From Desulfobacterales bacterium (GTDB lineage: Bacteria > Desulfobacterota > Desulfobacteria > Desulfobacterales > Desulfosalsimonadaceae): DNA of 64,000 nucleotides. Positions 1-64,000 of the stretch are shown here, in pieces (positions within the stretch are counted from its first letter, which is position 1; each line of letters begins with the position of its first letter). Location of the stretch: contig JAXHNP010000006.1 in assembly GCA_034520365.1 (NCBI GenBank), positions 1,047,001 through 1,111,000 on the forward strand. The letters run 5' to 3'. The notes under the pieces were generated by a model. It had not been told where the DNA came from. It was given only the letters and a program-made list of their open reading frames with translations, and did not search any database. Made by a program: the position numbers and the translations under genes.

Positions 1-17
1 CAAAATAGCTTTACAGG

Positions 18-1409
18 TTGAGTGCAAAAAAAAATATGATTACTCAAAAATGCAAGCAAATCCTTAACACCTCCTATGACGGGATTTATGTTACTGACAG
101 CTCCGGCAGAGCGCTTTATGTAAATGAGGCATATTTCCAGATCACCGGCCTGAAGCAAGATGACGTGTTTGACAAAACCCTGGATGAATTAATCAGTGGT
201 GGGTACATCAAAAGTTCAGTAGCCAAAAGGGTGCTGCAATCCAAAGAGGTGACAACCATTGTCCAGGAAATAGGCAGCAAACAGGTAATAATTACCGGGA
301 CCCCCTTGCTGGATGAAGATGGAGAGGTTGTTCTGATTGTAATTAATATTCGCGATATTTCTGAACTAAATTTTCTTCGGGAAAAGTATGAAGCCGCCCA
401 CCGCCTGTCAGAGCAATATTATTCAGAGCTTGCAGAACTCAGGCTGCAGCAGTTAAACATGCGGCAAATTGTCGCCAAAAGTAAAAAAATGCATGATCTT
501 ATTCAATTGGCAATGAGGGTATCCAGAGTTGATTCCACTGTGCTTATTAAAGGCGAGTCAGGGGTTGGCAAGGGGGTTTTTGCCGAGATGATCCACAATG
601 CGGGCTTGAGATCGGCCAAGCCCTTTATACATATCAATTGCGCCTCTATCCCGGAAAATTTAATGGAGGCCGAGTTTTTCGGCTATGAAAAAGGCGCTTT
701 TACGGGCGCAAAGGACCAGGGGAAAACCGGATTGTTTGAAATCGCCCATGAGGGCACCATCTTTCTTGATGAAATAGGCGACCTTCCTTTAATTCTGCAG
801 CCCAAATTGCTGCAGGTATTGGAGACAGGCGAGCTTCGCCCGATCGGAGGGGTCAACAGTAAATTTGTTGACGTGCGCGTGATTTCAGCGAGCAACAAGA
901 ATCTCGAAGAGATGGTAAATCAAAAGGAATTTAGGGAGGATTTGTATTATCGTTTGAAGGTGATTGAAATAGAAATTCCTCCCCTGCGGGAACGCAAAGA
1001 GGATATTCCCGCCCTGATTAACAATTACCTGCAAAGATTCAATGCGAGATATGGCTCAGATAAACAGCTTTCCATAGAAGCAATTCACCGGCTTGCAGCC
1101 CACCCCTGGCGGGGCAATATCAGGGAGTTGGAGAATTTAATTGAAAATTTATACGTTATGTCCGACAGTAAGTTCATTACGCTGCCTGATCTTCCAGACT
1201 ATATCGTCAGTCCCCAGCAGGGCCAGACGCCGGCAGACGAACATTTTTCGCCATTGGATATGAAAGAGGCGGTGGTTAAAATAGAAAAGCAAATGATCAA
1301 TGACGCTTTTAAGAAATGCAAAAATACTCGGGAAGCCGCCAGGCTGCTCGGTGTTAGTCAGCCTACACTAGTGCGGAAGATGAAAAGATATGGATTGCAG
1401 GGCTTGTAA
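18..1409 (+). CDS. PAS-domain sigma-54-dependent transcriptional activator
   Basis: Bacterial enhancer-binding protein of 463 residues. An N-terminal PAS-like sensor (about 12-110) and a helical linker precede the AAA+ domain. Walker A is GESGVGKG at 179-186, the sigma-54 contact loop is an intact GAFTGA at 226-231, and Walker B reads FLDEIGD. A Fis-type helix-turn-helix lies at the C terminus (about 425-463). There is no receiver domain, so the PAS probably senses a ligand or redox state. An in-frame stop at 6-8 limits the start to TTG 18 or ATG 36; neither has a clear ribosome site. The gene converges on the glycyl radical enzyme operon, whose upstream DNA holds a sigma-54-like promoter, so it is the likely local activator (inference). 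Family assignment is firm; the target is not proven. Confidence 0.9.
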   Translation: MSAKKNMITQKCKQILNTSYDGIYVTDSSGRALYVNEAYFQITGLKQDDVFDKTLDELISGGYIKSSVAKRVLQSKEVTTIVQEIGSKQVIITGTPLLDEDGEVVLIVINIRDISELNFLREKYEAAHRLSEQYYSELAELRLQQLNMRQIVAKSKKMHDLIQLAMRVSRVDSTVLIKGESGVGKGVFAEMIHNAGLRSAKPFIHINCASIPENLMEAEFFGYEKGAFTGAKDQGKTGLFEIAHEGTIFLDEIGDLPLILQPKLLQVLETGELRPIGGVNSKFVDVRVISASNKNLEEMVNQKEFREDLYYRLKVIEIEIPPLRERKEDIPALINNYLQRFNARYGSDKQLSIEAIHRLAAHPWRGNIRELENLIENLYVMSDSKFITLPDLPDYIVSPQQGQTPADEHFSPLDMKEAVVKIEKQMINDAFKKCKNTREAARLLGVSQPTLVRKMKRYGLQGL

Positions 1410-1410
1410 A

Positions 1411-1442
1411 AGAAAAATGCAGCCCCCGCTGTTGGGGGCCGC
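1411..1442 (-). terminator. Intrinsic terminator of the glycyl radical enzyme operon
   Basis: GC-rich hairpin at 1419-1442 (GCAGCCCCC / GGGGGCCGC with one A-C mismatch, 6-nt loop). On the minus strand it is followed by a U-rich run (ATTTTTCTTTTA). It lies 36 nt beyond the stop codon of the amidase gene and between the convergent regulator and operon. Confidence 0.75.
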
Positions 1443-1477
1443 AAAAATTAACCCGGGAGCTTCAGTCGGGCTGAAAC

Positions 1478-2380
1478 CTAAGCCAGAATATCCGCATATG
1501 CTTGCGGCTTTCTTTCATTTTTAAAGTTGATCACCTGAGTGACTTTTTCAATTTCCTTCAGATCTATTTCTTCAGCTATATGACCCCATTGCTCGTTTTC
1601 AATCTGCTTGATAATCTTACCGGATGGATGGATGATCGCGCTTTTCCCAAAGTGATCTCTAGCCTCGCGTTCCCCTTCATTTTGTTCGTCTCCGGCCTTA
1701 TTTACTTCCACAATATAAAACTGGTTTTCCATTGCTCTTACTTCCAGTTCCTTCAAGAAGGTCTCACTGCGGAAACCCCAGGTTGCCACGAGCACAAAAA
1801 CAATCTGAGCGCCTTTGACCAATAATGATCGATAGGCTTCCGGAAATGAGCGGTCAAAACAGATGAGAATTCCAATCTTGGTTCCGTTATCCAGCTCAAA
1901 AACAGGAAATTCCTTGCCGGCTCCGCCGAATTTTTCAAAGTAGTATTTTTCATCAGTGCCAAATGTCTCGGTATGGATTTTGGGCAGATGTACTTTTCGA
2001 TAAATTCCGACAAGTCCCTTGGTAGGGGACAGGAGACAGGCTGAATTGTAGTAATTTGTTGCTCCATTCTCAACAGCTTTCTCCATAAATGTCCCAATTA
2101 TGTGTGTGTTTAGTTCCTTCGCCCTTCGGGTCAGAGTTGTCACTGTTGGTCCGTCTTTAGTCTCAGCGTAATCAAAGAAGGAGTCTGGATCAATCCCGCC
2201 GACATTCATATCCGATTTCATCGGACCAAAGTATGGCGCGGTCATAAGCTCTGAAAAAGCCACAATATATGGTTGTTCTTTTTTAACCACGTTATCCAAT
2301 GCCTCGTTACAAAGTTTCATATTCTCTTCATAACTTCCTGGATACGGACCTGCTTGAATCCCAGCGACTTTAATTGACAT
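1478..2380 (-). CDS. Carbon-nitrogen hydrolase (nitrilase superfamily amidase)
   Basis: A 300-residue nitrilase-superfamily enzyme with the complete catalytic triad: Glu44 (FSELM), Lys129 (YRKVHLP) and Cys174 (ICFDRSFPE). The family hydrolyses amides, carbamoyl groups or nitriles to an acid plus ammonia. The DRSFPEAYR stretch after the Cys resembles N-carbamoyl-amino-acid amidohydrolases and beta-ureidopropionases more than true nitrilases, but the substrate cannot be read. GGAGG lies 6 nt before the ATG. It is the last gene of the glycyl radical operon, 59 nt after the activase. This suggests the radical chemistry makes or uses an amide- or carbamoyl-containing compound (inference). Confidence 0.88.
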   Translation of the reverse strand: MSIKVAGIQAGPYPGSYEENMKLCNEALDNVVKKEQPYIVAFSELMTAPYFGPMKSDMNVGGIDPDSFFDYAETKDGPTVTTLTRRAKELNTHIIGTFMEKAVENGATNYYNSACLLSPTKGLVGIYRKVHLPKIHTETFGTDEKYYFEKFGGAGKEFPVFELDNGTKIGILICFDRSFPEAYRSLLVKGAQIVFVLVATWGFRSETFLKELEVRAMENQFYIVEVNKAGDEQNEGEREARDHFGKSAIIHPSGKIIKQIENEQWGHIAEEIDLKEIEKVTQVINFKNERKPQAYADILA

Positions 2381-2439
2381 AACATACCTCCATAAAATAT
2401 TTTTTTGGTTTTTGGGGAGTCTTATAGCTTTTTATAAAT

Positions 2440-3408
2440 TTAGCCTCCAATTTTAATACGAAACTTTTGCGCATCAAATAAATTCGAAATATGTTCTATT
2501 TCATTCGGGGTCAAAGGTTCAACATCGTTCAGAGGGTAACTTTTTCCTAATTTTGCGTACTTTTGTACGCCTAAACGGTGATAGGGCAGCAAATGGACTT
2601 CCTCTATGGAACCGTTTAATGTTTTGAGATATTTAGCTGTTTCCTTCAAATGGCTCAGCTGATAATTAACCCCGGGTATAATCGGCATACGGATAATTAT
2701 CTGCTTTTGTTCAGACACAATTTGGTTTAGATTGTAAAGTATTTGTTCATTGGTGACCCCTGTGTATTCAAAATGTTTTAATGGATTAAGGTGCTTGATA
2801 TCAAAAAGAATCAAATCGGATTGGCGTACCAGTGATTTTAAAACGGGCCAATTGGCGTATCCATTAGTTTCTATCGCTGTATGGATTCCCTTAGAATTCA
2901 ACTTGGCTAAAAGAGCGGCTGCAAATTCCGGCTGAGCTGTTGGTTCGCCGCCGGATAGGGTTACGCCTCCTCCGGAATTTCTAAAAAAAGGTTCATCTTT
3001 AAGAATCTCCTCTGTCAGTTCTTTTAACTCTATTGAATAGCCACGCATTTGAATGGATTCGGTTGGACAAGCTTCGGTGCAAATTCCACAGATGTCGCAT
3101 TTGGCTCTGTTGATGATTATTTTGCCCTCCTCAAGGCATAGCGCCCCTTTAGGACAAGATTTAATACACAATCCACAGCCTATACACGAACTGTTGAAAA
3201 CCATTAATTCAGGCTTGGGGGATATGGATTCCGGGTTACAACACCAAACACAATTAAGAGGACAGCCTTTCATAAAGACTACCGTTCTAACTCCAGGACC
3301 ATCGTGCACACAATAGCGCTGAATATCAAAAATTGTGCCCTGTATGCTGTCGCTTCGTTCGTTTCTTGTTTTTCTTAATTCTTTTTTTCCAGGATCTAAA
3401 GAATACAT
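2440..3408 (-). CDS. Glycyl radical enzyme activating enzyme (radical SAM)
   Basis: A 322-residue radical SAM activase that installs the glycyl radical in the partner enzyme encoded just upstream. The SAM cluster motif is C49-x3-C53-x2-C56 (GCPLNCVWC). It is followed by a two-cluster ferredoxin insert (CIGCGLCIKSCP and CDICGICTEACP, about 75-115), as in activases of the CutC/HypD/BssA type but not of classical PFL. The SAM-binding GGE motif (LSGGEPT) is present. AGGAG lies 7 nt before the ATG. It sits 32 nt after the enzyme gene and is cotranscribed with it. Confident as an activase; its specificity follows the partner. Confidence 0.93.
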   Translation of the reverse strand: MYSLDPGKKELRKTRNERSDSIQGTIFDIQRYCVHDGPGVRTVVFMKGCPLNCVWCCNPESISPKPELMVFNSSCIGCGLCIKSCPKGALCLEEGKIIINRAKCDICGICTEACPTESIQMRGYSIELKELTEEILKDEPFFRNSGGGVTLSGGEPTAQPEFAAALLAKLNSKGIHTAIETNGYANWPVLKSLVRQSDLILFDIKHLNPLKHFEYTGVTNEQILYNLNQIVSEQKQIIIRMPIIPGVNYQLSHLKETAKYLKTLNGSIEEVHLLPYHRLGVQKYAKLGKSYPLNDVEPLTPNEIEHISNLFDAQKFRIKIGG

Positions 3409-3440
3409 GTATAGACTCCTAAAGAGAGTTCGAGACTTAT

Positions 3441-5906
3441 CTATATGTTCTGGATTGATCTAAGGATAATATCGTCTTGCAGTTTTTTGTCCAATTCCAC
3501 AAAAAAAGCACTGTAACCCGCGACTCTGACAACTAAATTCCGGTAACTCTCGGGATTCGCTTGTGCTTCTCGAAGGAGTTCAGGAGAAACCACGTTCGTT
3601 TGAACATGCAATCCTTTAAGATCTACCATATACGTTTTTAAGACATCCGCAAACCTTCTGACCTTGTCTTGTTCGGCTACCATTGTAGGTGTTGTACTAA
3701 TAAAGAGAGAGGCAGCATTGGTATGAGATAAGTCAAGCTTACTGGCAGATTTGCATACAGCAGTCGGTCCATTCTTATCACATCCGCTGGTGGGGGTTAT
3801 CCCAGTTTGATGCGGTGCAAAAGCTTTTCGCCCATTAGGGGTTGCGCCTGTCGCCATGCCAAGGGGGACATGGAAGGTCACAGAATGAAATTCCGGCCAC
3901 ATTTTGCCGCCATTTGGATTGTAGCAATTTTGGACGCTATCATAATATAGATGGGCCGCTTGCTTAACTATATCATCTACTTCATTTTCATCATTTCCAT
4001 ATTTTTTTATTTTATTAAGTAAAGTCTGTCTTAATTCCTCCATGCCTTCGAAGTTCCTCTCCAACGCATGAATTAAATCTTGCAGATCAATTTTCCGGTC
4101 TTCGAATACCATTTTCTTAATTGCGTAAAGGGATTCACCCGCTGTAACAATACCGACCCCTGTTATGGTACCCCCCCAGTTATATCTAGCGCCACCATTA
4201 GTTAAGTCCTTCCCCTTCTCAATACAATCATTTAAAAGGATAGAAGTATATACCAACGGCAACTCTTCTTTAAGGATATCTGTTTCAGCGATAATTCCAC
4301 TCTCTTCTACTTTTAAGGTGTAGTCGAGCTGGTGTTTGAATGCTTCCATTACTTCATCAAATGTTTTAAAGGTTTTTACATCACCGGTAGAAATACTTAT
4401 TTTTTTTCGGGTCAGCATATCCATGCCATCGTTTAAGGTAAGTTCCAGTACTTTAGGTATATTGTACCATCCCATATGTAATTTTCCGTAAAGTCCATGT
4501 GCACATACAGTGGAACAACCAAGCATTGTGTAATCCCGCGCATCATCTAAAGAAAGACCGCGCTCCACAAGCCCTTTGATAACCGCTTCATCACCAATGA
4601 GCTGGGGAAGGCCACCTCCTTGTTTATTTACGATTACTGCTTTATCTATAAGTGGTTTGGGAGAGTGTTTGTGGATTCTAAGGCTGGTTTGCGGTCTGGG
4701 TAATTGGACATGCGCCTGGGCTTCTAATAGCATATATGAAAGTTCATTGGTAGCGTCATTTCCGTGTTTATCGACACCCCCGATAGTAATGTGATTGTTT
4801 ACATTTATATTGCCGGAACGGCCAAACTTAATCAGGGAATAGCTTGGTCTGGGCTTAGGCGTTTCACTGCCTTTGATAAAATACAAATCAAGAAGTTCCT
4901 GAGCCTCTTCTTTTGATATAAAGTTTTTCTGTAAATCCTTTTTATAGTAGGGATAAAGATACTGGTCGATACGTCCAGGAGCTGGACCTTCTCCACCATG
5001 CTCACTAAGAGCAATTAATTGGGTGAACCAACAGGATTGTAAAGCTTCATGAAAACTCCTGGCAGGTCGGGCCGGCACTTGACTGCATATATCAGCGATC
5101 TTAAGAAGCTCTTTTTTTCTTTGAGGGCTATTTTCTATGTTGGCAAGTCTTTTTGCTTCATCTGCATAACGCTTTCCGAAGTCGGCCATTGCTTGGCAAA
5201 TAGTTGCGGCGGCGCGCCAGAACATGACTTTTGAATTATACTCCGGGTCTTGTTTGGGTAATTGGGAAATGTTTTTCTCAATCTCTTCTTTTAAACCCAA
5301 GAAGCCCGAGGCTAAAACTTTTTTCACATCGATCATTGTTCGCCCCACAGCAGCTGGATCCATTGATTCCATGTATACCAGATGATCCCTTAGAACTTTG
5401 TCTTGTTCAGGCAGCCGCTCCCAGGTTAAATGCCTCAGCGATTTTCCTTTCCAATATGAAACAACTTCTTTTAAATCCTTTTTGACATCTTCTGTCATTA
5501 GGGGAATTTCGACCCCGATATTTTTTTGGTCTTGAATTTTCAACTCTTCTTCAAGCCAAGCAGTATCAACTTCAGGGAAGATCGGAGCCCCCACATAAGC
5601 TTTAGTATTTTGACCAACAATTAATTCATTGTCCATTATATAGACGCTCATTTTTTTCAGCAGAGCCTGCATCGCCATAGCTCGTCGCTCTAGAATTGGT
5701 TTGCCTTCTGTTTCTTGATATGATTGCGTTATCAGGCGAGCCCTTTCCGAGCAGAAATAATAGGGTTTTGCGTGATTCAATAAATTTTGTCTTACTTTAA
5801 GAACCCTTTCGGTTGGCTGTGTGAGATTTGAAGTTGCGTTATCCTCAAATTTATCAAGTTTGGTATCAATCTTTGTTTTTTCAGTTGCGACGCTAAAGGT
5901 TTCCAT
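3441..5906 (-). CDS. Glycyl radical enzyme of unassigned substrate
   Basis: An 821-residue glycyl radical enzyme. The C-terminal radical loop RVAGYSA contains Gly797. The thiyl cysteine is Cys464 in DYTMLGCSTVC, and a second Cys follows at 468. Diol dehydratases, CutC, HypD and isethionate lyase carry GCVE, where Glu helps catalysis; here the position two after Cys is Thr. The N terminus (ERARLITQSYQETEG, DNELIVG) places it in the broad CutC/HypD/BssA clade rather than PFL. The start chosen is ATG 5906, with AAGGAG 6 nt upstream; a longer frame reaches 5972 but crosses the predicted promoter. The gene is followed by its activase and an amidase. The enzyme class is certain; the reaction is unknown and may be new. 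Confidence 0.9.
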   Translation of the reverse strand: METFSVATEKTKIDTKLDKFEDNATSNLTQPTERVLKVRQNLLNHAKPYYFCSERARLITQSYQETEGKPILERRAMAMQALLKKMSVYIMDNELIVGQNTKAYVGAPIFPEVDTAWLEEELKIQDQKNIGVEIPLMTEDVKKDLKEVVSYWKGKSLRHLTWERLPEQDKVLRDHLVYMESMDPAAVGRTMIDVKKVLASGFLGLKEEIEKNISQLPKQDPEYNSKVMFWRAAATICQAMADFGKRYADEAKRLANIENSPQRKKELLKIADICSQVPARPARSFHEALQSCWFTQLIALSEHGGEGPAPGRIDQYLYPYYKKDLQKNFISKEEAQELLDLYFIKGSETPKPRPSYSLIKFGRSGNINVNNHITIGGVDKHGNDATNELSYMLLEAQAHVQLPRPQTSLRIHKHSPKPLIDKAVIVNKQGGGLPQLIGDEAVIKGLVERGLSLDDARDYTMLGCSTVCAHGLYGKLHMGWYNIPKVLELTLNDGMDMLTRKKISISTGDVKTFKTFDEVMEAFKHQLDYTLKVEESGIIAETDILKEELPLVYTSILLNDCIEKGKDLTNGGARYNWGGTITGVGIVTAGESLYAIKKMVFEDRKIDLQDLIHALERNFEGMEELRQTLLNKIKKYGNDENEVDDIVKQAAHLYYDSVQNCYNPNGGKMWPEFHSVTFHVPLGMATGATPNGRKAFAPHQTGITPTSGCDKNGPTAVCKSASKLDLSHTNAASLFISTTPTMVAEQDKVRRFADVLKTYMVDLKGLHVQTNVVSPELLREAQANPESYRNLVVRVAGYSAFFVELDKKLQDDIILRSIQNI

Positions 5907-5967
5907 GTTTGTCTCCTTGCAAAAAAGTTTTAGATATTTATTATAAGAATAATTGATTAAGATAGAA

Positions 5968-5983
5968 TTCAATTTTTATGCCA
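5968..5983 (-). promoter_or_regulatory. Putative sigma-54 promoter of the glycyl radical operon
   Basis: On the minus strand the 16-nt site reads TGGCAT-N5-TTGAA against the consensus TGGCAC-N5-TTGCA. The -24 GG is intact and the spacing is exact. The -12 GC is GA, which weakens the match. A transcript would start near 5955, about 50 nt before the ATG. A sigma-54 activator gene at the other end of the locus supports it. Confidence 0.5.
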
Positions 5984-6333
5984 GAATATTTTCTAATTTA
6001 ATATTTTTTAACTATTTGATTTAAGCTAATATAAATATAAAATGAGTATATACACATGTAATTTAAGGCCATATGTTTGATGCATATTTGAATCACCGTT
6101 TCGTTTGTGAATCACTGTTTTACTTTAGGTTTGGTAGGTTTTCGTCTCCACTATCGCCTTAAATGTTAGTTACCAGCGGGTTTTTCCTGAGTGAGTTCTC
6201 CGTGGCGGTTCGTGGGTGCTGGTTTTCTGGATGTTCCAGGTACTATTTGCCGCGACCGTGGGTCTGAGGGGCCTTCTGAGAATGAGTTGATAAATTTCAT
6301 TTAGGTGCTGTTTTTTAAATGTTTCGAAATTCC
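5984..6333. other. Gene-free stretch upstream of the glycyl radical operon
   Basis: About 350 bp with no credible reading frame. The first 140 bp are very AT-rich and hold the direct repeat at 6089-6120. From about 6160 the composition shifts to that of the following genes, marking the edge of the AT-rich island. Confidence 0.5.
6089..6120. promoter_or_regulatory. Direct repeat, candidate enhancer for the sigma-54 activator
   Basis: Two 13-bp copies of TGAATCAC(C/T)GTTT at 6089-6101 and 6108-6120, 19 bp apart and on the same face. They lie about 105-140 bp upstream of the putative -24 element, the usual distance for an enhancer-binding protein. No binding data exist; this is inference from position and repetition. 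Confidence 0.45.
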
Positions 6334-6709
6334 CTATCGTTCATCGGTTAACCAATGAATGTATGACGGCCGGAGAATATAGGCATCTCCAGTTCTCCAG
6401 GTGTTTTCAGCGGTCTGGACAAGCACCCGGTACCGCTGATAGGCATCTCCGTCGAATGCATCAATTCGTTGCAAGGCGGGCTGATTCAGATTAAAATAAG
6501 TTGTTCTGCCTGTATGGTCGCCGGGCCGGGGGGATGATGGCCAGGCAAACCTTGGCCTTTCCCCGGAATCGGCCGTAATTTTTTAATATTCCCGGTTTTT
6601 TGTGAAAGTCCCGGCCCGCAATACGGACAAATATTGACGGAACCATTAAAGTTCCGTAAAGAAACAAATTTGTTGTGTTCATCGGATCGATTTTTTCATA
6701 TGGTGGCAT
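6334..6709 (-). pseudogene. Gamma-glutamylcyclotransferase (AIG2-like) family gene with one frameshift
   Basis: The first frame (6491-6709) gives NLFLYGTLMVPSIF and VCLAIIP, the substrate-loop signature (YGTL) and core of the AIG2/GGCT-like fold. It then runs out of frame. The next frame resumes within the same segment as TTYFNLNQPALQRIDAFDGD and AYQRYRVLV and ends at a stop at 6334. Together they make a typical protein of about 120 residues. The break lies in the C/G run at about 6521-6533, so it is either one real indel or a homopolymer sequencing error. No ribosome site precedes the likely ATG. It would act on gamma-glutamyl amines or peptides if intact. Confidence 0.7.
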
Positions 6710-6823
6710 TATTGATCAGGCCGCCGCTAAGTAAGCCATTAATATATATTCAAGATCGACGCCGATTGGGATTTTTTTGCGAAAAATAAGATTTGGGCAA
6801 GGCCCATGCCAGGAAGTTTTTGA

Positions 6824-9178
6824 ATGAAACGCGACCAGATCCATTTACTGCAGGATATTTTTCAGACCATTGCGGAATCTGAGAGTCCGGAACAATCGCT
6901 GGAACGCATCGGTCAGATGCTGATTGACCGGCTGGGCATAGATGTGTGCTCGGTTTATGTATTTGATGCCGCGGCTGAAAAACTGGTGCTCCGGGCGACC
7001 GTCGGATTGACCAAGGAATCCGTGGGTGAGATTTCCATGGACGTCCACGAGGGGCTCACGGGGCTTGTGCTTGAAACCATGAAACCGGTTTTCGTGGTGA
7101 ATCCGAGTGAGCACCCCCGGTTTAAATACTACGAGAACTCCGGCGAGGAACAATATCAAACCTTTCTGGGGGTACCCCTGATCTATCACCAGCAGGTGCT
7201 GGGGGTGCTGGTCATCCAGACCATTGCCCCGGACAGTATTGCCGAGGCGGATATCCCGGTTTTTGAAAATATCGCCAGCCAGATTTCCGCCACCGTAGCT
7301 TATACCGGGATTCTAAAGGGGTTTTCCGGAAAGCAGGGCGGGTCCGAATCGGCCGCCGATTCGCCGGAAACCGCCGGGCGCGCTTATCGCCGCAATTACC
7401 TGCGAGGGGAGTCAGTCTCTTTCGGGGTGGCAGAGGGGTATGCTCATTATTTGCCGGAAAACATCAATTTCAGCCAGGTTCATTGCACGCTCACGGAAAA
7501 TACTGAAGAGGATATCGAGCGGCTTGAAAACGCATTTAACCGCGCGGCCAAGCAAATCAAGCATATCGCCGAGCAGGCCAGGGCTCTTTCCACCGAGGAA
7601 TCCGGGATTATCGAAGCCCATCTCATGTTTCTCAGGGATAAGAACCTGAAACAGAAAATTATCTCCAGGATCAATGCCGGTTCGTGTGCGGAATATGCTT
7701 TGAGACAGGTAATCTTTGAATACGTGGACATGTTCCGGGCCATTGAAAATCCCTATTTAAATGACCGGAGCGAGGATATCCTGGATATCGGCCACCGGGT
7801 GCTGGAAAACCTGATCGGCGGGCCAAACGGCGAGCATCCCGCGTTCAGCCGGGAAACCATTCTCATCGCTTCGGATCTCTCGCCGGTGAATCTGCTGGCC
7901 ATCCGGCAGCCCAATTTAAAGGGAATTATCCTGGTCAACGGCGGACGCACTTCGCATACGGTGATTCTTGCCAAATCCTTTGAAATTCCGATTGTGATAG
8001 GCGTTGACGGGGTGCTGGAGACGGTGCGGGAAAATGATTATGTGATCCTTGACGGCACCTCCGGGTTTGTCTTTGCCAACCCGCCGGACGAGATTCAGCG
8101 GGAATACGAGCGGCGCAGAAAAGACCGGGAACAGGCCATTGAAGAAATGGCCGCTTCGCGGGGCCAGCCGGCCGTGACCCGGGATGGATTTCCGGTTACC
8201 GTGGGCGCCAACATTGGCCTGCTGTCGGATACGGAACTGGTGGCCAAATACGGGGCGGATTATATCGGTCTGTATCGCACAGAGTTTCCGTTTATGCTGC
8301 GCAAGTCCTTTCCCACCGAAGAGGAGCAGGTCGAACTCTACGGCAAAGTGCTTGAAAATTCAGCCCCGCTGCCGGTCACCATTCGGACGTTTGATGCCGG
8401 CGGAGACAAAATGTTTTCCTCCCTGGACGACGGGCCGGAGGATAATCCTTTTCTGGGGTGGCGTTCCATCCGGATCAGCCTGGATATGGAGGATCTTTTT
8501 CGTACTCAGGTCCGCGCCATTCTGCGGGCCTCCGCCTTCGGGCCCACCCACATACTGTTTCCCATGATTTCCTGCATGACAGAGATTCATCGGATTCGGG
8601 CGATTGTTGCCGAAGAAAAAGAGAATTTAGGCAAGCAGGGATTCGCCTTTGATCCCAATATACAGTTGGGCATTATGGTGGAGGTGCCGGGGGCGGTCCA
8701 TATTTTGAAGCGGATGCTTGCGCATGTTGATTTCGTGAGTATCGGCACCAATGATTTAATCCAGTATCTATTGGCGGTGGACCGCAACAACAAACGGGTG
8801 GCCAGCCGTTATACTGTGCTGCATCCGTCGGTGATTGCCACTATTGCCGAAATTGTGGCCATATGCCGCGAAGCCGGCAAGATGATCAGTATATGCGGCG
8901 AAGCTGCGGCCAATCCCCAGGGGATTTTTCTGTTCCTGGGGATGGGGGCGGATCGCATCAGTATGACCCCATCGGCCATTCCTATGGCCAAAAATTTTAT
9001 CCGAAGTATCCGGCGTGAAGATGCTGAACAATGTTTGCGCGCCGCCCTGGACATGGAGGATGCGGGCGCAGTTTCCCAGCTGCTCAATAGTTGTTTGCGG
9101 GGTTTGCCGTTTTTGGGATATGCCATGGATTCCCCCGGTATTCAGAAAATTGACATGATGGCCGGAATGGACGGGTAA
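6824..9178 (+). CDS. ptsP: PtsP: GAF-domain phosphoenolpyruvate-protein phosphotransferase (enzyme I Ntr)
   Basis: A 784-residue EI-Ntr that takes phosphate from PEP and passes it to NPr in the nitrogen-related phosphotransfer chain, in the cytoplasm. A GAF domain (about 15-160) precedes the PTS enzyme I core. The phosphorylated His is His378 in GGRTSHTVILAK. The PEP/pyruvate TIM barrel follows with LYRTEFPF, GGDKMFSSL, GIMVEVPGA, SIGTNDLIQY and the acid-base Cys in ICGEAAA. Length is normal for PtsP. No NPr or EIIA-Ntr gene is in the window. The stop codon touches the ATG of the ExeA-like gene (TAAATG), so the two are translationally linked. Confidence 0.95.
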   Translation: MKRDQIHLLQDIFQTIAESESPEQSLERIGQMLIDRLGIDVCSVYVFDAAAEKLVLRATVGLTKESVGEISMDVHEGLTGLVLETMKPVFVVNPSEHPRFKYYENSGEEQYQTFLGVPLIYHQQVLGVLVIQTIAPDSIAEADIPVFENIASQISATVAYTGILKGFSGKQGGSESAADSPETAGRAYRRNYLRGESVSFGVAEGYAHYLPENINFSQVHCTLTENTEEDIERLENAFNRAAKQIKHIAEQARALSTEESGIIEAHLMFLRDKNLKQKIISRINAGSCAEYALRQVIFEYVDMFRAIENPYLNDRSEDILDIGHRVLENLIGGPNGEHPAFSRETILIASDLSPVNLLAIRQPNLKGIILVNGGRTSHTVILAKSFEIPIVIGVDGVLETVRENDYVILDGTSGFVFANPPDEIQREYERRRKDREQAIEEMAASRGQPAVTRDGFPVTVGANIGLLSDTELVAKYGADYIGLYRTEFPFMLRKSFPTEEEQVELYGKVLENSAPLPVTIRTFDAGGDKMFSSLDDGPEDNPFLGWRSIRISLDMEDLFRTQVRAILRASAFGPTHILFPMISCMTEIHRIRAIVAEEKENLGKQGFAFDPNIQLGIMVEVPGAVHILKRMLAHVDFVSIGTNDLIQYLLAVDRNNKRVASRYTVLHPSVIATIAEIVAICREAGKMISICGEAAANPQGIFLFLGMGADRISMTPSAIPMAKNFIRSIRREDAEQCLRAALDMEDAGAVSQLLNSCLRGLPFLGYAMDSPGIQKIDMMAGMDG

Positions 9179-10993
9179 ATGTACAATCACTTCTTCGGTT
9201 TTAAGGAGCGGCCTTTCAAGCTGGTCCCGGATCCGGATTACCTGTTTTTAAGCAGGAGCCACGAAGAGGCGCTCGCCCATTTGAAGTATGCGGTTTTAAG
9301 CGGCGAGGGGTTTGTTGAAATCATCGGCGAGGTGGGCACCGGAAAAACCATGCTCTGCCGGGCATTTCTGGAAAGCATGGGGCCGGATGTCGAGACCGCC
9401 TATATTTTTAACCCCAAGATGGATGCCCATGAACTCTTGATGGCGGTTAACGCAGAGTTTGGCATCCCCTCCGATCATGATACCATCAAAGCCCTGATCG
9501 ATGAACTCAATCAGTTTTTGATGGCGCAAAAGCGGCAGGGCCGCAAGGCCATCCTGTTAATTGACGAGGCGCAGAACCTGAACCAAACCGTGCTGGAACA
9601 GATCCGGCTTTTGACCAATCTGGAAACCGCAAAGGACAAGCTTTTACAGATCATTCTGGTCGGTCAGCCCGAGCTGGGCGATCTTCTGGACTCCTATGAG
9701 TTAAGACAGCTCGGCCAGCGGATTACTTTAAGCTGCCGTCTCAGGCCGCTTACCCGAAAGGAAACGATCGCCTATATCAATCACCGCTTGCATATCGCGG
9801 CCTGCAAACAGAACCGGATTTTTACCAATTATGCCATCCGGAAAATCCACCGATATGCCCGGGGCGTGCCCCGACGGATTAATATCGCCTGCGACCGGGC
9901 CCTGCTCTCCGCATACGGTGAGAATCGGTTGCGGGTGAGCGGCCGCATAGCGGATTCAGCGATTCGGGAACTTACTACCCGGGGCGATATTCGCCGGCCG
10001 GTGAGCCGGATCAGCGGAAAATGGCCGGCGGTATTTGCCGCAGCCGGTTTTCTGCTTGCGGTGCTGATATTGTATCAATCAGATATTAAGGCATTTTTTG
10101 GCTATCTGGAAACTAGCAAGGCCAACCATAGCACGGATCAATCCGAAAATTCCGCTGAACGCCGGTCAAGCCCTGAAAATTCGCCGCCTGCATCCCAAAA
10201 CAGCAAAAACCCTTCACAAGCTGCCCGTGCGGATTCCGAAAGTACTGATGCCGAAAAGCACGCAGCACTTGACGTAAGCGCCAAAGCCAAACCGCCGGCA
10301 GAGTCCCCGCCGCCTTCCCCGGTTGTGGAAAATCTGTCCGATCTCCTGAAAATTTGGGCTGGAAAGGACTCCCGCAAACACGCAGTGGCAGCCATTCTTT
10401 CCAAGTGGCGGCCAGAGCCGGTCTTTTCCCGTGAGTTTGCGCAGATCAAGGCGGATGATTTGTTTATTGAGCTCTCCAGCCGGCTAAACGGGCTTTATGC
10501 CCACCGGCTTGACGGGGATTTGGATTTGATCCGCAAACTTAATCTTCCGGCCATTTTAGAAATGGATGCACCTGTACAGGATGATCCGGTGTTTCTGGCG
10601 GTTACCGGGGCGGACGAAGATAGCCTGACCCTTCAGGCGGCTGCGGCGGAAAACAGCCTGACCGTGCCCTATGCGGACATCCTTTCCCAGTGGAACGGAG
10701 TGGCCTATGTGCTGTGGGAGAACTTTTATCATTATCGGGGCATTATTCCCCTTCATGCGGCCGGTGATTCGGTGATTACGCTTAAGATGCATCTGCGGGA
10801 TCTGGGATTTACGGATCTGGATATCAATGCAGCCTATGATGACCGCACCCGCTCTGCGGTGCGGGCGGTGCAGGCCCGGCACGGCATTCCGGTGGACGGG
10901 TATGTGGGCCCGCTCACCAAGATGGTTTTATACAATGAACAAAAGGGCCTCAAGATTCCGCATTTGGATACCGGCCGGGGCGGTAAGCCATGA
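9179..10993 (+). CDS. gspA: ExeA/GspA-type AAA ATPase with peptidoglycan-binding domain
   Basis: A 604-residue inner-membrane ATPase of the ExeA/GspA family. With GspB it helps insert the type II secretion secretin through peptidoglycan. The N-terminal FGFKERPFKLVPDPDYLFLS motif is typical. Walker A is GEVGTGKT at 50-57, Walker B ends at Asp129 (LIDEAQN), and one membrane span lies at about 282-300. A Pro/Ser-rich periplasmic linker leads to a C39-like fold and a C-terminal peptidoglycan-binding domain 1 (DDRTRSAVRAVQARHGIPVD). The stop overlaps the GspB ATG by 4 nt. No other Gsp genes are in the window. Confidence 0.9.
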   Translation: MYNHFFGFKERPFKLVPDPDYLFLSRSHEEALAHLKYAVLSGEGFVEIIGEVGTGKTMLCRAFLESMGPDVETAYIFNPKMDAHELLMAVNAEFGIPSDHDTIKALIDELNQFLMAQKRQGRKAILLIDEAQNLNQTVLEQIRLLTNLETAKDKLLQIILVGQPELGDLLDSYELRQLGQRITLSCRLRPLTRKETIAYINHRLHIAACKQNRIFTNYAIRKIHRYARGVPRRINIACDRALLSAYGENRLRVSGRIADSAIRELTTRGDIRRPVSRISGKWPAVFAAAGFLLAVLILYQSDIKAFFGYLETSKANHSTDQSENSAERRSSPENSPPASQNSKNPSQAARADSESTDAEKHAALDVSAKAKPPAESPPPSPVVENLSDLLKIWAGKDSRKHAVAAILSKWRPEPVFSREFAQIKADDLFIELSSRLNGLYAHRLDGDLDLIRKLNLPAILEMDAPVQDDPVFLAVTGADEDSLTLQAAAAENSLTVPYADILSQWNGVAYVLWENFYHYRGIIPLHAAGDSVITLKMHLRDLGFTDLDINAAYDDRTRSAVRAVQARHGIPVDGYVGPLTKMVLYNEQKGLKIPHLDTGRGGKP

Positions 10994-11784
10994 GTTCTAT
11001 TCTAAAAGCGTTAAAAAAACTGGAGCAGGATGCAGGGGCTTCTGCGGATATGCCGAACCTGCCGGACGGGGGGATGCCGCCGGTTCGCCACAAATTCCGG
11101 CTCTATGCCTTAATTGGGATCGGTGTGCTCATGGCTGCCGGGATTTTTCTCTTTATCCGGCTGGCCCCCTCTGTTTTAACGACCCGAACCGCAGAAAATA
11201 TGGATTCGCGGAACAGCCTGCATGCGACTGGTAAAAAAACCGAAAATTTGGGCATTACAGGGGATTTGAAGGCGCAGCGGCCGGCAGCAGGCTCTGAAAG
11301 GGCTTTTCCCGAAGCGCAGTCAAAGGAAGATGAGCAAAAGTCTGTGCCGGAAAAGTCAGCTTCCGGCACAGATCTTCAAACAAATAACGATGTGGCTGCC
11401 CAACAACTTAATGATAGGATGAAAGATAGCGAGCCTGAAGCAGCAGCCGCGTCCAAACCCCCGGCGCAAGCGGCTATGGCACATCCCGCAGCGAATTCGT
11501 CCGCAAAAACGCCCCAGCCGCCTGAAAACCGATCTGATGAAACGCCGCAGCCGCTCGCCATACCATCAGAGTCCGGTGACACCCCCATCCTGGAGGATAT
11601 CGGTCTGCGGATTCAGGCCATCTCATGGAATGAAACCCCGAGCAAGCGCATTGCGGTCATCAACAGCCGCCTGTGCCGGGAGGGCGAGCGGATCAACGGC
11701 TTTCGTATCCTTAAGATCAACCCGGACGATATTGTGGTCTCTAACGGCGAAACAACCGGCGCACTGATGTTTAAACTCAATTAG
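10990..11784 (+). CDS. gspB: GspB, type II secretion assembly protein
   Basis: A 264-residue bitopic membrane protein. A short cytosolic N terminus with the typical SSILKALKKLEQ opening is followed by a span at about 37-56, a low-complexity Ala/Pro/Ser/Glu periplasmic linker, and a conserved C-terminal GspB domain (ISWNETPSKRIAVINSR, EGERINGFRILKI, DDIVVSNG). It is the partner of the ExeA-like ATPase encoded directly before it with an ATGA overlap. Confidence 0.9.
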   Translation: MSSILKALKKLEQDAGASADMPNLPDGGMPPVRHKFRLYALIGIGVLMAAGIFLFIRLAPSVLTTRTAENMDSRNSLHATGKKTENLGITGDLKAQRPAAGSERAFPEAQSKEDEQKSVPEKSASGTDLQTNNDVAAQQLNDRMKDSEPEAAAASKPPAQAAMAHPAANSSAKTPQPPENRSDETPQPLAIPSESGDTPILEDIGLRIQAISWNETPSKRIAVINSRLCREGERINGFRILKINPDDIVVSNGETTGALMFKLN

Positions 11785-11799
11785 CGCCAAAGTCGAAGG

Positions 11800-12186
11800 T
11801 TATTTTCCGCCGGAACCCACCAGGGGCAGCTCCTTGTCCACCTGAAAATAAACCAAGAACCGGGCTTCTTCATTCGGCGGGTGGTCTTCCGGGTAGCTCC
11901 GCCGCTTCAAAGATTCAATAAGCTCCCTGTCCTCGTCTTCTTTGGTCTTGGTCAAAAACAGGCGTTTCCCCTTGTAGCCGGGGCCGTCCTCAATAAACAT
12001 GTACGCCGCTTTGGGGTTGGACTGCAGGTTTTTATGGGACAGCCGGTCGCGCATGATCATGGCGATGCTGCCGTCGTCCATGACATGGGGTCTGGCATAA
12101 ATGGCGCAATCTACATTGCCGTCCTTGTCAGCGGTTGAAATAATTCCGGTTCCCTTGGTGTTTTCAAAATAAGATTTAAGGTCCAT
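11800..12186 (-). CDS. Pyridoxamine 5'-phosphate oxidase-like FMN-binding protein
   Basis: A 128-residue split-barrel protein of the PNPOx-like family, matched by TGIISTADKDGNVDCAIYARPHV, a basic RLSHKNLQSNPKAAYMF segment and the glycine stretch EDGPGYKGKRLFL. Such proteins bind FMN, heme or F420; the substrate cannot be assigned. It is a single minus-strand gene, convergent with gspB 15 nt away. Confidence 0.8.
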   Translation of the reverse strand: MDLKSYFENTKGTGIISTADKDGNVDCAIYARPHVMDDGSIAMIMRDRLSHKNLQSNPKAAYMFIEDGPGYKGKRLFLTKTKEDEDRELIESLKRRSYPEDHPPNEEARFLVYFQVDKELPLVGSGGK

Positions 12187-12446
12187 GACAATTCCTTTCG
12201 CATCTGATGTGGTTTACTGTCAATTGTTTGCTATCGTTCAATAATAATAGCCATGATTTACAGCCCATCAACCTGATTGAAAAAAAGCCCTGTTTGCATG
12301 GGCCGGATTTTTTGAGAATTTTTGCTGCAAGGATGAAAGCTTTGGCCAAGGAAATCGGAAGGATGAGATGCTATGAGGATGCCAGGGCAAAATACAAAAT
12401 TAATTTGCTTGACTCGGATCATACTTTAGCGTTAAGCAATAAACCT
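12187..12446. other. Intergenic stretch without a supported gene
   Basis: A 96-codon plus-strand frame runs through here (from 12207), but it has no ribosome site, an unconvincing composition and no recognisable domain. I see no coding sequence. Confidence 0.5.
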
Positions 12447-12520
12447 TGTCTGTGGCGCTGGAATGATTTTCCCTCTCTTTGGGAGAAAAAGCCCTGATCC
12501 AGCGCCACAGGCAATTTTTT
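12447..12520 (+). terminator. Long inverted repeat with T-tract, terminator-like
   Basis: A 17-bp stem (TTGTCTGTGGCGCTGGA against its complement at 12498-12514, one G-T wobble) encloses about 35 nt that can form a small inner hairpin. A run of seven T follows on the plus strand. The plus-strand orientation is odd because the nearest plus-strand gene is gspB, beyond a minus-strand gene. It also lies just past the minus-strand AsmA-like gene and may act on both strands. Confidence 0.55.
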
Positions 12521-12537
12521 TGTTTTGCCTTCCCGGA

Positions 12538-13365
12538 TCAGTTGCCGAAAAGGCCTTTTACTTTATCTTTTACGGAATCTGCCGTCGAATCGAGTTCCTT
12601 CTGGCCTTTTTTGAGCGCATCGTCGAGCTGGCCCCTGGCGTCAAGTTCCAGATGCTCGAAATCTTCTCCAAGCTTTTTTAGCTCTCTGTTTAGCGCCTCG
12701 CGGACCTGGGCGGATTGAATTTCCTCGTATATCGCGTCAAATATGATCTGTAATGCCTTGGCCGGCGTAATACCGCCGTCCTTTTCTCCGATATTTTTCA
12801 GATGGAGATCCGGCAGCGTGGCGGTGACTTTTTGGTCTTTGAGCATGGTCATGGCCAGGTTGACCTGGCCGTCCGTTAAAATAAAATCCTTGATGATGAT
12901 ATTTTTTTTGGGTTTTTCCTTTTCCGGAGGGGCGGGTTTTTTCTCCGCCGGCGGGGCTTCTTTAGCGCCGGTGGTCTCCTTGATGTTGTTTAGGATAGCC
13001 CGGAAGTTATCCGTTTTGCCCTTGATTTCATAGTTGATATGCGGGGAAACCACTTCAATTCTGTCAATAACGATGGGATCCTGCATGATGGTTTTTTCGT
13101 TCAGGTTTACATGGATTTTTTTTACCGTCACAGCCTCAGGGGTATCAAAGCCCTCGGGGTTGCCGAGCAGAAAGTCGGCAAGCGTGGCCTCCGCCGCAAA
13201 CAGGGCCACATCCACATCCGCCAGTTTGACCTCTGTCTGGGTGATTCCCGGGCCGTATTTATTAACAGCGGTTTTAATCATGGGACCGAGGTTGGAGACG
13301 GCCACGGCAATAATGATGATAAGAATCACAAGAAGTACGCCAATGCCGATTAGAAATTTCTTCAT
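12538..13365 (-). CDS. AsmA-like membrane-anchored periplasmic protein
   Basis: A 275-residue protein with an N-terminal membrane anchor (about 4-26, rich in Ile, Leu and Val). Its periplasmic part resembles the start of AsmA/DUF748 proteins: GPGITQTEVKLADVDVAL, DPIVIDRIEVVSPHINYEI and KNIIIKDFILTDGQVNL. A Pro/Glu/Lys-rich linker sits in the middle and the C terminus is amphipathic helix. AsmA family proteins affect outer-membrane lipid transport or assembly; the role here is unproven. The start is set by GGAGG 8 nt before ATG 13365; the frame open to 13965 has simple-repeat composition and is not coding. Confidence 0.7.
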   Translation of the reverse strand: MKKFLIGIGVLLVILIIIIAVAVSNLGPMIKTAVNKYGPGITQTEVKLADVDVALFAAEATLADFLLGNPEGFDTPEAVTVKKIHVNLNEKTIMQDPIVIDRIEVVSPHINYEIKGKTDNFRAILNNIKETTGAKEAPPAEKKPAPPEKEKPKKNIIIKDFILTDGQVNLAMTMLKDQKVTATLPDLHLKNIGEKDGGITPAKALQIIFDAIYEEIQSAQVREALNRELKKLGEDFEHLELDARGQLDDALKKGQKELDSTADSVKDKVKGLFGN

Positions 13366-13717
13366 AGGATTAACCTCCGGAATGGTAAAATTATGGGTAT
13401 TTGGGACCATGCGGCCTGAACAGGTTGTTAAGTTTTGGAAATCCAATAAACTCTTAACCCGGTTAATTCTACAATTTTTTCTGGCGAACGCAAAGCATAA
13501 TTTGGCGGGGTAACCTGAGAAACGGTAAGCGTTGATTATAAAAAATATGCCTTCGGCAAAATATTGGAGAGTTAGACAGATCGCATGGCGCGAGTCGCAA
13601 AAGAAAGAGAAAGAGTAAGAGTAAGAGTAAGACGGTGATAATGACATTGACACAGAAGTCTGATATGAAGAACAGGTTTTAAAATTGAGGGCAACATCAA
13701 GGCCCGGAGGATAAATC
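13366..13717. other. Intergenic region with a hexanucleotide-like simple repeat
   Basis: About 350 bp with no supported gene. A tandem run at about 13604-13632 alternates AGAAAG and AGTAAG units. The last bases contain CCGGAGG, the ribosome site for the TSUP gene. Confidence 0.6.
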
Positions 13718-14572
13718 ATTTTAATACTGCTTTTTCTGCTCATACCGCTGTCTGTTTTCACCGGATTTGCCGCCAGCGCCATCGGGTTTACCGCCTGGCC
13801 GCTTATCGTGCCGGTATTTTTTGTGCTGTTCGGGTTTGATTTATACCTCACGCTGTTTATTAGTTTGCTTATTGACTGCGGCAATGCCCTCATGATGGTG
13901 TTAACCGCATACCCGCACAAGCGGGTGGACGTCAAATTCGGCCTGATGATGTCGGTATTCGCCATGATCTGGATTGCGGCGGGAATTGCTGTGGGGACCG
14001 CATTTATCCCCGATCACCAGGAGATGTTTCGCGGGGCTGCGGGGTTTCTGGTTATTCTGTTCGGGGTGGCATTTATATTGCGGGGTTATCGAATCAAGTT
14101 AAAGATGAACGCCGGGACGCACGACCCGGAGGCCATCCTCCATTCCCCAAGGATCCACCGCCAGAGCCTGGCCAAGTACCGGTCGCGGCTGATTTATCCG
14201 GCTGTTGCCGCCATGGGATTTCAGGTGGGATTGATCGGTATCGGGGGCGGGATGGGGTTTGCTGTTTTTTTGATGGCCTGTCTGGCCTACCCCACGCTTA
14301 CGGCAACGGGGACGGCCATGATGATTACGTTTTGCTGTACGCTGGCGGCTGCGGCCGGCATATTTTTCCAGATCCCGGACGGGACCTTCAGCAATCCGTT
14401 TTTGATCCAATTGATTCCGCTGATATTGGCCATGTCCATGATAGGCACCCGGCTGGGCGCGAAAGTCTCCTATGCGCTGGCCGATGACCATGTGAACTAT
14501 CTCATCGGCGGCATCGTGCTGACCGCCGGCTTGCTGGCGGCTTTGCAGAAGTTTTTGCTTCAGTTTGTCTAG
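13718..14572 (+). CDS. TSUP (TauE/SafE) family membrane transporter, apparent ATT start
   Basis: A hydrophobic protein of about 284 residues with some eight membrane spans. The first span has the TSUP feature FTGFAASAIGFTAWPLIVPV and the second half repeats it as GFQVGLIGIGGGMGF. TSUP proteins export or import small organic or sulfur anions. The first ATG is at 13808, which would remove the first conserved span. A strong CCGGAGG at 13704-13710 is instead followed after 7 nt by ATT (13718), with a stop at 13712 and no ATG/GTG/TTG between. ATT is therefore the likely start; CTG at 13727 is an alternative. Confidence 0.8.
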   Translation: MLILLFLLIPLSVFTGFAASAIGFTAWPLIVPVFFVLFGFDLYLTLFISLLIDCGNALMMVLTAYPHKRVDVKFGLMMSVFAMIWIAAGIAVGTAFIPDHQEMFRGAAGFLVILFGVAFILRGYRIKLKMNAGTHDPEAILHSPRIHRQSLAKYRSRLIYPAVAAMGFQVGLIGIGGGMGFAVFLMACLAYPTLTATGTAMMITFCCTLAAAAGIFFQIPDGTFSNPFLIQLIPLILAMSMIGTRLGAKVSYALADDHVNYLIGGIVLTAGLLAALQKFLLQFV

Positions 14573-14611
14573 CCGGGTTAACATTTTAAAACCAAAATCA
14601 AGGGAGATACC

Positions 14612-15247
14612 ATGACGGAAAAACACCGCATTCTCTTCAGTGACTTTGACGGCACCATTACCGCCCGGGAAAGCCTGGAAGCGGTTTTAAAAGAGTTTGC
14701 GTCTGAAAAATATGATGACATGATGAAACGGTTAAAGTCGGGCGAAGTGACTATCCGGGAAGGCGTCCGGGAAATGGTGGAGGCCATACCGGCGGCAAAA
14801 TATCCCGAGATTATCCGTTTTGTAACGGACATTCCCATCCGGCCGGGGTTTGAATCGCTTCTTGATTTTCTGGAGCAAAAGGGCATCCCGTTTATCGTGC
14901 TATCCGGCGGGCTGCGCGGCATGGTGGAGGCCCGGCTGGGGCCCTTGCTCGAGCGGGCGTACCGTATTATTGCAGCGGATGTGGATACAAGCGGCACCCA
15001 TTTGAAGGTTTTTTCAGACTATGAAATAGGAACGGAACTTGTGGCCAAGGCGGAAGTGATGAAAGCGTTTGCCGCGGATGAACAGATCGTGATCGGAGAC
15101 GGGATTACGGATTTTCAAATGGCCCGGCACGCTGATACGGTATTTGCCAGGGATTCATTGGCCAAATTCCTGGAAAAGTCCGGCATATCCTACTATCCAT
15201 GGGCGGATTTTTTTGAAATCCGGGATAAGCTGGAGACCCTGGTATGA
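14612..15247 (+). CDS. HAD-superfamily phosphatase (MtnX/phosphoserine phosphatase-like)
   Basis: A 211-residue HAD phosphatase. Motif I is FSDFDGTIT (nucleophile Asp11, acid Asp13), motif II is VLSGG, and the late motif is IGDGITDFQMA. The cap and EGVREMVEAIP segment resemble MtnX (2-hydroxy-3-keto-5-methylthiopentenyl-1-phosphate phosphatase) and SerB-like enzymes; the substrate is uncertain. It lies downstream of the TSUP gene. Its TGA overlaps the ATG of the fusion gene that follows (ATGA). Confidence 0.82.
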   Translation: MTEKHRILFSDFDGTITARESLEAVLKEFASEKYDDMMKRLKSGEVTIREGVREMVEAIPAAKYPEIIRFVTDIPIRPGFESLLDFLEQKGIPFIVLSGGLRGMVEARLGPLLERAYRIIAADVDTSGTHLKVFSDYEIGTELVAKAEVMKAFAADEQIVIGDGITDFQMARHADTVFARDSLAKFLEKSGISYYPWADFFEIRDKLETLV

Positions 15248-16281
15248 ATCAAAACATGCATCCCCGGGTCGCCATCGCCTTTTTTATCTCGCCGCACGGG
15301 TTCGGTCATGCATCCCGGGCCGCAGCGGTGATTAACGCCATGTCCGAGAAATGGCCGTTTGTGCACGTGCACCTGTTTACCACTGTTCCGGCGTGGTTCT
15401 TTGAGAATACCCTGTGCGCCGCCTTTTCCTATCACGAATTTAGCGCTGATATCGGCACCGTGCAGCGCTCGCCCCTGGCGGTGGACCTTGAGGCCACCAT
15501 CGGCCGCCTGGATGAAACCTATCCGATGAACGATCGGGAGTTGGACGCGCTTGCCGAAAAGCTGCAAGCGCTTGAATGCCGCCTTGTGGTAAGCGATATT
15601 TCACCCTGGGGCATTGCCGCGGCAAATAGGGCGGAGATTCCCTCTATCCTGATCGAAAATTTTACCTGGGACTGGATCTATGAAGCCTATGCCCCCCATG
15701 CGCCGCAGTTAAAACCCCATATCTGTAAAGGGGCGGATGCGGCAGCCGACTATATCTGCCGAGAGCTGGTATGCCGCCATGAACTGCTTGAAGTGGTGGA
15801 CAGGCAGGGGACGGTGTGCGGGGCTGCCCCGAGATGCGAAATCCACGGCAACCGAGACTGGCTGCATCAGGTGGTCCATGTCCTGGTCTTTGACGACCGC
15901 GGCCGGCTGCTGCTGCAGAAGCGATCCCTTGAAAAGACGGTGGCCCCGGGCAAGTGGGACACGTCAGTGGGCGGGCATGTGGACTGCGGCGAATCCATCG
16001 AATATGCCATGCAGCGGGAGATGGCCGAGGAACTGGGGATTCGCGGGGCAACGCCGGAATTCGCCTATCAATACATTCATGCCAATGATTTTGAATCCGA
16101 ACTGGTCTTTACTTACATCTGCCGGTTTAACGGGGAAATTTGTTTTAACCCGGATGAAATCGATTCGGCCGCCTTCTGGGCTATTCCGGAAATCTCAGCC
16201 AATCTGGGAAAGGGCCTTTTCAGCGATAACTTTGAGCACGAGTTTGCCTTGTATCGAAAATGGGCCGAGAGGTCCGGCTGA
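15244..16281 (+). CDS. Fusion: truncated glycosyltransferase-like N domain and Nudix hydrolase
   Basis: A 345-residue protein in two parts. Residues 1 to about 155 (FISPHGFGHASRAAAVINAM, LVVSDISPWGIAAANRAEIP) look like the N-terminal Rossmann domain of GT-B glycosyltransferases such as the L-arabinokinase/MGT type; the nucleotide-sugar-binding C-terminal domain is absent. From about 165 a complete Nudix hydrolase begins (ELLEVVDRQGTVCG, RCEIHGN), with a perfect Nudix box at 244-266 ending REMAEELGI. The Nudix part resembles isopentenyl-isomerase-like Nudix enzymes. The joint is in frame near base 15720. It may be a genuine fusion or a deletion that joined two genes. Confidence 0.78.
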   Translation: MNQNMHPRVAIAFFISPHGFGHASRAAAVINAMSEKWPFVHVHLFTTVPAWFFENTLCAAFSYHEFSADIGTVQRSPLAVDLEATIGRLDETYPMNDRELDALAEKLQALECRLVVSDISPWGIAAANRAEIPSILIENFTWDWIYEAYAPHAPQLKPHICKGADAAADYICRELVCRHELLEVVDRQGTVCGAAPRCEIHGNRDWLHQVVHVLVFDDRGRLLLQKRSLEKTVAPGKWDTSVGGHVDCGESIEYAMQREMAEELGIRGATPEFAYQYIHANDFESELVFTYICRFNGEICFNPDEIDSAAFWAIPEISANLGKGLFSDNFEHEFALYRKWAERSG

Positions 16282-16289
16282 CACCTGAA

Positions 16290-16958
16290 TTACTTCTCCC
16301 TCCCCATCTTGACCAGACCGCTGTCAAAGGCAAACCGGACCAGCTGGGCCATATTGCTGACCTCCAGCTTTTCCATCAGGTTGGTCCGGTGCTTGTAATA
16401 GGTTTTAATGCTGATATTCAGCTTTTTCGCGATATCCTCCGGGTCGTGGCCTGTGGCCACCATTTCAAAAATTTGCCGTTCCCGTTTGGTCAGTTTCTCA
16501 TGCCTTGCCAGATCCGGCTTTGAGGCTTCACCTTTTGCAAAGTCCTGGATGAGGGCGTTCATATATTCATGGCTGATATAGCGTTCATTGTTTTGGACCG
16601 TTTCAATTGCTTTAGCCAGATCGGCAAATGCCGCTTTTTTCGAAATAAAGCCAAGGGCCCCTGCCTGGATCGTATGGCGGATGTCGTTAATATTCGGGTC
16701 CTGCCCCATGACAATGAGCTGGGCGCTGGCGTTGGCTTTTCGGATCTGCCCCACCGCGTCCCGGGCGAACAGTTCCGGCAGCGTGGAATCTAGTAAAACA
16801 ACGTCGGCCTTGAACCGTTTAATCGCTTTCAGCGTCTCATCAATGCTGCCGGTTTCTCCGGACACCTTAAAACGGTGGTCATTGCTTAACAGGCAGCTCA
16901 GGCCTTCGCGGAACATAATGTTATCGCTTGCAAGTAAGATGGAAGTCTTTTTCGGCAT
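16290..16958 (-). CDS. NarL/LuxR-type response regulator
   Basis: A 222-residue regulator. The receiver domain (1-120) has phospho-acceptor Asp57 (VVLLDSTLPE) and Lys in FISKKA; the usual acidic pair is reduced to SDN. A C-terminal LuxR HTH follows (LTKRERQIFEMVATGHDPEDIAKKLNISIKTYYKHRTNLMEKL). The start at ATG 16958 follows AAGGA; a frame 10 codons longer has no ribosome site. No kinase gene is adjacent. It is divergent from the cytochrome lipoprotein gene, which it might control (inference). Confidence 0.88.
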   Translation of the reverse strand: MPKKTSILLASDNIMFREGLSCLLSNDHRFKVSGETGSIDETLKAIKRFKADVVLLDSTLPELFARDAVGQIRKANASAQLIVMGQDPNINDIRHTIQAGALGFISKKAAFADLAKAIETVQNNERYISHEYMNALIQDFAKGEASKPDLARHEKLTKRERQIFEMVATGHDPEDIAKKLNISIKTYYKHRTNLMEKLEVSNMAQLVRFAFDSGLVKMGREK

Positions 16959-17172
16959 ATAGAGGTGGTCCTTATTTTCATTCACCATTTTTTGGGATAT
17001 AATAGTTACAATTATCGATCTGAAAAATACTAGCTAACAAAAGTAATTATATTAACCGATAAAAAATAAAAGATGCAACAATAAATTCGATCTGTTTTGC
17101 CAAGCCGGCGATCCTCATGTTCGCCAATTATCCGGCGGAAAAAGCTGCGGCCCCCACTTTGGCCTTAACTTT

Positions 17173-17201
17173 TTGACAGCTATACCAGATCCCGTTAATA
17201 T
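17173..17201 (+). promoter_or_regulatory. Putative sigma-70 promoter of the tetraheme lipoprotein gene
   Basis: TTGACA at 17173-17178, a 17-nt spacer, then TAATAT at 17196-17201. The start of transcription would be near 17208, about 53 nt before the ATG. Confidence 0.5.
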
Positions 17202-17260
17202 TATTTATGCATATTGATTTCCTTTATCGACCAAAGCTTTTAAACAAGGAGGGTTCAGCT

Positions 17261-18052
17261 ATGAAAAAGATGGCGCTATTTATTGGCATTGCCTGCCTGT
17301 TCGTCCTGATCGGCTGCGGCCAGGAGGAAAAGGCAGAACAGCCCGGCCAAAAGGAAACCCGGGAGGCGGCCGAAAGTTTGAAAGAAACGCCCGGGCAAAC
17401 CGTTGAGGGGTTGAAGCAGAAAGCCGGGGAATCTGTAAAGGCGGCAGAAGAAAAGACCAGGGAAACGGTTGAGGCGGCCAAGGAGAAAACCGGGGAGATG
17501 GTTGAGACAGCAAAAAAGGAAACCCAAGAAGCGGCTGAAGATGTGAAAAAGCAGGCCGAGCAGACCGTTGAAAATGTAAAAGAAAAAACCGGAAAAACAA
17601 TTGCCGGGTTAAAGGAAAAAACCCAGCAGGCGGCTGAAGGTGCCAAACAAAAAGCCGAGGAGGCTTTGCCTGAGGGCTTTCCCGGTATGATAACAATGAA
17701 AAACGAAAATGCATTTGAAGAGCACCGGATGGGGATCGTGGAGTTTGATCATGAAAAGCATGCAGCATCCAAGCCCGAGGGCTACGGCCTTGGATGCGGA
17801 GACTGTCATCACGATGAGAACGGCGAGCCCCTGACTGATCTAAAACGCGGCGATCCGGTACAGAGCTGTTACGAATGTCATGACAAAGACGGCAGGCCGC
17901 GGCGGGATCCGGCCATGTCTCAGGAAGAATGGAAAAAGGAAGAGCTGACATACTACTACGGGGCCATTCATGAAAACTGCACGGGTTGTCACAAGCAGAT
18001 GGGCGCCGGTCCGGTCAGCTGCACGGAATGCCATCCACGGCCCCAGCAATAA
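17261..18052 (+). CDS. Tetraheme class III cytochrome c lipoprotein with helical repeat stalk
   Basis: A 263-residue lipoprotein. The signal peptide ends in the lipobox LIGC with lipidated Cys19. Residues about 40-145 are a charged amphipathic stalk of degenerate 11-residue repeats (EKT-RETVEAAK-like), as in LEA or apolipoprotein-like proteins. The C-terminal domain has four CxxCH heme sites, at 179-183, 203-207, 240-244 and 254-258, and a preceding VEFDHEKHA with likely axial His, as in cytochrome c3/c7. It should hold a low-potential electron carrier away from the membrane. AGGAGG precedes ATG 17261. Its first 19 residues and following linker match the binding lipoprotein at 36103. Confidence 0.9.
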   Translation: MKKMALFIGIACLFVLIGCGQEEKAEQPGQKETREAAESLKETPGQTVEGLKQKAGESVKAAEEKTRETVEAAKEKTGEMVETAKKETQEAAEDVKKQAEQTVENVKEKTGKTIAGLKEKTQQAAEGAKQKAEEALPEGFPGMITMKNENAFEEHRMGIVEFDHEKHAASKPEGYGLGCGDCHHDENGEPLTDLKRGDPVQSCYECHDKDGRPRRDPAMSQEEWKKEELTYYYGAIHENCTGCHKQMGAGPVSCTECHPRPQQ

Positions 18053-18058
18053 TCGGGG

Positions 18059-18250
18059 CTATTGATTGTTGTCGGCCCTGTTCTCCAGGGCCGCAATTTT
18101 TTCCAGAATTTTATCCCGCTGGTCTTCCAGGTCGATCAGTTCGGTCATCATTCCGGGTTTTGCCGAATGGGCCGGCATGCGGGCTCTGGCTTCGGCGATT
18201 TTTACTTCGATGGATTTTAACTGCCGGTTGAGTTCGTCGAGTTCGGACAT
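18059..18250 (-). CDS. Small coiled-coil protein of unknown function
   Basis: A 63-residue highly charged protein (ELNRQLKSIEVKIAEARARM, LEDQRDKILEKIAALE) predicted to form a helical hairpin or coiled coil. AGGAGG lies 5 nt before the ATG, which supports translation. It follows the acyltransferase gene by 11 nt and ends 6 nt from the convergent cytochrome gene. I do not recognise a family. Confidence 0.65.
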   Translation of the reverse strand: MSELDELNRQLKSIEVKIAEARARMPAHSAKPGMMTELIDLEDQRDKILEKIAALENRADNNQ

Positions 18251-18261
18251 GATTCCTCCTG

Positions 18262-19704
18262 TTACGTCTCATATTTGGCAGCCAGTTCATTAAACCGGGT
18301 GATCATGCTGTGGCGCTCCCGGCGCAGAAGCTGGACCAGTTCGGCATTATTCCAGAAAAAAGTCCTTAAAAGGATTTTATTCCGGTAGAGGATAATGTTT
18401 CGCCGGTAGCGCAGCGTAGCAAACCCGGTCGGCGGCAGCAGAGCCAGATAGGCAAGTATCCATTTCCAGCCGATGCCGGCGACATGCCATAGCCAAAAGC
18501 CGTAGGCGCTATAGGTTAGGCCGAACGCCAGGAATCCGACGCCGAAATAGGCAAAGGCGCGGACGGCCTCATCCTGGGTAAAACGCGGCAAGTAGCGGGT
18601 CAACAGATAGGGCACAAGGTTATGAGCGAATCCGAAAAGGGCCACGGGCGCCATAAGCAGCGCATAGATGGTCATCCGCAGCCGGATCAGCCGCTGGCGT
18701 ACAGGCGCATCCATTGATCGTTTCAGAGCCTGGCTGCGTTGGGTTTGCGATAAATGGTCCTGGTAGCGATCCACCTGACGGCGCAAGTCCGAGACCGCAT
18801 CCGGGTCACTGGCCATGGCCTTTGCTAAAATGGCGTTCAGGTTTTGACGATCCTGGATTCGGATTTCAAAAGGATCCCCTGTATCAGCCGTATCCGGCCG
18901 GTACCAGTCCAGCAGCCGCCATAACCAGCGTTTCAGCAGGGATTGGGGTTTTGTCCCGCTTCCGGCTGTTTCCGGCTCATCCATGGCAAGGGGCGCCAGC
19001 TGGTAGCCCAGCGCTTCGGATAAATCATCGGCCAGGTTTTTGAGCTGATCATCCTCTACGTGAATCGCCTGATGACGCAGGGATGTCTGAAGGTCGGATG
19101 TCAGCTCCAGCACGGCTGCGGACTGATCCTGGGCATATGAGGCTTCATAATCCGCCACCCGGATGGGGGGACCAAACCGCAGCAGAACGGCGGACATGAA
19201 AAGCTCCCGATGCTCATAATTGAGCCCCGCAGGCACAATGGTCAGCCCAAGCTGGAATTGATTCCGCGCCTCGGCCCCCAGGGCCATTCTGGCGCCCCCG
19301 GTTCGAAGCTCTGTCACTTTACCGGCAGGCGAATTTTGCCCCTCGGGAAAAAGGCCCAGGCACCCGCCGCGTTCAAATAGTTTATAAACCTCTTCAAAGA
19401 CCCCGATATTTCTATTCTCATGGGCTTCTATTTCATGGGCCTGATATACCGGGATGGCCCCAAGCCGGTGGAGCAGCGCCCCGATCAGCCGATTCCGAAA
19501 CAAAGCGCTTTTTGCCAGGAAGTGAATCTGGCGGCGGGTATGCAGAGCCAGCAGGATCGCATCCAGTATTGAAGTCGGATGATTGGCCGCAAGGATTACC
19601 GGGCCGTATTTAGGCATCCGCTCGGGATTCAGGACACGTACTTCAACAAAATAGAGATAGCTGAAAACGCGCAGCAGCCAGATGAGCAACCGATAGAGTG
19701 TCAT
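18262..19704 (-). CDS. PlsC-type 1-acyl-glycerol-3-phosphate acyltransferase, long form
   Basis: A 480-residue protein. The N-terminal half is a PlsC-like acyltransferase with the HX4D site His42/Asp48 (NHPTSILD), the block LGAIPVYQ and the glycerophosphate-binding LFPEGQNS. The second half is an extension with a charged helical part and about three to four membrane spans (ALLMAPVALFGFAHNLVPYLL, AYFGVGFLAFGLTYSAYGFW), not found in the basic 240-residue PlsC. It acylates glycerolipid intermediates at the inner membrane; acceptor and acyl donor are unknown. The gene follows pyridoxal kinase by 21 nt. Confidence 0.85.
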   Translation of the reverse strand: MTLYRLLIWLLRVFSYLYFVEVRVLNPERMPKYGPVILAANHPTSILDAILLALHTRRQIHFLAKSALFRNRLIGALLHRLGAIPVYQAHEIEAHENRNIGVFEEVYKLFERGGCLGLFPEGQNSPAGKVTELRTGGARMALGAEARNQFQLGLTIVPAGLNYEHRELFMSAVLLRFGPPIRVADYEASYAQDQSAAVLELTSDLQTSLRHQAIHVEDDQLKNLADDLSEALGYQLAPLAMDEPETAGSGTKPQSLLKRWLWRLLDWYRPDTADTGDPFEIRIQDRQNLNAILAKAMASDPDAVSDLRRQVDRYQDHLSQTQRSQALKRSMDAPVRQRLIRLRMTIYALLMAPVALFGFAHNLVPYLLTRYLPRFTQDEAVRAFAYFGVGFLAFGLTYSAYGFWLWHVAGIGWKWILAYLALLPPTGFATLRYRRNIILYRNKILLRTFFWNNAELVQLLRRERHSMITRFNELAAKYET

Positions 19705-19725
19705 GGGATCACCTATTATACGGCA

Positions 19726-20598
19726 TTAATCAAGAATTTCATAGCTGCTGATCTGCACGCTGGCCCTAAGGTTGCCGAGCACCCGCTCCAGGAGAATCCC
19801 TTGGCGGGTGTCATAGGTGTGGCCGAATGTGGCCCGTACGCCCAGTGAGATGAACTGCACAGCCCGGTCCAGGGCAATCGGCAGGCTGTCGCCTTGCAGG
19901 AGGCACCCCACCACCACGCTGGCAAAGGCGTCTCCGGTTCCCGGGTAATCGGCCGGCAGATAGTCGCACAGGACCTTCCAGAAACGCTTGTGCCGGCTGT
20001 TGTAGGCCACAACCGAAGTGGTTTTTCCCCTTTCATTCTCTGGCACAGATGTAATGATCACGATTTCCGGGCCTTTTTCCGCCAGCCGAATGGCCCAGTC
20101 TTTGATTTTAGAAATACCGGGGTTCGGAGTGTAGGGCTCTTCCAAAAGCAGGGCGGCTTCGGTCATATTGGGGGTGATCACACTGGCATGGGTAATCAGG
20201 GAGCGCATCTCAGCCACCATATCGGTCCCCAGCGGCCCGTAGATGACCCCGTCATCTCCCAGCACAGGATCAACCACCACCAGCTGATCCGGCTTTCGGA
20301 AGTGCTCAATAAAATCGGTGACAATGGCAACCTGACGGTGCGATCCCAGAAATCCGCTGTATATGGCATCGAATTCAACCTCCAGCCGCTGCCAGTGGTC
20401 GATCATGGCCGGCATGTGATCAGTCAGGTCCACAAAATGGTAATCGGAAAATTTGCTGTGCGTGGACAGAACCGCTGTGGGCAGAGGGCAGACCTGGACG
20501 CCCATGGTTGAGAGTATGGGGATCACCACGGTCAGCGAGGCCCGGCCAAAGCCGGACAGATCATGGATGGCGGCAATGCGCTGCACTGGATCTTTCAT
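19726..20598 (-). CDS. Pyridoxal/pyridoxine kinase
   Basis: A 290-residue ribokinase-superfamily kinase that phosphorylates pyridoxal or pyridoxine, part of the B6 salvage pathway. Recognisable blocks are AAIHDLSGFGRASLTVVIPILSTMG at the start, the VVDPVLGDDG block, ITPNMTEAALLL and the anion hole with catalytic Asp in ADYPGTGDAFAS. The ATG at 20598 fits the family length. The frame is open further to a TTG at 20691 and would add a Cys-rich CPHCQGICPN segment of unknown meaning. Neither start has a good ribosome site. Confidence 0.88.
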   Translation of the reverse strand: MKDPVQRIAAIHDLSGFGRASLTVVIPILSTMGVQVCPLPTAVLSTHSKFSDYHFVDLTDHMPAMIDHWQRLEVEFDAIYSGFLGSHRQVAIVTDFIEHFRKPDQLVVVDPVLGDDGVIYGPLGTDMVAEMRSLITHASVITPNMTEAALLLEEPYTPNPGISKIKDWAIRLAEKGPEIVIITSVPENERGKTTSVVAYNSRHKRFWKVLCDYLPADYPGTGDAFASVVVGCLLQGDSLPIALDRAVQFISLGVRATFGHTYDTRQGILLERVLGNLRASVQISSYEILD

Positions 20599-20753
20599 GG
20601 GGATTACATACGCTTTCTGTCGGTTTTGTTCAAGGCCAAATCGGTTCGGGCATATTCCTTGACAATGCGGGCAGAGTTCTTTTATTTCCAATTGAATGCC
20701 ATTGAGCTCAATTTTTTTACCTTTTATACAGTTCCTGCAAAATAATATGTAGC

Positions 20754-20827
20754 GGCGGGCTTTAGCCCGCCATTCGCAGAAGGTGCCGTTTTAACAGAGT
20801 GCGTCTGCTGGAAGGCTGAAGCCTTCC
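20754..20827. repeat. Pair of REP-like palindromes
   Basis: GGCGGGCtttaGCCCGCC at 20754-20771 and GGAAGGCtgaaGCCTTCC at 20810-20827, each a perfect 7-bp-arm hairpin with a 4-nt loop, in the 350-bp divergent gap between pyridoxal kinase and ettA. No gene is visible in this gap. Confidence 0.75.
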
Positions 20828-20948
20828 GTTACATTGCTTGTACAAGTATCATTAATCGAACTCCTTTATAAAAGGTGTCTGGAAAAGGCGGTTTTCGAGT
20901 GGTATTACGGCAATTTTAGGTAAATTATGAAAAACAAAAGGATTTAAC

Positions 20949-22631
20949 ATGAGCCAAGCCCCCAATAAAGTCATCTGCTCCATGAACCGGGTCAGCAAAT
21001 ACCGTAACAAGGAACCCATTATTGAAGATATTTCGCTGTCCTACTTCTATGGGGCAAAAATCGGTGTGCTCGGATTAAACGGGGCGGGTAAAAGCACGCT
21101 GCTTCGGATCATGGCCGGCGTCGATACGGAATATAACGGCGAGATCGGCTTTACACCGGGCTATTCCGTGGGGCACCTGGAACAGGAGCCGGTGCTGGAC
21201 AATGACAAGACCGTGCGCCAAATTGTGGAAGAGGGCGTACAGGACATTGCCGCCCTGATGGCGGAATATAACCGGATTAACGAACAGTTCGCCGAGCCCA
21301 TGTCTGATGATGAGATGGACAAACTGATCCAAAAGCAGGGCGAGGTGCAGGATAAACTGGATGCAGCGGATGCGTGGGATCTGGACTCACGGATCGAGAT
21401 GGCCATGGATGCCCTGCGATGTCCGGACGGTGAAACTTCGGTAAGCGTCCTTTCCGGCGGTGAACGGCGGCGCGTGGCCTTATGCCGGCTTTTGCTGCAG
21501 AAACCGGATATCCTTCTTTTGGATGAGCCCACCAACCATCTGGATGCTGAAACCGTGGCCTGGCTGGAGAGACACCTCCAGCAATACGAGGGCACCGTGA
21601 TTGCCGTCACCCACGACCGGTATTTTCTGGACAATGTGGCCGGCTGGATTCTGGAACTTGACCGCGGCCGGGGCATCCCCTGGAAAGGCAATTACACGTC
21701 CTGGCTGGAGCAGAAACAGGAGCGCCTCGCAAAAGAGGCAAAAGCGGACAGCCGTCGGCAAAAAACCCTGGAAAATGAGCTGGAATGGATCCGGATGTCG
21801 CCCAAGGCGCGGCAGAACAAATCAAAAGCCCGCATCAAGGCCTATGAACAATTGCTTTCCGAACAGGGCAGAAACCAGGCCCGGGACATGCAGATCTATA
21901 TTCCGCCGGGCCCGCGTTTGGGTAAACTGGTGGTGGAGGCGGATGCCGTATCCAAGGCCTATGGCGATCGTCTGCTGTTTGAGAATATGTCATTTAGTCT
22001 GCCGCCCGGCGGGATCGTGGGGGTGATCGGCCCCAACGGCGCGGGAAAGACCACGCTGTTTCGGATGATCATGGGAAAGGAAACCCCTGATTCGGGGAGT
22101 TTGCGAATTGGTGATACCGTCCGGCTGGCCTGCGTGGATCAGGAGCGCGATGCCCTGGCTCCGGAAAAAACCATTTGGGAGGCCATCTCCGAGGGAGCGG
22201 ACAATATTGAACTGGGCGATGTCACCGTCAAATCCCGGGCCTATGTCGCGGCCTTTAATTTCACCGGCGCCGACCAGCAGAAAAAAGTGGACCGGATTTC
22301 CGGCGGCGAACGAAACCGCGTGCACATGGCGCGCATGCTGAAATCCGGCGGAAACGTTATCCTTCTCGATGAGCCCACCAATGATCTGGATGTCAATACC
22401 ATGCGCGCGCTTGAGGAGGCCCTGGAGAACTTCGGGGGGTGTGCCGTGGTCATCAGCCATGACCGCTGGTTTCTGGACCGGCTCGCCACCCATATTTTGG
22501 CGTTTGAAGGCGACAGCCAGGTGGTATGGGTTGAAGGCAACTACTCGGCGTATGAAAAAGACCGCAAGAAACGTCTGGGCGATGCCGCAGAGCGGCCGCA
22601 TCGCATCAAATACCGGCGGCTTTCCCGTTAA
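20949..22631 (+). CDS. ettA: EttA-type ABC-F translational throttle ATPase
   Basis: A 560-residue ABC-F protein with two ATPase cassettes and no membrane part. Cassette 1 has LGLNGAGKST, VSVLSGGERRRVALCR and LLLDEPTNHLD. The interdomain arm/linker is SPKARQNKSKARIKAYEQL. Cassette 2 has GPNGAGKTT, ISGGERNRVHMARML and LLDEPTNDLD. The order and the IPWKGNYTSWLEQK block match EttA, which binds the ribosomal E site and gates entry into elongation according to the ATP/ADP ratio. It appears to be transcribed alone or with the patatin gene 48 nt downstream. Confidence 0.95.
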   Translation: MSQAPNKVICSMNRVSKYRNKEPIIEDISLSYFYGAKIGVLGLNGAGKSTLLRIMAGVDTEYNGEIGFTPGYSVGHLEQEPVLDNDKTVRQIVEEGVQDIAALMAEYNRINEQFAEPMSDDEMDKLIQKQGEVQDKLDAADAWDLDSRIEMAMDALRCPDGETSVSVLSGGERRRVALCRLLLQKPDILLLDEPTNHLDAETVAWLERHLQQYEGTVIAVTHDRYFLDNVAGWILELDRGRGIPWKGNYTSWLEQKQERLAKEAKADSRRQKTLENELEWIRMSPKARQNKSKARIKAYEQLLSEQGRNQARDMQIYIPPGPRLGKLVVEADAVSKAYGDRLLFENMSFSLPPGGIVGVIGPNGAGKTTLFRMIMGKETPDSGSLRIGDTVRLACVDQERDALAPEKTIWEAISEGADNIELGDVTVKSRAYVAAFNFTGADQQKKVDRISGGERNRVHMARMLKSGGNVILLDEPTNDLDVNTMRALEEALENFGGCAVVISHDRWFLDRLATHILAFEGDSQVVWVEGNYSAYEKDRKKRLGDAAERPHRIKYRRLSR

Positions 22632-22679
22632 CCGGAGCCCCAGGGCGCATATCATCAACCCATTTTAGACGGAAATGCC

Positions 22680-23453
22680 ATGAGTGAAAACCATCAATCC
22701 GAAAAGATCGGCCTGGCCCTGGGCGGCGGGGCTGTGCTGGGGGCTGCGCATGTGGGGGTGTTAAAAGCGATCGAGCAATACGATATAAGGCTTGATTGTA
22801 TTTCAGGCACCAGCATCGGCGCATTTATTGCCGGGTTATATGCCTTCGGCATCCCGCTTGCCGATATTGAGACCATGGTGGGGGATTTGAAGTGGCTTGA
22901 TATTACGGGGTTTACATTTTCAAAGCACGGGTTTCTGTCCAATGAGAAGCTTGGCGGCATCATCAAAGAATATGTCGGGGAGCGCCCCATTGAAGCGGCC
23001 CAAATTCCATTGGCCCTGGTGGCCACCGCCATTGGAAGCGGTGAAAAGGTGATTTTAAAACAGGGCGATCTCTCGCTTGCAGTGATGGCCAGCACGTGCG
23101 TGCCGGGTATTTTTTCACCGGTTAAACTAAAGGATCGGTTTCTGGTAGACGGCGGCCTGGTGGAAAACGTGCCGCTATCCGCACTGACGTCTTTGGGCGC
23201 GACGGTGCGCATCGGAGTGGATTTAAATGCCAACCGCCGTTATCAGGAACCTGAAGATGTTATCGATGTGCTCTGCAATGCCATTGATATCGCGATTGAC
23301 AATGCCACCCGGATGCAGAGCGAGGCCGCGGATATTCTAATCGCCCCGGATGTAAACGCTTTCAGCCGGACCGATCCCGAAGGGGCCAAAAAACTGATCG
23401 CTGTCGGCTATGAGGCGGGGTATGCTGAGCTGAAAAAGTATTTTGAAGCCTGA
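22680..23453 (+). CDS. Patatin-like phospholipase (RssA-like)
   Basis: A 257-residue patatin-family serine hydrolase. The oxyanion hole is LGGGAVLG, the nucleophile Ser45 is in GTSIG, and Asp157 of the dyad is in VDGGLVENVP. The size and layout are those of bacterial RssA-like proteins. It probably hydrolyses membrane lipid acyl esters; no signal peptide is seen, so it is likely cytoplasmic or peripheral. Confidence 0.88.
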   Translation: MSENHQSEKIGLALGGGAVLGAAHVGVLKAIEQYDIRLDCISGTSIGAFIAGLYAFGIPLADIETMVGDLKWLDITGFTFSKHGFLSNEKLGGIIKEYVGERPIEAAQIPLALVATAIGSGEKVILKQGDLSLAVMASTCVPGIFSPVKLKDRFLVDGGLVENVPLSALTSLGATVRIGVDLNANRRYQEPEDVIDVLCNAIDIAIDNATRMQSEAADILIAPDVNAFSRTDPEGAKKLIAVGYEAGYAELKKYFEA

Positions 23454-23525
23454 TCCGGCTCGCCGCACAAAAAAACGGCATTTTTGCAGAAAGTAACTAA
23501 AAAAGGCCCTCAATGTCCGTCCATA

Positions 23526-23598
23526 CTGTCATTTCGAGCGACAGCGAGAAATCTTTTACAATAAGATTCCTCGTCGCTGGCGCTCCTCGGAATGACAG
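23526..23598. repeat. Palindromic intergenic element (TGTCATTTCGAGCG type)
   Basis: A 73-bp imperfect hairpin. CTGTCATT at the left end pairs with AATGACAG at the right, and the inner arms AGCGAGAAATCTT and AAGATTCCTCGTCGCT pair around a short loop. A degenerate half copy with the same lead-in (GTCCATACTGTCAT) lies at 33868-33900. Confidence 0.75.
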
Positions 23599-23656
23599 TA
23601 GCGGAAGTTTCTATAATAACATCATATATTAATTTTTTGCAAGCGGTTTGTAAGAC

Positions 23657-24475
23657 CTAACTCTCCACCCGGTTTCTTCTTGATACAATGGCATCCGGAT
23701 CGATTTCGCCCAGATTCTCGAAAACATAATCCGGCTGATATGGAAAACGGTTCATGATTTCCGGGGTGGTTACCCCGGAAAGAACCAAACAGGCGGTCAT
23801 GCCGGATTCCAGGCCGCCCACAATATCGGTATCCATCCGGTCGCCGATCATAAAACAGTTCGCCGAATGCACCCCCAGTTTTTTGCGCGCCAGAAACATC
23901 ATCACCGGATTGGGCTTTCCCAGAAAATACGGGGCAACGCCGGTCACCTTTTGGATGGGCGCCACCAGGGCCCCGCAGGCGGGCACCGGCCCCCGCAGGC
24001 TTGGGCCGGTTAAATCCGGATTGGTGGCGATAAATTTTGCCCCCTCCTGAATCAGCAGGGTGGCCTCAATGATTTTGGCATAATCATATTCTTCGGTCTC
24101 GGCGATGATGACATAATCCGGATTGTCAGACGTGATGGTGATTCCCGCCTTTTCGAGTTCATCCATAACGCCCTTGCCGCCGATCACATAGGCCGAGCAG
24201 CCACTTGGCCGCTGCACTTTAAGAAAACTGGCGGTGGCCATGGCAGAGGTATAGAAATAGTCCTCTGTCACATCGATTCCCATGTTTAACAGCCTCTCTC
24301 TTAATTCCCCGGGGGAATGGTAAGAGTTGTTGGTCAGGAACAAAAAATTGTAATTGCCCTTCTTTAGGCGGCCGACAAACTCCTTTGCCCCGGGGAGCAG
24401 TTTTGAGCCGGTATAGACCACCCCGTCCATATCCAGTATAAAGGATTTGTGATATGTCCTGTTGTCTTCGCGCAT
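23657..24475 (-). CDS. NagD-like HAD-IIA phosphatase
   Basis: A 272-residue HAD subfamily IIA hydrolase. Motif I is ILDMDGVVYTG (Asp15/Asp17), motif II is FLTNNSYHSP, a C2 cap lies in the middle, and motifs III/IV are LGKPNPVMM and MIGDRMDTDIVGGLESG. Members dephosphorylate sugar phosphates, nucleotides or p-nitrophenyl phosphate. No partner gene is adjacent. Confidence 0.88.
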   Translation of the reverse strand: MREDNRTYHKSFILDMDGVVYTGSKLLPGAKEFVGRLKKGNYNFLFLTNNSYHSPGELRERLLNMGIDVTEDYFYTSAMATASFLKVQRPSGCSAYVIGGKGVMDELEKAGITITSDNPDYVIIAETEEYDYAKIIEATLLIQEGAKFIATNPDLTGPSLRGPVPACGALVAPIQKVTGVAPYFLGKPNPVMMFLARKKLGVHSANCFMIGDRMDTDIVGGLESGMTACLVLSGVTTPEIMNRFPYQPDYVFENLGEIDPDAIVSRRNRVES

Positions 24476-24522
24476 CTTCTCTACCCCAATTCTTGTTCGG
24501 TTTCTGCCTTATTGCAATGATT

Positions 24523-25296
24523 TTAGGCTTTAAGATCTTTCGGCGTCACCATCGGAATTCCGTCTAAGTCCGTGACTTCGCACATGCCGCGATAAATTGC
24601 ATCCAAAACCGGTTCGCGGATGACGTCTCCCGGAGGACCCTGGGCAATCAGCGTCCCCTGATGCATGACAACCACCTGGTCGCAAAACCAGGTGACATGG
24701 TTGGGGTTGTGGGTGCAGGCAAGCACCGTGATCCCTTTCCGGCTTATTCGTTTGATAAGCCGCCAGATACGGATTTGATTGCTGAAATCCAGGGCAGCGG
24801 TGGGTTCATTGAGAAACATCACCCGGGCTTCCTGGGCGATGGCCCGGGCGATCAGCACCAATTGGCGCTCTCCGCCGGAGAGCTGATTGCAGGGACGCTC
24901 GGCCATATCTGCGATTCCCATCAGGCAGAGCGCCTCCCATGCTTTTTCCCGATCCCCGGCCCGGATGCCGAAAAAAGAACTTGTATGGGGATTTCTTCCC
25001 ATGAGTACCATATCTTTGACAAGGTATGGGAATGGACTCTGGTGCTCCTGGGGGACGTAGGCCACCTGTCTGGCCATTTCCTTTATGGAAAACGTGTGGA
25101 TATTGCCGCCGTTTATATAAACAGTTCCCTTTTGGGGTTTTACCTGCTTCAGGCAGCAGCGGAAAAGCGTCGTTTTGCCGCAGCCATTCGGCCCGAACAG
25201 GGCACATAACCCGCCGGATGGTATATTAAAGCTTATCCCGTTAAGGATGGGAACGGCCGGGTCATACCCGAATTTCAGATTATTAATCCTTAGCAT
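24523..25296 (-). CDS. FecE/BtuD-type ABC importer ATPase
   Basis: A 257-residue ATPase of the metal-chelate/B12 importer family. Walker A is GPNGCGKT at 35-42, Q-loop YVPQEHQ, signature QLSGGERQLV, D-loop AALD and switch His THNPNH. The Walker B strand reads VMFLNEP, with Asn in place of the usual Asp while the catalytic Glu remains. The start chosen is ATG 25296, 6 nt after the permease stop; a frame open to 25602 only overlaps the permease gene. It is the last gene of the TonB receptor/binding protein/permease operon. Confidence 0.9.
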   Translation of the reverse strand: MLRINNLKFGYDPAVPILNGISFNIPSGGLCALFGPNGCGKTTLFRCCLKQVKPQKGTVYINGGNIHTFSIKEMARQVAYVPQEHQSPFPYLVKDMVLMGRNPHTSSFFGIRAGDREKAWEALCLMGIADMAERPCNQLSGGERQLVLIARAIAQEARVMFLNEPTAALDFSNQIRIWRLIKRISRKGITVLACTHNPNHVTWFCDQVVVMHQGTLIAQGPPGDVIREPVLDAIYRGMCEVTDLDGIPMVTPKDLKA

Positions 25297-25301
25297 GGAG
25301 G

Positions 25302-26318
25302 CTACACCAGGCTGGTTTGGGTTTTGGTTCGCAGGAGATAAAAAAGATAGGGGGCGCCGGCGATGGAGGTGATGATGCCGATGGGGATTTCGGCGGTGAT
25401 CAGGGTGCGGGCCAGGGTATCGCAGATAATTAAAAAAATCCCGCCCATGGCCGCGGCTGTCGGTAAAACCCGGCGGTGATCCGGGCCCACCAGCATCCGG
25501 GCGGCGTGGGGCATCATCAGGCCCACCCAGGCTATAATGCCCACAGCGGATACGGCGGCGGCAGCGGCCAGGGTTGCGAGGATAATCAATACAATGCGGC
25601 AAGCCTCCGGATTCACGCCTAATGAGCGGGCCTCAGCATCACCCAGAGAAAGAATGTTTAACTGCCAGCCGAGTTTTCCCATGATAAGAAGGCAGCCCCC
25701 AATAACGGGGAGAAGCCATCCGATATCTGTCCAGGTGGCGAAATAAAAGCCCCCCATAAGCCAAAAAACGATTCCCCGCAGCGCGGCGTCCTGGGCCATA
25801 TATTTCAAAATTGATACCATGGCAGAAAACAGAGAGCCCGTGATAACGCCGGCCAGGATCAGGGTGATCATCGGGGTTTCGCCCCGGATGCGGCCGAAGC
25901 CGTAGGTGAATGCCACGGCAACGATGCCGAAAACGAATGAAAACAGCTGGACCGAAAAAAAATACGGAAAAAGCATGCCCAGGGCCGCGCCAAACGCCGC
26001 CCCTGCTGACACCCCGAGGATATAGGGCTCAACCAGGGGATTGCGGAAACATCCCTGAAAAACAGCCCCCGCCGCCGAGAGAGCGGCGCCTACGATCAAG
26101 GCCATGAGAATACGCGGCAGCCGCAGCATCCAGATTACGGTAAGGTGAATACTCGGTATGCCGCAAGGTTCGTCCAAAGAAAAAATGCCGGCCCAAAATG
26201 CCCGGAAAACTTCCACCGGGGAGACATCATATTTGCCAGTACCCAGCGCAACTGCGGCTGTGGCAATCAGGATAAAAAAAACGGCCAGCGGCCTGAATAT
26301 GTTTGTATTATTTTTCAT
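25302..26318 (-). CDS. FecCD/BtuC-type ABC importer permease
   Basis: A permease of 338 residues (from ATG 26318) with about ten membrane spans. FecCD-family blocks are VLRLPRILMALIVGAALSAAGAVFQGCFRNPLVEPYILG, the LARTLI segment, and the coupling region WVGLMMPHAARMLVGPDHRRVLP. It imports siderophore-iron, heme, cobalamin or a similar chelate. It overlaps the end of the binding protein gene by 11 nt; a frame open to 26405 lies inside that gene. Confidence 0.92.
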   Translation of the reverse strand: MKNNTNIFRPLAVFFILIATAAVALGTGKYDVSPVEVFRAFWAGIFSLDEPCGIPSIHLTVIWMLRLPRILMALIVGAALSAAGAVFQGCFRNPLVEPYILGVSAGAAFGAALGMLFPYFFSVQLFSFVFGIVAVAFTYGFGRIRGETPMITLILAGVITGSLFSAMVSILKYMAQDAALRGIVFWLMGGFYFATWTDIGWLLPVIGGCLLIMGKLGWQLNILSLGDAEARSLGVNPEACRIVLIILATLAAAAAVSAVGIIAWVGLMMPHAARMLVGPDHRRVLPTAAAMGGIFLIICDTLARTLITAEIPIGIITSIAGAPYLFYLLRTKTQTSLV

Positions 26319-27498
26319 CCGTAACCGTCCAATCCATCCATTGCGCCGAACGGAGTTTTTTCGCTGTTTCTTCATCCACGCCATATAAGCCCTGATAAAA
26401 ATCAAGGAGCCAGTCGCCCAGATGAATGTCGCTGAAAAGTTCCGGATACGCGGCTTTGGCTATTACCATGGCATCAATTGGATACTCAAGCCGTTTTTCA
26501 CAGTTCCACGGCGTCCATGGAAGCGCCTTGACCCGCTCATCAGCTACAGCCTTAAGCTGCCGCAGATGGCGATAGTAAGGGGCCTCGAAAAGTTCCCGGG
26601 GGGGATGGTAGCCCGCGGCTGTGCAAAGGATGATGACATCCGGATTGATCGCCAGCAAATGTTCGGCACTGACGGGTTTGAAGTGGCCCGGGGACTGGAA
26701 GGCATTTTTCGCATGCACCACCTGCTCGATAAGATAGGACTCAATGGTGTCCAAACCAAAGGCCTGGCCGGCTGCCCCATTTTTTCGGGCCGCAGATGAG
26801 AGGCCGAGTATTATGACGCGCGGTTTTTTTTCGGTTTTAATCTGCCGGGTGCGGCGTTCAATTTCCTGAATCTGCGTCTTTATAAAACGGGAAAGACGTT
26901 CTGCCGGCTGGGCCCTGCCAAAGAGCCGGCCAAGGATTTCTATTTCATTTGAAATATTTTCCGGGTTCGGGAATCCGGAAAAATAAGGGCCTTCAAGAAC
27001 GACGGTAGTCAACCCCAGAATATCCAGGGTCTTCAGGGCCATCTGAACACGATCGTCGGCGGCCGGCAGGCTGCATGAGCCAAGCCGTAAAATGACCAGA
27101 TCCGGCCGCAGGGAAAGAAGGGTTTCATAGTTAATGGCCGGACCCCGGGCAACCATCGGCAATTCAGAAAGCCAGGGGTTTATGCACAAGACGGGATTCA
27201 TGCCGTTTACATAGGTCACGGTTTCGCCGTCCCGGCCTTCAAACCGGTAGGACCAGGTTTTGGTCAGAGACTGAGAGCCAAGCCCTACAAGCTTTCCTTC
27301 AACCCCCAGAACCGTCATCACCCCTTCGACCAAGCCGTCACTTATTGCCACGACCCGTTGTGTTTTTGCGGGCAGTTGGATTTCCACTCCGCGGCTGTCA
27401 ACCACTGTTCGGGGTGAATCCGCCCGGCCTGCGGGCAGGCTGACCGTAAACAGCAATAAACAAATGAGAACCAGGCTGTTTCGAAATATCACAAGCAT
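26308..27498 (-). CDS. Periplasmic metal-chelate binding protein of the ABC importer
   Basis: A 396-residue FecB/BtuF-type (class III) binding protein. A signal peptide (1-26, ending near PAGRADS) is followed by TVVDSRGVEIQLPAKTQRVVAIS, a typical entry to the first lobe. The RPDLVIL and NPDVIIL blocks repeat in the two lobes, joined by a long helix. It should capture the ligand brought in by the TonB receptor encoded 57 nt upstream. The exact ligand (iron chelate, cobalamin or other) cannot be told. Confidence 0.85.
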   Translation of the reverse strand: MLVIFRNSLVLICLLLFTVSLPAGRADSPRTVVDSRGVEIQLPAKTQRVVAISDGLVEGVMTVLGVEGKLVGLGSQSLTKTWSYRFEGRDGETVTYVNGMNPVLCINPWLSELPMVARGPAINYETLLSLRPDLVILRLGSCSLPAADDRVQMALKTLDILGLTTVVLEGPYFSGFPNPENISNEIEILGRLFGRAQPAERLSRFIKTQIQEIERRTRQIKTEKKPRVIILGLSSAARKNGAAGQAFGLDTIESYLIEQVVHAKNAFQSPGHFKPVSAEHLLAINPDVIILCTAAGYHPPRELFEAPYYRHLRQLKAVADERVKALPWTPWNCEKRLEYPIDAMVIAKAAYPELFSDIHLGDWLLDFYQGLYGVDEETAKKLRSAQWMDWTVTDEK

Positions 27499-27555
27499 GC
27501 TGAAAACGTTTGTAGGATAGGAGGATTGCGCAATTTTTTCAATATGCGGCCTTGG

Positions 27556-29709
27556 CTAAAAGGTGGCCTGCAGGGTGGCGCCAATGGTCCGGCCGGAAGC
27601 AGGAAACCCGAACCGCTGGTCATATTCTTCATCCAGCAGGTTTCTGGCAAATATACCGATTTCAAGTTTTTCACCAATGGGATAATGTCCCTCGACATCA
27701 ACCGTCATGTAGCTTTTCTGTTCAAAGACTTTAAGCACCGGTTCAACTTCAAAATTCAGGCTGTTATAGCTGTAGATGACCTCCTGGTCCGAGACTGCCT
27801 GCAAAAACACGGCGATTTTAGCCTCGCTTGGCGACTTGTATTGCATGCCGAGGTTGCCTTTGTGCTCAGGTAGTCCGGGGATTTCGCCAAAATCGCGATC
27901 AGCCGGGACGACGAAATTTTCCACAAACGGGTCGCCCTCGGTTTGGCTTTTTTGGTAGGTATAGTTGGCAAAGGCGGAAAATCCATAGGGCAGAATTTGG
28001 GATATCTGGCATTCCAAACCATAGAGCTCAGCTTTATTAATATTATATGATACAAAGTTGATTAAATCAAACTGGATATAATCATCGATACGGTAATAAT
28101 AGGGAGACAGATCAATTCTAGTTTTTGGGGTGATATAGGCTTTCCAGCCGGCCTGAAGCATGAGCCCGTCTTCTTCATTAAACGGCAGCATACTGGTATC
28201 AACGCCGGCCGCATTTGCATCATAATGCCAGAAATGTTCGGGAGGGGTCGGCATGCGCAGCGCCCGGGCCACGCTGAGATAGACGAGATCGCTGGCGCGG
28301 TAATTGTAGGTAAGTTTAAGCGATGGGGCCCATCCGTCCATTTCAATGTCCGGCACCCCCCTTTCGATGCCGGCGGGCCCGGATTTGCCGTCATATGAAA
28401 CAAACCGCACGCCAGGCGTAATCCATAGTTTGTCATTGAAAAGCCGGAGATCATCCATGGCATAGACCCCCAAATTTTTGGCGGCCACATAATACGGGGT
28501 GCTGAAGGGGTCACGGAAATCATTGGCGTAATTTTTATTCCCGTCATCCTTAAGGTAGCTGAAATCCGCGCCGAATGTAATTGTCTGATGCGCTAGCTCA
28601 TGTGTGTAATCTGTGGATGTGCCCCAGGACCGGTCATCATAGAATTTTTTGTGAAATATGCGGTCGGCTTCCCCGCGGGTGTTAAAGGCTTCGCGATCAC
28701 CATGGTTCTGCCAGTACCGGATAAAAAATTCACCGGATCTCATGACCGGATGCGTCAGGCCGAAGTCAAACAGCCACTGCTCCTTTTCCCACCAGGCCCC
28801 CGGTTCTGCATCGGCACCCATGCCGCCGTACATATATTCCCCATCAGAGGCCGGATAATCAGGATCTATCGGCACACCATAGAGAGGATCCTCCGGATCA
28901 TTCGACTGCCGGTTGTTTACAATAAAGCCCTTTTCAAGCTTTCGGTAGGATAGGTCTGCATACACATGGGTCCGGGTCGGCAGATCATAACCCAATTTCA
29001 GATCCATATGACCGAAGTCCAAATCGCCATTTCTCAGGTAGCCCTGGCTTGTCTGGGAACCTAAAGTTATCGCGTATTCGAAGGCTCCGGGTTTCCAGGC
29101 ATGATACGCATCTATCGCCCAGGTTTCGTAACTGGCCGCTGTGGTGGCCAGCTCGGTTACTGGACCCTGCCGGGGCGGGGTTTTGCTTATGAGATTAACC
29201 ACACCGCCCAGGACATTGCCGTACCGGGGATCCGCCACGCCCTTAATGAGTTCAATCCTTTCAACATTTGCCAGCGGGATAAGGGTCCAATCGATAAAAT
29301 AGCCCCCTGCAACGCCGGTGGTATTTAACGGCCTTCCGTCGCGTGCCACTTTAATCCGGCGGGCACCAAATCCCCGGATTTTTATCGAGTCGTCATCAAC
29401 AGCGGTGCCCACTTCCTGGATCCGCTGAACATCAACGCCGGGCTGTCTTTCCAGAGCCGAATCCACAGTCGTGCTGATCCCCATGGGAAACAACTCCGGT
29501 TTGATCGTATCCATATTGGGGGTTTGAATATCCTGTTCAAGCTCCTCAGCCGTTACCCGGATCTCGTCCAACAGGAAGACTTTGCTCTTTTCTTGTGCGG
29601 GGGGAGAGGTTTCTTCCTGCGCGTGGCCCCGCGTAACGCTGCCGGATAAATACAAAAATAAACTTAAAAACAAACATACGCAGACCCAGCCGGATTTTGC
29701 CGCCCCCAT
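27556..29709 (-). CDS. TonB-dependent outer-membrane receptor
   Basis: A 717-residue receptor. A signal peptide (about 1-30) is followed by a Ser/Thr/Pro stretch, a TonB-box-like segment (DEIRVTAEE) and the plug domain (ALERQPGVDVQRIQEVG, IKIRGFGARRIKVARDGRPLN, VERIELIKGVADPRYGNVLGG). A 22-strand type barrel ends in YDQRFGFPASGRTIGATLQATF with the terminal Phe needed for outer-membrane insertion. It heads an operon with a binding protein, permease and ATPase, so the whole import route for one chelate is encoded together. AGGA lies 9 nt before the ATG. Confidence 0.93.
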   Translation of the reverse strand: MGAAKSGWVCVCLFLSLFLYLSGSVTRGHAQEETSPPAQEKSKVFLLDEIRVTAEELEQDIQTPNMDTIKPELFPMGISTTVDSALERQPGVDVQRIQEVGTAVDDDSIKIRGFGARRIKVARDGRPLNTTGVAGGYFIDWTLIPLANVERIELIKGVADPRYGNVLGGVVNLISKTPPRQGPVTELATTAASYETWAIDAYHAWKPGAFEYAITLGSQTSQGYLRNGDLDFGHMDLKLGYDLPTRTHVYADLSYRKLEKGFIVNNRQSNDPEDPLYGVPIDPDYPASDGEYMYGGMGADAEPGAWWEKEQWLFDFGLTHPVMRSGEFFIRYWQNHGDREAFNTRGEADRIFHKKFYDDRSWGTSTDYTHELAHQTITFGADFSYLKDDGNKNYANDFRDPFSTPYYVAAKNLGVYAMDDLRLFNDKLWITPGVRFVSYDGKSGPAGIERGVPDIEMDGWAPSLKLTYNYRASDLVYLSVARALRMPTPPEHFWHYDANAAGVDTSMLPFNEEDGLMLQAGWKAYITPKTRIDLSPYYYRIDDYIQFDLINFVSYNINKAELYGLECQISQILPYGFSAFANYTYQKSQTEGDPFVENFVVPADRDFGEIPGLPEHKGNLGMQYKSPSEAKIAVFLQAVSDQEVIYSYNSLNFEVEPVLKVFEQKSYMTVDVEGHYPIGEKLEIGIFARNLLDEEYDQRFGFPASGRTIGATLQATF

Positions 29710-29721
29710 TTGAATATTCCT

Positions 29722-29740
29722 ACCTAAATTTAGGTCCTAA
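29722..29740. promoter_or_regulatory. CCTAA/TTAGG palindrome before the TonB receptor, possible operator
   Basis: ACCTAAATTTAGGT at 29722-29735 is a perfect 14-bp palindrome, and a third half-site CCTAA follows at 29736-29740. It lies between the terminator hairpin and the ribosome site. The half-site TTAGG recalls DtxR/IdeR-type sites, but the spacing does not match the known consensus. Low confidence. Confidence 0.3.
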
Positions 29741-29741
29741 T

Positions 29742-29795
29742 AAAAAAGCCGCAAAGGCTTCTCCGGTATGGAAAATTTCGCCTTTGTGGCTTTTG
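29742..29795 (-). terminator. Intrinsic terminator in the TonB receptor leader (attenuator candidate)
   Basis: On the minus strand AAAAGCCACAAAGGC pairs with GCCTTTGCGGCTTTT (one mismatch) and is followed by a T run. It lies about 35 nt upstream of the receptor ATG and downstream of the predicted promoter. Transcription of the import operon would thus have to pass a terminator. A second hairpin (ACCGGATTTT / AAAATCCGGT) precedes it at about 29801-29836, and an upstream AAAGCCGC (about 29848-29855) could compete for the 3' arm. Confidence 0.65.
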
Positions 29796-29931
29796 GGCTG
29801 ACCGGATTTTGTTGCCGGGAAGGCGAAAATCCGGTAAATAACAATGCGGCTTTGACTAGATAAACTCTATTTGGCGGCTTCATTTTTAAAATGCTTCCAT
29901 AGCTTATGCCCCCCGAAAGTTATAATTTTTT

Positions 29932-29959
29932 ATTATCTTTGTTTATTTTCGCCTGTCAA
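29932..29959 (-). promoter_or_regulatory. Putative sigma-70 promoter of the TonB/ABC import operon
   Basis: On the minus strand TTGACA (29959-29954), a 16-nt spacer and GATAAT (29937-29932). The transcript would start near 29925 and carry a leader of about 215 nt containing the hairpins described above. Confidence 0.6.
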
Positions 29960-30003
29960 GTATTTTCCCCAGAATGATTCATAGATATAAGTGCAAATAT
30001 ATC

Positions 30004-30336
30004 TCAGTGTTTAGCTTTTCCGTTTTTGAATTCAGTAATAAGAAAATAGTCTAGTTTATAAGGCTCTGATCCAACGTTTTTTTCTATCATTGATCTGATC
30101 AGTTGAGCTTTATTTTCTGTGTAAAATATTGCCTTTTCGGATTGCATCCTTTTTAGATCGCTCACTCTGGGATTATCGCATTTCTGCAGCACAGAAGCGG
30201 TTTTGTAACAATTATTGATTTTTTTCATGATATAATTGTCATAATAACCCTCCAGGGCGCTGCTGCCGGCCGCAGCAAAACCGGCCGTTCCCAAAAGACA
30301 TCCAGTGACGATTAATGCAAAAATTGTTTTTTTCAT
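30004..30336 (-). CDS. Small secreted protein of unknown function
   Basis: A 110-residue protein with a clear Sec signal peptide (MKKTIFALIVTGCLLGTAGF, cleavage after AAA). The mature part is about 85 residues, mostly charged helix, with two Cys (NNCYKTASVLQKCDNP) that could form a disulfide in the periplasm. GGAGG-like sequence (AAAGGAGGGGGG on the minus strand) precedes the ATG. It is downstream of the MalT-like regulator on the same strand. I do not recognise a family. Confidence 0.7.
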   Translation of the reverse strand: MKKTIFALIVTGCLLGTAGFAAAGSSALEGYYDNYIMKKINNCYKTASVLQKCDNPRVSDLKRMQSEKAIFYTENKAQLIRSMIEKNVGSEPYKLDYFLITEFKNGKAKH

Positions 30337-30446
30337 AAGCCCCCCTCCTTTTGTTTGTTGGACCGGAATAATTATCCGGCTTATGAAACAAATTATCGGG
30401 CAAGGGGTTACAGGAGAGTTACATATTTGGAGAAAGGAAAATTTTT

Positions 30447-33400
30447 TTATTGGTTTTTTGGTGAAAGGGAAAGTTCTTTTGCTAAAGCCTCGGTTTCCTG
30501 GCAGGGCGATAGGTTATAAACTGCGGCCAGAACTTTCCGGCATTGGTTATAGGCGGCCAGAGCCCGGGCCTCTCGGCCAAGGCGGTAGTTGCATACCATC
30601 AGGCCTTGATAAAAAGATTCCGCAAGCTCATCCACCTTGAGTCCGGCGCCATAAAGCTCAACGGCCTTTTCATAAGCGCCGCATGATTGCCAATACGCTG
30701 CCAGGCGGTTGACAGCTTTCAAATATCGATTATGAAGATGCTCGCGCAAAAAAAACACCTGGTTATCTTCGGATTGAAAAAGCATCCCCTTGTATAAATT
30801 CAACGCCTTTCGGGTCAGTTCGACCGCTTGGGCAGAATCTTTGTCTTTTTCCCCGGATTGCCAGACAGCATCCGCCTCTGAAAGGGTGCGTTCAAAAACC
30901 CATGCGTCTACCCAGCAGTATTTGGGGTCAAGCGTAAGGGTCCCGGTCGTTGCCAGAATTGCCTCATGAAAGCCAAGCAGCTTGCGAAGCCGATGCAGCG
31001 TGGTTTTAAAAGCGCCGTGGGCGGCATCGCCATCCGCTTCCGGCCATAGGAAATCGGCGATGCCGTTTATACTGACCTCGCGGCCGCCCATCGAAATAAT
31101 GGTTTTGAGCAGGGTAAGGGGTCTTTCCTGCGTTTTCTTGGAAAATGTCAGCTGCTTTCCGTCTTTGATAATTGTGAAGCGGCCGAGCGTATAAATTTTA
31201 AGGGGCCAGGGCCAATTTTCGATCGCCAGGGGCGCTGCATCAGGCGTTAATTTTCGGCAGCGGATCAGCTTCTGGACGTAGGAAACCTCGATATCTGCCT
31301 CAAGCGCCTTGCAGCAGAGCCTAACCATTTGATCCGGCCGCCAGAACCAGGTGTTTAAAAATTGATGGGAATTGCCGATGGCCATGGCGGTTTTTAAAAA
31401 ATGGCGGGCCCTGGCTCCATCCCCGTGGTCAAGGGCGAACTCTGCCTGGGCCAGATAGGCGGCGAATTCAATTGGCCGGGTGTTGCTGCGGCGGGCAATT
31501 AAAATCGCCTTTTTGAGCGCCCTGTCAGCCTCAGTTGCTTTTTTGGATGCATGGAGGGCGAGTGCGTATCCCAGATGGCTTGCGGCAGCAGAAAAAGGCA
31601 TGCCGGTGTTTGCTGCGTGATCCAGGGCAAGTTCGGCATGGAGCGATGCCTTTGCCGCATCCCCTTCCAGCAGAGCCTGCCATACGCTTATCGTGTGGAA
31701 TAATTCGCTGACTGCGGCGGATTCCATGCTTACGTATTTTGTTGCCGTCTGCAGGTGTTCACGCGCTTTTCCCAAATCACCGCTGCTCAGGGCGCCGGCC
31801 GCGCCATGGATTGAAAGAAAAGCGGATGTAATCTGAATGCCGGTGGCTGCCGCCAAAATTCTTCCTCTTTCCACAACGTTGCGGCAGGTTTCAAAATCTG
31901 CGCTCATCCAGCAATAAAATGCTTCCAGTTTTTTAAAGGCAATCAGGGCGAGCGGAGGCAAATTCGGGGTTTTTAGGGTGTCCCGGTGAGTGGTGATGAA
32001 GTATTCCGCCTCGCTCAGATTGCCGGTAAATATGCGTATTAATATAAATGGCAGAATCAATCGTATTTTTATCTCTGCCGGCCTTTTGTGCTGCAGGATT
32101 TCCAGACCGCGGTTTTCCCAGGTTTTGATCCCGGGATGGGTGGGTTGCCTGAACGAAAGCGCATGGAGCATGCTGAAAGTCATTCGTGCCTTTACCTCTT
32201 CGGATGGCAGGGATCTAAATCCTTTTGAGTAGCCTGTCAGTTTCGTGATCCATCGATCAAGCGGTTTAAACGTGCCAAACCTGAAAACAATTGAGTCAAT
32301 CACCCCGCAAATGCAGAATATAGCCCCCACCTTGTCCGCCCGGGCCTCAAAATGGGTCATTGCCTTTTCAAAGAATTCGATCCCTTCGGCCGGATCAATG
32401 TATAAACGGCAGGCGCCCAGCCAGTAAAGGACCCGGGGATGTGTTGCAACAATGTCCTCAGGCAGTCGTCTGAGCCATTCCTCCAGGGTTTGGAACCGAC
32501 TGTGAAGCATCATCTCCCTGGCCTGCTTTAGTATCAGCCGAATGGCATCCTGAACATCTCCGGATTCAAAAAACAGGGAAACGGCCGGTTCTGTGAACCC
32601 CTCAGCGGCCAGCAGTCTGGCGGCTTCTGATTTAAGCCGGGTCATCCGGGGGCCGGGAAATACATCCAAGGCATGATTTAACAGAAATTCCCGAAACATA
32701 GGATGATACTGATAGATCGGTTTCCGGTCGGTGAATCGGCTGGTGAACCAATGGTTTTTAACCATTTTTTGTAAAAGCTGATATGCATGGCTGTTTCCGG
32801 TTAATTCAGCGGCCATCTGCTCGGTCATCAGGGGAAGTACGGAGGTGATCCGTAAAAAGTGCTGCATCTCTGGATCAGCCTCCCTTAGGATCTCACTGGC
32901 AAAATAGTCGAAGACCACGTCTTCATTGATTTGTGTAAAAACGGTTTCGTCAATGCTCTGAAAATCTGTGTGTTTCAAGAGTAGCAGCAGGCCGGCCACC
33001 CATCCCTCTGTTTTGCGGTATAGATACTCAAAGGATTTTTCAGAACAGGGATGGTGATTTAAAGAGGAAATTAAATTCCGGGTCTCGTCGGGCTGAAAGC
33101 GAAGTTCCGGCCAGTCGATTTTATACAAAATATTGCCTGCCTGTGCCCGGGACAGGGAAGCGGGCGGATCCGTGCGGCTTAGAATAAATAGGTTTATCTG
33201 TTCGGGGATAACTGCCAGGGCATCGCGCAGAATTTCATGGAGCCGGCTGGAAGCATAGGCATCCTGGTAATTATCAATAACCATTACCCCGGGTTTTTTA
33301 AGACGGTCCAGGAGTTCCTCAAAAAATCTTTTGGTAAATGCGGAAATATTGCCCATGTATTCCGGGGCCAGAGTAGGCAGCTCGCTTGTTAACCGGGGCG

Positions 33401-33653
33401 CGATCTTTTGCCCGGCCATCTGCATGTAATAAAAGAAGGTGGCCACATCCGAATCGCCCTCATCGATTTGATACCAGAGATAGGGCATTTGGTGATGGTC
33501 AAGATAACTTGCAAGCAGGGTCGTTTTGCCGGCCCCCCCTGGCCCTGAGACCCAGATGGCCGGAAAGGATCGGTTTTCATCCAAGAGGCTGAAAAGCCGA
33601 TATCTGGGCAAGACGCGTTGCAGGCGGGGCTTGCTTATCTTGGCCAGAGACAT
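30447..33653 (-). CDS. MalT-like STAND ATPase regulator with C-terminal SARP/BTAD domain
   Basis: A transcriptional regulator of 1068 residues. The N terminus is a MalT-type STAND NTPase (Walker A GPGGAGKT at 37-44, Walker B VMVIDNYQDA, sensor LFILSRTDPP). A long TPR-like helical region follows (about 350-800). The C terminus is an OmpR-type winged helix (LKIYTLGRFTIIKDGKQLTF) and a bacterial transcriptional activator domain (about 930-1060). DNA binding is thus through a SARP-like module and not the LuxR HTH of MalT. The start at ATG 33653 follows GGAAAG. It probably switches on when an inducer binds the TPR sensor; the target is unknown, perhaps the small secreted protein downstream. Confidence 0.85.
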   Translation of the reverse strand: MSLAKISKPRLQRVLPRYRLFSLLDENRSFPAIWVSGPGGAGKTTLLASYLDHHQMPYLWYQIDEGDSDVATFFYYMQMAGQKIAPRLTSELPTLAPEYMGNISAFTKRFFEELLDRLKKPGVMVIDNYQDAYASSRLHEILRDALAVIPEQINLFILSRTDPPASLSRAQAGNILYKIDWPELRFQPDETRNLISSLNHHPCSEKSFEYLYRKTEGWVAGLLLLLKHTDFQSIDETVFTQINEDVVFDYFASEILREADPEMQHFLRITSVLPLMTEQMAAELTGNSHAYQLLQKMVKNHWFTSRFTDRKPIYQYHPMFREFLLNHALDVFPGPRMTRLKSEAARLLAAEGFTEPAVSLFFESGDVQDAIRLILKQAREMMLHSRFQTLEEWLRRLPEDIVATHPRVLYWLGACRLYIDPAEGIEFFEKAMTHFEARADKVGAIFCICGVIDSIVFRFGTFKPLDRWITKLTGYSKGFRSLPSEEVKARMTFSMLHALSFRQPTHPGIKTWENRGLEILQHKRPAEIKIRLILPFILIRIFTGNLSEAEYFITTHRDTLKTPNLPPLALIAFKKLEAFYCWMSADFETCRNVVERGRILAAATGIQITSAFLSIHGAAGALSSGDLGKAREHLQTATKYVSMESAAVSELFHTISVWQALLEGDAAKASLHAELALDHAANTGMPFSAAASHLGYALALHASKKATEADRALKKAILIARRSNTRPIEFAAYLAQAEFALDHGDGARARHFLKTAMAIGNSHQFLNTWFWRPDQMVRLCCKALEADIEVSYVQKLIRCRKLTPDAAPLAIENWPWPLKIYTLGRFTIIKDGKQLTFSKKTQERPLTLLKTIISMGGREVSINGIADFLWPEADGDAAHGAFKTTLHRLRKLLGFHEAILATTGTLTLDPKYCWVDAWVFERTLSEADAVWQSGEKDKDSAQAVELTRKALNLYKGMLFQSEDNQVFFLREHLHNRYLKAVNRLAAYWQSCGAYEKAVELYGAGLKVDELAESFYQGLMVCNYRLGREARALAAYNQCRKVLAAVYNLSPCQETEALAKELSLSPKNQ

Positions 33654-33867
33654 GGGTCTTCTTTCCATAGAGGCTGTATTTAAAAATGATAATCAAACGG
33701 TTTGTTTTTGCTGGATCGGCTGACAGGAAAGCTATAAGAATACTCTATATATATTAATATGGGGCTGCCGCCTGCATGTCAAATTCAAATTTTGAATAAT
33801 GCGTAAAAAGCGGTTTATTCTGCTGGGGCGGCAGATTAAGAGAAAGCAGCTCAAAGGGGCGCTAAAA

Positions 33868-33900
33868 TCTGTCCATACTGTCATGCATTGAGAAATCTTA
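33868..33900. repeat. Degenerate half copy of the 23526-23598 element
   Basis: Shares GTCCATACTGTCAT and GAGAAATCTT with the palindromic element at 23.5 kb but lacks the other arm. It abuts the 3' end of the PLP decarboxylase gene, whose stop codon lies inside it. Confidence 0.55.
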
Positions 33901-35253
33901 CGCCTGATTTTTCAATATATGGTGCGGTTCCATCAATAGCCGGCTGATTTTTTCAGCCCAATCCAAATGTTCAGGTTTCATCAGGCAGGCCCGCAGGCAG
34001 GCGACGGGCTCCTGGTCCCAGTCAATATCCCAGTAAGGCGCAAGGATGGCTTTGGGAAAGCTGGCCACTGCCAGATGAAGATTTTGTCGGGCTGCGAAGG
34101 CAAACCATTCTTTTGATTGGCGGGAAATTTCGCTGGCTTTTCGGGCAGTCGGCGCCCAGATGATTATATCTAATTCCGGCCGAAATGCGGTGAGAAACCG
34201 GCCGCTCTCCTGGATTTTATCAAACAAAGAAATGGCGGCTTTGCGGGTTTTTTCCAAACCTTGCGCGAACTCTCCGCCCCGTGTCAGGGGAAACATCCGC
34301 AGGGTCGCCCATAAAGCCACGGCCGCGGCACCGGCGCGGGAACATTCCAGGCTGATTTCGCCGAGATGCAGATCTTCCGAACTGAAATAGGTGTATGGCG
34401 AGTCGTGTTTATAGAATTTGCCGACAGACGGGTCTTTAAACAGCACACAGCCGCAGCCATAGGGCTGAAGTCCGTGTTTATGGGGGTCGACCACGATGGC
34501 GTCCACGTCTGAAATCCGGTCGAATGCCAGCCGGGTGTCTGCCGCCAGGTTATCCGCAAGGATGAAATAGCCGCCATAGGCGGCATCCGCATGAATGCGG
34601 AAACCGTATTTTTTCTTTAGCTCAAGGATATCCGCTAACGGATCCACAGCGCCGGCGGCTGTAGTTCCCAGAGTGGCCACCACGGTTCCGACATCGCACT
34701 TTTTTAGCGTATCCTCCAGCGCATTTACATCCATCCGGGCCTTTTTGTCGCAGGCAATGGATTGAAAGGGCAGCTTTAGCACCTCGGAGAGCCGGCTGTG
34801 CGTGTAGTGGGCCTGCTCAGAAGCAACAATTTTTTTGTCCGGATGAAGGTTCCCCGAGACCCACAGGGCCTCCATATTGGCCATGGTGCCGCCGCCGCAC
34901 AGATGGCCCAAATGTATATCCCAGCCGAACATTGCGGCAATATCCGCTACGGCTTCTTTTTCCATGGCGGAACTTGCGCGCCCGCCATCCAGCGCGTGGT
35001 TGTTGGGGTTTATCCACATGGCCAGCATGTAGGCCAGGCGGGCGATGGCATGCGGGGGTTTTAGCATCTGCCCGGCATACAGGGGATGATGATAGGGGTA
35101 ATTGTCCTGCATTTTCCCGGCGACTTCCAGCATGACGCGCCGCAATCCGGCCATATCCAAATCTGCTTCATGCGCCGGTAAATCCTTGAATCCCTCTTCT
35201 AAACGATCCAGAGCGTCATGCAATATGCTCAAACTTTCTTTTTCAAATGACAT
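33898..35253 (-). CDS. PLP-dependent group II amino acid decarboxylase
   Basis: A 451-residue pyridoxal-phosphate decarboxylase of the glutamate/aspartate/tyrosine (group II) family. The PLP lysine is Lys259 in VDPHKHGLQPYGCG. Other signatures are GHLCGGGTMANMEALW, the His stack EQAHYTHSR and the cofactor Asp in IHADAAYGG. It removes the alpha-carboxyl from an amino acid; which one is uncertain. The start at ATG 35253 has AGGGAC 8 nt upstream; the frame is open 7 codons further. It is a single-gene unit. Confidence 0.88.
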   Translation of the reverse strand: MSFEKESLSILHDALDRLEEGFKDLPAHEADLDMAGLRRVMLEVAGKMQDNYPYHHPLYAGQMLKPPHAIARLAYMLAMWINPNNHALDGGRASSAMEKEAVADIAAMFGWDIHLGHLCGGGTMANMEALWVSGNLHPDKKIVASEQAHYTHSRLSEVLKLPFQSIACDKKARMDVNALEDTLKKCDVGTVVATLGTTAAGAVDPLADILELKKKYGFRIHADAAYGGYFILADNLAADTRLAFDRISDVDAIVVDPHKHGLQPYGCGCVLFKDPSVGKFYKHDSPYTYFSSEDLHLGEISLECSRAGAAAVALWATLRMFPLTRGGEFAQGLEKTRKAAISLFDKIQESGRFLTAFRPELDIIIWAPTARKASEISRQSKEWFAFAARQNLHLAVASFPKAILAPYWDIDWDQEPVACLRACLMKPEHLDWAEKISRLLMEPHHILKNQA

Positions 35254-35470
35254 AGCCCGTCCCTGTCGCTGCATTAACGGTTCGTACCGGAATTGATTTC
35301 AGCTGAATTTGTTCCTTGGCGAAGAATCAAGCTATACAAGCAAGCCTTTGATATCAAGTAGAAATTGTTTACCGGGTTAGATGGCTATCTCCCTGGCAGC
35401 CGCCCGAAGGCGCCTGAGCCATTGGCATGGGGCTGTCGGTCCGGAATTATTCAGTGCTTGAAGCATATAA

Positions 35471-35540
35471 GGTCGGCACGGTGGCCGACCCTACAAAATG
35501 TTGGCATTGTCGCGTAGAAGGGCGGGCCACCGTGCCCGCC
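35471..35540. repeat. Pair of REP-like hairpins
   Basis: GGTCGGCacggtgGCCGACC at 35471-35490 and GGCGGGCcaccgtGCCCGCC at 35521-35540. Both have 7-bp arms and their 6-nt loops are complementary to each other (ACGGTG against CACCGT). Confidence 0.75.
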
Positions 35541-35623
35541 TGAAAAATAGATAGAATAAATTTACCGTGATGGCAGTAGCGATGTTGTTGATGTATATAT
35601 AGTTATTGGTTATCATTATTTTT

Positions 35624-35776
35624 GATGGCTTTGCAAAAAGTCCAATATCTTTGTTGCGCTGGATCATCCCCCGGAATTATACGTACGAGTAAGTGCTCTG
35701 CATTCCTCTGGATTTGCGCGCCGCGATCTTGAACATTTTGCTTTGCCATCTCTAAATCGACGTTTTACGAGACCGT
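35624..35776. repeat. Dispersed 150-bp palindromic element, copy 1
   Basis: Very similar to 63518-63669. The core 35624-35750 is an imperfect inverted repeat with termini GATGGC and GCCATC, inner arms GGAAT/ATTCC and CGTAC/GTACG, and GCGC at the arm base. A conserved tail (AATCGACGTTTTACGAG) follows. It has no coding capacity and looks like a MITE or an RNA-hairpin repeat. Confidence 0.85.
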
Positions 35777-36102
35777 CATTTTTAAATCGTCAGAAAAATC
35801 ATCCGGTCCAGATGGGCAAATCAATCCGAGTCACTAATTTTTGGATAGCCATGAAAATATTCTTATATTCTATATATATGTTATCAAAATGCACACCGGC
35901 AAATTTTTGTTTTTAGCCTGTTTGGCGCCGGGCCCCAACCGGTATCCAACTTTGTTGTAAATATCGTGCCGCAGAATGATGAGGCAAATGGGAGCGGCAA
36001 TGGTGATGGCAATTGCTTTATGTCCGCCGTCCTTCAGAAATGCGGTGTTTCTGACTGATGAAGCGATTATCTATAATCACATTAAAAAAAGCGAGGTGTA
36101 TC

Positions 36103-37209
36103 ATGAAAAAGATGACATGGGTGCTTGGCATCTTCTGCATTTTCCTGCTTATCGGCTGCGGCCAGGAGGAAAAGACTGAACAGCCGGGCGAAGAGACAGT
36201 CAAAGAAGCGTCCGAGGCTGTAAAAGAGAAAGCCACGGAAAAGGCCGAAGTGGCTTTGCCGGGCAAGGGGAAAACCGTTACGCCGGGCTGTGCCACATGG
36301 ACAACGGGGTTTTTTCTGGAGGCTCTTTACTCAAGGGCCTGTGAAGAGTTAGGCTACGAGGTGAAGGAGCCGAAAAAACTGGCAGCCCCCGTATTTTACC
36401 GGTCTCTGGCCGCCGCCGATCTGGATTTCTGGGCGAACGGGTGGTTTCCGCTTCATCATGAATTCCTGCCCACCAACTGGAAAGACAAAATGACCATGGC
36501 CGGAATCGTTGTAAAAGCCGGGGCGGTGCAGGGATACCTGGTGTCCAAAGCGCATGCGGAAAAATATGACATCACGTCTTTGGATGATTTTAGAAGAGAA
36601 GAGGTGAAAAAGGCATTCGATGCCAACGACGACGGCAAAGCGGATCTGGTGGCCTGCCCGCCGGGGTGGGGGTGTGAAAAGACCATCGCTTTTCACATGG
36701 ACAACTATGATCTGTGGGATCATATCAACCTGATCAAGGCCGGCTACAGCGCCAGTATGGCAGATGCCATAGCGCGTTATAATGATGGGAAGCCCGTCTT
36801 CTTTTATACCTGGACCCCGAACTGGACCGTCTACAAGCTAAAACCCGGCAGGGATGTGGTTTGGATCAACGTACCTGAAATCATTCCCAAAGATGGCCAG
36901 AAAGGTCTTGAGGAAGATATGGTTGCCAGTGGCCTGACCGGAACGGTGACAGACCCCTGCAAAATGGGATTTGTGGCAAACGATATCCGTGTTGTCGCCA
37001 ACAATGAGTTTCTGAAAAATAATCCGGCCGTGGAAACCATGTTTTCCCTGATGTCTGTTCCGTTTAACGATATAACGGCACAAAACAATAAAATGTTCGA
37101 AGGCGAAGGTGATCAGGAAGACATCGAGCGCCATGTAACCGAGTGGATCGAGAAGAACCAGCCCAAGTGGAATGCCTGGCTTAACGCGGCAAAAGCGGCT
37201 GCGAGATAG
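36103..37209 (+). CDS. Glycine betaine/choline-type (OpuAC/ProX) binding lipoprotein, orphan
   Basis: A 368-residue lipoprotein. The signal peptide ends in LLIGC with lipidated Cys19. A short charged helix (about 25-55) leads to an OpuAC-type domain: TVTPGCATWTTGFFLEALYSRACEELGYEV, DLDFWANGWFPLHHEFL, CPPGWGCEKTIAFHMDNYDL and PVFFYTWTPNWTVYKL. The Trp-rich pocket fits quaternary-amine osmolytes. No permease or ATPase gene is adjacent, so it may serve a distant transporter or a sensor. GAGGTG lies 6 nt before the ATG. Its signal peptide and linker are nearly those of the tetraheme lipoprotein at 17261. Confidence 0.88.
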   Translation: MKKMTWVLGIFCIFLLIGCGQEEKTEQPGEETVKEASEAVKEKATEKAEVALPGKGKTVTPGCATWTTGFFLEALYSRACEELGYEVKEPKKLAAPVFYRSLAAADLDFWANGWFPLHHEFLPTNWKDKMTMAGIVVKAGAVQGYLVSKAHAEKYDITSLDDFRREEVKKAFDANDDGKADLVACPPGWGCEKTIAFHMDNYDLWDHINLIKAGYSASMADAIARYNDGKPVFFYTWTPNWTVYKLKPGRDVVWINVPEIIPKDGQKGLEEDMVASGLTGTVTDPCKMGFVANDIRVVANNEFLKNNPAVETMFSLMSVPFNDITAQNNKMFEGEGDQEDIERHVTEWIEKNQPKWNAWLNAAKAAAR

Positions 37210-37651
37210 TCGGGTTGGAAGTATTTCTCTCTGGGCCGCGGGGCGGCCGGGACCGAGCGTAAAAGTAATTTTTGTTATCGGGTAAATGAGCCCCCCTTTG
37301 AAAAAGGGGGGATTGGGGGGATTTATATCGGGCCATGATGAAAAATCCCCCTAAATCCCCCTTTTAGGCAAAGGGGGACTTAAAGGAGCCGGTCTTTTAT
37401 TAAAGGGGGACTTAAAGGAAATTGTCTTTTTATAGGCCTTTGCCAAAGCCAAAAGCACTGAAGCTTTTACACCTAATACCTAATACCTAATACCCAAAAC
37501 CCAAAACCCAAAACCTTAAACCGTGAACTGTGAACCGTGAACTGTGAACCTTGAACCTTAAACTTTAAACTTTAAACCGTGAACCCGTGAATTTACCTAT
37601 ACGTGAGATATGCTTTGATGCGCTGAAACACACGGACGAAGAGGGACCTGA
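37210..37651. repeat. Intergenic region with G/C-run hairpins and a tandem 7-mer array
   Basis: About 440 bp without a gene. At 37290-37440 CCCCCCTTT/AAAGGGGGG and related AAATCCCCC / GGGGGACTT runs form nested inverted repeats. At about 37468-37583 a run of 7-bp units (CCTAATA, CCCAAAA, TGTGAAC, CTTAAAC types) changes unit stepwise along its length. Shorter arrays of the same kind occur at 43818-43850, 50660-50740 and 56433-56480. Confidence 0.75.
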
Positions 37652-39868
37652 ATGAATCGCCGAAAACTGCTGAAACTGTTGTTCTACGTCAATCTCCTCA
37701 TTCTTTGCCTGCTTGTCGGTTACAAGGTGTATTTAAACTTGTTTGACACGGATTTCAATGCAATACACAGCCGGCAGCTGGAGCGGATCAAAAAATCGCT
37801 CGCCGAAAAAGAAAGCTACAGCTTTGCGGTGGTCGGCAATATATACAATTCCATCGGCATCTTCGAGGACCGGATTGTACCGGTGCTCAATCAGGCGGGC
37901 CTCGATTTTGTGGTCTCAGCCGGAAATGCCGTAAGCGGCGGCGGGGAAGACAAGTACCGGGCGCTCCGCGGCACCCTCAGCAAACTCGAAATCCCGTATC
38001 TGCTCACCTTTGGGGACAATGAACGGGAGGGTTTTGGCAGCCTGCGCTTCTATGATCATTTCGGCCCCTTTTTCTTTAGTTTCAGGGCCGGCGGGAGCCG
38101 GCTGATATTTCTCGACGGCACCGGCAAAACCGCCTGGCAGTGGCAGATGCGCTGGCTGAACGATCTGCTTGCCCGGGACAACACCACCCGCACTTTCGTG
38201 TTTGTGGCCCACCCGCCGCTTCATCCGGATACGGAACCGGCGTTTGCCGAGCCGGAAGACTACCTTCATCCCCCCGAATTTCGGGAGGCCCTGCTTGATG
38301 CAGCGGAAAAACACGGGATCGATATGGTTTTTTCCGCCAATCTTTCCCTGTACGCAGAGCAGATGCGCCAGGGGACGCGCTTTATCACCACCGGCGGGGC
38401 CGGCGGCCTGGTGCTCAATGATGAGACCAGCTTCTATCATTATGTCCGCGTTGATGTGGGCGAAAACGGCGAAATCAGCCACTCCATGCACCGGCTTGAA
38501 TTGGGCCAGCATCCGGTTGTAAAAAAACTGGAAAGTCTGTGGATGTTTATCCACTCCCTCTTCTATGTGGGCTATATCAATTTTATCCTGCTGGTCTGCC
38601 TTTTTCTGCTGCTGACCATCAAACTCTATAACGCGGTGTTTGTGGGCGAGGATTACTATCCGGATTATAACATCGACCCCACATCCTGGCTTGAGAAACC
38701 GCTTCGGATCGCCATGTTTACCAACAACTACCTGCCGTTTATCGGCGGGGTGCCGATTTCCATTGAGCGCCTGCGCAAGGGGTTATTAGAAAGCGGCGAC
38801 CAGGTACGGGTGGTTGCGCCGAGCTACCGGGATCAGGCCGAAGACGAAGAACATGTCTTCAGACTGCCCTCTGTCCTTGGCATGGGCAAAAAAGCGGAAT
38901 TCCGTATTGCCAATATTTTTGTTCCCCGAATCTTTAAGCAGGTCAAGGACTTCGGGCCGGACATCATTCACCTGCATCATCCCTTCTGGGTGGGTTCGCT
39001 GGGCCTGTTTATCGCCCGCCGCTTAAAGGTTCCTGCTGTATATACCTATCACACGCGACTGGAAGAATATGCGCATTTTGTGCCCCTGCCGGGTGTGCTG
39101 TTTCGCAACCTTATCTCGCATGCGCTGGTCAAGCGCTTTGCCAATAAGTGCGACAGCATTATCGTGCCGACCTACTCCACCGAGGAATATCTGAGGATTA
39201 TCGGCGTGAAAAGGCCGATCTTTGTTCAGCCGACAGGCATTGATTATCAGCGTATGCAGGAGGTAAGCGATGAGGCGGTTTCCCGGCTCAAAAAATCGCT
39301 GGATATTGGCGAAGAAAAGATCTTTATCAGTGTTTCGCGCCTGTCCAACGAGAAAAACATTGATTTCATGATTGATGCCATAGACACCCTGCGCAGCCGG
39401 ACGGATCAGTCGTTCCGGCTGCTGTTGATCGGGGATGGCCACCAGCGCGAACGCCTGCAGCAGCGCATTGAAGATCTGGGGCTGGAAAAACATTTCATCC
39501 TGGTCGGGGCTGTGCCGCCCGAGGAGATGGCCGTTCATTATCATTTGGGCGATGCCTTCCTGTTTGCCTCCAAGTCTGAAACCCAGGGGATGGTCATACT
39601 GGAAGCCATGGCGGCGGGCCTGCCGGTGGTGGCTGTTCGTTCCAGCGGTATCGACGATGTGATCCGGCACGGCCACAACGGCTTTAAAACACCGGAAAAG
39701 CAGGAGAACTGGTGCAACTGCGTCCGGCAGTTACTTGAAGACCCGGACCTGAGAAAGGAAATGGCTGAAAATGCCAGTCAATTTGCCGGGAATTACTCCT
39801 TGGAGCAGTTTGCCAAAGACGTGCGGGAGATATATGCCATCACCCTGGCCCGGGCAGGCGGGGAATAG
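37652..39868 (+). CDS. Fusion of phosphoesterase-like domain and GT4 glycosyltransferase
   Basis: A 738-residue membrane protein. A span at about 6-27 leads to a calcineurin-like phosphoesterase fold (about 55-295). Its metal motifs are degraded: DxH is absent (VVGNIYN), GD is GN (SAGNAV), GNH(D/E) is GDNE and GHxH is SANLS; only the AHPPLH His remains. A second hydrophobic stretch (about 307-330) precedes a full GT-B glycosyltransferase of family GT4 (about 350-735: FIGGVPISIERL, DIIHLHHPFWVG, VSRLSNEKNIDFMIDA, SKSETQGMVILEAMAAGLPVV). The transferase probably acts on the cytosolic face, making a glycolipid or glycan. The phosphoesterase half is likely non-catalytic (inference). Confidence 0.85.
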   Translation: MNRRKLLKLLFYVNLLILCLLVGYKVYLNLFDTDFNAIHSRQLERIKKSLAEKESYSFAVVGNIYNSIGIFEDRIVPVLNQAGLDFVVSAGNAVSGGGEDKYRALRGTLSKLEIPYLLTFGDNEREGFGSLRFYDHFGPFFFSFRAGGSRLIFLDGTGKTAWQWQMRWLNDLLARDNTTRTFVFVAHPPLHPDTEPAFAEPEDYLHPPEFREALLDAAEKHGIDMVFSANLSLYAEQMRQGTRFITTGGAGGLVLNDETSFYHYVRVDVGENGEISHSMHRLELGQHPVVKKLESLWMFIHSLFYVGYINFILLVCLFLLLTIKLYNAVFVGEDYYPDYNIDPTSWLEKPLRIAMFTNNYLPFIGGVPISIERLRKGLLESGDQVRVVAPSYRDQAEDEEHVFRLPSVLGMGKKAEFRIANIFVPRIFKQVKDFGPDIIHLHHPFWVGSLGLFIARRLKVPAVYTYHTRLEEYAHFVPLPGVLFRNLISHALVKRFANKCDSIIVPTYSTEEYLRIIGVKRPIFVQPTGIDYQRMQEVSDEAVSRLKKSLDIGEEKIFISVSRLSNEKNIDFMIDAIDTLRSRTDQSFRLLLIGDGHQRERLQQRIEDLGLEKHFILVGAVPPEEMAVHYHLGDAFLFASKSETQGMVILEAMAAGLPVVAVRSSGIDDVIRHGHNGFKTPEKQENWCNCVRQLLEDPDLRKEMAENASQFAGNYSLEQFAKDVREIYAITLARAGGE

Positions 39869-39899
39869 GTGATTTGGCAGGGTGTTTAATAGCCCCGGA

Positions 39900-40937
39900 T
39901 TATTCGGGATTTGCCAGAAGATAAAAAAAGCGCTGCACAAATTTTCCGCATACCACCTCCGGCAGATGGAACTCCGGGACTTCGCCGGTATTGTTCGGGC
40001 CGATGAAAATTTCCAGGATCTCACGGGACAGGGCTTTAAGCCTTTCTGACAGCTCATCCGGGAGCTGTGCGGGGGAGCGGTCAAATACGCGGCATTGGGC
40101 CGGCCGGAAATCAAATAAAATACAGCGCCCGTCTTTTAAAAGCGGGCAGGGCAGATCCGCTTCACCGGGGGCTGCCTCGATAGCCGCCGGAATCGCTTCG
40201 TCCCCGGTTTGAATGGCACACTGAATACATTCCTGCCTGAGTTCCCGGGTCAGTTCGGTGTTTAAGGAAAACTGCAGATACACGGCTTCTGCCAGGGACA
40301 GGCGCACCGATTGATAGCAGCAGCGGCTGTGGTCCCTGCCGCAGCGGGGGGCCTCTTCGGAAATGTCCGCCTCAAGTTTTTCAAAGATATCGCTGACCTG
40401 ATCAAAATAGGGGGATAGTTCGACTTTAAACTGCGGAATCAGGGAGGGTTCCGCGAGGTTTAGCGGGGCCTCCTTTTTTCCGTATTTATAGAGAAAGCGC
40501 TTCTGCGGATGTTCGGTGGGCTGGGAGCGGATGCCGCGCATTTTTTTCTTTGCTTTTTTACTGTCCAGTCCTTTGCGCAGCAGGTAGGCGTAAACCACTG
40601 TGCCGGTGCGGCCGATTCCGTGGCGGCAGTGGATGAGCACTTTTTTGCCCAGGTAAATGGCTTCATCCAGCCAATCCAGGGCTTTTTCCAGCTCCTTTAC
40701 CTCCGGCAGGCCCGCATCCATTATCGGCAGATAATAGACATCAAACCCCTGCTCCTGTTCAAATTTTGCCAGCTCTTCGATTTCCAGGCAAAGGTTCATA
40801 ATGGCCTTGATCCCCTGTCTTTTGATGCTGTCGAGTTCCTCATAGGACATGGGCGCATGGCCCACAGCCAGCTGGGGCGTGACCCAGGTGAGCGGGTAGA
40901 CCGGATCATGGGTTTTCTTGAACAGGGAAAAAATCAT
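39900..40937 (-). CDS. Dual-specificity phosphatase fused to a YkgJ-type Cys-rich domain
   Basis: A 345-residue protein. Residues about 15-165 are a dual-specificity/tyrosine phosphatase domain with the P-loop HCRHGIGRTGT (Cys104, Arg110). Residues about 190-320 carry the Cys pattern of YkgJ-family zinc- or iron-chelating proteins (RCGRDHSRCCYQ, ECIQCAI, CPLLKDGRCILFDFRPAQCRVF). It is the last gene of a five-gene operon and overlaps the PPDK-like gene by 32 nt, so phosphatase and dikinase are made together. The substrate could be a protein, a nucleotide or a glycan phosphate. Confidence 0.82.
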   Translation of the reverse strand: MIFSLFKKTHDPVYPLTWVTPQLAVGHAPMSYEELDSIKRQGIKAIMNLCLEIEELAKFEQEQGFDVYYLPIMDAGLPEVKELEKALDWLDEAIYLGKKVLIHCRHGIGRTGTVVYAYLLRKGLDSKKAKKKMRGIRSQPTEHPQKRFLYKYGKKEAPLNLAEPSLIPQFKVELSPYFDQVSDIFEKLEADISEEAPRCGRDHSRCCYQSVRLSLAEAVYLQFSLNTELTRELRQECIQCAIQTGDEAIPAAIEAAPGEADLPCPLLKDGRCILFDFRPAQCRVFDRSPAQLPDELSERLKALSREILEIFIGPNNTGEVPEFHLPEVVCGKFVQRFFYLLANPE

Positions 40938-43416
40938 AGACTTCCTGTATTATGCTTTCTGACATTGACCTGACATGTTCCTCGTTTTTAAGCCGCATGT
41001 CAAGCAGTACGGTTTTTCCGAGCACAATGCCCAGCCGGCCCAAATTGGCGCCGGTCTCCTCGGCTGAGCGGCGGTCAAAGGCCGCTTCCAGGAGATCGGC
41101 CGCGGTATGCACGGAGAATCGAAAATGCGCAAGTATGGTCTGAATCAGCTGAACTCTGAAGAGGCGCTGCTCATCATTGCCGCCGCCGCCCTTAAAGCTG
41201 AAGTGGATATAGTTCTGTTCGGCATCCGGGCTTTGAATGGCATCCAGGACCGCAAAATGGTATCCGAACCGGAGCAGGGCGTGCAGGTATTCCCTGTCCA
41301 AAATGGCATAACTGCTGAACTGGGTAGACTTTTCAACGTTTATAAAATCAGCCGTACTTTTGGCATAGGCCATCCAGTCGTAGTGTAAAACAGCGCTGTC
41401 CCATTTGACCCCAGGCGATGCGAGGCCTTCAAAAAGCTGCTGCATGGGCCGGCTGTTTATGTCTCTTAAATGAACCGCCTTGCCGGATTTTGCGTCCGGC
41501 TTTAGTCCGCGGGCCACGTCAAGCACGTGCATCACCAGCGGCAGGCCGGAGATCAGGCGTTTGGCTCCGTAACTGTCTATGCCGCGCCGGCCCACCAGGG
41601 AGAACATCTCCCGCACGCCGGCCTCATGCACATAGCGGACGATATCATGCAGACTTTTGCAGGCCTCTGCGGAAAATTCCCTGGCGTCCGGGTTATGAAG
41701 GCTCAAAGGGGAGATATAGGCAAGCGCGTCGCTTAATTTTTTGCGCAGCGGGGTTTCAAGGACAGCCGTTTCCGGCTTGACGTGAGGGGCACCGAAAAAC
41801 CGGCCGCCTAAAATTAACCCCTGATCGGTGTCCAGGCTGACGATTTGCCCGTTTTCAAACTCAGATGTCTTGGAAACATTGCAGAGCACCGGAATTCCGG
41901 CTTCTCTGGCGACAGATGCAAAATGACACGCCGGGCTGCCGTGTTCGGCAATAATGCCATGGACTTTGCTCAAAACAAGGGTTAGTTCCGGCGGCAGCTC
42001 CCGGGTCACCAGAATGGCTTTTTCAGGTATTTCGGAAAGCGTCCCGGATTCTTTTAAATGATAAATCCGGCCGGATGCCTGTCCGGAGCTCACCCACTGG
42101 CCCCGGGCCAAAATTGAATCTTCGGGATAGTCGGATCGGGGCGCCGGTTCCGCGGCAGACATTCTTAAAGGCCGGGACTGCACGATAAAAATGCGGTCCG
42201 TGTGATCGACCAGCCATTCCACATCCTGAGGGGTACCGAAAATTTCTGCCAGGTTTTGCCCGATTAAAAACAGGTTCCTTAGCGTTTCCGAAGCCAGAAG
42301 GCTGCCCTCATCCTCCGGATGCAGCCGCTGCCGCTTAATGTCAAATCGGGCCTGCTCCTGGTAGGCGGCCCCGGCAGCCAGTCTTTCGCCGCTGCCGGAA
42401 ACCATATAAAGGACCGCCTGATCCCGTGCGTTTTGATCCCGGGTATAGAGGATGCCGCTCACCCGGGCCTGGATGGTGGGCATCACAAGTACGGCCATGG
42501 GGGTCATCCTGTCGGTAAACCCCTGGCTCATGCGGTAGTAAATGGCATGCGCGCTGTATTTGCCGGCCAGCACCTCTTTATAGGCGGAAAACCAGTGATC
42601 CGGGGAGACATTTAACCGGCTTTCAAACTGGCCGGCAAACGAGGCCTGGATGTCCTCGCCCACGGCGCTGCTGCGAAGCGCCAGGGGGGCGGCTTCAATG
42701 CCCAGCCGATGCAGGCTGTTTTTAAATTCTGTTTCCAGGTCTTGGGGCGGGTCGGCCTCTAAAATCGCTTTCCGGATGGCCTGGCTGACTGCCGGCAGAT
42801 TATCTATGTTTTCCGGGCTGAGCCGGCTTAACTGTTTTTGAATAAAGGGCAGAAGATCATTGGAGGAAAGCACCTGATAGAAGGCCCGGGTGGTAATTAC
42901 CAGTCCCGGCGGCACCGGCAGATTGTGTGCGGTGATCAGGGCGGCCAAAGTGCTTGCTTTGCCGCCGGCCAGGTCCTCTGAAAGCTCCGCGGCGAGGGGC
43001 AGTATATAGGGCGGCCCGGGCTCCGGCCGATCCTCCATCAGGGCCAGGTTAACGTAGAACGCATACTTGCGGTGATAGTTTTGCAGCAGGGAATATTTAA
43101 TGGGATTAAAAGCGGTGATGGCATTGATTAAGCCCTGCACCTCATGATCCAGCGTTTGACAGGTGTGTTTGATGTATTCCAGGTCACAGACCAGGTTTTT
43201 TTGTTTGATTTCCTCCAGCCGGGAAATGATTTCAAGCGCAGACCGGTCGCCCTGGCGCAGGCGCTGAAAAAAGGCATATTTTTTGCGGATTAATTGGCCC
43301 GGAAAAAAAACCTTGAAAAACCAGTTTTCAAAGGTATGTCTGATTTGGGAGCAAATCCGCTGCCCCCGGGAAAGCGGCAGCTGCCCGGCCGCCGATTCTC
43401 TGGCCGGTTTCCGCAT
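40906..43416 (-). CDS. PPDK/PEP-synthase-like dikinase lacking the PEP barrel
   Basis: An 836-residue protein. After about 125 helical residues there is a PPDK-type ATP-grasp domain (about 135-430: DLAGGKASTLAALITAHNLPVPPGL, LRSSAVGEDIQASFAGQFES, QDVEWLVDHTDRIFIVQSRPL). The swivelling phosphohistidine domain follows with His498 in GSPACHFASVAREAGIPV. The C-terminal 270 residues do not show PEP/pyruvate TIM-barrel motifs and I do not recognise them. The enzyme may therefore phosphorylate another acceptor, as rifampicin phosphotransferase or glucan water dikinase do (inference). It overlaps the receiver gene's stop (TGATG) and the phosphatase start. Confidence 0.82.
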   Translation of the reverse strand: MRKPARESAAGQLPLSRGQRICSQIRHTFENWFFKVFFPGQLIRKKYAFFQRLRQGDRSALEIISRLEEIKQKNLVCDLEYIKHTCQTLDHEVQGLINAITAFNPIKYSLLQNYHRKYAFYVNLALMEDRPEPGPPYILPLAAELSEDLAGGKASTLAALITAHNLPVPPGLVITTRAFYQVLSSNDLLPFIQKQLSRLSPENIDNLPAVSQAIRKAILEADPPQDLETEFKNSLHRLGIEAAPLALRSSAVGEDIQASFAGQFESRLNVSPDHWFSAYKEVLAGKYSAHAIYYRMSQGFTDRMTPMAVLVMPTIQARVSGILYTRDQNARDQAVLYMVSGSGERLAAGAAYQEQARFDIKRQRLHPEDEGSLLASETLRNLFLIGQNLAEIFGTPQDVEWLVDHTDRIFIVQSRPLRMSAAEPAPRSDYPEDSILARGQWVSSGQASGRIYHLKESGTLSEIPEKAILVTRELPPELTLVLSKVHGIIAEHGSPACHFASVAREAGIPVLCNVSKTSEFENGQIVSLDTDQGLILGGRFFGAPHVKPETAVLETPLRKKLSDALAYISPLSLHNPDAREFSAEACKSLHDIVRYVHEAGVREMFSLVGRRGIDSYGAKRLISGLPLVMHVLDVARGLKPDAKSGKAVHLRDINSRPMQQLFEGLASPGVKWDSAVLHYDWMAYAKSTADFINVEKSTQFSSYAILDREYLHALLRFGYHFAVLDAIQSPDAEQNYIHFSFKGGGGNDEQRLFRVQLIQTILAHFRFSVHTAADLLEAAFDRRSAEETGANLGRLGIVLGKTVLLDMRLKNEEHVRSMSESIIQEVYDFFPVQENP

Positions 43417-43787
43417 CAGGCGGAATCCCGGCGCTGCAGAATGTTCTGGATTTTTTCCTCAAGTTCGTTTTTATCAATCGGCTTGACCAGATATTCCTTG
43501 GCCCCGTGATCCATGGCTTCCCGGGCGGTCTCAAGGGTGGGATAGCCGGTGAGCATGAGCACATCCACCTCCGGGCGCAGCTCTTTGATTTTTTTTAGCA
43601 CTTCCACGCCGCTGATTTTCTTGAGTTTGATGTCTAAAATGGCGATGTCCGGATTTTGTTTGTTCACAAAGTCCAGGGCGTCCTGCTCTTCGGTGAACAC
43701 AACCACTGTATGCCCTTTTCGCTCCAGAATCCGTTTGATCATGATGCCCGCATCTTCCACATCGTCAAGAACCAGTATATGACTCAT
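43416..43787 (-). CDS. Single-domain response regulator (CheY-like)
   Basis: A 123-residue stand-alone receiver with the acidic pair Asp8/Asp9, phospho-acceptor Asp52 (AILDIKLKK), the Thr in MLTGYP and Lys in LVKPID. It has no output domain, so it must act by protein contact or as a phosphate relay. It sits between the sensor kinase and the PPDK-like gene, which makes both likely partners. An AGGTTAAT ribosome site precedes the ATG. Confidence 0.92.
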   Translation of the reverse strand: MSHILVLDDVEDAGIMIKRILERKGHTVVVFTEEQDALDFVNKQNPDIAILDIKLKKISGVEVLKKIKELRPEVDVLMLTGYPTLETAREAMDHGAKEYLVKPIDKNELEEKIQNILQRRDSA

Positions 43788-43844
43788 AATTAACCTCCAT
43801 AAAGGCTGTTTTTATCCTAAATCGTCTTAATCTTAATCTTAACC

Positions 43845-45941
43845 TTAACTTTGCGCTCCCCCCAGACCCAACTCTTCGCATTCCTCCTCCGGCAGTTCCA
43901 TGTACCATAGGGGAAGCTCCACCAGAAACACGGTGCCCGGGCCAGCCGGGCGGCCCTCATTCGGGATCTCTTTGATGTATTCTTTGGGTGCCGGGCTTAG
44001 CACATTGATCCGGCCGCCGTGATCTTTTATGATTCCGAATGTAACAGAAAGCCCCAGGCCGGTGCCCTTTCCCACCGGCTTGGTGGAAAAAAACGGATCA
44101 AAGATTTTGTTCAGAATTTCCTGTTTGATGCCGGCGCCGGTATCGGTCACGGTAATGGCCACCCGCCGGCGATGGGCGCAAAGTTTGGTTGTGATCCGGA
44201 TATAGCCGTCCTGCTGGATGGCGTCGAATGCGTTGTTTAAGAGGTTCATCCAGACCTGTTTGAGTTTGTCCTTATCCCCGTCAATGTCCGGGATGTTGGG
44301 ATCAAAATCGGTGAGGATCTGCACCCGGCTCAATCCGAAGGTGTGCTCGACAAGTGAGATGACCTCCTCTATTGACTCGTTAATGTTCACCTCCGTTTTG
44401 GTGGTCTGATTCTGCCGGGAAAAGCCCAAAAGATCCGAGACGATATTGCTGCAGATTTTGGTCTGTTTTTCGATAACCTGAATATCAGCCGCCATCTGGC
44501 TGTCGGGTTCCACATCTTCTAAGAGCATTTGCGCATACCCTAAAATAATACCTAAGGGCGTATTGATCTCATGGGCCACGCCCCCGGCCAGACGGCCCAG
44601 ATCCTCCATTTTCTGGGACTGCACCAGCCGTTCCTGGTATTGCTTGATCACCGAGATGTCCCGGGCGGTCAAGAGCAGACCGGAAATCCGGCCCTCAGTA
44701 TAAACCGGCACCTTCAGGATATGAAACCAGATCTCGGTATCGCCCTGGGAGACGCTGATTTCCTTGGACAGGGGCTTGCCGGTCATTAAAATCTGCATGT
44801 CCTCATGATAATTCTGATCCGCCTGGTATTCACTGAAAATATCGAAATCGGTTTTGCCGAGAATGTCCGCCTCGGTGAGTTGAAAGTAGGAGCAAAACGC
44901 CTTGTTAGCGGCCTGATAGACCAGACTTTCATCCTGAAGGGCCACCATGTCCGGAGTCACGTCAAGGGTGGTGCGCAGCACCTCCTTCTGCCGGGAAAGT
45001 TCTTTTTCCGCCTGCTGCGTCTGCTTAATCCGTTGGTCCAGGGTCATGGCCATATAGTCAAAGGCTTCGGCCAGCTCCTGGATCTCGTCGCCGGCATTTT
45101 CCTGATAGACTTTACAGTTCAGGCAGTTGAAATCACCCTCCTCATCCTGATTCAGATGGTAGAACGGGCAGAGCGTGCCGGTGATATACCAGCATCTGCG
45201 CCGGGTATCCCCGTAGGCCGGACAGGAAACGGCCTGACAGTTGTTGATTTCCCAGCAGTGGCGCTTTGGCTCGGGCGCCGAGTAGACGCTGAGGTTGCCC
45301 TTGACCATTTCATTGGCCGAGTCTGTCAGGGCTTTGATGCGGTTGGTAAAACGCGAGGAAAACCAGGAAGCCACGGCCAGCGCCAGAATGGTTGTGCCGG
45401 CCGTAAGCCCGAAAATCCAGAGGGAGAGCCATTTGATCATCTCCTCAAGGCGTTTTCGGTGCATGCCGATACGCACTGTGCCCAGCTGGTCGGCTTTTAT
45501 CTGAACGGGCGCGGCAAAGTCATAGATCTTGCCCTGGTCGGTCAAAAGGAGCATGCTGGAAAACTGGTTGACGGAGGTTTGCCCTGTATAAACGTCCAGA
45601 AGCTGCACCGGAAAGCCCTGTTCAAAAGTGTGCACCAGCACCCGGCCGGCCGGATCGAGAATAAAGGCATACCTGAGATCCGGGTTGGCCTTTTGAACCT
45701 CGTCCACCAGATTTTTGAGGCGCAGGAAATCCATGGCCAGCAGCGGCTCCTCCGAGCGGTAGGCCAGGTTGGACGCCAGGACCTTGCCCCGTTCCTTGTT
45801 TTCCCGGATAAGCTCTGTGGCGGCGATGTGGGTACCGATGATGCCTAAGACCAGGCCAAGGCAGAGGATCACAGCGGACAGCGCCAGATGGAACTTGGTC
45901 TTGATTTTAAGCCGCTGTATGGAGAAGATCCGCTTATTCAA
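43845..45941 (-). CDS. Sensor histidine kinase with Cys-rich insert after HAMP
   Basis: A 698-residue membrane kinase. Spans at about 13-33 and 170-190 flank a periplasmic sensor domain. HAMP is followed by a seven-Cys segment (Cys229, 235, 240, 250, 258, 273 and 276; HCWEINNCQAVSCPAYG, GTLCPF, CLNCKVY) that could hold Fe-S or zinc. A coiled coil, a PAS domain (about 315-430) and the kinase core (VAHEINTPLGI, then N, G1 and G2 boxes DTGAGI, GKGTGLGLS) come after. The gene overlaps the PhnD-like binding lipoprotein by 8 nt, so the lipoprotein may present a ligand to the sensor domain. Confidence 0.9.
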   Translation of the reverse strand: MNKRIFSIQRLKIKTKFHLALSAVILCLGLVLGIIGTHIAATELIRENKERGKVLASNLAYRSEEPLLAMDFLRLKNLVDEVQKANPDLRYAFILDPAGRVLVHTFEQGFPVQLLDVYTGQTSVNQFSSMLLLTDQGKIYDFAAPVQIKADQLGTVRIGMHRKRLEEMIKWLSLWIFGLTAGTTILALAVASWFSSRFTNRIKALTDSANEMVKGNLSVYSAPEPKRHCWEINNCQAVSCPAYGDTRRRCWYITGTLCPFYHLNQDEEGDFNCLNCKVYQENAGDEIQELAEAFDYMAMTLDQRIKQTQQAEKELSRQKEVLRTTLDVTPDMVALQDESLVYQAANKAFCSYFQLTEADILGKTDFDIFSEYQADQNYHEDMQILMTGKPLSKEISVSQGDTEIWFHILKVPVYTEGRISGLLLTARDISVIKQYQERLVQSQKMEDLGRLAGGVAHEINTPLGIILGYAQMLLEDVEPDSQMAADIQVIEKQTKICSNIVSDLLGFSRQNQTTKTEVNINESIEEVISLVEHTFGLSRVQILTDFDPNIPDIDGDKDKLKQVWMNLLNNAFDAIQQDGYIRITTKLCAHRRRVAITVTDTGAGIKQEILNKIFDPFFSTKPVGKGTGLGLSVTFGIIKDHGGRINVLSPAPKEYIKEIPNEGRPAGPGTVFLVELPLWYMELPEEECEELGLGGAQS

Positions 45942-46881
45942 CCGATTTTACCTCTACCTCGTCGGTGAGCCGGCGGATGGGATCAAAATCCGCGTCCTCT
46001 GCCGGAATAATGCTTTGAAAATGGGCCAACTCTAATATCCTGCGGTGGGCCGGCTGGTTCGGGTCCAGCTCCAGAAGGGCTTGTTTGATCCTTTCCACCA
46101 CATCCGGATCCAGTTCTTTTCTGGCGGCGTACACCCAGCTCGGATATTGCCGGGTATTGGCCAGAACACGAATCGCATCCAGTTCCACCTGGTCCCGGAC
46201 CAGATCAAGCGTTCCCTCCCGGATCGAGCCGATGTCTGCTTCCCCCAGATAAACGGCCTGGACCACCTTTTCCTGTTTGCCCCCCGGGCCGGGCGCAAAG
46301 GTGATGCCCCGGAAGTCATTTTTGGTAATTCCGTGCGCTAAAAAGTGGTCCAGGGCAAAGAGGTAGCCGGCCGCCGATGTCGGGGCCACAGCCATCCAGC
46401 GTTTGTTCCGGCAGTCCCGGAGGTTTTGGATTGCCTTATTGTCGGCCCGGCAGATGATCTGCCCCCGAAAGGTGGGGCTGCCGTTTTTTTCCACGATCCG
46501 GGCAAATGCCCGGGCCTGATAGGTGTCGGCAATCCGGGTATAGACCAAAGGGTTAGAGAAGGAGATATCGATTTTGCCTTCCCCCACCATTTTGGCATGC
46601 GCTTCAAAACTATCCGGAAATACCTGGCGGATGGGCAGTCCGGTCTTTTCAGCGAGGTATTCCACCAGCTGATGGTGCCTGGAAAAAGAAACCCGGTGGG
46701 AGTATTGGGGCAGACAGGCATAGGTCAGGGAGTCAAGCTCCCGCTGAGTTCGGATCTGTTTTCGTTCGCTGAGATCGACTCTGCGGGTGGGTTCGTCCTG
46801 GTTGCAGGCGGCAAGCAGGCAGGCGGCAGCCAGAAAGATGCAGAATAATATTTTAATGCGGAATAAAAAGAAGGCTTTCAT
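45934..46881 (-). CDS. PhnD-like (phosphonate/phosphate-type) binding lipoprotein
   Basis: A 315-residue lipoprotein with lipobox LLAAC (Cys26). The PhnD-type class II binding fold is recognised from YLAEKTGLPIRQVFPDSFEAHAKMVGEGKIDISFSNPLVYT, the RADNKAIQNLRDCRNKRWMAVAPTSAAGYLFA block and GEADIGSIREGTLDLV. No ABC transporter is adjacent; it is translationally coupled to a sensor kinase instead. This suggests a sensing role (inference). It is the first gene of the five-gene operon. Confidence 0.85.
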   Translation of the reverse strand: MKAFFLFRIKILFCIFLAAACLLAACNQDEPTRRVDLSERKQIRTQRELDSLTYACLPQYSHRVSFSRHHQLVEYLAEKTGLPIRQVFPDSFEAHAKMVGEGKIDISFSNPLVYTRIADTYQARAFARIVEKNGSPTFRGQIICRADNKAIQNLRDCRNKRWMAVAPTSAAGYLFALDHFLAHGITKNDFRGITFAPGPGGKQEKVVQAVYLGEADIGSIREGTLDLVRDQVELDAIRVLANTRQYPSWVYAARKELDPDVVERIKQALLELDPNQPAHRRILELAHFQSIIPAEDADFDPIRRLTDEVEVKSVE

Positions 46882-46985
46882 TTTTAATGGGTATCAACCT
46901 GCCGGGTTAAAGTCAAGCGAATGGCCCGACTCGTCACGGCTAATTTGTTCTAACCGCAAAATCCATACCCCCGGTCCTGTTAACG

Positions 46986-47438
46986 CTAAGGTTGGGATTC
47001 GTTTTTTTCGCTATCGGGATCGAAATCGGGATCGAAATCGCTATCGGGATCGAAATCGATGCTGTAGACTTCCTGATCCTCTCGAACTTGGTATCCTCTT
47101 CCGCCGAGACGGCTGAGCATCGCGGCCATACGGTCGAGTTCATCCTTGCGGTTCCGGCTTTCCATCTTGTCCAGCGCCTTGCCGACAACCAGCACATCTT
47201 GAATCGCCGCGCACTCAAGCGCGGAGCCACGAGCGATTTCGAAATAACGCCTTCGGTCGGCTTCCGCGGTCTTGCCATTACCTTCGGCGATATTGAGCGG
47301 TATCGACTGGCTGGCCCGAAGCCATTGATTCCGGGCGGGCCGATGGACTCCGTTCAGGCTGTCGGCCTTCTCGTAAACCCATGCAACGTAGCCTATTGAA
47401 AGGCGATAGACGTCCAGTTTTTCACGTCCAAGGGTCAT
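46986..47438 (-). CDS. Four-helix bundle protein (23S rRNA IVS / S23 type)
   Basis: A 150-residue protein from ATG 47438. The S23/IVS four-helix-bundle signature is clear: REKLDVYRLSIGYVAWVYEKAD, RASQSIPLNIAEGNGKTAEADRRRYFEIARGSALECAAIQDV and a last helix with KALDKMESR. Such genes occur inside 23S rRNA inserts and also alone; the fold is shared with DGR accessory Avd proteins. Here the C terminus is an Asp/Phe/Pro repeat (DPDSDFDPDFDPD) written by a simple DNA repeat that continues past the gene. No rRNA or reverse transcriptase is near. The frame open to 47489 starts inside the other repeat and is not used. Confidence 0.82.
   Translation of the reverse strand: MTLGREKLDVYRLSIGYVAWVYEKADSLNGVHRPARNQWLRASQSIPLNIAEGNGKTAEADRRRYFEIARGSALECAAIQDVLVVGKALDKMESRNRKDELDRMAAMLSRLGGRGYQVREDQEVYSIDFDPDSDFDPDFDPDSEKNESQP
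46999..47060. repeat. Left GATCGAAATC-type tandem repeat, inverted partner of 47446-47476
   Basis: Tandem 12-mers built from CTATCGGGATCGAAATCG. The 22 bases 47031-47052 recur exactly, inverted, at 47453-47474 on the other side of the four-helix gene. The repeat encodes the last residues of that protein. Confidence 0.8.
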
Positions 47439-47445
47439 ATTTTTT

Positions 47446-47476
47446 TCGATCCCGATCCCGATAGCGATTTCGATTT
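47446..47476. repeat. Right inverted copy of the simple repeat
   Basis: Contains the exact 22-bp inverted match to 47031-47052, just upstream of the four-helix gene start. It overlaps the space where that gene's ribosome site should be. Confidence 0.8.
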
Positions 47477-47509
47477 GGATACAGAACAAATTAGCCCTGC
47501 CCGACTCGT

Positions 47510-48922
47510 TTACTGTCGGTAATCTTCGGCAGAGATATTATAGCGCCGCATAATCTGCTGAAGGGCCTGCCGCTCCATCCCGCAGATTTTAGCCGCCTGG
47601 GTGACGTTTCCGGCCGTCTCTGTTAAAAGCGCCCCGATATAATCGGTATTAAATGTTTGCAGAACATTTTCTTTCGCAGTTTTATATGGGAGGGAGCGGA
47701 TATCCGGGAGTTCGGCAGCCCCGGCAGCTCCGGCGCCGGCCGGGTTGTTTCCGGCCAGATCATCAGGTTTTACTATATCTGATGTTGAAAACAGGATGCT
47801 TTGGATAATCAGGTTTTCCAATTGCCGAACATTTCCCTCCCAGTAGCACGCCTGAAAAAAGCTGATCAGTTCAGGAGACATGGCTTTATCCGGTTTATTC
47901 AGCCGGTGGCAGTGCTTATTAAACAGGTGATCGGCAATCAGCGGGATATCTTCGGGCCGTTTGCGCAGCGGCGGCAGTTCAATGGGAAGCACATTTAACC
48001 GATAATAAAAATCTTCCCGGAACTGGCCCGCCCGGATTTTTCCCTTAAGATCCTGGTTGGTGGAGGCAATAATCCGGACATCCACCGTTACCGTCCGCGT
48101 ATCGCCCAGGGGTTTTATCTCCTTTTCCTGCAGCACCCGCAGCAGTTTGGTCTGAATGGACGGGCTGATATCGCCGATTTCATCCAGAAAGATCGAACCG
48201 CCGTTGGCCTGCTGGAACAGCCCGATTTTATTCTGGGTGGCATGGGTGAAAGCGCCCTTTTTATAACCGAAGAGCTCGCTTTCCAGAATCTGCTCCGGCA
48301 CGGTGGGGCAGTTGACCGCCAGAAATTCACTCTGGCCCCGATGGCTTAAGGCGTGCACCGCGCGGCCTGCCAGATCTTTGCCGGTACCGGATTCGCCTGT
48401 TATTAAAACGGTTAAATCCGTGGCCGCCACCATCTGGATGGTTTCAAACACCCGCTGCATGGCGGTGCTTTTGCCTACCATGCCGTGAAAGATATGCGGG
48501 CCGTTTTCATCCTGTGTTTGTTTAAGGCGGCGGTTTTCCGCAAGCAGCGTGCTCCGTTCAAGGGCTTTTTCCAGGCGGACAAGCAGGGTTTCATGGTCAA
48601 ACGGCTTGGTGATGAAGTCATAGGCCCCCTGCTTCATGGCATAAACGGCGGTTTCAATGGTGCCGTAGGCGGTCATCATGACCACGGTTAAATCGGGCCA
48701 TTTGCGCTTGATCAGTTCAAGCAGCTCCAGCCCGTCCATCTCCGGCATTTTGATATCAATCAGGGCCAGATCAAATGATTGCTCAGAGAGAAGCTGAAGT
48801 GCGGCTTTGGCCGATGCCGCGGTTGACAGCCGGCAGTTTAGGTCCGGTGCCAGGCTTCGCCTGAGAAGCTCCAGCATATCATGCTCATCATCCACAATCA
48901 GAATTCGGGGGGTTGTCATCAT
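47510..48922 (-). CDS. NtrC-family sigma-54 response regulator
   Basis: A 470-residue regulator: receiver (Asp11, Asp12, phospho-acceptor Asp56 in LIDIKMPEMDG, Lys in ITKPFD), AAA+ domain (Walker A GESGTGKD, Walker B FLDEIGDISP) and a Fis-type HTH (NVTQAAKICGMERQALQQIMRR). The sigma-54 contact loop reads GAFTHA (223-228) in place of GAFTGA. It follows its kinase gene by 14 nt. Two sigma-54 promoters lie upstream (50625-50641 and 51056-51071), one for its own operon and one for the divergent exporter operon; it is the obvious activator of both. Confidence 0.93.
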   Translation of the reverse strand: MMTTPRILIVDDEHDMLELLRRSLAPDLNCRLSTAASAKAALQLLSEQSFDLALIDIKMPEMDGLELLELIKRKWPDLTVVMMTAYGTIETAVYAMKQGAYDFITKPFDHETLLVRLEKALERSTLLAENRRLKQTQDENGPHIFHGMVGKSTAMQRVFETIQMVAATDLTVLITGESGTGKDLAGRAVHALSHRGQSEFLAVNCPTVPEQILESELFGYKKGAFTHATQNKIGLFQQANGGSIFLDEIGDISPSIQTKLLRVLQEKEIKPLGDTRTVTVDVRIIASTNQDLKGKIRAGQFREDFYYRLNVLPIELPPLRKRPEDIPLIADHLFNKHCHRLNKPDKAMSPELISFFQACYWEGNVRQLENLIIQSILFSTSDIVKPDDLAGNNPAGAGAAGAAELPDIRSLPYKTAKENVLQTFNTDYIGALLTETAGNVTQAAKICGMERQALQQIMRRYNISAEDYRQ

Positions 48923-48936
48923 CTGGCTCGCTCAAT

Positions 48937-50082
48937 TTAGGTAAAACCGTTTACCGGCAGAATGACCCGGAATTCCGTGCCGCTGCCGGGGGTGGAGTCC
49001 ACCTCGATATCGCCGCCATGGCTTTTAATAATCCCGTAACTGACTGCCAGGCCAAGGCCCGTGCCTTCGCCGGTGGCCTTGGTGGTGAAAAAGGGATCAA
49101 AAATCCGCTTCAGGTCTTTGGGCTCAATCCCATAGCCGGAGTCTTTGACCCGGATTAATACCTGATGAACGTCCGGGTGGTATTCGGTACGGATTGCGAT
49201 TTGACCCTTTTCTCCCACCGCGTGCTTGGCGTTCATGACCAGGTTGATCAGCACCTGTTTGATTTTTTTCTCATCAATTTGCAGACTGGGAATATCCGAC
49301 TGAAATTGTTTATGAATTTCAACTTCCGGGGTTTTGGCGCGGTGCTCCAGAAAAATCAGCGCATCCTCGATCACCTCATGGATATCCACCACCGCAGCAC
49401 TTGGCTTGGAACGTCGGGCGAAATTCAGGAGGTCCTCCACAATGGACTTGCAATTTTTTGCATGCTTTAGAATCGTGCTCAAATCTTCGTGGCGCTGGGT
49501 ATCAGCGGGCTCACTGCGCAGCAGCAGCTGGGTATAGCCCTGGATAATTCCCAGCGGATTATTAATTTCATGGGCAATGCCGGCCGAGAGCTGCCCGATG
49601 GAGGCCAGCCGGTCCGCGTGGGCCATTTGTTTTTCATGCTGGAGCAGCGCATCGGTGCGCTCCTGAACCCGTTTTTCCAGGGTCTCATTAAGATCCAGGA
49701 CTTTGGCGTGTGCGGTCTGCAGGGCCTGTTTGTCGGTGATAATCTGCTGATAGATCTGCCAGCTGCGGTTAAAAAACAGGGTAACCGCGGCGGCTACGGT
49801 CAAAAGCAGGGTGTTGAGGCTTCCGCTGTAGGGCTGGAGCGCCTGCCACATCTGCCCTTGATCCGCCATAAGGAAAAACTGTTTGAGGATGTGTCCCCCG
49901 GAGCGGGACAAGGCAAAAATCCCTAAGCAGACGCTAAGCCACAAAAGATAGGTCCATACGATGTTGTCCGGATGGCGCCTGCCCAACCCAAGGGCCTGTC
50001 TGATGCAGAGCAGGGAGAAAACGATCATCACCAGGGAGCCGGCCATATCCACCAGTCGGATGGGAGAAGCAAATACAGTCAT
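48937..50082 (-). CDS. Membrane sensor histidine kinase
   Basis: A 381-residue kinase from ATG 50082. The membrane part has about four spans (SLVMIVFSLLCIRQAL, IVWTYLLWLSVCLGIFAL, LNTLLLTVAAAVTLFF) with almost no periplasmic domain. A coiled coil, HisKA (GIAHEINNPLGIIQGY) and HATPase (DSGYGI, GEGTGLGLAVSYGI) follow. It probably senses a membrane or small-molecule signal directly. It overlaps the small membrane protein gene by 4 nt (ATGA) and precedes the NtrC-type regulator, its cognate partner. Confidence 0.92.
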   Translation of the reverse strand: MTVFASPIRLVDMAGSLVMIVFSLLCIRQALGLGRRHPDNIVWTYLLWLSVCLGIFALSRSGGHILKQFFLMADQGQMWQALQPYSGSLNTLLLTVAAAVTLFFNRSWQIYQQIITDKQALQTAHAKVLDLNETLEKRVQERTDALLQHEKQMAHADRLASIGQLSAGIAHEINNPLGIIQGYTQLLLRSEPADTQRHEDLSTILKHAKNCKSIVEDLLNFARRSKPSAAVVDIHEVIEDALIFLEHRAKTPEVEIHKQFQSDIPSLQIDEKKIKQVLINLVMNAKHAVGEKGQIAIRTEYHPDVHQVLIRVKDSGYGIEPKDLKRIFDPFFTTKATGEGTGLGLAVSYGIIKSHGGDIEVDSTPGSGTEFRVILPVNGFT

Positions 50083-50567
50083 GGCGTCTTTTTCCCCGGA
50101 ACCTCTGTTTCCGTCTCCGGCGGGCTTAGCCGGCGAAGCCCCATATAAAGAAAGATTAATCCGGGCACGCACAGCAGATGATCCAGCTTCAGCAAATAGT
50201 AGAGGCCGCCCAGCCAGCCCATGCCAGCCGGCGTGTCCAGCTTTATCTGCCAGGGCCCAATCCGTGTGACCTGAACCAGGAGAAACTGTTCGTCAAGAAG
50301 ATGCACGAGAAATGCATCCAGGGACCATAAAATAAAGAACAGGGCGGCATACTGGATATTGCGCCATCCGGTTTCGCGCACCAGTTTCCGGGATCGCAGC
50401 CAATAGATCAGAATGGCCATGGCAAAAATAAAAAACAGGTGGGAGAGCTGGTGGACGAATAACCCTTCTGGCGCGCCGTGCGCCTGTGTGGCCGCGGCCG
50501 GGCGGGCCAGGCAGAAGAGCAGCCCGAGGGATGTCGCTGTAAAGAAAACATTGCGTGTTTGTTTCAT
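50079..50567 (-). CDS. Small membrane protein at the head of the two-component operon
   Basis: A 162-residue protein from ATG 50567. A signal peptide (NVFFTATSLGLLFCLARPAAA) is followed by a His-rich periplasmic segment (QAHGAPEGLFVHQLSH) and about three spans. ATG 50579 is an alternative start. A frame open to 50648 would begin upstream of the sigma-54 promoter and is excluded. The His pairs could bind heme or metal and the protein may help the kinase sense (inference). No family recognised. Confidence 0.75.
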   Translation of the reverse strand: MKQTRNVFFTATSLGLLFCLARPAAATQAHGAPEGLFVHQLSHLFFIFAMAILIYWLRSRKLVRETGWRNIQYAALFFILWSLDAFLVHLLDEQFLLVQVTRIGPWQIKLDTPAGMGWLGGLYYLLKLDHLLCVPGLIFLYMGLRRLSPPETETEVPGKKTP

Positions 50568-50624
50568 ATATAGTTTCATATATATTGGACTATGGCGGTA
50601 TGGGATAAAAAGTAATTTTTTAAT

Positions 50625-50641
50625 TTGCAATAGACGTGCCA
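50625..50641 (-). promoter_or_regulatory. Consensus sigma-54 promoter of the two-component operon
   Basis: The minus strand reads TGGCACGTCTATTGCAA, an exact match to TGGCAC-N5-TTGCA with correct GG-N10-GC spacing. Transcription would start near 50614, about 45 nt before the membrane protein ATG. Since the operon encodes an NtrC-type activator, positive autoregulation is likely. Confidence 0.85.
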
Positions 50642-51055
50642 TTTGCAATCAGGCTCATGGGTTTTAGGTATTATTGGGTGTTCGGTTTTAGGTGTTGGGT
50701 ATTAGGTATTAAGCGTAAAGCTTAAGGTTTCAGTGTTCAGGTGTCAGCACGGGTTTATAGCATTTTTCCTGAAATCTGAAACCTGAGACCTGAAACCTAT
50801 ATCCCCCTTTATGGCAACAATAGCTGCTATAAAAATAATGCGCTTTATTAATTTTTTTCCAAAATTTAATTAAATTAATAAATTGAAAAATCGCATAAAA
50901 ATTATGGCGGCGCAATAGTTTTATTTCGATTTTTGGGAATAGAATTACAGGTTCCCGGTTTCAGGGCGGGTGTTTTTTTTTAGCTCCAAAAATATTTAAC
51001 AAAATATCAATCGCTTTTCGTTTCACCTGATTTTTATAACAGTACACCCTGATTC
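50642..51055. other. Region between divergent sigma-54 promoters
   Basis: About 410 bp with no gene. The first 100 bp hold a degenerate 7-mer simple repeat (GTTTTAGGTATTATTGGGTG-like). The rest is AT-rich and should contain the activator's enhancer sites; I could not identify a convincing palindrome shared by both sides. Confidence 0.55.
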
Positions 51056-51071
51056 TGGAACAATTGTTGCA
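51056..51071 (+). promoter_or_regulatory. Sigma-54 promoter of the TauE exporter operon
   Basis: TGGAAC-AATTG-TTGCA on the plus strand differs from consensus at one base, with exact GG-N10-GC spacing. Transcription would start near 51083, leaving a 130-nt leader with a small GCGCAA/TTGCGC hairpin at 51114-51133. Confidence 0.75.
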
Positions 51072-51211
51072 TTAGATTTCCAGGCAATATGCAGCGGGCC
51101 TAATGCGTGGGATGCGCAAGCTTTTTTTTGCGCCACTTGAAAATGCGATTAAGTTAATTGTTATATCCAATGTTTGACACAGAGAATCATCAATTCTTTA
51201 GAGGAGGGAGT

Positions 51212-52921
51212 ATGAAACGGATTAATCGGATAAAGCTTTTTCTGGCAGTTTTTTTGTTTTTGTTCTTGTGGCATGTGCCGGTGCTCGCAGCGCAGGGTGT
51301 GGATGCGAGAATCAGTCAGCAGACTTATAAAACCGGGGATCAAATCGTTGTGACCGGAAAAATTCCGGCCGGTGAAGACCTCTATCTTTCAATTGCCTCG
51401 GAACGTGAGTTCGCCCCTGAGGAGGCCGGGGGGGTCAATGAGCTGAAGACATTCAAAGACGCGGTCCGGGAAAACAGCTTTGAGATGGATACGTCGGTTC
51501 CGGTTTTTTATTACATGCTCACCAACCAGCCCGGTAAATTCGGTGACGTTGTGAAAAAACGTTTCGGCGGTCCCTCCTTTATAAAAGGCATCTACAGCAC
51601 CACCATGTTTAAACTGGCGGAATGGGAGGCCCTGGATTCTCAAATCAAAAATTATTTGGGACCCCTGGACAGTAAAGAAGAGTGGGCCTTTTTCAAATAT
51701 AACCACGAGACTGACTATGGAATAAACACCGTTACCAAGGAACGTACCCAGGTGGGCAAGGTCACCATTTTTGCCCGAAGCGTGCTGGCGGATGAGGAAA
51801 AGAGCGGCAACTACTGGAATGAGGGCACAAACATCAATCTGGACAAGACAACCGGCGAATTTACCGCATCTTTCAAATCATTCCGCCATACCCCGCCGGA
51901 TACGGAGTTCAATGTATCGGTGAACGGGGCCGCGATCGGCTCATACCAACTGGAGGGTGATGGCTTCTGGCTCTCTCTGGGCGGTCGTTACATGAACCCC
52001 ATCTGGATTATTATCGGTGCGATTCTGGTGGGCGCCTTTTTCTCTTTGATCGGCGCTGCCGGCGGCATGCTGATGGCTGCCTATCAGGTGATTGTGGTCA
52101 ATACGATGGGGCCGGTGGGGTTGAATGCAGCTAACGTGTTAAGGCCGTCAAATGTGGCCCTGACGCTGTTTTCACCGCTGGGGTCTTTTTATCGCTACGC
52201 GATAAAGGAGCACCGGGTGGCCTGGCCGGTTGGCCTCTCATTTGGTGTCGGCATTCTTATTGGCTCCATCTGGCTGGGTAAATACGTGACCCAGTTTCTG
52301 CCGCTGGCCTCATACAAGGAGTGGCTGGCTGTCCTGGTGGTGCTGATGGGGGCCCGTACTGTTTATGAATTGACGCCCCGGGTAATGGAAAAACGAAAAA
52401 ACATCAAGGCCATGACCCAGAAATTTAACGAAGAGGTGCAGCGGGCCAAGGAAGAGGGCCGGGCGGCAAAAATGGGCCGGATCGAGCCCATATCCAGCGG
52501 CGCCAGCATGCTTACCAACTACCGGTTCAAGTTCTGGGGCGAAGAGTTTAGGATCAATCCGCTGCTTTTCGGTGTTATAGGAGTTGGCGTGGGGATCGTC
52601 TCCCGGTGCTTCGGCATTGGCGGCGGCTTTCTTTTGACCCCGCTTATGACCATGATCGGGGCGCTTCCCATGTATGTGGCCGTTCCGGTTTCACTGGTGG
52701 GCACCTGTTTCTCCAGTATCGGATCATTTATCGGTTACCTGTTAAACGGCTATCTGCCCGATCTCTGGATCGCCCTGGCCATTATTATCGGCGGTTTTGT
52801 GGGCGGCTACATCGGCAGCCGGATGCAGAAGCTCTTTACCGAGGTTCAGCTGAAAATTATACTGGCCGTGGTCTTGTTCTTCCTGTTTTTCCGGTTTTTC
52901 AAGATCGAAATCTGGATTTAA
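51212..52921 (+). CDS. TauE/SafE (TSUP) anion exporter with periplasmic N-terminal domain
   Basis: A 569-residue protein. A signal peptide (about 1-27) leads to a periplasmic beta-rich domain (about 28-245; ISQQTYKTGDQIVVTGKIPAGEDLYLSIAS) not present in simple TSUP proteins. The TSUP membrane domain starts at about 255 (FFSLIGAAGGMLMAAYQVIVV) and its second half (GIVSRCFGIGGGFLLTPLMTMIGALPMYVAVPVSL) comes after a long charged cytosolic loop. Export of sulfite or an organosulfonate is the family's best-known job; the substrate here is not proven. GGAGGGAG precedes ATG 51212. It is driven by its own sigma-54 promoter. Confidence 0.88.
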   Translation: MKRINRIKLFLAVFLFLFLWHVPVLAAQGVDARISQQTYKTGDQIVVTGKIPAGEDLYLSIASEREFAPEEAGGVNELKTFKDAVRENSFEMDTSVPVFYYMLTNQPGKFGDVVKKRFGGPSFIKGIYSTTMFKLAEWEALDSQIKNYLGPLDSKEEWAFFKYNHETDYGINTVTKERTQVGKVTIFARSVLADEEKSGNYWNEGTNINLDKTTGEFTASFKSFRHTPPDTEFNVSVNGAAIGSYQLEGDGFWLSLGGRYMNPIWIIIGAILVGAFFSLIGAAGGMLMAAYQVIVVNTMGPVGLNAANVLRPSNVALTLFSPLGSFYRYAIKEHRVAWPVGLSFGVGILIGSIWLGKYVTQFLPLASYKEWLAVLVVLMGARTVYELTPRVMEKRKNIKAMTQKFNEEVQRAKEEGRAAKMGRIEPISSGASMLTNYRFKFWGEEFRINPLLFGVIGVGVGIVSRCFGIGGGFLLTPLMTMIGALPMYVAVPVSLVGTCFSSIGSFIGYLLNGYLPDLWIALAIIIGGFVGGYIGSRMQKLFTEVQLKIILAVVLFFLFFRFFKIEIWI

Positions 52922-52945
52922 CCTTTAACCCTCCTACCCTGAAAC

Positions 52946-52977
52946 GGCCGGGCCGGGAACTCGGCCCTGGCCCGGCC
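52946..52977 (+). other. Intercistronic hairpin
   Basis: Perfect 9-bp GGCCGGGCC / GGCCCGGCC stem (52946-52954 and 52969-52977) between the exporter stop and the next ribosome site. There is no T-tract, so it may tune mRNA stability or downstream expression and not stop transcription. Confidence 0.6.
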
Positions 52978-53006
52978 AACTCATTGGAGGATAGGAAATT
53001 TCAAAA

Positions 53007-53612
53007 ATGGATGCTCTCTGGGCATATATCGTAAGCGGCATCAATCAACTACAGGCCGGGCTGTATCAATTGATCAGCCCCTTACACGTTTTAGGGCCGG
53101 CATTTACCATTGCCGTGCTGGCGGTTGTCACGGTTCTGATTGCCCGGTTTTTTACAAGACGGTTTAAAACCAGACGATACCGGGAGCTTGAACAGGAATT
53201 CAAATACTGGTTCGATATCAAGCAGGAGGCTTTGAAACTAAGGGAAGAAGAGCCGGAGAAGGCCAAGCAGCTGGGCGTTAATATCGATAAGGGCAAGCTT
53301 AATGAAGTATATTACAATTACTTTTTCGAAGGGCTGTTAAATAACCTGCTGACCATGTACATCCCGATTTTTTCCATGCTGGCCTTTGTCAATTACACCT
53401 ATCAGCCGGAGGCGCTGAAAGCCCTTTTCGGTAAAAGCCAGCTGTTCAGCCTGTATTGGATAAACGGGCAAACATATTCCATCGGCGCGGTGTTTTGGTT
53501 TGTTTTCTGTGTTTTTGCCGCCTATCTCGCGTTCTTTGTCATCGGGCGGATTTATCGCAGGTATCGGCCGGACCGCAAAGGCCGGGATTCGCTGGCCGGC
53601 TGTGAGGCGTAA
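53007..53612 (+). CDS. Membrane protein resembling the EMC3/TMCO1-YidC superfamily
   Basis: A 201-residue protein. A first span (about 28-48, TIAVLAVVTVLIARFF) is followed by a basic, charged coiled coil (RRFKTRRYRELEQEFKYWFDIKQEALKLREEEPEKAK) and two to three further spans. This one-span, coiled-coil, span-pair layout resembles the DUF106/EMC3-like branch of YidC insertases, but I cannot confirm it from sequence alone. It is cotranscribed with the TauE exporter and may help its assembly (inference). Confidence 0.55.
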   Translation: MDALWAYIVSGINQLQAGLYQLISPLHVLGPAFTIAVLAVVTVLIARFFTRRFKTRRYRELEQEFKYWFDIKQEALKLREEEPEKAKQLGVNIDKGKLNEVYYNYFFEGLLNNLLTMYIPIFSMLAFVNYTYQPEALKALFGKSQLFSLYWINGQTYSIGAVFWFVFCVFAAYLAFFVIGRIYRRYRPDRKGRDSLAGCEA

Positions 53613-53623
53613 TCTCAGGTAAT

Positions 53624-54061
53624 ATGCGTATGTTTTCAGGCGAGATGCTGATTCAATGGCTCGATGCCGCGGTCCCGGACTGGTTTGCCGTTATCTCCGG
53701 CGCCTTTACGGGCATTCTGGGGGTATTGGCGATTGGCCTGATGGTAACCCTTTTCGCACCGGCCGCCTTGGCGGAATGGATGCTTGGGATTGTGTTTTTC
53801 TGTGGGGCCAGCGCCGGGTATAAATTCCGGGAGAAGCGGAAATCGGAAAATCCCGCGATAAATAAAGTTTTTTGCCTGATGGCCGGCCTGTTGACCGCAC
53901 TGGCGGCCGTATTGGTCCAGATCAGTGTGGACGGCCGCTATTTTAACACCCGGCCCTCAGTTGTTTTGCTCTTAGGTTTCGGGATTCTGGGGCTTGGGGG
54001 CGCGGCGCTCGGCGGCGGTTTGCGTCACCGATACGAAAAATTGCCGCATGCCGGTAAGTAA
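53624..54061 (+). CDS. Small integral membrane protein of unknown function
   Basis: A 145-residue protein with about four spans (WFAVISGAFTGILGVLAIGLMVTLF, ALAEWMLGIVFFCGASAGY, LMAGLLTALAAVLVQI, SVVLLLGFGILGLGGAALGGGL). It starts 12 nt after the previous gene with AGG upstream and appears to end the exporter operon. I do not recognise a family. Confidence 0.65.
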   Translation: MRMFSGEMLIQWLDAAVPDWFAVISGAFTGILGVLAIGLMVTLFAPAALAEWMLGIVFFCGASAGYKFREKRKSENPAINKVFCLMAGLLTALAAVLVQISVDGRYFNTRPSVVLLLGFGILGLGGAALGGGLRHRYEKLPHAGK

Positions 54062-54075
54062 TTCCTAAATTGAGC

Positions 54076-54175
54076 GATTTTCAAGTTTGCCGCAGATACA
54101 AGGAAGATGGAGGCGAGCTATAGTGAACTATGCGAGGCTGCATCTGACGCAGTAGATGCGGTAAAATTGGAAATC
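54076..54175. repeat. 100-bp palindromic intergenic element
   Basis: Outer arms GATTTTCAAGTTTGCCGCA and TGCGGTAAAATTGGAAATC pair at 16 of 19 positions. Inner arms AGATGGAGGCGAGCTATAG and CTATGCGAGGCTGCATCT pair around GTGAA. No coding capacity. It is a different family from the 35.6/63.5 kb element. Confidence 0.75.
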
Positions 54176-54336
54176 CCGGAGGGTTTCAGATCTTTAAATA
54201 TAAATTGATAGAATCCTTTATGGAATCATGTTTTTAATAATCTGAAACGCTTAATTTAGGTAATTTATAATGACGCCAAGGCAAGGCCTGGCCGATGCCG
54301 GTCCGCTTTGGTCATAGGACGCAGGAGAAAGACACC

Positions 54337-56436
54337 ATGCAGGAGCAGGTTTACAGCTTATGTTTCATGTGTTCGGTCCGCTGTCCCATCAAGGTGACAG
54401 TCGATAATGGACAGGTTCAGTTTATTCAGGGAAATTCCCATGTTCCGGGGATTGGCGACAGCATCTGTCCGCGGGGGGTTGCCGGCATTTCGCTTGTCAA
54501 TGATACCCAGCGGGTTCAGTCGCCCATGATCCGCAGCGGGCCCCGGGGCTCCGGCCAGTGGCGCCAGGTCTCGTGGCATGAAGCCTATGATTATATTGCC
54601 GACAAGCTCAAACAGATTACGGATGCGTATGGCGGCCGAAGCGTTTTACTTGGCGAGCGCACCCAGTTGAGCACCCATGTCAGCAAAACCTTTCTGCGGG
54701 CGATTGGTTCGCCCAACCACTTTACCCATGACGCCCTCTGCAAGGGCTCGCTTAATACCGCCTGCCGGTCGCTTCTGGGGTATACGGACGGCCAGATCGG
54801 CATGGATTATGCCAACACTAAGCATTTGGTGCTGTATGGCCGGAATATTTTTGAATCCATCCAGGTAAAGCCGGTCCGGCAGTTCAGTGAGGCGATGGAA
54901 AAAGGCGCCCGGCTCACCTATATCGATCCCCGGGTGACTGTGACGGCAACCAAGGCGCACCGGTACTGGATGATCCGGCCGGGCACGGATCTGGCGTTAA
55001 ATTATGCGCTCATGCATGTGATTATCAATGAATCTCTATATGACGGGGATTACGTAGATAAATGGGTGAGCGGCTTTGATGCCCTGTGCGGTTTTGTCAA
55101 GCCCTATACGCCGGACTGGGCGGAAGGCGAGACCGGTATTCCGGCGGCGGAGATTGTGGATTTCGCCCGGGAGCTTGCCAGCCAGAAACCCCATGTCATT
55201 TTTCACTGCGGCTATCGCTGCGCCAGCCATGAAAATGAGATTTACTTCCGCCGCTCCATTTTTATCCTGAATGCCCTGATGGGCAGCATTGAAACCCCGG
55301 GCGGGATGTTCTTTAAGAAGGGGCCGGCCGAAGCCGGAGGCAAGCCGGTGCGCAAACTAACGGACCAGGATCTGCCGAAGCCTTCGGATATCCGGTTTGA
55401 TAAGGTGGGCACCCCGGATTTTCCCACCCCGGACCCCAATCACGGGGTGGCGCAAATGATGCCCCAGGCGATTTTGAACGAAGACCCTTATCCGTTAAAG
55501 GCGCTGTTTGCCTATCGGTTTGATCCGTTGAGTTCCATTCCGGACACCAACTATACCCGGCAGGCGCTGGATGCGCTTGATCTCATCGTCAGCATTGATA
55601 TCAATTACAGTGAAATCGCCTGGTATTCGGATGTGATCCTGCCGGAATCCACCTACCTGGAGCGAATGGACAGTCCGCAGCAGGCCAATGGACCGAAGCC
55701 CCAGATTTTTCTGCGGCAGCAGGCGGTGAGTCCGCGCTATGACACCCGCCCCGGCCCGGTGATTCTCCAGCAGCTTGCCGAACGCATGGGGCTTGGAGAA
55801 TATTTTCCATATACCACCATGGAGGAACTGGTGGACTGGCAGCTTGCCCCGACCGGCTTTGAAAGGGCGGATTTTAAGGAAAAAGGGTTTGTGGCGTATA
55901 CGGATCAAAAGCTTTTATGGGACCGGAAAACGGGCATTAAATTCAAGACGCCGTCCGGAAAGATTGAACTGGTCTCCAGTTTGCTCGAAGAGGCCGGCTA
56001 TCCGTCATTTCCTGCCTACCAGTCCATGAGCCGTCCGGAGAATGGAGCGGACTTCCGATTGGTGGTGGGGCGCTGCGCCCAGCATACCCATATCTCCACC
56101 CAGAATAATCTATATCTGAATGAACTGGTGCCGCATAATTCGCTTTGGATCAATGCAGCCAGGGCTGAAGAACTGGGGATCAAGGATAATGATACGGTGG
56201 AGGTCGCATCCGAGAACGCCAGCGGCCGGATTCAGGCCAGGGTGACCGAGATGATTCATCCGGATTGCGTGTTCATGCTCCACGGTTTCGGCCATGAGGT
56301 ACCCAGGGCGGAGCGGTCGTATCAAAAGGGGGTGTCTGACAGTCTTCTGATGCGAAATGTCACCGATATGATTGGCGGCAGCCCGGCGCTTCATGAAACC
56401 ATTGTTTCGGTGCGAAATGCCGGAGAAAAGCCTTAA
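54337..56436 (+). CDS. Molybdopterin oxidoreductase catalytic subunit, cytosolic (DMSO reductase family)
   Basis: A 699-residue Mo/W-bisPGD enzyme. The N-terminal [4Fe-4S] ligands are Cys9, Cys12, Cys16 and Cys44 (CFMCSVRCP, ICPRG). The likely Mo ligand is Cys135 in HDALCKGS; the residue after it is Lys and not the His seen in formate dehydrogenases. The rest is typical of the thiosulfate/polysulfide/tetrathionate reductase branch (WMIRPGTDLALNYALMHVI, VSIDINYSEIAWYSDVILPESTYLER). No twin-arginine signal is present, unlike most of that branch, so it works in the cytosol. AGGAGA precedes ATG 54337. It heads a six-gene redox operon. Confidence 0.88.
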   Translation: MQEQVYSLCFMCSVRCPIKVTVDNGQVQFIQGNSHVPGIGDSICPRGVAGISLVNDTQRVQSPMIRSGPRGSGQWRQVSWHEAYDYIADKLKQITDAYGGRSVLLGERTQLSTHVSKTFLRAIGSPNHFTHDALCKGSLNTACRSLLGYTDGQIGMDYANTKHLVLYGRNIFESIQVKPVRQFSEAMEKGARLTYIDPRVTVTATKAHRYWMIRPGTDLALNYALMHVIINESLYDGDYVDKWVSGFDALCGFVKPYTPDWAEGETGIPAAEIVDFARELASQKPHVIFHCGYRCASHENEIYFRRSIFILNALMGSIETPGGMFFKKGPAEAGGKPVRKLTDQDLPKPSDIRFDKVGTPDFPTPDPNHGVAQMMPQAILNEDPYPLKALFAYRFDPLSSIPDTNYTRQALDALDLIVSIDINYSEIAWYSDVILPESTYLERMDSPQQANGPKPQIFLRQQAVSPRYDTRPGPVILQQLAERMGLGEYFPYTTMEELVDWQLAPTGFERADFKEKGFVAYTDQKLLWDRKTGIKFKTPSGKIELVSSLLEEAGYPSFPAYQSMSRPENGADFRLVVGRCAQHTHISTQNNLYLNELVPHNSLWINAARAEELGIKDNDTVEVASENASGRIQARVTEMIHPDCVFMLHGFGHEVPRAERSYQKGVSDSLLMRNVTDMIGGSPALHETIVSVRNAGEKP

Positions 56437-56480
56437 ACCTTAAACCTTAAACCTTAAACCTTATACCTTACACCTTATAT
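56433..56480. repeat. Short 7-mer tandem array
   Basis: Units of CTTAAAC grading into CTTATAC and CTTACAC, beginning at the stop codon of the molybdopterin enzyme. Same class as the array at 37468-37583. Confidence 0.8.
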
Positions 56481-56521
56481 CTGAAGTTTTTTTTGGGAAG
56501 CCGATGATGGAGTGAAAGACA

Positions 56522-57025
56522 ATGAGTAAATTCTTCTTGTTTCAGGATCAGAAAAAATGCATTGGCTGCATGGCCTGTGTAGTGGCATGTAAAAGCCGCC
56601 AGGGGCTGCCCCGCGGTCCCCATCCATGCCTGGTGGTAACCGTTGGACCGCAATGGGTGGGTGAACAGCCGCGGACCGCTTTTACCTTTATGCCCTGTTT
56701 TCATTGCGAAAATCCCTGGTGTGTGGCCGCCTGTCCAACCGGCGCGATGCACCAGCGGAGCGAAGACGGCATCGTCACCGTGGATCCGGATTTATGCGTG
56801 GGCTGTAAGACCTGTATCTCCGCCTGCCCCTGGGGGGCGCCGCAGTGGAATCCGGAAACCGGGAAAGCCGTCAAATGCGACTTGTGCCATGATCGCATAG
56901 AAGCAGGGCTCAAGCCTGCCTGTGTCACCGTATGCCCAACCCAGTGCCTTTATTTCGGCACTCCGGATGAAATCCCGGAGGTTCGGCGTGAGCGCTATGC
57001 CAAGGCCAGGGCCCAGGAGAACTAG
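56522..57025 (+). CDS. Four-cluster ferredoxin subunit (PsrB/PhsB/DmsB type)
   Basis: A 167-residue electron-transfer subunit with 16 cluster Cys in four groups: CIGCMACVVACK, CFHCENPWCVAACP, CVGCKTCISACPWGAP and CDLCHDRIEAGLKPACVTVCP. This is the standard partner of DMSO-reductase-family catalytic subunits and carries electrons to or from the Mo site. There is no membrane anchor subunit in the operon, so electrons probably go to the flavoprotein encoded next. Confidence 0.93.
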   Translation: MSKFFLFQDQKKCIGCMACVVACKSRQGLPRGPHPCLVVTVGPQWVGEQPRTAFTFMPCFHCENPWCVAACPTGAMHQRSEDGIVTVDPDLCVGCKTCISACPWGAPQWNPETGKAVKCDLCHDRIEAGLKPACVTVCPTQCLYFGTPDEIPEVRRERYAKARAQEN

Positions 57026-57049
57026 AAATTTTTGTTATGAGGCATATTA

Positions 57050-59218
57050 ATGCGTGAGAAGAGCTGTAAAGTTAGAACCATCCATGACTGGCTCAAGGAG
57101 AAGCTCCAATCCAGAGAATTGGCCCATCCCCGCTGCCAGCAAATCGCCTCGGAAGTTTTTGATCTGATCTATGACATCTCCCAGGGCCGGGCCGGTGACG
57201 CCCATCTTGCCAGCATCTTTGAGCTGACCGATCATATGATATCTGAAAGTATGCCCCCGGCATGCGGGCGATTGGGAGAGGAGATACGCAGCCGGGTGCA
57301 GGCGGACCGCGAGGTGTTTGAAAGCCATATCCAGACCCACACCTGTCCCACCGGCGACTGCCCGATGCTGACACCGGCGCCCTGCCAGATGGCCTGTCCG
57401 GCCGGCATTGATATTCCAACCTACATTATGCTGATCGGCCAGGGCCGGTATGCGGAGGCCATCGAGGTGATCCGGAGGGATAACCCGTTCCCCTGGGTTT
57501 GCGGACTGGTTTGCACGCATCCCTGCGAATTCATGTGTGTGCGGGGCCGCATGGACAGCCCGATTGCGATTATGGATTTAAAGGGATTTACGGCGGAAAA
57601 AGCCATGTCTGCCAGGGAATATACCAATCCTTCGAAAATGCCGGATAACGGGCATAAGGTATGTATCATCGGCGCCGGCCCCGGCGGTTTGACAGCCTCG
57701 TATTATCTCGCCCTCAAAGGCTACCAGGTGACAGTGCTTGAGGCGCTGCCGGTGGTCGGCGGGATGATGATGGTGGGTATTCCCCGGTATCGCCTTCCCC
57801 GGGAAGTTATTGACCGGGAGGTCAATATGATCGAGGAACTGGGCGTAGAAATTCGGCTCAATACCCGGCTGGGAGAGGACGTTACACGTGAGGATCTGGA
57901 AGCCGAAGGGTTTGAGGCTTATCTGATCGCCGTGGGCGCGCACGGGTCCTATAGGCTGATGATTTCCGGGGAGGAGAATTATCCGGAAGTCATATCCGCA
58001 GTGGATTTTTTGCGCCGCGTCAGCCTGGGTGACCATCGGCGGCCGGGCAAACGGGTGGCGGTGGTCGGCGGCGGCAATGTAGCCATTGATGCGGCCCGGA
58101 CCTCGCTTCGGCTTGGATGCGAGGAAGTGACCATCCTTTACCGCCGGACCCATGACCAAATGCCGGCCCATAGCGAAGAGGTGATCGAGGCCGAGGAAGA
58201 GGGCATTCAATTCTCCTATTTGACCATTCCCAAGGCGGTCCTCGGCGAGAACGGCCATGTCACCGGCATCCAATGCGTAAGGGCGGAGCTTAGCGAACCG
58301 GATGAGTCCGGCCGTCAGCGGCCGGTGCCGGTGGAGGGAAGCGAGCATGAGCTGCCGGTGGATGTTGTGATCCCGGCCATCGGTCAGGAGGTGGACAGCC
58401 TTGGTCTCGACGATTTCAATGAAGTGGATTGGACCCGCCGCAATACCCTGCGGGTAAATACCGTGAGTATGCAGACCCATCAGCCCGGCGTTTTTGCTGT
58501 GGGCGATGCGGTGACCGGCCCGGCTACAGTGGTGGAGGCGATTGCCGGCGGAAAGAAGGCGGCTTATGCCATTCACCGATATTTTGAAGGCATGCCGCAG
58601 CCGGAACTGCCGCCGGTTCCGGTACGCCGCGGCCGGAGCGAGTATTTCACCGTACCCGCCTCCCTTAAAATGGATTTAAAGCGGCCGGAGATGGCCTTGC
58701 TCGGAAATGAACGCCGGCGCATCACCTTTCAGCAGGTGCGTCTCGGCATGGCCGATGTTCAAGCCCATAATGAGGCCAAGCGGTGTCTGCGCTGCGATGT
58801 GTGCATCCGCTGCGGCCGATGCGTTGAAATCTGCCGGGATAAGATGGGGGTTGAAGCCCTGCAGCTTGGATATATGGATTTTGACAATCCCGGGCCCACG
58901 GATTTGAAAATTGCGGCCGAGCGCTGTATTGCATGCGGCGCATGCGCCACCAACTGCCCGACCGGCGCCATGCAGATGACGGACGAAAATAGTGAAAGGG
59001 TGCTTTCGCTTTGCGGCACGGTTTTGAACCGGTTGAAGCTGGAATACTGCGAGATATGCGGGGCGGTGCTGGGACCGGCCCGGTATCATGACTATATTAT
59101 GCGTCGGGTCAAGGAGATCAGCCCCTCACTGGTGGGCAAACGGATCTGTCTGGACTGCGCCCGGCGGGACAGCGGCCAGGTGCATGCGGAGATTGTGCCG
59201 CCCAAGGAGCGGCGGTAA
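57050..59218 (+). CDS. GltD/NfnB-like FAD-NAD(P) oxidoreductase with added Fe-S domains
   Basis: A 722-residue protein. Residues about 1-95 are a helical domain; a Cys-rich GltD-type cluster region follows (CPAGIDIPTYI, GLVCTHPCEFMCVRG). The FAD-binding fold starts at about 203 (VCIIGAGPGGLTASYYLA) and the NAD(P)-binding fold at about 340 (VAVVGGGNVAIDAARTSLRLG, YRRTHDQMPA). GVFAVGDAVTGPATVVEAIAGG closes the FAD site. The C terminus adds two ferredoxin-type clusters (CLRCDVCIRCGRCVEICR, CIACGACATNCP) and more Cys pairs (CEICG, CLDCA). It probably links NAD(P)H and ferredoxin to the Mo enzyme, perhaps with electron bifurcation (inference). Confidence 0.9.
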   Translation: MREKSCKVRTIHDWLKEKLQSRELAHPRCQQIASEVFDLIYDISQGRAGDAHLASIFELTDHMISESMPPACGRLGEEIRSRVQADREVFESHIQTHTCPTGDCPMLTPAPCQMACPAGIDIPTYIMLIGQGRYAEAIEVIRRDNPFPWVCGLVCTHPCEFMCVRGRMDSPIAIMDLKGFTAEKAMSAREYTNPSKMPDNGHKVCIIGAGPGGLTASYYLALKGYQVTVLEALPVVGGMMMVGIPRYRLPREVIDREVNMIEELGVEIRLNTRLGEDVTREDLEAEGFEAYLIAVGAHGSYRLMISGEENYPEVISAVDFLRRVSLGDHRRPGKRVAVVGGGNVAIDAARTSLRLGCEEVTILYRRTHDQMPAHSEEVIEAEEEGIQFSYLTIPKAVLGENGHVTGIQCVRAELSEPDESGRQRPVPVEGSEHELPVDVVIPAIGQEVDSLGLDDFNEVDWTRRNTLRVNTVSMQTHQPGVFAVGDAVTGPATVVEAIAGGKKAAYAIHRYFEGMPQPELPPVPVRRGRSEYFTVPASLKMDLKRPEMALLGNERRRITFQQVRLGMADVQAHNEAKRCLRCDVCIRCGRCVEICRDKMGVEALQLGYMDFDNPGPTDLKIAAERCIACGACATNCPTGAMQMTDENSERVLSLCGTVLNRLKLEYCEICGAVLGPARYHDYIMRRVKEISPSLVGKRICLDCARRDSGQVHAEIVPPKERR

Positions 59219-59246
59219 CTCAGTTTGAAAATGAAAGGATTGATCT

Positions 59247-59465
59247 ATGGTCTTTCGCCAGGGACAGAAAGTGGAGATCTATCAGCGTTCCGATGATGAG
59301 AGCTGGGAAGCCTATATGGACGAGTTTATCGGCATGCATGGCATTATTACGGATCCGGATACCAGCAAAAATGATCCGGATGCGCTGATCGAGGTCAGCC
59401 TGGATGAAAAAGGCACGCACCGGTTTCCGCAGGATTGTCTGCGGGTCATCGGTCAAAGCGGTTAG
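59247..59465 (+). CDS. Small acidic protein in the redox operon
   Basis: A 72-residue protein (FRQGQKVEIYQRSDDESWEAYM, GMHGIITDPD, DALIEVSLDEKGTHRFPQDCLRVI) that looks like a small beta-barrel of SH3 or KOW type. AAAGGA lies 7 nt before the ATG. It is placed between two Fe-S protein genes and may be an assembly or structural part of the complex (inference). No family recognised. Confidence 0.7.
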   Translation: MVFRQGQKVEIYQRSDDESWEAYMDEFIGMHGIITDPDTSKNDPDALIEVSLDEKGTHRFPQDCLRVIGQSG

Positions 59466-59550
59466 CCCGGCCGATCAAGTCATTGGGCCGCTGTTTCGGG
59501 CCAATTTTTAAAGGCGGGTGGGTGTATTTTACAGAAGGAGCACGGGGTTT

Positions 59551-60303
59551 ATGCCAAATATCACGATTAACGGGACGCCGGTCGAGGCTCCGGCGGATAC
59601 GAATGTTTTGGAAGCTATTCGATCGCTTGGAATTGAAGTCCCGGCGCTTTGCTACCATCCCGCGTTGAGTCCGGCCGGCGCCTGCAAGCTGTGCGTGGTT
59701 GAAGTGATCATGCCGGAGAAAAAGCCGCGGCTCATGTCTTCGTGTATTCTTAAGCCCAAAGATGGCATGGAGGTGCAAACCGAGACCGAACGGGTACAGA
59801 AATCCCGGACCCGGGCATTCAGAAAACTGGCCCGGTACGCGCCGGAATCCAAAAAGCTCCATCAGTTGGCGGAGAAGTTTAATGTGGATTTGGGCGAAGT
59901 GCCGGATGACTGTATTCGCTGCCATCTTTGCATTCGGGCCTGCAATGAGATCGTGGGCGTTGGGGCCCTGACCATGGATGAACTCGATGATGTCGTGCCC
60001 GTGCCCGGTGATAACTGCATCGGATGCGGTACCTGTGTCAATCTATGTCCCACCGGGGCGATCCGCATGGAGGACAAGGACGACAAGCGGACCATCTACA
60101 TCCGGGATACGGTCATCGGGCAAAGCGATCTGGTTAAGTGCGAGGCCTGCGGCCGCATGTTTGCCACCCGGAAGTTCCTGTCCCGGGTGGAGGAACGGAC
60201 AGAGGATCATCCGCATGTCAAGGAGCCGCATCAGTACTGTCCGACATGTGCCAAACTGATGTCCGACCGGATCAAAAGTTCCAGAAAAATCAAACGACTA
60301 TAA
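59551..60303 (+). CDS. NuoG/HydA-N-like [2Fe-2S]/[4Fe-4S] ferredoxin protein
   Basis: A 250-residue protein like the N-terminal part of NuoG, HndD or formate dehydrogenase accessory subunits. A [2Fe-2S] domain (VPALCYHPALSPAGACKLCVVEV, SSCILKP) is followed by a helical linker that lacks the usual His-Cys cluster motif, then two [4Fe-4S] motifs (CIRCHLCIRACNE, CIGCGTCVNLCPTGAI). A C-terminal extra CEACGRMF / YCPTC pair could bind zinc or a further cluster. The start is ATG 59551 with AAGGAG upstream. It fits as an electron-transfer subunit for the GltD-like flavoprotein. Confidence 0.87.
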   Translation: MPNITINGTPVEAPADTNVLEAIRSLGIEVPALCYHPALSPAGACKLCVVEVIMPEKKPRLMSSCILKPKDGMEVQTETERVQKSRTRAFRKLARYAPESKKLHQLAEKFNVDLGEVPDDCIRCHLCIRACNEIVGVGALTMDELDDVVPVPGDNCIGCGTCVNLCPTGAIRMEDKDDKRTIYIRDTVIGQSDLVKCEACGRMFATRKFLSRVEERTEDHPHVKEPHQYCPTCAKLMSDRIKSSRKIKRL

Positions 60304-60324
60304 CTCGTCTACGGGGAGGTTCGC

Positions 60325-60786
60325 ATGACCGAGATCGCCTGCCGTTCAATGCAGGACGTGGTGGCCTTTGCCATCGACCGCGAGGAAAAGGCCCGGGATT
60401 TTTACCGTCAGTGCGCGGAAAAAGCGCAAAAAAAAGGGATCAAGGAATTTTTTCAGGAAATGGCGGATGAAGAAGAGCGCCACCGCAGTCTTTTGGTGGA
60501 GCAGGATTTAAGCGGGGAGGGTGAATTTTCATCCCCAGCAGTCGAGGATCTCCGGCTGAGCGATTTTATGGTGGATGTAAAATTTACTCCGACTATCAAC
60601 TACCAGGCGGCGCTGGCCATGGCCATGAAAAAAGAGGAAAAAGCCCACGCCTTTTACGTGGCCTGGCAGGACCGGTGCAGCAACGAGAAGACGGCCAGGG
60701 TATTTGAATTTCTGGCCGGGGAAGAGCTCCGGCACAAGCGGAAAATCGAAGAGATATACGATACGGATATTTTGCAGTGGGATTAA
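60325..60786 (+). CDS. Ferritin-like diiron protein (rubrerythrin-type, no rubredoxin domain)
   Basis: A 153-residue four-helix ferritin-like protein. The diiron ligand pattern occurs twice: REEKARDFY with ADEEERHRSLL, and KKEEKAHAFY with AGEELRHKRKIEE. The C-terminal rubredoxin domain of true rubrerythrins is absent. It may remove peroxide or handle iron to protect the oxygen-sensitive complex. GGGGAGG precedes the ATG and it ends the redox operon. Confidence 0.87.
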   Translation: MTEIACRSMQDVVAFAIDREEKARDFYRQCAEKAQKKGIKEFFQEMADEEERHRSLLVEQDLSGEGEFSSPAVEDLRLSDFMVDVKFTPTINYQAALAMAMKKEEKAHAFYVAWQDRCSNEKTARVFEFLAGEELRHKRKIEEIYDTDILQWD

Positions 60787-60807
60787 AAACTATTTTTAGG
60801 AGAGGCT

Positions 60808-63480
60808 TTACTCCACTTCATCCAGTCCGAACCAGCGGCTCAGGTTGAGGTTTCTGGTAAACCAGTTGGTCTGGGCCGGGGGGCTGAGGTTGGGTTTTGT
60901 GGCCTGGATAAAGGCCGGCAAAACCAGCAGGGCACCGAAAGTCGCGGCGATCATGGTGATGGCCAGAAGGATGCCCAGCAGGTTGATGGGGATGAACTGG
61001 GATCGCAGAAACACCAGGAAACCGAAAATCAGGGCAAGCGAGGTGAAAATAATCGCTTTTCCGGCCACCTGCAGTGTCAGTTCAATGGATTCCTCAATCG
61101 AATAGCCGCGGCTGCGGTTATGCCGGAATTTGTTCATAAAATGAATGGTATCGTCGATACCGATACCGATGGCCACCGCGGCGATCACCGACGTGGTCAT
61201 GTCCAGCGCGATGCCTGCCCACCCCATAATGCCGAAATTGATCAGTACGGCTACACCCATGGGGATAAGGGCCAGCAGCCCGGCCGCCATGCGCTGAAAC
61301 AACAGGATGGAGATCAGGTCGACCACTATCAGGGAAAGCACCAGGGTCTGAATCTGGCCCATGACCAGGTAGTGGGAGACCTGAACCTCTATCACCGGAA
61401 AACCGCTGATGTTAAAGCTCGCCCCTGGCGGGATGTGCGTCTCCAGATATCCCCGCATCTTTTCAACGATCCGGCCCACCTCCGTGGTGCCGATCAACTG
61501 GCCTTCTTTCCGGCAGAGCCGGGCCAGTAAATTCACCTGCTGGTAGTTAAAATCCACAAACGGCTCAAACGCATCATAGCGGCCGTCTGAATCACTGTCC
61601 TCGCCGGCATAGATTTCGATGTAGTCATAGATGTCCAGCTTGTTTTCCGGAATTTTGTAAGCCTCCGGATCATCGTTGTTCATGGCCATGTGCATGGTTT
61701 TGATAATATCAGTGAATGAGTCGGTGCGGCCGATATGCAGATCCGCATTTTCCCCGCTTTCCAGCCACTGCCGGAACTCTTCGATAAATTTCAGAAATTC
61801 CGGCGATTTCACTCCGTTGGGCTCGCCCGAGTCGATGATAATGTCAAACCCCCAGCCGCCGCCGAATTTTTCCCCGATTTCATCAACGCTTTTACGAACG
61901 TCGGAATCTTTCTTAAAATAGCTGACATGCGCGGTATCCACCTCAAGGTGCACGAACCCGCTGATGCAGATGATCAGAACAATCGCAGCGATAACCACGG
62001 TCAGCCGGTAATGATGGTTAACCCACCGGACCATCAGACGAATGAATCGATCCACCAGGGTTTTGTGTTGTTTGATCGCGGTGTACTTTCTTTTCATGTA
62101 GCGGGGCCGCTGGTGCGGCATGACCGCAAGGCTGGCCGGAATCAGGGCGCTTGCCGAAAATACGGCGAACATGGCGCCGATACCTGAAAATATGCCCCAT
62201 TCACGGACAGCCGAAAGCTGGCTGGTGCTCAGCGTGGCAAACGCGATGAACGTAGTGATGCCGGTCAGCAGAACCGTCAGGGAAATATGGGTCATGGCGA
62301 TGAAAAGCCCTTTTTGTTTCCCTTTCTGGCTGATGAAATCAAAATCGTTGTAATACTGATTCAGGATATGAATGGCATAGGAGCTGCCCACGGCAATCAT
62401 CAGCGTCGGCAGCGACGAGGCCATAACCGTTATTTTAAACCCCAGATATCCCATCAGGCCGAGCACCCAGATCTCCGCCATGGCAAGAGAGAGCATGGGC
62501 AGGCAGACCCCGCGGATCGAGCGGAAGTTAAAATAAAAAACGGCCATGACCACCAGCATGACCATTGGCACCAGGGTGGCAAAATCCATGCGGATGAAAT
62601 TATACGCCCAGACATGGATCACCGGCATGCCGGTGTAAGTGAGCGACAGATCCGAATAGCTATCAAAAATCGATATAAGCTCCCGGGTAGCCGCATCCCG
62701 GTGAGGATCCCGGTTTTTAAATTTTATGAGAACCCCGTAATCCGATATCTCGCCGGTCGCCGAATCCCGCGCATACAACATTTCTGCAAATGGCGGGTTC
62801 CGCATCAGGCGCTGTTTGAACCGGCGTATCTCCGCCGGCGTTTCCGGGATGATACGTCTGCCCGCCCGGTCGGTTTCAATGAGATTATATACCTCCAGGA
62901 CATCCATCTCGCCCCGGATGTCCTGGGCGGTCAGCGGAGACATGATCTCATCAACCAGCTCCTGCCGCTTGATTTCATATACCTTTCGGAGTTCTTTTTT
63001 TAGGCGGTTTAAATTTCTTTTAGAGAGGGTCTCTTTTGAGCCGAATAAATCGTTTACCTTACGGCGAAGTGTGCGTTGGAATGCCGGATCATCGGCAAAT
63101 TGGGAAAAAAGGTCACTGGTGCGGATGGATTCCCGGTCAAGCATGCCCATGAACCTGACTAAGCGCGCTTTTTCTTTATTCGGGTGAAAATCCTGAAACG
63201 CCTCGATGTCCGTGATCAGGCAATCGAAGCTTTCCAGTGTGGCATGGCTGAAAAGATCATCGGCTGAGACGGCCATGACGATAAACTGACCGTTATCCCC
63301 GTATATGTCTTTAATATGGTTGTAGTATTTATATTTGGGGTCATTTTGCGGCATGATCGTTTCGATTGAATTATCGATCTCCAGTCGAAGCAGGCCGGGG
63401 GCAAGCAGGAGGGTGAGGGCGGCAAGGATAGAGAAAACGGTAAAGGGCCGTCTGATGCAGAAACCGATGAAGTGATTCAT
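60808..63480 (-). CDS. RND/MMPL-superfamily transporter
   Basis: An 890-residue transporter from ATG 63480 with twelve predicted spans in two repeats, each with a large periplasmic loop. RND signatures include the N-terminal FCIRRPFTVFSILAALTLLLAPGLLRLEIDNSIETIMPQND, the first sensing-domain block (VMASSLPTLMIAVGSSYAIHILNQY) and the second (TTSVIAAVAIGIGIDDTIHFMNKFR) with paired Asp for proton coupling. No adaptor or outer-membrane partner is adjacent, typical for the MMPL/HpnN-like branch that moves lipids or hydrophobic compounds. A frame open to 63573 lies in repeat DNA. Confidence 0.9.
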   Translation of the reverse strand: MNHFIGFCIRRPFTVFSILAALTLLLAPGLLRLEIDNSIETIMPQNDPKYKYYNHIKDIYGDNGQFIVMAVSADDLFSHATLESFDCLITDIEAFQDFHPNKEKARLVRFMGMLDRESIRTSDLFSQFADDPAFQRTLRRKVNDLFGSKETLSKRNLNRLKKELRKVYEIKRQELVDEIMSPLTAQDIRGEMDVLEVYNLIETDRAGRRIIPETPAEIRRFKQRLMRNPPFAEMLYARDSATGEISDYGVLIKFKNRDPHRDAATRELISIFDSYSDLSLTYTGMPVIHVWAYNFIRMDFATLVPMVMLVVMAVFYFNFRSIRGVCLPMLSLAMAEIWVLGLMGYLGFKITVMASSLPTLMIAVGSSYAIHILNQYYNDFDFISQKGKQKGLFIAMTHISLTVLLTGITTFIAFATLSTSQLSAVREWGIFSGIGAMFAVFSASALIPASLAVMPHQRPRYMKRKYTAIKQHKTLVDRFIRLMVRWVNHHYRLTVVIAAIVLIICISGFVHLEVDTAHVSYFKKDSDVRKSVDEIGEKFGGGWGFDIIIDSGEPNGVKSPEFLKFIEEFRQWLESGENADLHIGRTDSFTDIIKTMHMAMNNDDPEAYKIPENKLDIYDYIEIYAGEDSDSDGRYDAFEPFVDFNYQQVNLLARLCRKEGQLIGTTEVGRIVEKMRGYLETHIPPGASFNISGFPVIEVQVSHYLVMGQIQTLVLSLIVVDLISILLFQRMAAGLLALIPMGVAVLINFGIMGWAGIALDMTTSVIAAVAIGIGIDDTIHFMNKFRHNRSRGYSIEESIELTLQVAGKAIIFTSLALIFGFLVFLRSQFIPINLLGILLAITMIAATFGALLVLPAFIQATKPNLSPPAQTNWFTRNLNLSRWFGLDEVE

Positions 63481-63517
63481 TGGGCCAATGATCCTTGCCG
63501 GAATGCTTAATTTATTT

Positions 63518-63669
63518 GACGGCTTTGCAACAAGTCCAATATTTTTGTTGCGCTGCATCCCCCGGAATTTCACGTACGATTAAGTACGCTGCATTCCTCG
63601 GGATTTGCGCGCCGCGATCTTGAACTTTTTTCTTTGCCGTCCCAGAATCGACTTTTTACGAGTCTATCA
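63518..63669. repeat. Dispersed 150-bp palindromic element, copy 2
   Basis: Matches 35624-35776 throughout. The palindromic core (63518-63641) has termini GACGGC and GCCGTC, whereas copy 1 has GATGGC and GCCATC: a compensatory pair change. Tail AATCGACTTTTTACGAG conserved. It lies in the upstream region of the RND gene. Confidence 0.85.
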
Positions 63670-63730
63670 CTTTTGGTCGGACCGACTATGCCAAATTAGG
63701 AGAAATATATCAAAACTTTTTAAAATAGGG

Positions 63731-64000
63731 CTAACTTCCCCGCAATATATTACGGGAAACCCCTGCCCGGGGAAGAAGCATGTAGACAAGGACCGCCTGT
63801 ATGGATAGGCCCACAAGCACCATGAAAAGCCCTGAGAGGTAGGCGGAGCGGTAGGCTGTGACCTGGTCCACGCCCAAATAGAGCATCAGGTCCACGATGG
63901 GCCCGGCCACACAGGTGCCGGCCACACCCCAGGAGAGAAACAGCGTGGCATTGAAAAAACCGAAAAGCCGGCCGCGCCGCTCGGGCGGGATCAAAATCGA
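63731..64000 (-). CDS. MFS transporter, C-terminal part (runs off the window)
   Basis: The last 90 codons of a major facilitator transporter: a cytosolic loop motif IPPERRGRLFGFFNATLFLSWGVAGTCVAGPIVD followed by a final span (AYLSGLFMVLVGLSIQAVLVYMLL). The frame stays open to the end of the window, so the start lies outside. The substrate is unknown. Confidence 0.8.
   Translation of the reverse strand, partial: SILIPPERRGRLFGFFNATLFLSWGVAGTCVAGPIVDLMLYLGVDQVTAYRSAYLSGLFMVLVGLSIQAVLVYMLLPRAGVSRNILRGS

Follow-up and report, generated by a model that had tools for sequence, protein, structure and literature searches.

Within the analysed window, a 64,000-nucleotide stretch of the Desulfobacterales bacterium contig JAXHNP010000006.1, positions 1478-5906 of the minus strand are occupied by an operon of three genes in the order glycyl radical enzyme (GRE), GRE activase and amidase, with intergenic gaps of 32 and 59 bp and all three reading frames open. 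The first gene (3441-5906) encodes a GRE of 821 aa with matches to PF02901 (641.9 bits) and PF01228 (93.9 bits), the second (2440-3408) a radical-SAM GRE activase of 322 aa (TIGR02494, 353.8 bits, cut-off 174.35; Radical_SAM and Fer4 domains) whose translation contains the CX3CX2C motif, and the third (1478-2380) a 300-aa amidase of the nitrilase superfamily (CN_hydrolase, 151.7 bits). Translation and Pfam matches confirm the gene arrangement proposed earlier in a sequence-only reading of this DNA, including the placement of the thiyl site Cys464 (codon 4515-4517, minus strand) within a GCSTVC motif. The glycyl radical site, Gly797, was located in RVAGYSA by translation and alignments (codon 3516-3518, minus strand). 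An alternative GRE start, TTG at 5972, appears in the ORF listing; since the ATG at 5906 has AAGGAGA just upstream and the TTG is overlapped by a sigma54-like site, the ATG is preferred. A terminator-like hairpin of 10 pairs, 8 of them G-C, with a T tail lies 3' of the amidase gene (1418-1443, minus strand). No terminator-like site was found in either intergenic gap of the operon, and two weak ones are situated inside the GRE and activase genes.

By its PF02901 and PF01228 domains, Cys464, Gly797, the accompanying TIGR02494 activase and its fold, the protein belongs to the GRE superfamily; the radical site residue is glycine, not the Ala, Ser or Thr of the aminoacyl radical enzymes. It scores below the cut-off of every curated family model tested (NCBIfam equivalog models), namely HypD (630.8 bits, cut-off 1100), the choline TMA-lyase CutC (TIGR04394; 492.4 bits, cut-off 1050), the sulfopropanediol enzymes HpsG (NF048011; 544 bits, cut-off 1000) and HpfG (NF048009; 543.4 bits, cut-off 1000), and the arylacetate decarboxylases IAD (NF033718; 440.5 bits, cut-off 1100) and HPAD (NF033715; 363.3 bits, cut-off 1150), while the broad PFL2-3 model is narrowly missed (664.1 bits, cut-off 678.2). 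The best full-length sequence matches in the PDB are glycerol dehydratase 1r8w (550.1 bits), propanediol dehydratase (526.9 bits) and HypD (501.4 bits), and the active-site half of the protein is best matched by HypD 6vxc (182 bits). Compared by overall score only, the N-methyl-4-hydroxyproline dehydratases 8id1 and 8iof reach 455.8 and 421.6 bits and HplG 337.1 bits. The X-succinate synthases MasD (287.9 bits) and TutD (272.1 bits), likewise compared by sequence match, are together with 4-hydroxyphenylacetate decarboxylase (239.9 bits) the weakest full-length matches above PFL.

An AlphaFold2 model of the GRE, built on 12 sequences, is of moderate confidence (pLDDT 74.1, pTM 0.79). In agreement with the sequence matches, its best structural matches are the B12-independent propanediol and glycerol dehydratases, with 5i2g at Z 41.5 and 1r8w first in a second comparison. 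Since residues 179-181, 353-368 and 785-806, which fall in the pocket or the glycyl loop, have pLDDT below 50, no pocket geometry was taken from the model. It had been proposed from the motif and the amidase that the enzyme does not carry out a characterised lyase or dehydratase reaction; as its best matches are eliminases in both sequence and fold, this does not follow.

The residue equivalences described here are based on a sequence alignment at 30-40% identity, the 46 rows of which are a non-random set, eight having been chosen by a pattern demanding Thr at Cys+2. The column of Cys464 holds Cys in all 45 other rows. Several active-site positions differ from those of glycerol dehydratase: the columns of the CXE Glu and of His164, His281, Ser282 and Asp447 are occupied by Thr466, Arg189 (codon 5340-5342, minus strand), Glu306 (codon 4989-4991, minus strand), Gly307 and His477, respectively. 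Glu is found at the His281 column in none of the other 45 rows, and Arg at the His164 column and His at the Asp447 column in one row each (L039 in the case of Arg). With HypD the protein shares an identical Cys-loop length, but the columns of HypD His160, Glu436 and Tyr450 are altered to Arg189, Thr466 and Trp480, the last of these being matched in none of the other 45 rows. HypD Asp278 falls into an alignment gap, and Glu306 may or may not replace it. In the study of C. difficile HypD (PMC7077986), the variants E436Q, H160Q, D278N and D339N are described as inactive, and Tyr450 as contributing to carboxylate binding.

The absence of Glu two residues after the catalytic Cys, to which the sequence-only reading attached most weight, is real, but it is neither rare nor, by itself, diagnostic. 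Among 30 GREs from the nearest class matches (loci L008-L036), the Cys+2 residue is E in 23, A in six and V in one, so that seven lack the Glu; moreover, a GCVT-motif member without the CXE Glu still passes the HypD model, which indicates that Thr can replace Glu in the HypD scaffold. On these grounds the missing Glu, when taken alone, was rejected as a mark of a new reaction. The additional Cys four residues on, although present as described, was likewise dismissed as a special feature, its alignment column being variable. The joint replacement of the acid-base positions is a stronger sign of different chemistry, or of a very different substrate, than the missing Glu alone, and the alignment suggests possible catalytic roles for Arg189, Glu306 and His477.

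The position of the protein among GREs was found to depend on the tree model. In a 46-row tree under a simple model it is the weak sister (SH-aLRT 81) of a wider clade that includes HypD, and its end branch measures 1.1, whereas in a 36-row tree under a mixture model it stands next to a group with the motif GCLEP (SH-aLRT 90), with an end branch of 1.48; the rows omitted from the latter are L063, L006, L053, L062, L027, L014, L036, L022, L081 and L085. The L063 row is misread at its C-terminal end. Constraining the protein to group with seven rows of the HypD-model type, a test group named only after the first tree had been inspected, was rejected on the 36 rows (p-AU 0.000127). Since the placement changes with the model, the enzyme is treated as an orphan without a fixed tree position.

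Searches for relatives point in the same direction. Among the matches listed, the best in 291 genomes of the class is 41% identical over part of the length, and the best in 395 genomes of the phylum 40% identical; both genome draws are samples and overlap, and other phyla were reached by two pattern scans only. The first of these, a scan of 84,980 species for peptides of the GRE that requires exact 8-residue stretches, gave 19 pattern matches and no relative. The second, a scan of the same 84,980 species for Cys loops with Thr at Cys+2, gave 13 stretches, 12 of them with GREs, none with GCST and none above 37% identity; no amidase was found in these stretches. A match to a pattern derived from the GRE itself (1 found against 0.00 expected) adds no independent evidence. 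In plasmid records 146 matches were obtained, all below 60% identity, the best among the 40 listed being 37.9%. Scores below all curated cut-offs tested, rejection of the HypD clade and identities of at most about 41% among the matches listed support the earlier interpretation in part. We consider it very probable that the gene encodes an intact GRE of an orphan subfamily, and the best reading, within the searches made, is that this subfamily is known from one genome.

The amidase has the complete Glu44-Lys129-Cys174 triad, with residue numbers as first reported, and by this triad and its CN_hydrolase domain it is a member of the nitrilase superfamily. Its best PDB matches are an N-carbamoylputrescine amidohydrolase (74.9 bits), 2vhh (73.5 bits; database title CG3027-PA), which we take to be a beta-ureidopropionase, and an N-carbamoyl-D-amino-acid amidohydrolase (73.3 bits). 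The E-K-C triad is common to these three kinds of N-carbamoyl hydrolase, but the candidate specificities tie, and the protein remains far below the cut-off for AguB, the N-carbamoylputrescine amidase (TIGR03381; 106.3 bits, cut-off 410.25). A fair guess from these similarities would be that it acts on an amide acid or an N-carbamoyl acid. Modelling of the amidase from its sequence alone gave an unusable structure (pLDDT 36.1). Relatives were found in its own genome alone, both among 291 class genomes at E 1e-60 and among 36 family genomes at 1e-40. As suspected from the sequence, the amidase is an unusual companion of a GRE: a similar hydrolase is encoded at none of 65 GRE loci, each examined together with between 0.5 and about 10 kb of neighbouring DNA; these loci include three same-place pairs and hence represent 62 distinct places. 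Neither a pairing of GRE and nitrilase nor the GCST motif was found in the titles and abstract openings of the literature searched, most of it non-subscription.

The operon lies in the right-hand end (positions 1-6459 of the window) of an acquired, inserted low-GC island of ∼46 kb, which starts ∼39 kb before the window and has its right edge before ∼6799, perhaps before 6459. In 2.5-kb blocks the GC content of the island (contig ∼1,008.5-1,053.5 kb) is 0.40-0.49, compared with 0.48-0.58 in the flanks, and third-position GC is 0.37 in the GRE gene and 0.64 in the first gene beyond the island. The island is absent from both congeners in which the site is readable (G147 and G060); there the flanking genes, a large kinase with a response regulator on one side and a PtsP-like gene on the other, adjoin each other. 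Congener homology stops at 1,007,604 on the left and restarts at 1,053,799-1,053,824 on the right, with a weak 40-bp match at 1,053,459 in G060. The third congener, G673, yielded part of the PtsP-like gene alone and is hence uninformative. No tRNAs were found at the island edges, and repeats of at least 13 bases between the edges amount to no direct ones and two inverted 13-mers.

Among the island proteins, one resembles hydantoinases (314.4 bits, TIGR02033 cut-off 393.25), one belongs to the isochorismatase family and matches N-carbamoylsarcosine amidohydrolase at 148 bits, and one resembles hydantoin racemases (3qvk, 54 bits; Asp_Glu_race in Pfam, 83.1). These genes lend indirect support to the amide or carbamoyl substrate proposed in the sequence-only reading, without proving it. 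The hydantoinase gene lies ∼30 kb from the GRE gene and may serve another pathway. Imide- or nicotinate-type pathways were also considered for the island on account of their chemistry. A second set of genes is associated with C4/C5-dicarboxylates and comprises two fumarase-type (fumarase/mesaconase-like) pairs, a SucCD-like CoA ligase and a CitE-like lyase (184.5 bits, cut-off 443.4). Two MmgE/PrpD-like proteins are present as well, one of which was tested and matches IRG1 at 122.5 bits and IDS-epimerase at 121.3, and a PrpB-like gene is frameshifted. Other island genes include a dicarboxylate-type transporter, two Oxidored_FMN reductases, a DUF1302/DUF1329/RND set, a fumarate-reductase-like set and a second sigma54-type activator; this activator, SucCD, the fumarase beta subunits, the second fumarase pair, the transporter, DUF1329, RND and USP were read by eye. 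Uric-acid reduction was considered for the island as well; with the cluster described for it (PMC12507026), which uses XdhD, YgfK, SsnA, HyuA and others, the island has a hydantoinase-type gene alone in common.

The hydantoinase was found in its own genome alone (1 of 216 at 1e-110), and the second PrpD-like protein in five of 291 genomes at 1e-90, its own included, the other four being at most 39% identical. An unassigned 434-aa island protein occurs in seven of 223 genomes, again with its own included; at the three examined of its six loci elsewhere, no further island gene was found except for a weak PrpB-like match at one.

In the GRE superfamily, a glycyl radical, here expected at Gly797, a thiyl radical, here at Cys464, and hydrogen abstraction from the substrate are established. 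By analogy, the activase would cleave SAM and generate the Gly797 radical, which would be passed to Cys464; the thiyl radical would then abstract hydrogen from a small substrate, probably one with a carboxylate group, that Arg189 holds in place. Cleavage of a C-N or C-O bond in the manner of an eliminase might follow, with Glu306 and His477 serving proton transfer instead of the usual Glu/His pair and the hydrogen being given back afterwards. The nitrilase would release ammonia by hydrolysing an amide or N-carbamoyl group, either on the substrate or on the product, and the product could enter the C4/C5-dicarboxylate genes of the island (fumarase/mesaconase-like, SucCD-like CoA ligase, CitE-like lyase). 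Eliminase-type chemistry of the GRE seems moderately probable, whereas the involvement of an amide or ureido compound is plausible yet somewhat doubtful. Taken as a whole, the picture of a catabolic operon on an acquired island, joining a GRE of its own subfamily, acting as an eliminase with a changed acid-base set, to an amidase and dicarboxylate genes, is put forward tentatively, as falling slightly short of probable. What counts against it is that no ortholog was found, so that no co-conservation of the GRE, the amidase and the island genes can be claimed. The bolder version, a first GRE of an amide or ureido pathway in which a radical C-N (or C-O) lyase without the CXE Glu and a nitrilase dismantle a hydantoin-, imide- or N-carbamoyl-type compound during anaerobic growth, must be regarded as unlikely.

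The strongest competing explanation is that the amidase has nothing to do with the GRE, belonging instead to nitrogen salvage or to the hydantoin-like genes of the island, while the GRE acts on a separate substrate. Neither an ortholog with a conserved GRE-amidase pair nor, at the 65 GRE loci (62 distinct places), any similar hydrolase was found, and the island seems to be multi-module, with its second sigma54-type activator (by eye). However, the amidase gene is co-directional with the activase gene and begins 59 bp after it, and the terminator-like site stands directly after the amidase gene, with none in the operon gaps. This explanation is considered a serious one, albeit rather improbable.

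That the enzyme is a conventional diol- or hydroxyproline-type dehydratase with a drifted active site, performing the same type of reaction on a similar compound with a hydroxyl group, agrees with glycerol dehydratase, propanediol dehydratase and HypD being its best sequence and fold matches, and with the GCVT member that passes the HypD model. Yet all five glycerol dehydratase columns discussed above are changed, the placement with HypD was rejected, and E436Q and H160Q are inactive in HypD (PMC7077986), which makes such a drifted dehydratase unlikely. A non-eliminase reaction, be it a decarboxylation, a C-C cleavage or a radical addition to fumarate or to another dicarboxylate metabolised by the island, would be consistent with the loss of the CXE Glu and with the two fumarase-type pairs and the fumarate-reductase-like set (partly read by eye); as MasD, TutD and 4-hydroxyphenylacetate decarboxylase are among the weakest matches and the operon carries no extra small subunits, it appears more unlikely still. 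A decaying or inactive acquired enzyme, which the occurrence in a single genome, the long end branch in both trees and the frameshifted PrpB-like gene might suggest, is very improbable given the open frames, the ordered operon signals and the intact Cys, Gly, activase cysteines and amidase triad.

Should the preferred reading of a catabolic operon with an amide- or ureido-linked eliminase be true, it would provide a GRE subfamily with nearly all acid-base residues unlike those of known eliminases, showing which parts of the active site are dispensable, and would tie radical chemistry to the way in which amide or ureido compounds are degraded under anaerobic conditions. As long as neither a second genome nor an activity has come to light, the enzyme is one of many orphans; a review (PMC11574389) mentions many abundant gut GREs without known function.

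The operon may also be subject to sigma54-dependent control. The sigma54-like site TGGCATAAAAATTGA (5969-5983, minus strand) lies 62 bp upstream of the GRE ATG; the search pattern was relaxed only once this site had been noticed, and with one mismatch allowed it matches the window 15 times where 10.7 matches would be expected, which is not remarkable. Convergent with the operon lies the gene of a PAS-sigma54 activator (18-1409, plus strand; start codon uncertain), with Sigma54_activat and PAS domains, which is a possible regulator of the operon. PrdR is a sigma54 activator of proline reductase genes. The PAS/AAA/HTH part of the activator aligns with PrdR (NF041552, 423.9 bits), but the score is under the cut-off of 795, and profile positions 1-129 are without a match.

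Glycyl radical enzymes (GREs) with GCVT in place of GCVE were detected at ten loci (L053-L057, L059, L060 and L062-L064) by a pattern scan that required a Cys loop with Thr two residues after the thiyl Cys (Cys+2), their hosts being Bipolaricaulota, archaea, Phycisphaeraceae, Lentisphaeria and one further bacterium. The single member searched against the NCBIfam model of the hydroxyproline-type dehydratase HypD, that of L056, passes it with 1204 bits (cut-off 1100). Since this protein does so without the counterpart of Glu436, which is essential in HypD of C. difficile (PMC7077986), the name HypD may be wrong where it is given automatically to the GCVT enzymes.

Two further GRE homologues (L058:4438-6852 and L061:3102-5513) carry Thr at the radical site itself (RVATYS) and GCAT/GCFT in the Cys loop, and are similar to the threonyl radical enzymes described in PMC11528403. 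Loci L009-L012, L014 and L017 hold another group of GREs, in which Cys+2 is Ala (GCVA) and a Cys stands at +5.

The genome of the window encodes additional GREs at L005:8329-11343 and L006:8500-11016, both with Glu at Cys+2 and each adjoined by an activase-like gene, identified by eye. Stretches L104, L105, L106 and L107 share a conserved cluster of a GCLEP-type GRE with two SDR-type genes and with CoA-transferase-type genes, joined in L104-L106 by an MmgE/PrpD-like protein (all named by eye); L107 holds a second GRE, and no match to the window activase was found in any of these four stretches. MmgE/PrpD is common to the clusters of L104-L106 and the low-GC island bearing the window operon.

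The island also carries a frameshifted PrpB-like lyase gene (L048:4579-5960), which is either a pseudogene or the product of an assembly error. A 434-aa island protein (L048:14468-15769) matches no Pfam or NCBIfam model at the cut-offs applied; it has relatives (27-37% identity) in six of 222 other genomes sampled from the phylum.
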